Virus record (IMG/VR): IMGVR_UViG_3300025684_000867
Location: 1-26,740 of that record
From: a virus
Direction: 5' to 3' (one strand)
DNA: 26,740 nt
Below the pieces are notes generated by a model. It had not been told where the DNA came from. It did not search any database and worked only from the letters and a program-made list of their open reading frames with translations. How positions within the stretch are numbered: position 1 is the first letter of the stretch; each line of letters begins with the position of its first letter. This document shows, piece after piece, positions 1 through 26,740 of this stretch. Both the position numbers and the translations under genes were made by a program.

Positions 1-236
1 TCGTGATAGTCACTAACATTTTGATGTGCAATGGTGTAAATATCACCACGACTAATCCCAATATCAGACAATTCAGCGTTTGAAAGTTTATTCAACTCCT
101 GAATAGTTTTAGTAACATCTTTTGCTTTGCGATACGAAGCATGAAGCCCGATCAAATAGTTTCCGACAACTTTAAAGAGTTGTACGGCTGGAGTGATTAC
201 CGTCAGTTTCGGTAAGTAATTGACTGTTGTAGTCAT
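1..236 (-). CDS. DUF1127 (YjiS-like) domain protein, 3' end beyond window
   Basis: Reading the minus strand from ATG at 236 gives an open frame to the window edge (about 78 codons). It begins MTTTVNYLPKLTVITPAVQL and contains IQELNKLSNAELSDIGISRG. That is the hallmark of DUF1127: a leucine-rich helix followed by L-S-(D/N)-x-E-L-x-D-I-G-(I/L)-x-R-x-D-I. The start is supported by GAGGA about 9 bases upstream, inside the preceding hsp20 gene, so the two genes overlap by about 65 bp in different frames and are probably co-transcribed. DUF1127 proteins are small and common in proteobacteria, especially alphaproteobacteria. Some are linked to RNA turnover or metabolic control, but no activity can be assigned here. 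The family call is fairly sure; the function is unknown. Confidence 0.72.
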   Translation of the reverse strand, partial: MTTTVNYLPKLTVITPAVQLFKVVGNYLIGLHASYRKAKDVTKTIQELNKLSNAELSDIGISRGDIYTIAHQNVSDYH

Positions 237-660
237 TTGTTAATTCCTCGTTTTTTCCAATTTGAATTTTACGAGGACGCATTTCTTCTGGAATGACATA
301 CTGCAATTCAATTGCCAGAATACCATCCTGAATATCTGCTCCGTTTACATTTACATGTTCGGACAGCCTAAAGGTTCGTTTAAATTTCTTTGTAGAAATG
401 CCACGATGGATAAATTCTCTTCCTTTAGAAACGTGTTCCCCTGTAACAGTCAAGGTTCTATCTTTAACTTCTACAGATATCTCATCCTTTGTAAACCCAG
501 CAATAGCTAATTCAATCAGATAATCAGATTCTGATGTCTTAATAATGTTATGTGGGGGATAGTGGTCTTGAGCATGTTTTGCAGTGAACTCTAGTTCATT
601 GAATAGATGATCAAAACCCACAAAGGATGATCGCGGGAATAGTTGTTGTAAGCCTGTCAT
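172..660 (-). CDS. hsp20: Small heat shock protein, Hsp20/IbpA family
   Basis: A 162-aa alpha-crystallin-type chaperone. The N-terminal GFDHLFNELE and YPPHNI segments are typical of the IbpA group. The crystallin domain (about residues 38-135) contains YLIELAIAGFTKDEISVEV, the GREFIHRGI segment, FKRTFRLSEHVNV and DGILAIEL; this last strand is near the end of the domain. Hsp20 proteins hold unfolding proteins in an ATP-independent way in the cytoplasm, and related genes occur in T4-like cyanophages. The ATG at 660 is preceded by AAAGGAGATAACA, an excellent ribosome binding site. The gene has its own sigma70-like promoter (724-752), separate from the replication cluster upstream. Its end overlaps the DUF1127 gene. 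It may protect host or virion proteins during infection, which is inference. Confidence 0.93.
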   Translation of the reverse strand: MTGLQQLFPRSSFVGFDHLFNELEFTAKHAQDHYPPHNIIKTSESDYLIELAIAGFTKDEISVEVKDRTLTVTGEHVSKGREFIHRGISTKKFKRTFRLSEHVNVNGADIQDGILAIELQYVIPEEMRPRKIQIGKNEELTNDYNSQLLTETDGNHSSRTTL

Positions 661-723
661 TGTTATCTCCTTTGAGCAAGCAAGATTTAAAATGTGACCA
701 GATTATTCTGCATCACTACATTA

Positions 724-752
724 TATATAATACCTTTGACTGTAAATGTCAA
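724..752 (-). promoter_or_regulatory. Sigma70-type promoter for hsp20
   Basis: On the minus strand TTGACA (747-752) is followed by a 17-base spacer and TATATA (724-729). An alternative TATAAT overlaps at 720-725 but would need a 21-base spacer. The -35 box forms part of the inverted repeat TTGACatttacaGTCAA, which could be an operator. The ATG of hsp20 lies about 60 bases downstream. A consensus -35 at ideal spacing makes this the clearest host-type promoter on the minus strand. Confidence 0.75.
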
Positions 753-762
753 TAGGTAAAAT

Positions 763-1173
763 TTATTTATTTCCGATATTATATTTTGGACATAATTCCC
801 ATTCATTTTTATCTTTAAATGGTAAAATCTTAATAAGTCTTAAAGGTGCACAATCAAGCTGGGAACTTGTTTGAATCTCTACTAGACCCCAATCACTCAT
901 TAACGTAGCAATTGTATTTCGTCTTTGAATATCTGATAATTCTAAATTTGCTTTTTTACCATCCAGCATAAAGAGTTCTTTAAAATGTACTATAAAGTAC
1001 CGACCCTGTTTATGAAGAATGTGACACGATTGAAATAGCTTTTTATCCTTACGAGAAGCCACTCCCATTCGAGTTAATGTTTCTCTAACTTTAAGAAAAT
1101 CATCTGGTTCGTTTAAGACTACCTCAAGCATGTCTTGAGGCTGCCATTCTACAATATTGTTATTTAGTTCCAC
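763..1173 (-). CDS. regA: RegA translational repressor
   Basis: This 136-aa protein aligns by eye along its length with T4 RegA: EPDDFLKVRETLTRMGVASR, LFQSCHILHKQGRYFIVHFK, the RRNTIATLMSDWGLVEI segment and a C-terminal ELCPKYNIGNK. RegA binds the start regions of many phage early mRNAs and blocks their translation, including its own. The chosen start is GTG at 1173, preceded by AAGGTGAG, and it overlaps the end of gene 62. An internal ATG at 1131 would give exactly the 122 residues of T4 RegA, but no Shine-Dalgarno sequence precedes it. The GTG start with a 14-residue extension is therefore preferred but not certain. Position after 62 is as in T4. Confidence 0.95.
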   Translation of the reverse strand: MELNNNIVEWQPQDMLEVVLNEPDDFLKVRETLTRMGVASRKDKKLFQSCHILHKQGRYFIVHFKELFMLDGKKANLELSDIQRRNTIATLMSDWGLVEIQTSSQLDCAPLRLIKILPFKDKNEWELCPKYNIGNK

Positions 1174-1537
1174 CTTTGCTCACCTTCTGTCTTATTATAT
1201 TTATTTGTTCAGGTGATAGAAGGGGCAATACTTGCTTTGCTTTATTATTACTGTACTCATAGTATTGCTTAACCACTTCAATATCACTCTCAGTTTCTGG
1301 TTTCATCCATTTCGAAAATCTTTTACGTTTACGAATGATATTTATAAGAAAGTGATATTTGAGTTTATTATCGAGGTGGTGATAGCGATTCATAACATTA
1401 GACATACCCACTGTGTCGTAGAAGTAAGAAAGACTACGATTAATAAGAAAGGAATTATACCCCTTCTCATCAAGGTCATCTTTCATTATATCTTGCTTAG
1501 TATGGTTAATACTATTAAGGTAGTTAAACGGATTCAT
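1160..1537 (-). CDS. 62: Clamp loader small subunit gp62
   Basis: A 125-aa protein between glutaredoxin and regA, in the position of T4 gene 62. It begins NPFNYLNSINHTKQDIM and contains RKRKRFSKWMKP, which matches the K-R-x-G/S-K-W motif of gp62 proteins. T4 gp62 is longer (187 aa); short forms are usual in marine T4-like phages. gp62 joins four gp44 subunits to form the ATP-driven loader that opens the gp45 clamp and places it on primer-template DNA. The start ATG at 1537 overlaps the stop of the glutaredoxin gene (TAATG), suggesting translational coupling. Its end overlaps regA by 14 bp. Confidence 0.88.
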   Translation of the reverse strand: MNPFNYLNSINHTKQDIMKDDLDEKGYNSFLINRSLSYFYDTVGMSNVMNRYHHLDNKLKYHFLINIIRKRKRFSKWMKPETESDIEVVKQYYEYSNNKAKQVLPLLSPEQINIIRQKVSKGGTK

Positions 1538-1827
1538 TATATACCTTGCTCTATACCACTATCTTGCCAAGGCCATTGCGCATTTTGAGCTTCTAAAATT
1601 AAAGCGCTAAGTTGTTCTTTGGTATAATCATAAGTATTCTCTTTATTAATGTGAACACCCTCATAATAAAGCTGAGGTACAGTGGTGTGTCCTTTCTTTT
1701 TCATAAAATGTAGAGCTGATTTATCTGATTGTATATCGATAGAAATATACTTGAATTTACATTCATCTAGCATTTCTTTCATTCTATCACAATACATACA
1801 ATAAGGTTGAGTATACAGTTTAAGCAA
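1537..1827 (-). CDS. grx: Glutaredoxin
   Basis: A 96-aa thioredoxin-fold protein with the glutaredoxin layout: LKLYTQPYCMYCDR carries the C10-M-Y-C13 redox site, and HTTVPQLYYEGVHI carries the cis-proline TVP motif used in glutathione binding. Glutaredoxins reduce disulfides with glutathione, and in T4-like phages they can serve ribonucleotide reductase. The start codon is TTG at 1827, preceded at 7 bases by AGGAG, with no in-frame ATG before the catalytic site. The gene is inserted between 44 and 62, which encode the two parts of one complex and are adjacent in T4. The 3' end overlaps gene 62 (TAATG). Confidence 0.93.
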   Translation of the reverse strand: MLKLYTQPYCMYCDRMKEMLDECKFKYISIDIQSDKSALHFMKKKGHTTVPQLYYEGVHINKENTYDYTKEQLSALILEAQNAQWPWQDSGIEQGI

Positions 1828-1837
1828 TAGAGGTCTC

Positions 1838-2773
1838 CTAATTAAATTCCACGTTGGCCATAATCTCTGTTAAGCAAGCCACCGTATTTAATTCATGGTC
1901 AGCAACAAAGGCATTTTTATATTGGTAATCAGCAAGTATAAGAACAAGCTGGGGGATACTACCTGATACAACATAAGTATTCATATTATCGTATAGACCT
2001 CTGAAGATAGCAACTGGATCAAGATCAGTATGATCAACAACCCAGCGTCTCATTTTTTTAAAGTCTTTAGATTTTAAATGTTGAGTAAGATCATCAAATC
2101 CAATAGTACTACTTTTATCTAGGGTAGATATATTACTACCACTAATAGAAAAGCGCTGTGCTTCATTTAACACTCGACGCCAATCAGGAGCATGCTTCAT
2201 AATCAGATCAGCGACAGCTTTTCCTTCATATGTTACACCTTCTTCGTCAAGTATACTTGTAAGTCGTTTAAAGAACATACCTGCTAGCTCTGCCATATCC
2301 TTCTTAGAGGTGTTAAACTCATATACAGAGCAACGGGAGTGGAGAGGTTCAATAATACGATTACGAAAATTACAAGTAAGGATAAACCTACAGTTATTAG
2401 AGAACTCTTCAATAAATCCACGCAAGGCAGGCTGAGTGCTTTGAGGATTAAGATAGTCAGCTTCGTCTAATATTACAACTTTATATCCACCTTGCAATGA
2501 CACACTAGAGGCAAACTGTCTAATTTTACCTCTTAAAGTTTCAATGTTTCCTTCCTCAGATCCGTTAATAATAATATAATCTAACCCAAGCTCGTTACAT
2601 AGAGCTTTAGCTACTGTAGTCTTGCCTAAGCCAGCAGTGCCAGAGAACAACATATTAGGAAGTTCACCACCATCTGCTATAGCTTGGAAAGTCTCCTTCA
2701 ATTGGACTGGTAGGATAGCATCGGCTAGTTTAGTAGGCCGATGCTTCTCTACCCAGAGGAAATCTTTGCTCAT
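1838..2773 (-). CDS. 44: Clamp loader large subunit gp44 (AAA+ ATPase)
   Basis: A 311-aa RFC-like ATPase, close to T4 gp44 (319 aa). Visible motifs are the Walker A loop GTAGLGKTT (residues 45-53), Walker B ILDEAD (101-106), sensor 1 ILTCNF (131-136) and the arginine-finger SRC motif (146-148). The N-terminal VEKHRPTKLADAILP box is typical of RFC/gp44. With gp62 it hydrolyses ATP to load the gp45 sliding clamp. The ATG at 2773 overlaps the TAA of the preceding small gene (TAATG). All catalytic residues are present. Confidence 0.97.
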   Translation of the reverse strand: MSKDFLWVEKHRPTKLADAILPVQLKETFQAIADGGELPNMLFSGTAGLGKTTVAKALCNELGLDYIIINGSEEGNIETLRGKIRQFASSVSLQGGYKVVILDEADYLNPQSTQPALRGFIEEFSNNCRFILTCNFRNRIIEPLHSRCSVYEFNTSKKDMAELAGMFFKRLTSILDEEGVTYEGKAVADLIMKHAPDWRRVLNEAQRFSISGSNISTLDKSSTIGFDDLTQHLKSKDFKKMRRWVVDHTDLDPVAIFRGLYDNMNTYVVSGSIPQLVLILADYQYKNAFVADHELNTVACLTEIMANVEFN

Positions 2774-3000
2774 TATTCACTTTCTGCTGCTTGATCTTGC
2801 TGATAAGTCTCTGACATTTGAATCAATTGCGCGGATTGATCGCGTAATTGACCTAGGGTAGATAATTCCTCCCCCTTAACAGCTCCTCGCTGTACCATAG
2901 TATCGATAACAGCAATAGTAGATCGACAAACCCGGTTAGCTAAATCATAAACAGGGGCGTGAGACTCATGAGCCAATTGTACTTCTTCTTTTTTTGACAT
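2773..3000 (-). CDS. Small protein between clamp and clamp-loader genes, function unknown
   Basis: A 75-aa product (MSKKEEVQLAHESHAPVYDL...) that I do not recognise. It is mostly helical in appearance, with a middle segment rich in hydrophobic and polar alternation (STIAVIDTMVQRGAV) and an acidic, glutamine-rich tail (YQQDQAAESE). The ATG at 3000 is chosen because GGAG lies 7 bases upstream; a longer reading from 3012 would remove that site's purpose. It starts just inside the end of gene 45 and overlaps gene 44 (TAATG), so it is translated as part of the replisome operon. A role linked to the clamp or loader is possible but not shown. Confidence 0.75.
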   Translation of the reverse strand: MSKKEEVQLAHESHAPVYDLANRVCRSTIAVIDTMVQRGAVKGEELSTLGQLRDQSAQLIQMSETYQQDQAAESE

Positions 3001-3001
3001 G

Positions 3002-3676
3002 CTATACTCCATAAATTGATGTCTTTTCTAGTGCAATCCAATACTTAACGTCATGGTTAACGCTAGAGAATTGAGATATTAGTTTAGATGATATCTCTAC
3101 CTGATAATCATCTGTAATTAATTTAAGATTGTTAATATTTAAGATAAATTTAAAACTATCTATATTATATTCTCCATCAACTACAATCGAATATGTATTA
3201 GCTGTTGTATTCTCGAGATCTACGATAGATAACTTAATTGAACCTCCATCAGGCTCAATCATTAGTTGAGTGTGATGAAGAATATTAGCAGCTCTTTTAA
3301 GATTATTTAATGTTGATTGATCAAGAGTGAATGACACATCAGCTTTCGGCATATTGATAGGCTTAGATGGAGAAGTAAGCATTTCCGAATCAGCATAATA
3401 ATATTTTAGCATAGAACGGCCAGCATTGCCACCTACCAGTATATAATTATCTTTAAATTGTACAGATGCGTTATCTACCAAATCTAATACTGACAGGAAG
3501 TTCTGAAGATCATATATACCCACCTCTCTATCAAACTGTTCTGATAGAGTAGCCTGAGATAGAATATTCTTAGCTTCCGAAATAGTCATAATAGTATTGC
3601 CTGGTTGAATAACTATATTACTATTGATAGATGCAAAGTTCTGTAATAACTTTACTGTGTTAGTACTAATTTCCAT
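3002..3676 (-). CDS. 45: Sliding clamp gp45
   Basis: A 224-aa protein of the same length as T4 gp45 (228 aa) and recognisable in several segments: LLQNFASINSNIVI at the start, the FDREVGIYDLQNFLSVLDLV segment, PSKPINMPKADVSF, and FKFILNINNLKL near the C-terminus. gp45 trimers encircle DNA, tether the polymerase, and act as the mobile enhancer for late transcription with gp55 and gp33. The gene begins where gene 46 ends (TAATG) and is followed by the 75-aa gene, then 44, matching T4 order with one insertion. Confidence 0.95.
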   Translation of the reverse strand: MEISTNTVKLLQNFASINSNIVIQPGNTIMTISEAKNILSQATLSEQFDREVGIYDLQNFLSVLDLVDNASVQFKDNYILVGGNAGRSMLKYYYADSEMLTSPSKPINMPKADVSFTLDQSTLNNLKRAANILHHTQLMIEPDGGSIKLSIVDLENTTANTYSIVVDGEYNIDSFKFILNINNLKLITDDYQVEISSKLISQFSSVNHDVKYWIALEKTSIYGV

Positions 3677-5388
3677 TATATAATCCTACTGAAGTTTTTA
3701 TCTTTTACTATTTCTAGTTTATTCTCGAATTTATCATCAAGTAATTCTCTCTTATGAGATATAATGAATATATTCGTTTCGTCCCCTAAAGTATAGATGA
3801 TTTTCATTAGATTATCCACACCTTCGTGATCCAAAGACGAGTCAAATGTCTCGTCGAGTATAAGAAGATTAGTTGCAACACTATTCTTCATCTTAGCTAT
3901 TACACGCCATGTAAATAGTAATGCTAGATCAATACGTTGTTTCTCTCCTTCAGAGAACGAATCATATGAAAAAGCATCTCTAAATCGAGATCGGATAGTT
4001 TCTTGAAACGACTCATCTAAGTTAAATGACACATAGAAGTCCAGTATATCTAGATATTGATTACAAAGCTTATTAATAACTGGTAGGTATTGCTTTACAA
4101 TCTTAGTTTTAATACCGGTATCCTTGAGCATTGTACTCATAATAACATTATAATTTAATTGCTCACTAAGTGCAAGCTTTTCTTCTATTAATTTATCCCC
4201 AGACTCTTTAAAGAAATTGAGATCTTTATTAGCTTGATCCATATCAACGTTATTATTAAGCTTACCAATCTCTTCTTGAGTGCGGTCAATTGATGCTTGA
4301 AATTGTGCAATTGAACGGTTATTAGCAGCAAGTACACTTTGATATTCTCTACATTTATCTATAATAGTATTTGCTGCTACCAGTGCATCTTGAGCGGCAC
4401 GTAGTCCTTCATCAGCTTTACTAATTCCCGCCTGGAGTTCTTTCGCTCGGCCTTTTCCTTCCAGCATATGGGCCTCTTTTGTCTCCTCAGTGATGGTTTG
4501 ATCACAGGTCGGGCAGATGTCGTTCTTCTCAAAGAATTGAACTTCTTTAACGATCTTTTTGACTTCAGTGTTGAACTTGGTCTTGAACGCTTCAAGCTCT
4601 CTGATTTTAGCTTCGTGTTCCTTTTTTTCTGTATCTGAATTCGGTAGTTTAGATTGAATAGAATCACTAAGCTCCGTGTTCGATCTCTGTAGAGCCTCGA
4701 TTTCATCTCGGAAATCTGAGATGAGTTGGAGCTTCTCTTCTTTGGCCTCTTTGTTAATCGCTTTGATGTCTTTAATGTATTTTTTCTGAGCGTTAAGCTT
4801 AGTTGTTGTGACGTCATACTGATGTATAGCATCCTTAATCTGGTCCTTTAATAAGCTGGTTTTCTCTTTTAATATATTATTCATCTTAGAGAATACATTA
4901 ATGTCCAGAAGATCCTCGATAACATCTCTTCGATTCATAGAGCTTAGCTGCATGAAAGGAATAAAGGAGGAGGAGCCTAGCACTACAATCTGATGGAAGC
5001 TCTTATGATTAAGCTTCAAGATGTTTTGCTCGAGGATCTTCTGGTACTCTTTGGCATGAGATGATTGATTGATCATCGTAGCGCCATTCCATATTTCAAA
5101 TATGTTGGGTTTAATACCTCTAACAATTCTGAAATCTGAACCATGCACATTAAACGTTACTTCAACCACACAGTTCTTATTATTAATAGAGTTAACTAAC
5201 TGAGGTTTAGATATATTACGATGGGCCTTTCCAAACAAAGCAAAGCTTAAAGCATCCAGCATGGTAGACTTACCGGCACCATTAGAACCAACAACAAGGG
5301 TGGTTTTATTCTTCACTAAGTCTATCGAAGACCAGTTATTACCAGTTGAAAGAAAGTTCTTCCATTTTAGAGTTTTAAATGTAATCAT
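3676..5388 (-). CDS. 46: Recombination nuclease subunit gp46 (SbcC/Rad50-like)
   Basis: A 570-aa SMC-type ATPase (T4 gp46 is 560 aa). It has Walker A GSNGAGKS (34-41), a long coiled-coil region (about 175-410) interrupted by the zinc hook CPTC (292-295), the ABC signature SFSEGEKQR (477-485) and Walker B LLILDETFD (508-516). A late histidine occurs in IISHKREL. With gp47 it forms the Mre11-Rad50-like complex that resects DNA ends for recombination-dependent replication and host DNA breakdown. Its ATG overlaps the gene 47 stop (ATGA), a typical coupled pair. All motifs look intact. Confidence 0.97.
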   Translation of the reverse strand: MITFKTLKWKNFLSTGNNWSSIDLVKNKTTLVVGSNGAGKSTMLDALSFALFGKAHRNISKPQLVNSINNKNCVVEVTFNVHGSDFRIVRGIKPNIFEIWNGATMINQSSHAKEYQKILEQNILKLNHKSFHQIVVLGSSSFIPFMQLSSMNRRDVIEDLLDINVFSKMNNILKEKTSLLKDQIKDAIHQYDVTTTKLNAQKKYIKDIKAINKEAKEEKLQLISDFRDEIEALQRSNTELSDSIQSKLPNSDTEKKEHEAKIRELEAFKTKFNTEVKKIVKEVQFFEKNDICPTCDQTITEETKEAHMLEGKGRAKELQAGISKADEGLRAAQDALVAANTIIDKCREYQSVLAANNRSIAQFQASIDRTQEEIGKLNNNVDMDQANKDLNFFKESGDKLIEEKLALSEQLNYNVIMSTMLKDTGIKTKIVKQYLPVINKLCNQYLDILDFYVSFNLDESFQETIRSRFRDAFSYDSFSEGEKQRIDLALLFTWRVIAKMKNSVATNLLILDETFDSSLDHEGVDNLMKIIYTLGDETNIFIISHKRELLDDKFENKLEIVKDKNFSRII

Positions 5389-6446
5389 GCTACTTCTAAG
5401 GTTTGAGCTTCTAACATAAGGTCCGACATCTGAGATTTAATCTTATCTTTATCCAGATCAGTGTCAACAGCGTCAATGTAAGTATATAATAAAGCAGAAG
5501 TATCTTCAACTGATATTTCACTATCTTGGACATTTTCTCCAATAAATTCGTTAAAGTTTTCTGCTATCTTAAGCTCAAGTATATTACGTTGTTGTAGTCT
5601 ATCAATGAACTTATCAAACACAAACGTATCAGTTTTATTAATTACAGTCACCTTAATAAACTTACCTTCTACATCATCCAAGGGGTAATGAAGATAATCA
5701 CACTCACTATCATCATATCTGATACGATGGAAAAGGGTGTGTGGGTTATGAATAGAAGTGAGTTCCCTAGTCTCAGTATCGAGTATATGAAAATATTTTT
5801 TATCATGCGCATCATTCCAAAAGAATTCCATTTGTGATCCAAGATACTCAATATTATCTTGCTGAGACTTAGTGTGGAAGTGACCGGATAATACCTTCTC
5901 GAACCGCTTAAATATAGAGCGGTTTAGTCCATGCTCACATTTACGGCCTTTCATCATCTCATATCCTTCGATATCAAAATGACCACCAAGCCAATCACAT
6001 TTAGCATTAGCGATAAAGTCTAATGATTGCGCTTCGTTCTCAGCTGAGATCCAAGGGACTAGGCCAAGCTTAAATCCGGCATAATCCATCACAGTAGGCT
6101 CATGAAGTATATTTACTTCATTCATATAATGACCTAAGAGCTCCTTGAGAGAGTTAAGCTCATTAGTGTTCTTATAGTATGTGTCATGGTTACCACAAAT
6201 GATATCCATAGTAATGCCATGGTCTCTTAACGGTTTAAGAAAGTGATTGCGGTTACGGTTAAGAGCACGGAAGTTGATAAACTTCCTGTTATCGTAGTAA
6301 TCACCAAGATGCACAATATGCTTAATATTATGTTCCAAAAGATAAGGAAAGAATACATCGCTATAAAATCTTTCTGCATTATCGAGAAATATGTCGCTGC
6401 TATTGCGAGTACCACAGTGAGTGTCATTTAGAAGGGCTATTTTCAT
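5385..6446 (-). CDS. 47: Recombination nuclease subunit gp47 (SbcD/Mre11-like)
   Basis: A 353-aa metallophosphoesterase (T4 gp47 is 339 aa). Metal-binding motifs occur in order: LLNDTHCG (5-12), HLGDYYDNRK, CGNHDTYY, GGHFDIEG and SGHFHTKS. It is the nuclease partner of gp46. The start at 6446 (MKIALLNDTH) is chosen because the family begins this close to the first motif and GGAG lies 9-10 bases upstream. An upstream ATG at 6482 would add twelve residues with no family support. The start lies inside the end of the small gene at 6424-6597. Confidence 0.96.
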   Translation of the reverse strand: MKIALLNDTHCGTRNSSDIFLDNAERFYSDVFFPYLLEHNIKHIVHLGDYYDNRKFINFRALNRNRNHFLKPLRDHGITMDIICGNHDTYYKNTNELNSLKELLGHYMNEVNILHEPTVMDYAGFKLGLVPWISAENEAQSLDFIANAKCDWLGGHFDIEGYEMMKGRKCEHGLNRSIFKRFEKVLSGHFHTKSQQDNIEYLGSQMEFFWNDAHDKKYFHILDTETRELTSIHNPHTLFHRIRYDDSECDYLHYPLDDVEGKFIKVTVINKTDTFVFDKFIDRLQQRNILELKIAENFNEFIGENVQDSEISVEDTSALLYTYIDAVDTDLDKDKIKSQMSDLMLEAQTLEVA

Positions 6447-6597
6447 TATAAATATCTCCAGCAAGGGCACGAATATTATCAACCAAGTGTTGGTGATCTT
6501 TTACATTATACTCTTTTTTTTCCAGTTCGACAAGCCTTATTGATAAAAAAAGCATGCCTCTAATTTTTTGCTCAAGTTCTTCAGCTGAGTGATGCAT
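6424..6597 (-). CDS. Small 57-aa protein between genes 55 and 47, function unknown
   Basis: A 57-aa reading frame (MHHSAEELEQKIRGMLFLSI..., ending NENSPSK) with a predicted mainly helical, charged sequence. Support is strong for such a short gene: GGAGG lies 6 bases before the ATG, the start directly follows the TAA of gene 55, and the stop overlaps the start of gene 47 by 23 bp. That makes it an unbroken part of the operon. No family is recognised. Confidence 0.75.
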   Translation of the reverse strand: MHHSAEELEQKIRGMLFLSIRLVELEKKEYNVKDHQHLVDNIRALAGDIYNENSPSK

Positions 6598-7200
6598 TTA
6601 TTCCTCCAAAAAATCTCCAAGATCTGAATCTTTAGATTTATTTTTCATTCTTTTTATTTTTTTCTTTTCTTCTAATACATACACCTTAAAGGCACTATCT
6701 TTTTCCTTTACTTTGTCAATTCTATCTTTTAGAGTGTCAACAAACTGATTAATAACAGCTATGGATGCTGCGTCTCCTTCAGAAGTAACATAAGATTCTA
6801 TACCAGATGAAGTTATATACTTTACCTTAATTTCCTGTTGCTTTTTCTCCTTAGCAATACGACGTAGAAACGCATACCAAGATATCTGAGTAAAATATGC
6901 AAACGCATTTGGATTACCTGTGCGTGTAGCCGCTTCTACATTATAATTCTCAATAGCTTTAAGACAATTTTCAACCGCATCCATAACCATTTCTTCTCGA
7001 TAAGTATAGCGAATAAAGTTAGATTTATGAGATAAACCTTCTGCTATCTTCAGAAAACAAGATGCAATATAGTTAGGTACGATGGGAAGCTCAGTCTTTT
7101 TAACTTTAGCTTCATTGACTGCGCGAACATAATCAACTACTGCTTGTGAGAAATCTTTGTTGTTTACATAGTGAATGCTTGCGCGCTTGGTTCTAGCCAT
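6598..7200 (-). CDS. 55: Late-promoter sigma factor gp55
   Basis: A 200-aa protein (T4 gp55 is 185 aa). It has the gp55 core NPNAFAYFTQISWYAFLRRI, a degenerate sigma region 2 equivalent, preceded by FIRYTYREEMVMDAVENCLK. The C-terminus DSDLGDFLEE is an acidic-hydrophobic tail of the kind that contacts the gp45 clamp in T4. gp55 directs host RNA polymerase to TATAAATA late promoters, several of which occur in this window. The ATG at 7200 has AAAGGA upstream and follows a sigma70-like promoter (7224-7252). It is the first gene of the replication cluster. Confidence 0.93.
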   Translation of the reverse strand: MARTKRASIHYVNNKDFSQAVVDYVRAVNEAKVKKTELPIVPNYIASCFLKIAEGLSHKSNFIRYTYREEMVMDAVENCLKAIENYNVEAATRTGNPNAFAYFTQISWYAFLRRIAKEKKQQEIKVKYITSSGIESYVTSEGDAASIAVINQFVDTLKDRIDKVKEKDSAFKVYVLEEKKKIKRMKNKSKDSDLGDFLEE

Positions 7201-7223
7201 AATATATTCCTTTAATTTATCTT

Positions 7224-7252
7224 ATAATAAACTATTTTTTTATTCTATGCAA
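7224..7252 (-). promoter_or_regulatory. Sigma70-type promoter for gene 55 and the replication cluster
   Basis: Minus strand TTGCAT (7247-7252), a 17-base A-rich spacer, then TATTAT (7224-7229), 24 bases before the gene 55 ATG. The -35 region reads AACAGTTGCA, the same ten bases as the two plus-strand promoters near 11.6 and 11.9 kb, which suggests a shared phage early promoter type. The GTTGC also forms one arm of a short inverted repeat (7249-7254 with 7264-7269). Confidence 0.65.
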
Positions 7253-7322
7253 CTGTTTTTTTTAGTTGCCATATTCGCGAAAGTGTATATAATCATATAG
7301 CGATATGGGGAGGGGGGATATG

Positions 7323-7979
7323 TTACTTAACTAGGAACCCTATTCTTGGGTCCTCTAACTGTCCATCTGCATCATCGTACGATTCTATAAAGTTATAACC
7401 GTGCATTTCCATATGTTGTTTCTTTACACCCAGATCTGAAGCCCACACAGGAATGATATGATTATAATCCGGATCGAGAGATGGACGTAAATGTACTTCA
7501 ATAACTTGATTACCTTTAAACTCAACATTAATTACACCAACGTCTCTCAGGCAAACCAACTCATCAGGTACTTCTGGTATATAGTCAGATCTTTTCCACT
7601 CAATAAACTTGGTCAGATTGATAGGCATGTTAGTTCCTTCCCAACAGGAAGATCCTTTCCATGGCTGCAACCACTTACCATTTATCATGTCTCTATCATA
7701 TTGCCACTTGTAGTTTGCAGAATAATGTTTACCAGTTAGATATTCACACCAAAAATAACCTGCAGGTACAGAGCGATCATCACCAGCTTTTATTTCCTTT
7801 ACTTCAGCTCCTACGCCCATACCCGACAGATTGTATATAGGTCTTACAATGTATGTTCCGTCCTTAGTTGGTGCGGTTCCGCTGGGCCCACAATCATAAC
7901 CAAATAGCTCAGCAATGTATAATTTATTAAACCACTTACGGTGGTGAGGATATTTAGAGTATGCGTCATCATCATGCAT
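7323..7979 (-). CDS. Conserved phage protein, possibly ATP-grasp-like
   Basis: A 218-aa protein without a name known to me. It begins with a histidine/aspartate-rich segment (MHDDDAYSKYPHHRKWFNKL). Three segments resemble the nucleotide and metal sites of ATP-grasp enzymes in the right order: YIVRPIYNLSGMGVGAEV (about 43-60, like the glycine-rich lid after the first lysine/arginine), YFWCEYLTGKHYSANY (about 75-90), and INVEFKGNQVIEVHLRP (about 150-166, like the metal-binding E-x-N/H-x-R end). ATP-grasp enzymes join a carboxylate to an amine or thiol. The resemblance is by eye only and the protein is short for the fold. The gene abuts the Sm-like gene (shared base at 7979). Confidence 0.6.
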   Translation of the reverse strand: MHDDDAYSKYPHHRKWFNKLYIAELFGYDCGPSGTAPTKDGTYIVRPIYNLSGMGVGAEVKEIKAGDDRSVPAGYFWCEYLTGKHYSANYKWQYDRDMINGKWLQPWKGSSCWEGTNMPINLTKFIEWKRSDYIPEVPDELVCLRDVGVINVEFKGNQVIEVHLRPSLDPDYNHIIPVWASDLGVKKQHMEMHGYNFIESYDDADGQLEDPRIGFLVK

Positions 7980-8389
7980 TAGTGCAGCTTATCTTTATTG
8001 AATAGGGGTATTACGTTATCAGAATCAGTGTAATATTCATGTAATTTTTTAAGAGCTTCTTCTATATCTTCCGAAGACATAGAAGGTCCTTCTATAGAAT
8101 TATCTCGTTCAGAAACAACTGCCTTATAGTATTGAGATAAAAGAGTTCCATCCGGCTTGGCTTCTCCAATAATATGATTATAATTTAACAGCTGATAATA
8201 AGAGTCACTCTGTTGAAATGCCATCCAAGGTCTAAAAGAATAATATCTATATCCTTCTATAGTATTTTCAGACCTAAGGATCATCATAGCATTTTTAACT
8301 ACAATATAGAAATCCTCACCTTCTGGCTCTTCTATAACTTGAGCGACAATCTCATCCCCATTAGTCAGTCTAAACTGCGTATAATTCAT
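7979..8389 (-). CDS. Small protein with possible Sm-like N-terminus
   Basis: A 136-aa protein. The first 40 residues, FRLTNGDEIVAQVIEEPEGE followed by FYIVVKNAMMI, have the rhythm of an Sm1 motif: a polar NG-D-E-(I/L) turn between strands, then a strand ending in N-A. YSFRPWMAFQQSDSYYQL continues as strands, and the C-terminal 40 residues look helical (SSEDIEEALKKLHEYYT). Sm/Hfq-like proteins bind RNA in ring complexes, but this assignment rests on pattern only. It overlaps uvsW by 4 bp (start inside the end of uvsW) and abuts the next gene, so the three are probably co-translated. Confidence 0.65.
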   Translation of the reverse strand: MNYTQFRLTNGDEIVAQVIEEPEGEDFYIVVKNAMMILRSENTIEGYRYYSFRPWMAFQQSDSYYQLLNYNHIIGEAKPDGTLLSQYYKAVVSERDNSIEGPSMSSEDIEEALKKLHEYYTDSDNVIPLFNKDKLH

Positions 8390-9873
8390 TTTAAGTCAAC
8401 CTTCACCATTTGATAATTAAACCGCTCTCTTTCATATATCTTTACTCTCTCTATAGAATGTAGTAGAGTAAAATTCTTTCTAGCCTTCCAGTGTATATCA
8501 TCTGCTATATCATATAACGTAGTATTTTGTCCATTGTCTGACTTTCGTAACCCCCGACCTATTGATTGAAGGACTTTAATTTGAGATTTTGATGGTGAAG
8601 CAAATATAATGTTATGAAGGTTCCGTATATTAATACCAGTACTAAAGGTGCCTAGACTAGCAACAATAATAGCATTACTCTGTTTCTCTACAATACCTCT
8701 AATAGCTTCACGATCTACTGTATCAGTATCCCCAGATACAAAAAAGACTTTTCTTCCCTCTTCGACTTTATTATTTATCAGTTCATAAAGAGGTTTCCCG
8801 TGCTTATCAACAAGTCGAAATAGGACAAGAGTATTCCCCTTACAGCTAGTAGCCAAATTACGAATAAGACGATTCCGAGAGTTATTTCCCACAATAAAGT
8901 CAATTTCATCTTGATAATCTTTCTTTCCAAACTCTTTACGTACTTCTTCAGAGTAGGTTAGTAATAACACTTTGATATCTAAAGGAGCTAGCGTATTATT
9001 ATCCTGAAGCGCTTTAGTAGTAGTAACCTTATAAACTGGGCCAAAAAGCCCCTCAAGCATTAGCTGATGAGTTTGAGTACCATCTAATGTACCAGTAAAC
9101 CCATATCTATATTTAGCAAGGGTAGATTTGTTCATAATTGAAGATAGAGACTTTGATTTAAATCCATGACACTCATCTCCAAGTATCATTCCAAATTGCT
9201 CAAACCATTTCTTAGGCAATTTGTAGATACTCTGCCAAGTAGAGATAATGACTTGCTTATTAGTTACTTTATCCATACCGGAATATATTTTATGAGCAAC
9301 GTCTGGATGCATACCATAATCTGTAAAATCTTGATGCATCTGCTCTACTAGAGATGTGGTTGGAACTATTATAAGTACTTTAGATGAGTTGATCTCATTA
9401 TTTAAATAGTTAAGGAAATATTTCATGATAAGATAAATCATGAATGACTTCCCTGATCCTGTAGGAGATAGTAGAATTGCTCGAGTTCTTTTTAGGGCTG
9501 TTTCAATCGCATCGAATTGATAATCTCGAGGCTGAAATGGAAGCGTTACGTCTTTTAATAAATCCTCCATATGCTCAGGTTGAAGTTGTTGAGGAATCGG
9601 AAGTCCGTATTGATCCGACTCTTCTGTGTCAACAGAATATGATCGCTCAGATGCAAACTTTAACAAATAAACATACAGCCCAGCGTTTAGCTCTCCAGTC
9701 ATGCGATTAAATAATTTAATCTTCCCATCCCAGACGCGATTCTTATATGCTGGCATAAATTTATAGCCGGGAACAAAAAAACTAAAGTAGTCAGATAGCT
9801 CAGCAGCATAACCAGCCTCGCAATCAACATATAACATACTATAGTCTTTTAAACGTACGGTAAATTCAACCAT
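8386..9873 (-). CDS. uvsW: DNA/RNA helicase UvsW
   Basis: A 495-aa superfamily 2 helicase (T4 UvsW is about 503 aa). The N-terminal double-strand-binding region (1-110) contains FFVPGYKFMPAYKNRVWDGK, which is characteristic of UvsW. Helicase motifs follow: Q-like RDYQ (116-119), Walker A SPTGSGKS (136-143), motif Ia VPTTSLVEQ, DECH (233-236), GFTGTL (258-263), and motif VI SIGRGLRKS near residue 450. UvsW unwinds R-loops and branched recombination intermediates and shifts T4 from origin-dependent to recombination-dependent replication. It overlaps the nuclease gene upstream by 8 bp. Confidence 0.97.
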   Translation of the reverse strand: MVEFTVRLKDYSMLYVDCEAGYAAELSDYFSFFVPGYKFMPAYKNRVWDGKIKLFNRMTGELNAGLYVYLLKFASERSYSVDTEESDQYGLPIPQQLQPEHMEDLLKDVTLPFQPRDYQFDAIETALKRTRAILLSPTGSGKSFMIYLIMKYFLNYLNNEINSSKVLIIVPTTSLVEQMHQDFTDYGMHPDVAHKIYSGMDKVTNKQVIISTWQSIYKLPKKWFEQFGMILGDECHGFKSKSLSSIMNKSTLAKYRYGFTGTLDGTQTHQLMLEGLFGPVYKVTTTKALQDNNTLAPLDIKVLLLTYSEEVRKEFGKKDYQDEIDFIVGNNSRNRLIRNLATSCKGNTLVLFRLVDKHGKPLYELINNKVEEGRKVFFVSGDTDTVDREAIRGIVEKQSNAIIVASLGTFSTGINIRNLHNIIFASPSKSQIKVLQSIGRGLRKSDNGQNTTLYDIADDIHWKARKNFTLLHSIERVKIYERERFNYQMVKVDLK

Positions 9874-10537
9874 TCTCTTTTAATTCTTTATATTTTTGTC
9901 TTACAGCTAAAAACTGTGAGAGATATTGATGAGTATTTATTGTAAAGATTTGAGGTTCATTGTGGTCCACTGTTATAAGAATAACCCCTTGTCTGATGGG
10001 GACACCCGTTCTCTCATAGAAGGCCGCTGCGTAAAACGATGCTTGTATAAAGTAGTTAGTAATCCACTCTATCTTCTTAGGTTTACGAGATGTTTTAAAA
10101 TCTATGATAGAAAGCTCACCATCGAACTCAGCGATGCAGTCTACTTGACCAGCACACTTAAGTTTATCACTATACAGATATTCTTCTTGAAACCATATAT
10201 TGTTTATACGCTTATCTATAATGTCTTTTAGATGACTAAATGTGTAAAGGTTATTAGGCATAACATCTTTATCCCATTCTTTCACATTATCAAGATAGTC
10301 TTCCGCTAGTTTATGAACGGTAGTTCCTCTTGTAGCCGCTTGATGAGAAATTTTATTAGCCTCTTCCTCGCCAACTCGTCTACGCCACTTCATAATACTA
10401 TCTGTACTGAGAATACTTAATACAGTAGTAATAGATGGGTAAGCATTACCATCAGGGGTAAAATACTTACGACCTTTCTCCGTAGTCTTTCTTGTCATCT
10501 TAGGGAGAGTTATACCATGATCAACGTGATTAAACAT
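9866..10537 (-). CDS. PD-(D/E)XK exonuclease, RecB/Cas4-type
   Basis: A 223-aa nuclease with the full RecB-family signature: GTTVH (71-75), an acidic QEEY (117-120), GQVD (130-133), IDFKTS (145-150) and the Q-x3-Y motif IQASFYA (164-170). These residues bind the two metal ions that cleave DNA. The N-terminus includes FTPDGNAYPSITTVLS, usual in phage versions. It lies between uvsY and uvsW with end-to-start overlaps on both sides, pointing to a role in recombination or end processing. T4 has no such gene at this place, but marine T4-like phages commonly do. A Cas4-like role is unlikely because the four-cysteine iron-sulfur pattern is absent. Confidence 0.88.
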   Translation of the reverse strand: MFNHVDHGITLPKMTRKTTEKGRKYFTPDGNAYPSITTVLSILSTDSIMKWRRRVGEEEANKISHQAATRGTTVHKLAEDYLDNVKEWDKDVMPNNLYTFSHLKDIIDKRINNIWFQEEYLYSDKLKCAGQVDCIAEFDGELSIIDFKTSRKPKKIEWITNYFIQASFYAAAFYERTGVPIRQGVILITVDHNEPQIFTINTHQYLSQFLAVRQKYKELKENG

Positions 10538-10980
10538 TAATTACCCGCTTCAAACTGTTTCCATTTTATAATATTGCCGATAGTCTGATGTCGCCAATTT
10601 AGATTGTTTACTATTTCTGTAAGAGTTTCTATTACAGTCTTCCAGTATTGGACTCTTTCTTCGCTTTGCTGAATTTCTGGATCACTGTCATAATAGTAAT
10701 CCATTTCACCTTTCATAATCTTAAGCCCGTCAAATGGGTCAGGCACCCAACCAAGAGCTTCTATAGCATCTTGATCCATTTTACCGTTGTAATATAGCCA
10801 TTTTTGTTTAAGAAGAGTTTTTTGCTTAAATTCCGACCGCTTCTTAGCTAGCTTAGCTTCTGCTAACCACTGTAGATATTTTGCATGTAGAGAAGGTGTA
10901 GCTCTTGACGTTTCATCTAGAGCAGTTCTTTCTATAATACTATCTTTCGCCCACTCGTTCAGAATATGCTGTAAATCCAT
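10537..10980 (-). CDS. uvsY: Recombination mediator UvsY
   Basis: A 147-aa protein (T4 UvsY is 137 aa). It ends IIKWKQFEAGN, matching the conserved R-x-F-E-A-G-(K/N) end of UvsY, and has the central QYWKTVIETLTEIVNNLNWR segment (equivalent to QYW... in T4) and an early KYLQWLAEAKLAKKRSEFK helix. UvsY loads the UvsX recombinase onto gp32-coated single-stranded DNA. An ATG at 10980 follows GAGGATATATT. A late-promoter-like AATAAATA sits at 11006-11013, overlapping the stop of the preceding gene; it is too degenerate to call. Confidence 0.93.
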   Translation of the reverse strand: MDLQHILNEWAKDSIIERTALDETSRATPSLHAKYLQWLAEAKLAKKRSEFKQKTLLKQKWLYYNGKMDQDAIEALGWVPDPFDGLKIMKGEMDYYYDSDPEIQQSEERVQYWKTVIETLTEIVNNLNWRHQTIGNIIKWKQFEAGN

Positions 10981-11008
10981 AATATATCCTCATACTGTAT
11001 ATCGCTAT

Positions 11009-11557
11009 TTATTTAAGTTCAAAAGAAGAAAATCTAAACGATGCTGGAAATGTAATAAATGTGTTATCGCTTAGAGTTGATTCCAGAGTCATATCTCCTA
11101 ATGCTACTGGAATACAGTCTATATATTTTATAGTGCGAACTGTATTATTATGACTAGAAAGAATAGATAGTGTAATATCAGAGTAGGTAGGTGCTAACTC
11201 TGCCGTTCTCTCAGTAGGTAATCTATCTTGCTGTTCTACAAGTCTATTCATCCAATTGTACATTTCTGTATAAGAGTTTAAATTTTCATCCACAATAATT
11301 ATAGCTGTTAATTCAGAAAATGTCAATTTATCTCCTGCAAAAGGTATTGACGAGATTCTCTTAAAAGGTACTTCTACTGGATTTAATCCTAAGTTAGGAT
11401 GAAGCACTGTTTGACAAAAAAACTCTAAGTTAGCAAAATGCTTTCTATCAACAGTGAGTTTAAAAGAAGTAGGCTGTAAAAAGTTTATATTATTTAACCC
11501 AGAAGTGGGATTAGTATCGCTAACATTTACAGATACATTAGGATTTAATGTAGGCAT
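11009..11557 (-). CDS. Tail-tube-like structural protein (gp19/gp54-like)
   Basis: A 182-aa protein with the pattern of phage tube proteins: an early FKLTVDRKHFANLEFFCQTV strand pair, PNLGLNPVEVPFKRISSIPF (the proline-rich loop leading to the inner barrel), GDKLTFSELTAIIIVDENLN, and a W-containing YTEMYNWMNRLV helix. Together these resemble gp19 and its paralogues (such as the gp54 tube initiator), but it is not the main tube gene, which is at 17200-17727. An exact late promoter (11586-11593) 29 bases before the ATG supports a virion role, although it stands next to recombination genes. In some marine T4-like phages this locus has been labelled gp3; I cannot separate these options. Confidence 0.6.
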   Translation of the reverse strand: MPTLNPNVSVNVSDTNPTSGLNNINFLQPTSFKLTVDRKHFANLEFFCQTVLHPNLGLNPVEVPFKRISSIPFAGDKLTFSELTAIIIVDENLNSYTEMYNWMNRLVEQQDRLPTERTAELAPTYSDITLSILSSHNNTVRTIKYIDCIPVALGDMTLESTLSDNTFITFPASFRFSSFELK

Positions 11558-11585
11558 ATTTTTTTCCAGTTATACTATTTACATG

Positions 11586-11593
11586 TATTTATA
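11586..11593 (-). promoter_or_regulatory. T4-type late promoter TATAAATA
   Basis: Exact minus-strand TATAAATA in the context ACATATAAATACATGT, 29 bases upstream of the tail-tube-like gene start at 11557. This is the gp55-dependent late promoter consensus of T4. Confidence 0.8.
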
Positions 11594-11626
11594 TGTAAAA
11601 AAAATACTAAATACTGAAAATAACAG

Positions 11627-11655
11627 TTGCACTTAGTACAAAAAGAGGGTATGAT
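11627..11655 (+). promoter_or_regulatory. Plus-strand sigma70-type promoter 1
   Basis: TTGCAC (11627-11632), a 17-base spacer and TATGAT (11650-11655) on the plus strand. Transcription would start near 11662, about 20 bases before the ATG of the 63-aa ORF. It is close to, and divergent from, the late promoter at 11586-11593. Confidence 0.75.
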
Positions 11656-11681
11656 ATATGTATAAACAGAAAGGCTACAAA

Positions 11682-11873
11682 ATGCAACCAATCACATTCA
11701 CTCAAACAATCGCCAATCAAATCCCTGTAGGTCTTGGTCGTTACGACCAAATCTTCGCAGCTAAAGAATTAATTCTTAAAACAGACTCTGCTATCCTAGC
11801 TACATGCAGAGAGACTCTAGAAGAAATCGAAGAAATTATTTACCAAAGAGAGGGAATTAACAGTTGCACTTAG
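11682..11873 (+). CDS. 63-aa protein of unknown function, plus strand
   Basis: The only credible protein gene on the plus strand. It starts MQPITFTQTIANQIPVGLGR and ends in a charged helix-like segment (CRETLEEIEEIIYQREGINS). The ATG at 11682 is preferred because AAAGG lies 8 bases upstream and because the first in-frame ATG, at 11658, would fall before the expected transcription start of promoter 1. The stop TAG (11871-11873) lies within promoter 2, whose -35 box is inside the final codons. No family is recognised. Codon use looks like that of the neighbouring genes. It may be an early host-takeover protein, but that is only a guess from size and promoter type. Confidence 0.65.
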   Translation: MQPITFTQTIANQIPVGLGRYDQIFAAKELILKTDSAILATCRETLEEIEEIIYQREGINSCT

Positions 11874-11892
11874 GATAAAAAGAGACTATAAT
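11864..11892 (+). promoter_or_regulatory. Plus-strand sigma70-type promoter 2
   Basis: TTGCAC (11864-11869), a 17-base spacer and a consensus TATAAT (11887-11892). The predicted start near 11899 leads straight into the structured RNA; no open frame with a credible ATG follows. Almost the same sequence as promoter 1. Confidence 0.78.
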
Positions 11893-11898
11893 AAGTTA

Positions 11899-12080
11899 TC
11901 AACTGAGGAGATAAGAGACTATTTTGTACATACGTCTGTGTAGAGGCGTTGATCAGCTAAAAGCACTATCTCATGTGAGATGTTAGTTTCAATCGAACTA
12001 GAGCGGCAATGTCAATAAGGCCGTGCGGGGAGATTGGAGATACTAGCTCGGGCGTATGTACAAAATAGTTTTAATAAGTT
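11899..12080 (+). ncRNA. Structured non-coding RNA closed by a 17-bp stem
   Basis: Downstream of promoter 2, ACTATTTTGTACATACG (11918-11934) is the exact reverse complement of CGTATGTACAAAATAGT (12053-12069), a perfect 17-bp stem that three A-U/G-U pairs could extend outward. Hand folding of the enclosed 118 bases gives an inner stem AGCTA/TAGCT (11955-11959 with 12044-12048) and three successive hairpins. These are ATCTC-loop-GAGAT (11968-11981), TAGTT with a 7-base loop and AACTA (11984-12000), and GCGGC/GCCGT (12003-12024). No ORF longer than 20 codons with a plausible start lies inside. The true 3' end is unknown; the GC hairpin at 12089-12106 is a candidate. It does not match any RNA family I can name; tRNA and tmRNA were considered and do not fit. 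Confidence 0.65.
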
Positions 12081-12107
12081 AAAAAAAAGGGCCGCGTGAG
12101 CGGCCCT
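12081..12107 (-). terminator. Rho-independent terminator after the capsid gene
   Basis: On the minus strand GGGCCGC-TCAC-GCGGCCC (stem 12089-12095 with 12100-12106) is followed by eight Ts (12081-12088). It lies 24 bases after the stop of gene 23. On the plus strand the same hairpin is followed by TAGTTATTT, so it may also weakly stop the plus-strand RNA. Confidence 0.93.
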
Positions 12108-12130
12108 AGTTATTTCCGAACTCTTAATTC

Positions 12131-13462
12131 TTATGTTAAGATGTTGTCTACGCGGAAGATTCTGTAGTACTGGTTTGTACGAGCTGTAGCAAGACCATCT
12201 GCAGGTGCAGCACCTACGAATGGGTTAGACGCCATGCCATAACGAGTTTTAAACCCGATACGTGGCTGGAAGTCATTCTCACCTACTGCACGTACCATTG
12301 TGAGCGGTACGTATGGGCAATAGAACAGACCAGCATCATAAGGGTTAGTACCTTTATAACCTACGTTGATATAATCTGTAGTTGCATATGGGTCGATATA
12401 AACGCGGATACGGCCATTCATAACACCTGCGAAAGTATTACCTGTGTCGTCTACGTTCAAGTTGGTTGACAACGCTGGGCTGTAATCCAACATACCGGAA
12501 GCTGCAAGAGCTGAAGCAACATCAGAAGAGCAGATAATAAAGTTACCTTTACCTCTACGAGTTTCTTTTGCGATTGTGTTAGCTTCACGGTCAAGCTGCA
12601 CGCCCAGACCTTTGAACTTCTCTGCTGACCAACGACCATCTGCATCACTTGACAAGTCAAAGATACCTTTGGTTGTTACGTTTGCTTGAAGTGCACCGAT
12701 TTTAGCTTGGCTATTGATTGTGCGAACTACTTCACGGTTAATTTCAGCCAAGATTTCAGTTGACAAGATGTTTGCCAATTCTGTCTCAGCGTCAAGACCG
12801 TGGATAGCTTTCAAATCTTGTGCAAGCTCGAGTGTATACTCTGCTTTCAATGCACGCGACTTCGCTGTCACAGTTGCTTTTTCAATGGTAAAGCCCATTT
12901 CAGCAAATGATTCACCAGTGTTACCTAGTGCTTCAGCTTCTGCTGTAGTGTATGCGTCACCTGTTACTGGTACATAAGATGAACCGGAGTCAGCAATAGA
13001 ACCGCTACCATTTGTATCAGATACACCAGCAAGCCCTGATGGACCTTCTGAACCACCTGAAGTTGTGGACGAGTCACCGGAGAAGTTTACTGCTGCTTCA
13101 TTAAACAGAGCTTCATCACCATTGGATACGCCAGCTTTAGTTGTTTTGTACTTGGACTTCATTGCGAAGATCAAGCCAGTTGGACCTGACATTGGCTGAA
13201 CGCCACAAATGTCATAAGCCATCAAGTTTGGCATCGCACGACGTACAAGTGAAATCAGAATTGGATTCCAGTTAGCAGCTGCACCTGTTGAGTTACCTGC
13301 TGTTTCGTTAAGTTGACCCTGCTCTTGCAAGGCAATTTCTGTATTCTCGAGAACGACTGCGGTTACTGCACGCTTAGAGGCATTTTCAATTACGCCTGCT
13401 GAAGATTCGTTAAGTACCGGAGCCCATTTTTCTACGAGACGGTCATAAGTATTCATTTCCAT
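12131..13462 (-). CDS. 23: Major capsid protein gp23
   Basis: A 443-aa capsid protein (T4 gp23 is 521 aa; marine forms are shorter). Recognisable segments are NWNPILISLVRRAMPNLMAY, DICGVQPMSGPTGLIFAMKS, the EMGFTIEKATVTAKSRALKA region and the C-terminal FFxPR-like ENDFQPRIGFKTRYGMASNP. A likely prohead-protease cleavage site is LNE (residues 51-53), fitting the (L/I)-x-E consensus and removing a 53-residue delta-like peptide just before the conserved core. The ATG at 13462 has GGAG 8 bases upstream. It is followed by a strong terminator, as expected for the most abundant late product. Confidence 0.98.
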   Translation of the reverse strand: MEMNTYDRLVEKWAPVLNESSAGVIENASKRAVTAVVLENTEIALQEQGQLNETAGNSTGAAANWNPILISLVRRAMPNLMAYDICGVQPMSGPTGLIFAMKSKYKTTKAGVSNGDEALFNEAAVNFSGDSSTTSGGSEGPSGLAGVSDTNGSGSIADSGSSYVPVTGDAYTTAEAEALGNTGESFAEMGFTIEKATVTAKSRALKAEYTLELAQDLKAIHGLDAETELANILSTEILAEINREVVRTINSQAKIGALQANVTTKGIFDLSSDADGRWSAEKFKGLGVQLDREANTIAKETRRGKGNFIICSSDVASALAASGMLDYSPALSTNLNVDDTGNTFAGVMNGRIRVYIDPYATTDYINVGYKGTNPYDAGLFYCPYVPLTMVRAVGENDFQPRIGFKTRYGMASNPFVGAAPADGLATARTNQYYRIFRVDNILT

Positions 13463-13478
13463 AATAGGATCTCCTGGG

Positions 13479-14417
13479 TTATTTATTTGTTTTTCTCAAA
13501 GCACTGACATAGTCAGCCATCAAACCTGATACTTGAACAGAATTATCAGTATCTTCTTCTGTATCTTCTACAATACTAGAAGTAGCAGTTTTTTGGCTAA
13601 AATAAGCTTCTTTAAGAGTTGCAACTTTAGCTGCAAAATCTTCTTCAGAAGTATATTCTACACTTTCAGCGAGTGAGGTTAGTTTTTCTACTTGAGTTTC
13701 AGCCAAGCCTCTAGCCGCTTCGCGAATAATCGCTTCACGTTTATAGCCATTTAGCTGCTCTTTCAAGTCCATTACATCTGCAATTGCTTTATTATGAGCT
13801 TCTTCTAGCTCTTCATGTGCTGTTGCAATTTCATCTACTAGGTCAACTCTAGATTCTGGAACTTCAACATAAGATTCGGTAAACAAGTCTTTAAGACCGT
13901 TCATAAAACCTTCTGCAATCTCAGCGCGAAGCCCTGATTGTACTGCAAGTTTGTTGTCTTCCATCCATTGCTCAACCACGTAGTCAAGGTAGCTATCAAC
14001 TTTCTCTACGAGATCGGCCTTCGCTGTTTCAACTTCTTCTGCTAATTGCTCAGCATATTCAGTCTCCAAACGATCAATCTCTTCGGAAAGCTTTGTTTTT
14101 ACCGCTGCTTCAAAAATTACTGCTGTTTTAGCTTTAAACTCATCGCTGAGAGTAGCTTCAGATTCTACAAGAGCATTTAGGTCGTCACTAAAATCTCCAT
14201 CAAATTCGATATTTTCGGCCTTCATTGTCTTGCCAGCAGTCTTTAATTCAGACGGTTGACTGTTGCTCTTATCACCCTTACGCATTGCAGCTTTAGGGCC
14301 TTTTTTCTCAGCCGCATCTACAGATGCAACCGATTGAGCTTCAGCATTTTTTGGATCGTGAGCTTCTTCGATTTCCTCGTCGAGCTCAAAGTCCTGGTCT
14401 TCTACTTGATCAGTCAT
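13479..14417 (-). CDS. 22: Prohead core scaffolding protein gp22
   Basis: A 312-aa, strongly acidic and helical protein between 21 and 23, as in T4. Its sequence is full of E/K/A heptad-like runs (DEFKAKTAVIFEAAVKTKLS, LETEYAEQLAEEVETAKADL). It also has the more conserved MNGLKDLFTESYVEVPE segment found in gp22 of marine T4-like phages. The scaffold fills the prohead and is cleaved by gp21 at (L/I)-x-E sites. The N-terminus is acidic, then a basic AAMRKGDKSNSQPSELK stretch. The ATG at 14417 has AAGGAGATCAAT upstream. Confidence 0.92.
   Translation of the reverse strand: MTDQVEDQDFELDEEIEEAHDPKNAEAQSVASVDAAEKKGPKAAMRKGDKSNSQPSELKTAGKTMKAENIEFDGDFSDDLNALVESEATLSDEFKAKTAVIFEAAVKTKLSEEIDRLETEYAEQLAEEVETAKADLVEKVDSYLDYVVEQWMEDNKLAVQSGLRAEIAEGFMNGLKDLFTESYVEVPESRVDLVDEIATAHEELEEAHNKAIADVMDLKEQLNGYKREAIIREAARGLAETQVEKLTSLAESVEYTSEEDFAAKVATLKEAYFSQKTATSSIVEDTEEDTDNSVQVSGLMADYVSALRKTNK
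13480..13487 (-). promoter_or_regulatory. Possible variant late promoter (AATAAATA) for gene 23
   Basis: AATAAATA lies 18 bases upstream of the gene 23 start and overlaps the last codons of gene 22 (AAT AAA TAA). It differs from the consensus in one base. T4 gene 23 has its own late promoter, so the position is sensible, but the match could simply be coding sequence. Confidence 0.35.
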
Positions 14418-14431
14418 ATTGATCTCCTTAA

Positions 14432-15088
14432 TTATAATTGTTTCAATAACGAGAGGAAATTTTTAAACTCACGAGTCTGAACCTCATAAAGGTCAGACCG
14501 TGGAGCACGTTTAATTTCAGTCTCTATTTTTTCAATTTCTCGAGCTTCAATGATGCCATTATTCCAGATCCAATCTACACCTTCCATTATTCCATTAACA
14601 AAAGCATTTGGTGCAGATGGGTCTTGTACGATATCAACCGTATTAAGCATAAAGTCATCTTTGACGTACATAGTACCGTTACGTTGCTCAAGGCTACCCA
14701 TACCACGAGTTGAGACACCGAGTTGAACACCACCTTCTAGTAAACCTTTGACGATATTACCCATTGGAGTATCCAAGATTCGTGCCTTACCCATAACATC
14801 ATTTCCCTCAAATTTGAGTTCTGTGATCTTATGAGATACTTTATCCAAGTTAACAGTAGGTCCATCAGGGTGATTTAATTCACCGACCGCTCTGTTCTTG
14901 GAAACTTGTTCATCGACGTATTTCTTAACAGCAGATTCCATAACTGCTTTAGGATATACTCGACCATTTCTATTCTTAGATTCAGCTTGCATGAAGACTC
15001 CTTCAATGACGTGAGTCTTTGAACCGTCTTCTTTCTTCTCAACAATGCACTGAACATTCGTTTCAGTATATTCTGTAATTAGCTTCAT
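14432..15088 (-). CDS. 21: Prohead core protease gp21
   Basis: A 218-aa serine protease (T4 gp21 is 212 aa) of the herpesvirus-assemblin fold. The catalytic histidine is in GELNHPDGP (H73) and the nucleophile in LGVSTRGMGS (S126). The early ESKNRNGRVYPKAVME segment and late LNTVDIVQDPSAPNAFV segment are also conserved. It matures the prohead by cutting gp22, gp23 and core proteins at (L/I)-x-E. The C-terminal tail (about 175-218) is where self-cleavage occurs in T4. The gene starts 5 bases after the 71-aa gene. Confidence 0.96.
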   Translation of the reverse strand: MKLITEYTETNVQCIVEKKEDGSKTHVIEGVFMQAESKNRNGRVYPKAVMESAVKKYVDEQVSKNRAVGELNHPDGPTVNLDKVSHKITELKFEGNDVMGKARILDTPMGNIVKGLLEGGVQLGVSTRGMGSLEQRNGTMYVKDDFMLNTVDIVQDPSAPNAFVNGIMEGVDWIWNNGIIEAREIEKIETEIKRAPRSDLYEVQTREFKNFLSLLKQL

Positions 15089-15093
15089 CTATA

Positions 15094-15309
15094 TTAACCT
15101 TTGTATTGATTTATAAACTCTTTACCCATTTTCTCAGCTTCTTTCTGAGTCTTATAGGTATCAAGCTTTTCGCCATCAATATAAACAACAAACATATTAT
15201 TTTCTTTATGGATCATAAGAGAAATACGATTTATTCTTTTATCGTATACATGAACACCAGGAGGCATTCCCTTCTTCATAGCTTCTCTAATATGTTTAAA
15301 ATTCTTCAT
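15094..15309 (-). CDS. Small basic protein at the gene 68 position (prohead core candidate)
   Basis: A 71-aa lysine-rich protein: MKNFKHIREAMKKGMPPGVH, then KENNMFVVYIDGEKLDTYKT, a beta-like segment. It is located between the 67-like gene and 21, exactly where T4 carries gene 68, a minor prohead core protein. Similar small genes sit here in marine T4-like phages. An exact TATAAATA lies only 16 bases before the ATG, so its leader would be very short, and the ribosome site (AAAG) is weak. The gene may depend partly on transcription from further upstream. The identity with gp68 rests on position, not sequence. Confidence 0.65.
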   Translation of the reverse strand: MKNFKHIREAMKKGMPPGVHVYDKRINRISLMIHKENNMFVVYIDGEKLDTYKTQKEAEKMGKEFINQYKG

Positions 15310-15324
15310 ATCTTTACTTTACGT

Positions 15325-15332
15325 TATTTATA
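15325..15332 (-). promoter_or_regulatory. T4-type late promoter TATAAATA
   Basis: Exact consensus on the minus strand, 16 bases before the 71-aa gene and about 235 bases before gene 21. Probably drives the 68-position gene, 21 and 22. Confidence 0.75.
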
Positions 15333-15348
15333 ATTATTTTAATTTCTA

Positions 15349-15588
15349 CTACTGCTCTAATTCATCATCGTTATCTTCATCATCGATATCTTCATCATCA
15401 ATATCGTCTTCAATATCACCATCTATATCATCTTGATCACTGGTTTGATTAAACATGGCCCCAGCAACAGAGATTTTTTCTTGTTCTAGAGCATCACTCA
15501 TTTTAGTTTGCATTATTTCCGCAAAGGTAGGCCCAGCAGTACTAAAATCTTGATTTGCTACATTATTAATTAAATCTTCAACGTTCAT
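15349..15588 (-). CDS. 67: Prohead core protein gp67-like
   Basis: A 79-aa protein with an N-terminal part (MNVEDLINNVANQDFSTAGP, then MSDALEQEKISVAGAMF) like the core-protein segment of marine gp67, and an extremely acidic tail of about 25 residues (DDIDGDIEDDIDDEDIDDED). The start at 15588 is chosen because GGAG lies 6 bases upstream; a longer reading from 15609 lacks support. It overlaps the end of gene 20 by 11 bp and has a late promoter inside that gene. gp67 is needed for correct prohead core shape in T4. Confidence 0.8.
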   Translation of the reverse strand: MNVEDLINNVANQDFSTAGPTFAEIMQTKMSDALEQEKISVAGAMFNQTSDQDDIDGDIEDDIDDEDIDDEDNDDELEQ

Positions 15589-17137
15589 TACTATCTCCAC
15601 TATTATCATTAGTATTATTTATATTACTTTGCTCATCTTCATCATTATCAATTTCACCAGAAGCTCGCTCTGCTGCTATTTGGTCTTTCATATCTTTTAT
15701 TTCTGCATCATCTAGATGCAACACCTTTTTCATAACATATTCTTTAGAGAAAAACTCTCCGACATACTGCTGCATATTATCTAACGTTTGTAATCTATTC
15801 TGAAAAAGCTCTGCATCTTTAAGCTCAGTGAAATGATTATCCCTTACAAAATCAACAACAATGTCTGTCTGCCAGTTTTCCCAATCTTCAGTAGTAATAA
15901 CTTGCTTCATAATGAGCTGTTTCTTCAAAATCTCAGTAAACAGCATAGAAAAACGTCTTCTTAGACGATCAATAAACTTTTGAAATTTTATCTCATCTCT
16001 ATTAATTTCTGTAGATCTACCTAGTGAGAATTGAGACTCTTGCTCAAGTCTATTAATAGGAACGTTTAACGAGCGATATAGACGTTTTTGGAAATATATA
16101 ATGTCATCGATTTGTCCGAGATTTTCTCCACCTGGCAAAGTGGAAATTTCAGTCCCTCTACCACCTTCACGGCGAGGAAGCCAAAAGTCTTCCAGCATCG
16201 ACATATGTTTGCGATCATCTCTAACCTTCCCGGTATCTGCATCATAGACTAATTTATTACGGTAACGAGCCATAATATCTTTCATATAGGTTTCAGCTTT
16301 ACCTCTTGGTAAATTACCCACATCAATATAAAAAATCCGGCGTTCAGGTGCTCGAGCCAGTCTGTAAATAACTAGCGAGTCTTCCATCATACGTAATTGA
16401 TTAATAGGTTTTAGAGCTTTATGTAGATAAGAAACCACCTTCTTACGATCTACATCCAGTAAGCCAGATGTAACATAGGAAATAGAGTCTCTAGACAGCT
16501 TTACCCCTTGATTAGTGCTTCCTGGTTTCTCCTGATAAATGTAAAATTCGTTTACATTTTGTATTAAGGTAGCGCCTGTTGCAGGGTCTTTATTTTTCTT
16601 TACTTCTTTGACTTTACGAATCTTTGTGGCGTCAATAGGTCTAATTTCTTGAATACCTGCCTTAAGATTTTTATCATCTACAACTAAATGATGGTATATT
16701 CTACCATCTACATACCATCTTCTAAAAATATCATGCCCTAAATCTGTAAAGTTGAGCATAGAACAAATTTTATCAAACTCTTCTTGTATGAGTTTTTTAA
16801 CTTGATCACTAAGACCTTCTACATTATCTAAAACAAGTGATACAGGAGATTGGTTCTCACTAGACACAATACTTTCGTTAACAATATCTTCTACAGCCGC
16901 ATCTACTTCTGAATGAGTTGCAACTGCTCTATATTGTTTAATAAGCTGTAAATTATCTTTACCGTGGTCATCTTCACCTAAGTTTACATATGTGCCATAA
17001 TGTGCACCAGCTGCAGTAACATAGCCAGCACCATCCTGATCAACAGGAGGTACAATAGATTGCATATTATCAGCATTCTTATCTTTAGCTCGTTTTATTT
17101 CAAAACCAAATAATCTAAGTCCGTCGTTATCTGCCAT
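15578..17137 (-). CDS. 20: Portal vertex protein gp20
   Basis: A 519-aa protein (T4 gp20 is 524 aa). Clear gp20 segments are the N-terminal GLRLFGFEIKRA, AVEDIVNESIVSSENQSPV, FRRWYVDGRIYHHLVVDDKN, RRIFYIDVGNLPRGKAETY, and REGGRGTEISTLPGGENLGQ, which leads into a YFQKRLYRSLNVPINRLEQE stretch. Twelve copies form the ring at one head vertex through which DNA is packaged and the neck is attached. The C-terminus is rich in N, D and S. The ATG at 17137 follows TTAGGAATTAGT, downstream of a leader hairpin. Confidence 0.97.
   Translation of the reverse strand: MADNDGLRLFGFEIKRAKDKNADNMQSIVPPVDQDGAGYVTAAGAHYGTYVNLGEDDHGKDNLQLIKQYRAVATHSEVDAAVEDIVNESIVSSENQSPVSLVLDNVEGLSDQVKKLIQEEFDKICSMLNFTDLGHDIFRRWYVDGRIYHHLVVDDKNLKAGIQEIRPIDATKIRKVKEVKKNKDPATGATLIQNVNEFYIYQEKPGSTNQGVKLSRDSISYVTSGLLDVDRKKVVSYLHKALKPINQLRMMEDSLVIYRLARAPERRIFYIDVGNLPRGKAETYMKDIMARYRNKLVYDADTGKVRDDRKHMSMLEDFWLPRREGGRGTEISTLPGGENLGQIDDIIYFQKRLYRSLNVPINRLEQESQFSLGRSTEINRDEIKFQKFIDRLRRRFSMLFTEILKKQLIMKQVITTEDWENWQTDIVVDFVRDNHFTELKDAELFQNRLQTLDNMQQYVGEFFSKEYVMKKVLHLDDAEIKDMKDQIAAERASGEIDNDEDEQSNINNTNDNSGDSNER
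15616..15623 (-). promoter_or_regulatory. T4-type late promoter TATAAATA inside the end of gene 20
   Basis: Exact consensus on the minus strand, 28 bases before the gene 67 start. It is coding sequence for gp20 too, but the position fits a late start for the prohead core genes. Confidence 0.65.
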
Positions 17138-17159
17138 ACTAATTCCTAAACTGTGTTGT

Positions 17160-17180
17160 GAGGGGCCATTACAGCCCCTC
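17160..17180 (-). other. GC-rich hairpin between genes 19 and 20
   Basis: GAGGGGC and GCCCCTC (17160-17166 and 17174-17180) form a perfect 7-bp stem with a 7-base loop. No T tract follows on either strand, so it is not a classical terminator. It lies just downstream of the GATAAATA element and would be at the very 5' end of a gene 20 late mRNA. It could stabilise that mRNA or slow read-through from gene 19. Confidence 0.7.
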
Positions 17181-17188
17181 TACTCACT

Positions 17189-17196
17189 TATTTATC
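17189..17196 (-). promoter_or_regulatory. Variant late promoter GATAAATA for gene 20
   Basis: One base from the TATAAATA consensus, placed in the only gap between genes 19 and 20, 52 bases before the gene 20 start. The same octamer also occurs inside uvsW by chance, so sequence alone is weak evidence. Confidence 0.45.
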
Positions 17197-17199
17197 GTG

Positions 17200-17727
17200 T
17201 TAAGATGTAGTAGATGTTTCCCAGTATTGTACTTGGAACTCTACAGAGAATCTCTCAATCTCATTTTCTGAAGCATAACTCAGATCAATTGGAGAAATAC
17301 CTGTCGGGAAACACCCTCTAAAGTTATACGTCTTCAATGTAGATCCATCTTTGTCGAGTTGCTCAACTACTAGATCTGCTTCGTAATCAACAGGGTTGGT
17401 TAACCCGGTATTTGCAGAGTGTGCATTTATACCGTTCATCCAACGCTCCATTGCGTCGCGAACATTAAAGTCTGTATCGTTAATAATAGTAGGAGTCCAC
17501 ACATCAAATGTACGATCCCCTGCTATCTTTAATTGTCGACCACGGAAGGGAACAATGATCGGGGTTACTGTTGAACCAGGCAACTGAGCCGCCTCGCACA
17601 AGAATGATGTAAGCTCTACATCACCGTTAGCATACCCAGGAAAGTTAATAGTCGCCTTAAATAAATTGGGACGAGCACCACCACCACGAAGTTTTGCTTT
17701 AAAATCATCTACGCCTAATATTGCCAT
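17200..17727 (-). CDS. 19: Tail tube protein gp19
   Basis: A 175-aa tube protein (T4 gp19 is 163 aa). Typical features are RPNLFKATINFPGYANGD, LCEAAQLPGSTVTPIIVPFR, GRQLKIAGDRTFDVWTPTII, the NDTDFNVRDAMERWMNGINA helix and a C-terminal ERFSVEFQVQYWE strand. Hexameric rings stack into the rigid inner tube inside the gp18 sheath. The ATG at 17727 follows AAGGAGATAAACAG, 12 bases after the gene 18 stop, so both may share the gene 18 late promoter. Confidence 0.97.
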   Translation of the reverse strand: MAILGVDDFKAKLRGGGARPNLFKATINFPGYANGDVELTSFLCEAAQLPGSTVTPIIVPFRGRQLKIAGDRTFDVWTPTIINDTDFNVRDAMERWMNGINAHSANTGLTNPVDYEADLVVEQLDKDGSTLKTYNFRGCFPTGISPIDLSYASENEIERFSVEFQVQYWETSTTS

Positions 17728-17739
17728 CTGTTTATCTCC

Positions 17740-19344
17740 TTATACCTGTAATCCAGCGACTTCTTCGAAGTCTACACCAGATCTAACAGCTACAAAATTA
17801 AGAGTGATGTAGTTAATAGACCGCGCAGGTTTGATAAAGATGTTCGCTACGAACTCATTTCTATCAATAACTGCTCCAGTGTTGTTTGTTTCGTCACATA
17901 CAACTCTAAAATCTGTAATACCTCTGCGGCCTTTAATCTCTCTCAAGAATGGCTCTACAATGTTTACAAACTCTGCTCTAGTGAATTCATCGTTTAATTC
18001 AAACAATGTATTTCTAGCAGCTAAAGCAATAGCTCTTTCTACTACATTAAATAGGCGACGCACATTAATACGATCAAACGCACTCGGTCTATTCATATGA
18101 GTTTTATCACCATATAGTAAAATACCCTGTCCAGGTAAATTTGCTATTGGGTTAATACCTGCTTTATATAGAGTGTCTCTCTGAGCTTTGGTAGGTGTAT
18201 AAGCTAAAGAAGTAACTCCGAGATATGACCCGCGACGAGAACCTGCTGGTGAGAACCAAGGGGCAGCTTCTGCATCAGCTGCTGCCATAATACCAGCAGT
18301 AGCCCCAGCAGCAGGAATATTTACATATTTGTCATTATACTTATCATATACTTTTAACCAGTTGTTATCTACAAAGAGATAAGAGCTATATGTATAGTCT
18401 GCTACATCAGCAATAGTAGCTGTAACCGGATCTGCATTTCCTACAACAGAAGCACTAGCTGGAGAAGTTATGACAACACAATCTTTACGAGTCGTGCCTG
18501 CTGTTGTAACCATGTCATCTACTACAGTTTCTTGATCTGAAGCAGTAGCATAACCTGGTGCAATCATAAAGTCAACAGAGATAGTATCTTTATCGTTAAA
18601 TACATCTAAAGCTGTTAATGTTTCAGCAGTGGTTATTGTTGTATCAACACCACCAGCAAAAGAAAGAGACGCATTAGAGTCAAGAACGTCGTTAATCCTT
18701 ACGTAATTAGAAGATCTGTTAATTACATTTTTTTCATAATTAGTAGATCCATCTGCGAGAGTAGCAGAAGAAGAACTAGACACGAAAGAATATCTTTCAA
18801 GTACAGCACCAGCTGTACCAGTAATAACTCCATCTTCGTCTGTTACTAATATGTGACGTTCACTTCCTGTTGGGGCAGCATCGAATTGAGATGTAAATGA
18901 TGCACTAGCTCCAGCCCATGTTACTGGACCTGCTACTTCCATCTTAATAGAATTTCCTAATGTACCTGGATGTTTTGCAAATGCTGAGCCTGACCAGGTT
19001 CCATTATCCCATGCATCGTCGTTTTTAATCAGTACAGCTCCACCAGCTGAATCAGCTGCCGCGTTTCTAGCTGCAGTGTCAACTGCTCTTGAAACCTGTA
19101 ATGAGTTTGAGTATCTTAAAAAGCTCGCTGCAGTCAAAAAGTCTACAGCAAATGTGTTATCTGGAGCGCCAAACGTTGAGGCAAGAGTAGCTTCGTTATC
19201 TACTATTACAGCCTGTTCGCAAGGACCCCAGCGGAATTTACCAGCAAATGCGCCAGTAGTAGATTGTACATTAGGCACACCGCCTGTAAGATCTACTTCC
19301 TTAACAATTATAGCTGGAGATTCGGAAGGTACGCCTATCGCCAT
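17740..19344 (-). CDS. 18: Tail sheath protein gp18
   Basis: A 534-aa contractile sheath subunit (T4 gp18 is 659 aa). It begins SESPAIIVKEVDLTGGVPNV and GAFAGKFRWGPCEQAVIV, has the variable middle region, then the conserved C-terminal half: SPAGSRRGSYLGVTSLAYTP, INPIANLPGQGILLYGDKT, a LFNVVERAIALAARNTLFEL helix and FVANIFIKPARSINYITLNF. Around the tube, hexamers contract to drive infection. An exact late promoter and a leader hairpin precede it; GGGAAA before ATG serves as the ribosome site. Confidence 0.97.
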   Translation of the reverse strand: MAIGVPSESPAIIVKEVDLTGGVPNVQSTTGAFAGKFRWGPCEQAVIVDNEATLASTFGAPDNTFAVDFLTAASFLRYSNSLQVSRAVDTAARNAAADSAGGAVLIKNDDAWDNGTWSGSAFAKHPGTLGNSIKMEVAGPVTWAGASASFTSQFDAAPTGSERHILVTDEDGVITGTAGAVLERYSFVSSSSSATLADGSTNYEKNVINRSSNYVRINDVLDSNASLSFAGGVDTTITTAETLTALDVFNDKDTISVDFMIAPGYATASDQETVVDDMVTTAGTTRKDCVVITSPASASVVGNADPVTATIADVADYTYSSYLFVDNNWLKVYDKYNDKYVNIPAAGATAGIMAAADAEAAPWFSPAGSRRGSYLGVTSLAYTPTKAQRDTLYKAGINPIANLPGQGILLYGDKTHMNRPSAFDRINVRRLFNVVERAIALAARNTLFELNDEFTRAEFVNIVEPFLREIKGRRGITDFRVVCDETNNTGAVIDRNEFVANIFIKPARSINYITLNFVAVRSGVDFEEVAGLQV

Positions 19345-19359
19345 TTTTATTTCCCTTTT

Positions 19360-19407
19360 CCAGTAATCGAATTATATGTTATCATAATACGGAGGTTCAA
19401 TTACTGG
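19360..19407 (-). other. 5' leader stem-loop of gene 18 mRNA
   Basis: CCAGTAATCGAA (19360-19371) and TTCAATTACTGG (19396-19407) form a 12-pair stem with a single mismatch that is G-U in RNA, around a 24-base loop. It directly follows the late promoter at 19408-19415, so part of the outer stem may be lost depending on the exact start site. It ends 15 bases before the gene 18 ATG, leaving the ribosome site free. Confidence 0.65.
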
Positions 19408-19415
19408 TATTTATA
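19408..19415 (-). promoter_or_regulatory. T4-type late promoter TATAAATA for gene 18
   Basis: Exact consensus on the minus strand in the gap between genes 17 and 18, 63 bases upstream of the sheath gene start. Confidence 0.82.
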
Positions 19416-19426
19416 ATTTTTATTAT

Positions 19427-21034
19427 TTAGTAAGCCGCGCCCCTATCTTCGACCCATTTCCGTGTATTCCACGCATCTTGTTGCTCTTCTTGTTCTGCTG
19501 CATCTATTCCATCATCAATAAACCCAAACGGTAGTACATCTTCTTCTATAGCTTTCATTTGCTGTTCAAACATCATATTTTTAATATTAACATCGGTTAG
19601 TTGAGAAAAATAATCACCCGTAGCAAAGTATCCAAACATAACCAAGTTCATCATAAGATCATCATGATTACCATCTGAGGCCTCATATGATTGACCCTTA
19701 GATATAAATGTGCTACATTCTAAAATAGTATTCTGATCAACCAGCTCTAGCTTCTTTTCTTCTAAAAGATCTTTAATACCAGAACAACCCATACGCTTAG
19801 TCTTTCTAGTAATTTCAACTCCTAATCTATTTGACTTTACTGCTGATTCAATAAACATATTTTCATACTCTAAATCATAATATAATCCATTACATACTAA
19901 AGTTCCTTGATCATTTGATTCAACAACCACCCAAGCTTCATTATAGACTTTTGCATATTTATAAATAATATTAGGGAAGAGTAGTGGAGAGATAAGATTA
20001 TTGCGATACACAGCCACCTGTTTAAAAGGTCTAGTGCTAATATCGATTACATTAAACGTCGAATAGTCCTGTCCTCTTCCTTTTGAAACATCTACGGTCA
20101 TCACATATTGATGATCTTTATCTGGTTCTTCATAGATCCAGACACTATTACCTTCTATCAATCGCTTTGGTGGTTGTGATCTGAAACCCATCAGAGTTTC
20201 TGCATTTATAAGGGTATCACCTGTCCCAAAGAAAGTATTACCAAACTCCTGGTCGAATTGGAGCTGACTCGTATTAGCTACAGTTTGATTCTTCCATTCT
20301 TCATCTCTTCCAGGAACATCCCACCAGTCAACTCTAAATGATTTATATTCATTTACCTCCTGTACTGCACCAGTCCATATCTTTTCAAATTGATTGCCAA
20401 TACCATTAGCTGTGGAAGTAATAATAACTTTAGTGTCTTTACCTGATGATACCACCGGGTATGTTGAAGTGTAAAACTCTGCAGCATTCTCAACAAAGGC
20501 AAACTCATCGAGATAGAGAAGGTTAACAGACATACCACGAATAGAGGATCCTGATGTAGCTGCTGATACTATTCGACTGTTGTTAGAAAATTCAATAGAT
20601 CTTTTGTTTAATGCTTTACACCCAGGCTGTAAGAAAAACGGCAAATGCTCTAACATGAGCGTTACTCTCCCAAGCATCTCTTGAGCAGTTGCTCCTTTGT
20701 TAGCCAATATAGCAATTACCTTCTCAGGGTGAAAAACAGCATACCATAACAGGTATGCTACGGAAGATATTGATTTACCTGATTGACGACACGCAAGAAC
20801 AATACTAAACCTATTATCGGTAAAATGATCAAACATCTGTTTCTGATAAGGATATAATTCAAAAGGAACTAATCCGCGGTCTACATGAATAATCTTACAA
20901 TAATGAGATGCAAAATATCCAGGGTCTTTTAAACATCTAGTGTATTCTAATATTTCATTTTTAGAAAAATTATGAATAACTCCATCTCTTTTTATATTAG
21001 AGTTACCAAGATATGTGTCATTCATCTTTTTCAT
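19427..21034 (-). CDS. 17: Terminase large subunit gp17
   Basis: A packaging motor ATPase-nuclease of 535 aa from the ATG at 21034 (T4 gp17 is 610 aa). The ATPase has Walker A CRQSGKS (82-88) and Walker B LLYLDEF (172-178), followed by the coupling TSTANG motif. The nuclease domain has the acidic residues in MTVDVSKGRGQDYSTF, VVESNDQGTL and GNHDDLMMNLVMFGYF. It pumps DNA into the prohead through the gp20 portal and cuts headfuls. ATGs at 21034 and 21025 are both possible and both overlap gene 16 out of frame; neither has a strong ribosome site. A TTG at 21058 looks unlikely. Confidence 0.97.
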   Translation of the reverse strand: MKKMNDTYLGNSNIKRDGVIHNFSKNEILEYTRCLKDPGYFASHYCKIIHVDRGLVPFELYPYQKQMFDHFTDNRFSIVLACRQSGKSISSVAYLLWYAVFHPEKVIAILANKGATAQEMLGRVTLMLEHLPFFLQPGCKALNKRSIEFSNNSRIVSAATSGSSIRGMSVNLLYLDEFAFVENAAEFYTSTYPVVSSGKDTKVIITSTANGIGNQFEKIWTGAVQEVNEYKSFRVDWWDVPGRDEEWKNQTVANTSQLQFDQEFGNTFFGTGDTLINAETLMGFRSQPPKRLIEGNSVWIYEEPDKDHQYVMTVDVSKGRGQDYSTFNVIDISTRPFKQVAVYRNNLISPLLFPNIIYKYAKVYNEAWVVVESNDQGTLVCNGLYYDLEYENMFIESAVKSNRLGVEITRKTKRMGCSGIKDLLEEKKLELVDQNTILECSTFISKGQSYEASDGNHDDLMMNLVMFGYFATGDYFSQLTDVNIKNMMFEQQMKAIEEDVLPFGFIDDGIDAAEQEEQQDAWNTRKWVEDRGAAY

Positions 21035-21389
21035 CTTTCTTGTAATCGCTAATGTCAACTATTTTATCCTCATCATTATTTAAAAGCATACGCTGTAAGT
21101 CACTTGTGGAACCTATAAACAGGTTATTTGTAGTTTGGTTATGTAGTTCTGCGGGAGTATCTTTTTTATCGAAGTCTTTTTTCTTCTTATGTAAATCTAA
21201 AAGCGATCCGTTAATATCACCCATATTCTTCATCATATTAGATAGCACTTCAAAAGCACGAGGGTGCTCAGTAGCTCTTGCTACTTCCATCATGTCTTCT
21301 AAAGCAGAAGATCCCTTAGCTAATAAGTCATGGTAAATTTGTCTTGAATATTCAAAGTCATTATCAGCAGTTTGTTTTTTGTCTGTCAT
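21018..21389 (-). CDS. 16: Terminase small subunit gp16
   Basis: A 123-aa protein (T4 gp16 is 164 aa) upstream of and overlapping gene 17. It contains YSRQIYHDLLAKGSSALEDM and ATEHPRAFEVLSNMMKNMGD, the helical core typical of gp16 in T4-like phages, followed by a lysine-rich stretch. gp16 forms a ring that regulates gp17 and aids recognition of DNA for packaging. The ATG at 21389 directly follows the gene 15 stop, without a clear Shine-Dalgarno sequence, so coupling is likely. Confidence 0.93.
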   Translation of the reverse strand: MTDKKQTADNDFEYSRQIYHDLLAKGSSALEDMMEVARATEHPRAFEVLSNMMKNMGDINGSLLDLHKKKKDFDKKDTPAELHNQTTNNLFIGSTSDLQRMLLNNDEDKIVDISDYKKDEKDE

Positions 21390-21391
21390 AA

Positions 21392-22186
21392 TTACGCACT
21401 ATCAAAATCAAATAAACTGTTGTAATCAGCTGAATCGTTAAATCCAAAATCACTATCAGCAGAAACGCTGAATGGATCTGGTCTTGTACGAAACTTAGCT
21501 ACTTGTAAATCTGAATCTAAAAGCCCCCTATCTATTTCATATATGTTTGTAATAGCTGATCTAACCACTTTAGAATCAGCGATAGCTCCATAAAAATTAA
21601 CTCTCATATCAAATGATAGTGTGTATATAATTGTTCTTCTTGTCTCTAAAGGACTCTCATAATCATCTGTAAAATCTACTCCTACTAAGGCAATTGGCAC
21701 GTCTTCTTTTACATCCGGGTAGTCAGCAAATGGCTTCATAGTTAAAGCATACTGAGGGCTAAACGTAGGTAAAATCTGCTCCACTATCTGCAAAGCATCA
21801 TCTTGATTCTTTGCATAGATGTTTAATTGAAATCCTACATTGTATGGAACAAAGCTACTAAATTTATTTCTATTTCCATATCCTGTACCACCTTGAGTAA
21901 AATTATTTGACTTTTGTAGTTGCCTTGACGCGTCATATTGTATAGAAGTGATCTCAAAGGACATGCGAGGTAACTTAATAGCTACTTTAGTATTACTATC
22001 TAAATCAGGATTCTCTCTTAAGCGGTCAAGAAACTTTCTCTTAGGACCATAAGATAGAGGAACTTTTATTTGACTAATTACTTGATTAGAAGCATCAGTT
22101 CGTATAACATAAAGATTATTAAAAAGCGTGCCAAATACAGCTACACTCTTTCTAAGCTTTTTATGGTAGAAATGGGTACCGAACAT
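21392..22186 (-). CDS. 15: Tail sheath stabiliser / tail terminator gp15
   Basis: A 264-aa protein (T4 gp15 is 272 aa). It begins MFGTHFYHKKLRKSVAVFGT, includes the FNNLYVIRTD and VPLSYGPKRKFLDRL segments, and then LPRMSFEITSIQYDASRQLQ and IVEQILPTFSPQYALTMKPF, all conserved in gp15. It caps the assembled tail and joins it to the neck. AAAGG lies upstream of the ATG at 22186, 2 bases after the 79-aa gene. Confidence 0.95.
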   Translation of the reverse strand: MFGTHFYHKKLRKSVAVFGTLFNNLYVIRTDASNQVISQIKVPLSYGPKRKFLDRLRENPDLDSNTKVAIKLPRMSFEITSIQYDASRQLQKSNNFTQGGTGYGNRNKFSSFVPYNVGFQLNIYAKNQDDALQIVEQILPTFSPQYALTMKPFADYPDVKEDVPIALVGVDFTDDYESPLETRRTIIYTLSFDMRVNFYGAIADSKVVRSAITNIYEIDRGLLDSDLQVAKFRTRPDPFSVSADSDFGFNDSADYNSLFDFDSA

Positions 22187-22188
22187 AG

Positions 22189-22428
22189 CTAACCTTTATA
22201 TATCTTTTGTAAGTGATCTTCAAACTCTTCTACTTTAGCCAGGCGATTTGGCCAAAGTATATAATCCTTTTCTGGATTTTTCTTTAAATTATTAAGTAGA
22301 GGTATTATAGCGTTATATAACCCATGTAATCGCTCTTCTGTAGAAGAGGCAGAAGCTGTAACAGATTGAACAGCTTCTAGTTCATTTTCATCTACAGCTG
22401 TAAATCCAAAATCAAACATATCTGACAT
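22189..22428 (-). CDS. Small conserved protein between genes 14 and 15
   Basis: A 79-aa protein: MSDMFDFGFTAVDENELEAV, a serine/alanine-rich linker, and the helical LLNNLKKNPEKDYILWPNRL then AKVEEFEDHLQKIYKG. Small genes with this DFGFTAVDE start and ILWPNR motif stand at the same place in marine T4-like phages; T4 has none there. The function is unknown. Location suggests a neck or connector role. The start overlaps the gene 14 stop (TAATG). Confidence 0.82.
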   Translation of the reverse strand: MSDMFDFGFTAVDENELEAVQSVTASASSTEERLHGLYNAIIPLLNNLKKNPEKDYILWPNRLAKVEEFEDHLQKIYKG

Positions 22429-23309
22429 TAGTTATTCTCCGGGTCACCGAAGGGGTTACCTTCACTAAAATCTAAGAAATCATCTATTAAATTAGAGAAA
22501 TCAGTATTTTGCTCATTTTCACTTATCTTATTATCTTCAGATATGCTACTAATCAGCACATTATTATCTGCAGAATCAAATATTAATCCACCTGGTACAA
22601 ATTCATGATAATTACCATCATCAGCTCCAATATGAATAAGGTGGAGCTTATTATCTGAATCACTCCATTTAGAAACTTCGCCAGACATTGTAACACCGCT
22701 AGACAACACTTGAGAAACCGTGTCACCTATATTAAATCCATTACCAGCACTATCTAATGTAAGAATATATGTGTAAGCGTGATCTTGCTCAATTGCATCA
22801 ATTGCTGCAATTCCAGTGTCAAGATTTTCATCATTGTATTCGAATAACTCACATCTTAATTTATATGTAGGTAGATTACTTAATTGATAAAAAGGTTGTT
22901 CGTGTTCTACAGCCATAATTTGAAATAAAGAGTTAGATAGAGTGAGATATATTAGATCTCCTTCTTTAGGTCTCACACTATTTATTTCATTATCATATCG
23001 CTGAACTGTCTGACTCCATCTTTTTCGTGATACAATAAAAGTAGCTTGATCTCTAATTTCTACACCAAATTTAGTAAATAGATCTCCTTCTCCATCAAAC
23101 CCTTCTATATTCTCAATATACATTTCAACTTTGTAAGAAGAATTAAATCTTGAAGGTACATCATCTCCAAAAACTCTATCTTCATTTACAATATCTCTAG
23201 GAAGATAGTAAACATCTTGACCATATATTTTTAAGGATTCAATTATTATATCTTCATACAATAATTGTTCAGATCTAACTGACTGACTAAAATGAAAATT
23301 CCGAGCCAT
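22428..23309 (-). CDS. 14: Neck protein gp14
   Basis: A 293-aa protein (T4 gp14 is 256 aa) located between 13 and the 15 region as in T4. Recognisable parts include EQLLYEDIIIESLKIYGQDV, YYLPRDIVNEDRVFGDDVPS, and VSRKRWSQTV; the middle part FGVEIRDQATF and EGDLIYLTLSNSLFQIMAVE is typical of gp14. The C-terminal DFLDFSEGNPFGDPENN is also common in the family. gp13 and gp14 close the filled head and form the site for tail joining. GGATAAGCT precedes the ATG. Confidence 0.94.
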   Translation of the reverse strand: MARNFHFSQSVRSEQLLYEDIIIESLKIYGQDVYYLPRDIVNEDRVFGDDVPSRFNSSYKVEMYIENIEGFDGEGDLFTKFGVEIRDQATFIVSRKRWSQTVQRYDNEINSVRPKEGDLIYLTLSNSLFQIMAVEHEQPFYQLSNLPTYKLRCELFEYNDENLDTGIAAIDAIEQDHAYTYILTLDSAGNGFNIGDTVSQVLSSGVTMSGEVSKWSDSDNKLHLIHIGADDGNYHEFVPGGLIFDSADNNVLISSISEDNKISENEQNTDFSNLIDDFLDFSEGNPFGDPENN

Positions 23310-23312
23310 AGC

Positions 23313-24065
23313 TTATCCTACAAAAAAGTCAACAGGAAGCTCGTGATCACTTCTTAACTTCTCTCTTAATCTTTCTAACTCTTGATTAGCATCTTCATAA
23401 AGTTGCCGCCCATTAAGAGTAACTCCTCCCGGTAATTGCATACCTTCGAACTTTATGAGATTAGCTCCCCACTGGTGTTTAATAAGAGCGGTGGTGTACT
23501 CTTTTAACCACATATCATTCCACACTGCTGTGTGGTCATTCGCATCTATAATACTGTAAACTTCTGCTACAATATATTCACCAGCTTTAATATCTTCTTC
23601 TTCAAACTCACCGTGTATATAAAGTCTATTTTGCTTTCTTACATAATCAACTTGAGGAGACCCGTTTAATCTCATATCCAGTAAAGACATATATTGTTGC
23701 ACTTGCTCATAGTAAGCAAGGTCTCCAATATACGAATGCATATTAGCAATATCATTTAAATGCATTTGATATTTTACACTAAACATATTACGTGAAAATA
23801 GAGAAGAAGATACCTTGAAGAGCTTGGTCACATGCTGAACGCTCGTTGATAGTGGTATATACTTATTAGTAACATCATCACTGGTAACTAAATGCTGAAG
23901 ATAGCCTCTATAGGTTGCTTCAGAGTGATACTCTCTATAATACTGTAAAGCTTCGTCTACACGGTCTTCTAATTGATCGAGGTCAATATTAATCTCGATG
24001 ACAGGGTCACCTAACCTACGTAAGCAATAGTCAATTAGTCCCTGTCGTGTGCTTGGATTAGCCAT
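23313..24065 (-). CDS. 13: Neck protein gp13
   Basis: A 250-aa protein (T4 gp13 is 309 aa). It begins STRQGLIDYCLRRLGDPVIE, followed by QLEDRVDEALQYYREYHSEA, both characteristic of gp13, and includes FSVKYQMHLNDIANMHSYI and the late YTTALIKHQWGANLIKFEGM segment. It belongs to the head completion (connector) complex. It is the first gene of the morphogenesis run, preceded by an exact late promoter and by GAGGGATTCTA before the ATG. Confidence 0.95.
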   Translation of the reverse strand: MANPSTRQGLIDYCLRRLGDPVIEINIDLDQLEDRVDEALQYYREYHSEATYRGYLQHLVTSDDVTNKYIPLSTSVQHVTKLFKVSSSLFSRNMFSVKYQMHLNDIANMHSYIGDLAYYEQVQQYMSLLDMRLNGSPQVDYVRKQNRLYIHGEFEEEDIKAGEYIVAEVYSIIDANDHTAVWNDMWLKEYTTALIKHQWGANLIKFEGMQLPGGVTLNGRQLYEDANQELERLREKLRSDHELPVDFFVG

Positions 24066-24100
24066 TAGAATCCCTCATAGAAGTTTGTAATACTTAACAG

Positions 24101-24108
24101 TATTTATA
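24101..24108 (-). promoter_or_regulatory. T4-type late promoter TATAAATA for gene 13
   Basis: Exact consensus on the minus strand in the 89-base gap before gene 13, 36 bases from its start. It probably serves 13, 14 and following genes. Confidence 0.82.
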
Positions 24109-24154
24109 AGGTAAATATTATCATTATATAAGGCACTTAAATTTAAAGACACCC

Positions 24155-24379
24155 TTATTCTGCTGATGACTCTGCTTCATCAGCTTTAATAGACGCCATA
24201 AGGGCATTAATAAAAGATTGCTTTGCTGCTTGAATCTGCTCTAATTCCATTTGAATATTAACTTGTTTAGCATTTATTCTAGTAAGCTGATTAATATAAT
24301 GTTTTTGTTCGTCATTAAAGTCATCAATAACATAATCTTTATCATCTATAGTAATCGTTTGTTTTTGTTCGTCAGTCAT
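24155..24379 (-). CDS. Small coiled-coil protein, DUF6447-like
   Basis: A 74-aa protein: TITIDDKDYVIDDFNDEQKH at the N-terminus, then a helical stretch INQLTRINAKQVNIQMELEQ and a QAAKQSFINALMASIKADE tail. The order of a short beta hairpin (I-x-I-D-x-K-x-Y) followed by one long helix with a late A-x-x-x-(Y/F) is the pattern of the small DUF6447-type proteins of marine phages; this match is from memory. The ATG at 24379 is chosen because GGAG lies 8 bases upstream; an ATG at 24391 would consume that site. It has its own promoter candidate upstream (24428-24456), unlike its late neighbours. Confidence 0.75.
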   Translation of the reverse strand: MTDEQKQTITIDDKDYVIDDFNDEQKHYINQLTRINAKQVNIQMELEQIQAAKQSFINALMASIKADEAESSAE

Positions 24380-24427
24380 TATATACTCCATTGAGGTTTG
24401 TTAATTAAAAATATAATATAGTATTAT

Positions 24428-24456
24428 TATTATTATATAGATTGTTATAAGTGCAA
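24428..24456 (-). promoter_or_regulatory. Candidate early-type promoter with GTTGCACTTA
   Basis: Minus strand AGTTGCACTTA (24448-24458) repeats the -35 region of the two plus-strand promoters near 11.6-11.9 kb. TTGCAC is at 24451-24456; at 17 bases spacing the -10 is ATAATA (24428-24433), in a very AT-rich run. It would drive the small gene at 24155-24379. Confidence 0.5.
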
Positions 24457-24460
24457 CTAC

Positions 24461-24477
24461 TAATAACACTGTTATTA
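24461..24477. other. Palindrome at the end of the FG-GAP gene
   Basis: TAATAACACTGTTATTA is a perfect palindrome around one central base. It includes the TAA stop of the FG-GAP gene and ends 4 bases before the -35 box of the promoter at 24428-24456. No T tract follows, so an operator is at least as likely as a terminator. Confidence 0.55.
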
Positions 24478-25731
24478 AATATCTAATATATGTTTTGAAT
24501 TAAGAGGTATATCGTAGATATAAACCGATCCTGAATCAGTGCCATTATCATCATTATATCTTGCACCAATAACAATTTTTCCTGATCCTATAGCAACTCT
24601 ATCCCCAAATCCATCACCTGCAGCAGCATCACTGGCGGTTATCTTAGCTAGCTGAGTCCCATCTAAATCAAAAATGTATGCTGATCCTGAGCCAAAGCCA
24701 TTGTCCTGATCAAATGGTGCACCAACTATAATTCTGCCGTTTCCCACTGCTACTGATGAGCCGAAATTGTCCTGGGCAGCTGCATCACTAGCAGTAATCT
24801 TTGTTATCAGGTTTCCCTCTAAATCATAAACATATGCTGACCCTGAGTTAGCGCCACCATCATCCTCTCCCTGAGCACCTACTACAATCCTACCGCATCC
24901 TACAGCAACACTACAACCAAATTGATCACCTGTATACGGATCACTATTGTTTAGCTTTGTTATTTCATTTCCGTCTAAGTCAAATATATAAGCAGAACCT
25001 GTGCTTGAAGCTACATCATCGTTGTTAGGAGCGCCTACTACAATCCTACCGCATCCTACAGCAACACCAATACCAAATTGATCACCTGCAGCAGCATCAC
25101 TAGCAAAAATTTGTGCTTGTGGAGTTTGGTCGATATCGTCAGGGTCCAAAGGGCTTTGACAGATATGAATTGCTCCTGCATCAGTACCACTAAAATCATT
25201 GTAAGGATCGCCGATTACAATCCGGCCACTTCCTACTGCTACTTCTCTGCCGAAATTCCTACTAGGATTAGTAGTGAGACGGGGACTAATCCTATTTTTA
25301 TAAGTTCCATCTAGATCATAGACATATACTGTTCCAATATTAAGTGTTCCGTTATCTCCATTAATTTCTCCAATAATAATACTATCTGATCCTACAGCGA
25401 CGCTATAGCCAAAATTATCACTGGTTCCAGCACCGGAGGGTGCGGTTATCTTTGCTATCTGAGTACCTTCTAAATCAAAGATATAAGCAGATCCTGATGA
25501 TGTTCCAGCATCATCATCAAATGGTACACCGACCACAACCCTCCCTGATCCTACAGCAACACTCCAGCCAAAAGCATCACTTGCGGCTGCATCGCTGGCG
25601 GTAATCTTTGTTTCATTACTATGAGTAGTGGTATTATCATAGCCTAAAGTAAATGAATTATTAGCATCCATCCACATATAGTCATTATCAAAATAAGCTC
25701 CATGTCCTGATGTTGATGTTCTAAATACCAT
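24475..25731 (-). CDS. FG-GAP beta-propeller protein, putative tail fiber/host-binding
   Basis: A 418-aa protein. After a 40-residue N-terminal part without repeats (FRTSTSGHGAYFDNDYMWMD...), seven copies of an FG-GAP-like unit follow, with FG phenylalanines at 54, 107, 160, 219, 271, 323 and 375. Each unit reads roughly D-x-F-G-x-x-V-A-V-G-x-G-R-I-(V/I)-(V/I)-G, then an acidic loop such as FDDD, then GSAYIFDLDG. Seven units match one closed seven-bladed propeller. FG-GAP propellers bind ligands on cell surfaces, for example in integrins. GAGG lies 7 bases before the ATG, directly after the 199-aa gene. The position before gene 13 is that of T4 baseplate/fiber genes, so a virion adhesin is the best guess. 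Confidence 0.75.
   Translation of the reverse strand: MVFRTSTSGHGAYFDNDYMWMDANNSFTLGYDNTTTHSNETKITASDAAASDAFGWSVAVGSGRVVVGVPFDDDAGTSSGSAYIFDLEGTQIAKITAPSGAGTSDNFGYSVAVGSDSIIIGEINGDNGTLNIGTVYVYDLDGTYKNRISPRLTTNPSRNFGREVAVGSGRIVIGDPYNDFSGTDAGAIHICQSPLDPDDIDQTPQAQIFASDAAAGDQFGIGVAVGCGRIVVGAPNNDDVASSTGSAYIFDLDGNEITKLNNSDPYTGDQFGCSVAVGCGRIVVGAQGEDDGGANSGSAYVYDLEGNLITKITASDAAAQDNFGSSVAVGNGRIIVGAPFDQDNGFGSGSAYIFDLDGTQLAKITASDAAAGDGFGDRVAIGSGKIVIGARYNDDNGTDSGSVYIYDIPLNSKHILDI
24508..25608 (-). repeat. Seven tandem FG-GAP repeats (52-59 codons each)
   Basis: Degenerate tandem coding repeat, visible also as DNA: gatcacctgcagcagcatca at 25079-25098 on the plus strand is nearly repeated in the neighbouring paralogue near 26498. 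The unit lengths, from one FG to the next, are 53, 53, 59, 52, 52 and 52 residues. Confidence 0.85.
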
Positions 25732-25732
25732 A

Positions 25733-26332
25733 CTACAACCTCACTATAGAATCAATATTATCCCAAGTTGTGTTATCATCTAAATCAATAGCATTAAGTA
25801 AGCTTCTGTTTTTTTGATATTTACCTAATAGCGTACCTAAAGCACTATCATATACAGTTGCATGTGTAATTACCTTTACAGATAAGTCAGCTACACTGAT
25901 ATTACGCTCAGTAGCAATAACACTTAATAAAGGGGTGGATACTGTATTATCGTCAGTGTATGCTAAAGCTTCACGTCTCTGTTGATCCCATGAATCAACT
26001 TCAGCTTCTGGATATTTCTTCTTTAATTGAGTAGCCTTGTAATTAAAAGTTCTATCATTTTCTTGTGTACGCATTAATTTAAGAGATGTAATACCTTTTA
26101 GTCTCTTTTCATCAGTAGAATATCTAGAATTTGTGGTAAATGTTGCAACATAAGAGTCACCGCTAATTACTACTTGATCATAGTGATATACCTCGTCCCA
26201 TGACACATTTGGCTTATTGGTAGTTACGTCCACCTCAACCATGCTATCAGAGACAGCAATAAAGGGATTTCCAGCTGGAAGGCAAGGAAACTCTAAGACC
26301 TCTCCTTGATCGTTTATTTTTGCGTATACCAT
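25733..26332 (-). CDS. Putative tail fiber assembly-like protein
   Basis: A 199-aa protein. The first 60 residues, beginning MVYAKINDQGEVLEFPCLPA, look like the N-terminal beta part of fiber-associated proteins. The C-terminal half has the pattern of phage tail-fiber chaperone-type proteins: AEVDSWDQQRREALAYTDDN, TPLLSVIATERNISVADLSV, then ITHATVYDSALGTLLGKYQK. That pattern is E-x3-W-x-x-Q, A-x-A-(Y/F), P-L-L, a helix with R-(G/N)-I, Y-x-x-x-(L/V)-G-x-x-(I/L)-G-x-x-Q. It stands between two FG-GAP proteins, consistent with a helper for or part of those fibers. GAGGAAAGACAA precedes the ATG. Confidence 0.65.
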   Translation of the reverse strand: MVYAKINDQGEVLEFPCLPAGNPFIAVSDSMVEVDVTTNKPNVSWDEVYHYDQVVISGDSYVATFTTNSRYSTDEKRLKGITSLKLMRTQENDRTFNYKATQLKKKYPEAEVDSWDQQRREALAYTDDNTVSTPLLSVIATERNISVADLSVKVITHATVYDSALGTLLGKYQKNRSLLNAIDLDDNTTWDNIDSIVRL

Positions 26333-26347
26333 TTGTCTTTCCTCTAT

Positions 26348-26740
26348 TTAATACCCAAGTGTTCTTTCAAAGTGTATGTCATAATTTTGAGGTAGCTTAT
26401 AAATGTAACCTGAGCCCGAACTATCGCCATTATCATCATCTAGCCAAGCGGTAGTAATAACTCTACCTGATCCTATAGCTACAGCTCTTCCGAATTGATC
26501 ACCTGCAGCTGCATCACTAGCGGTAATTTTAGCTATCTGAGTTCCATCTAAATCGAAGATATAAATTGATCCTGAGCTACCACCATCATCATCATCAAAT
26601 TGTGCACCGACTACAATCTTACCGTTTCCTACTGAGACTGCATGGCCAAAAGCATCACTCACAGCACCATCACTAGCGGTTATCTTTGTTATCTCATTTC
26701 CGTTTAAGTCAAATATATATGCTGCTCCTGCGTTAGACCC
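26348..26740 (-). CDS. FG-GAP beta-propeller protein, 5' end beyond window
   Basis: The open frame continues to the right edge, so only the last 130 codons are seen. It holds the end of one FG-GAP unit (GAAYIFDLNGNEITKITASD), then two complete units (DAFGHAVSVGNGKIVVGAQF and DQFGRAVAIGSGRVITTAWL), and ends in YKLPQNYDIHFERTLGY, different from the end of the paralogue at 24475-25731. A start within the window (GTG at 26662) would cut a repeat and is not credible. Probable fiber or adhesin subunit, as for its neighbour. Confidence 0.78.
   Translation of the reverse strand, partial: GSNAGAAYIFDLNGNEITKITASDGAVSDAFGHAVSVGNGKIVVGAQFDDDDGGSSGSIYIFDLDGTQIAKITASDAAAGDQFGRAVAIGSGRVITTAWLDDDNGDSSGSGYIYKLPQNYDIHFERTLGY

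Follow-up and report, generated by a model that had tools for sequence, protein, structure and literature searches.

GOLLD and ROOL are non-coding RNAs (ncRNAs) of phages and prophages that are found near tRNA islands and form homo-oligomers through evolutionarily conserved, intermolecular kissing loops (PMC12286853). The RNA element described here is likewise phage-borne, structured, and often situated beside tRNA genes. However, GOLLD and ROOL are ~600-900 nt long and assemble into nanocages, whereas the present elements are ~80-225 nt long, occur singly between genes, and are only predicted to oligomerize; nor does the element match the Rfam covariance models of either family. Closer in size are rnaC and rnaD of T4, stable RNAs of 119-139 nt that abut tRNA-Arg in the tRNA cluster of a T4-type phage, although their predicted fold differs from that of our element. 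Homology to them was also rejected, since the covariance model, with filters off, gave a best score of 11.6 bits in the T4 tRNA region, on neither RNA. Finally, T4-type phages are known to swap mobile regulatory cassettes, each composed of an early promoter and a simple stem-loop. These are also intergenic structured units, but the present element differs in being a multi-helix RNA with a covarying core.

The element was found in a window (the whole stretch of DNA analyzed) of 26,740 nt from a marine phage, spanning positions 1 to 26,740 of IMG/VR record IMGVR_UViG_3300025684_000867, in which T4-type genes are present, gene 23 among them. It lies on the plus strand, flanked by a 71-aa ORF upstream and by a convergent gene 23 (12131-13462, minus strand; Pfam Gp23), encoding the T4-type major capsid protein, and the local order is promoter, element, terminator, and gene 23. 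The promoter, TTGCAC-17-TATAAT (11864-11892, plus strand), was recognized from sequence, and its motif recurs in two related loci, L002 and L147. The preliminary description of this DNA had called it a consensus promoter, which holds for the perfect -10 hexamer (TATAAT, 11887-11892) and the 17-nt spacer but not for the -35 hexamer, TTGCAC, with only three of six matches; for this reason, it is absent from the list produced by a promoter scan of the window. A terminator hairpin (12088-12107), with a T-run on its minus side and a weak tail on its plus side, separates the RNA from gene 23, and because this terminator and a convergent gene come next, the window element serves no downstream gene. 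The ORF list contains no ORF of at least 60 aa within the element, in keeping with the earlier statement that no usable ORF is present. A 39-bp promoter-like block is duplicated with 85% identity, once at 11618-11656 for the 71-aa ORF and once at 11855-11893 for the ncRNA. Elsewhere in the window, and judged by translation only, a 162-aa ORF (172-660, minus strand) resembles Hsp20-type small heat-shock proteins, and two minus-strand ORFs (24475-25731 and 26348-26662) contain repeated VAVGSGRIVVGAP.. units of FG-GAP/beta-propeller-like character.

The element is closed by a long stem, P1. As originally noted, a perfect 17-bp stem is formed by ACTATTTTGTACATACG (11918-11934) and its exact reverse complement, CGTATGTACAAAATAGT (12053-12069), with 118 bases between them; the window has no other 17-mer inverted repeat within 300 nt, and 100 Markov shuffles produced none. 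The true extent of P1 is somewhat greater (~11915-11937 paired with 12050-12072). The minimum free energy lies far below that of shuffled sequences, both for 11899-12080 (-62.6 kcal/mol, z -5.8) and for 11915-12072 (-61.6 kcal/mol, z -6.5, plus strand), with the opposite strand of the latter folding at -41.0 kcal/mol (z -4.7). Inside P1, the P2 hairpin (11938-11966) is built of GUGU/GCAC followed by GG/CU around a conserved internal loop, and its apical loop carries the self-complementary tetramer GAUC (11951-11954, within UGAUCA at 11950-11955), which homologue comparison suggests as a kissing-dimer contact. P3 (11968-11981) is a variable hairpin that is absent, or ~40-80 nt larger, in homologues. 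P4 (11983-12046) comprises 11983-11987/12042-12046, a conserved internal loop, and 11988-11994/12032-12038, and forms an exchangeable apical module that encloses P5 (12003-12024), a GCGGC/GCCGU hairpin with a conserved 12-nt loop, AAYGUCAAUAAG. All of these parts lie on the plus strand.

Conservation of this architecture was evaluated with an alignment and covariance model built from 29 sequences. P5 served as the search seed, so its invariance in the alignment is by construction; P1, P2, and P4 were unconstrained and free to vary. In the RNAalifold prediction, which contains P1, P2, P4, and P5, 19 pairs are changed on both sides; the structure named above retained pairing in 99.6% of pair cells, with 18 such pairs. 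Its covariation was 0.297 compared with 0.156 in shuffles, a value reached by none of 500 shuffles, and pairing fell to at most 45% in control structures slid along the alignment. The two arms of P1 thus change together across homologues, and not independently. Among the innermost 18 pairs of P1, we counted 1435 Watson-Crick pairs, 129 G-U, 9 A-C, and 29 others; the large excess of G-U over A-C indicates selection on the plus-strand RNA, unlike what is expected of a DNA palindrome. It is nearly certain from these alignments that the plus-strand RNA keeps P1, P2, and usually P3, P4, and P5. One hairpin of the preliminary description fared less well. The tRNA-arm-like structure at 11984-12000 (5-bp stem, 7-base loop) can be drawn, and 94% of its cells pair, but it shows no covariation beyond that of shuffles and was rejected as a conserved pairing, its CAAUC being paired with GAUUG instead. 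A tRNA, a tmRNA, or a mimic of either was rejected as well, with neither ARAGORN nor Rfam returning a match, as the earlier reading of the fold had held. Taken as a whole, the covarying arms, the folding energy, and the lack of an Rfam match support the original proposal of a novel ncRNA whose closing stem surrounds a multi-hairpin core.

Homologues are numerous in viral metagenomes. Successive pattern scans recovered 14, 87, and at least 119 viral stretches, the last with a loose pattern for which many matches are due to chance, and the covariance model (R1) matched ~110 viral loci, all on viral metagenome fragments, some of which are duplicates or close kin; P2-based patterns located further elements beyond these. 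On contigs related through gene 23, the element is recognizable after the gene in L004 and L013, and in the close relative L002 an unrelated ORF occupies its place. R1 gave one match per record in 26 records of up to 275 kb. Diverged tandem relatives, scored low or missed by R1, were seen in L104, L108, L157, and L376, and in L104 (418-532), L108 (minus strand, ~5978-6069), and L157 (459-556) they stand directly beside a full element. In GTDB bacterial and archaeal genomes, an exact 21-mer pattern had no match and an exact 19-mer pattern had two, neither of which was recognized by the covariance model. Likewise, blastn with four variants against 50,697 phage records found no convincing match, and the model had none in the isolates C48C1, HTVC008M, Mosig, phiM12, and T4. 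Rfam 15 yielded no match at or above the gathering threshold for the element, the only matches in the vicinity of relatives being tRNAs, and sub-threshold matches fell on the terminator and not on the element. The best reading of these searches is a new family of phage ncRNAs of which the window RNA would be the first member, relative to the part of the literature covered; an earlier description is possible.

Members of the family appear modular. P3 ranges from missing to large insertions. The full P4/P5 module is present in most elements, but is reduced to a short hairpin in four (L184, L245, L281, and L288), and has almost disappeared from L289 and L293; L280 and L287 lack it and consist of P1 and P2 alone. 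In L281, L151, and L282, the flanks are common and the apical module differs. Conversely, the cores of L126 and L130 are identical but lie within different P1 stems, with an ORF following one of these two elements and tRNA-Pro the other.

The P2 loop shows a further regularity. Each of the 88 distinct elements examined has a self-complementary tetramer at one fixed position of this loop, although the loci are related and the counts are hence not independent: GGCC occurs in 29, CCGG in 27, GATC in 25, GTAC in 4, and GCGC, GGCT, and TCGG in one each, the last two being self-complementary only through G-U pairs. With G-U allowed, 36 of the 256 possible tetramers are self-complementary, and the probability that seven different ones would be so by chance is ~1e-6, assuming independence. 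All seven also occur in elements recovered with core patterns that leave P2 unconstrained. Elsewhere in the molecule, the tetramer had no fixed partner, and intramolecular pairing was rejected on this basis; the tandem variants L389 and L157:459-556 lack the self-complementary loop. The simplest reading of the tetramer pattern is that two RNAs probably kiss through their P2 loops to form a homodimer. A comparable behavior is seen in the retroviral dimer initiation site, a palindromic loop whose sequence varies while self-complementarity is kept, but the organism and context differ and no packaging role is implied here.

About half of the elements are tightly placed between genes. An element usually starts right at the upstream stop codon (0-7 nt after it) and stops 1-7 nt short of a tRNA (tRNA-Trp, Pro, Thr, or Asn) or a few nucleotides short of a start codon. 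It occupies the full intergenic gap and is collinear with the tRNA or ORF that follows. Before ORFs, the 3' arm of P1 ends in the Shine-Dalgarno motif GGAG in 30 of 44 elements, versus 3 of 40 elsewhere (P=6e-9, kinship ignored), and the 5' arm changes together with the GGAG-bearing 3' arm. Other settings also occur: L147 has the promoter-RNA-terminator arrangement of the window, L135 has RNA and terminator, and in L103, L111, L155, and L172 a TTGAC(A/C)-TATA-like start belonging to the next gene comes after the element. No constant class of downstream gene emerged, as tRNAs, several unrelated ORFs, terminators, and promoters all follow elements. The commonest is a 68-aa ORF, MRTVHYVGM..RVFGGPAYYHK, which is common in these phages (e.g., L105), belongs to no Pfam family, and has just one weak match in PHROG. 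An adjacent model match accompanies this gene in only 23 of 65 loci, or in 27 when counted less strictly, and by the stricter count is lacking in the other 42; the RNA is therefore not its obligatory regulator, and a dedicated regulatory role was rejected.

Other structured RNAs were observed in these phages. A second type (type B), with the core AGUACGAGCRAAGAA...GUAAAAUCCUGGURAGGGACUAAGUUAAGAC within a similarly long closing stem and no Rfam match, was seen at L131:10341-10460 (minus strand), at G007:63755-63878, at ~300-420 of L371, and in L381, L388, and L396. It is placed before tRNA-Trp or before the MRTVHYVG gene (the latter in L381, L388, and L396), and its variable arm bears a palindrome, absent in L371, whose sequence is not the same in all members (CCATGG, GCTAGC). 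In L376, L390, L389, L157, and L124, a further conserved structured stretch, GUGGG..GGUACC..GGAAACCC..GGGGAGRGGYWCUGCAG..CUCUCCCACG, abuts the 5' side of the element, its inner palindrome varying from CGGTACCG to TGGTACCA. Together, this stretch and the element look like an ncRNA island.

The explanation toward which we lean is a new phage ncRNA that would be released from transcripts via P1, would probably be homodimeric, and would act in trans. As is the case for phage tRNAs, the RNA would be produced on a transcript of its own or on a polycistronic one, and would be freed by a cut within the long P1 duplex (RNase III-like), by tRNA 5' processing, or by both. The processing stems of rRNA are long, freely covarying duplexes around a conserved core, and P1 appears to resemble them in both respects. 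Two copies would pair through their P2 loops. Once released, the RNA would act in infected cells, and its most likely partner, contacted via the exchangeable P4/P5 module, would be a protein or ribonucleoprotein of the host or the phage; we infer this trans function from context alone. Before ORFs, the 3' arm of P1 would also serve as the ribosome-binding site, with P1 folding or cutting probably gating translation, and the element may therefore have a cis role in processing or translation beside its trans action. It is less likely, though possible, that the element works entirely in cis, with P1 as an RNase-cut, end-protecting spacer that separates and stabilizes the mRNAs or tRNAs upstream and downstream of it and, as long as it is uncut, hides the ribosome-binding site of the following ORF; the core would then have no separate function. 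The tight fit between stop codon and tRNA or start codon, the Shine-Dalgarno motif within P1, and the use of the same stem style and sites by the unrelated type B core all agree with such a spacer. Against it, there is nothing downstream to regulate in the window, L147, or L135, the most frequent downstream gene usually lacks an adjacent match, and a cis role needs neither the loop palindrome nor conserved internal loops in P2 and P4.

The same Shine-Dalgarno placement, together with conserved unpaired nucleotides, would suit a riboswitch-type regulator in which a ligand at the core opens or closes P1, but this seems very improbable given that no alternative pairing was seen for P1, with its 18-25 near-perfect pairs, that the same cores also precede tRNAs and terminators, that the downstream genes are unrelated to one another, and that the core is dispensable (lost in L280). 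Improbable as well is a mobile cassette or recombination site that acts at the level of DNA, akin to a MITE or to the T4-type cassettes, and is conserved because it spreads. It would account for the differing sites among phages, the identical cores in different stems of L126 and L130, the replacement of the element by an unrelated ORF in L002 relative to the window, and the tandem copies in L104, L108, and L157. However, G-U far exceeds A-C in P1, the orientation is always the sense of the neighboring genes, and no transposase was noted beside the element. Moreover, a MITE would be expected in several similar copies per genome, and the single R1 match in each of the 26 records led to its rejection.

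A broader and more tentative suggestion is that, in marine T4-type phages and phages related to them, several unrelated small ncRNAs are grouped in islands and share one plan, namely a long covarying release stem, a core that can be exchanged, and self-complementary loops through which homodimers or larger RNA-only assemblies would form. If so, the window RNA would belong to an RNA system that serves infection, and its P4/P5 would be a head that is specific to the host and can be swapped. The loop tetramers, seven kinds and all self-complementary, are among the clearest sequence signatures of natural RNA homodimerization, in an RNA family that is widespread in viral metagenomes yet absent from Rfam and, it seems, from phage isolates. 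As such, its swappable core and a stem that doubles as a ribosome-binding site would make the role of phage tRNA-linked ncRNAs, including T4 rnaC/rnaD, GOLLD, and ROOL, testable in a small RNA.
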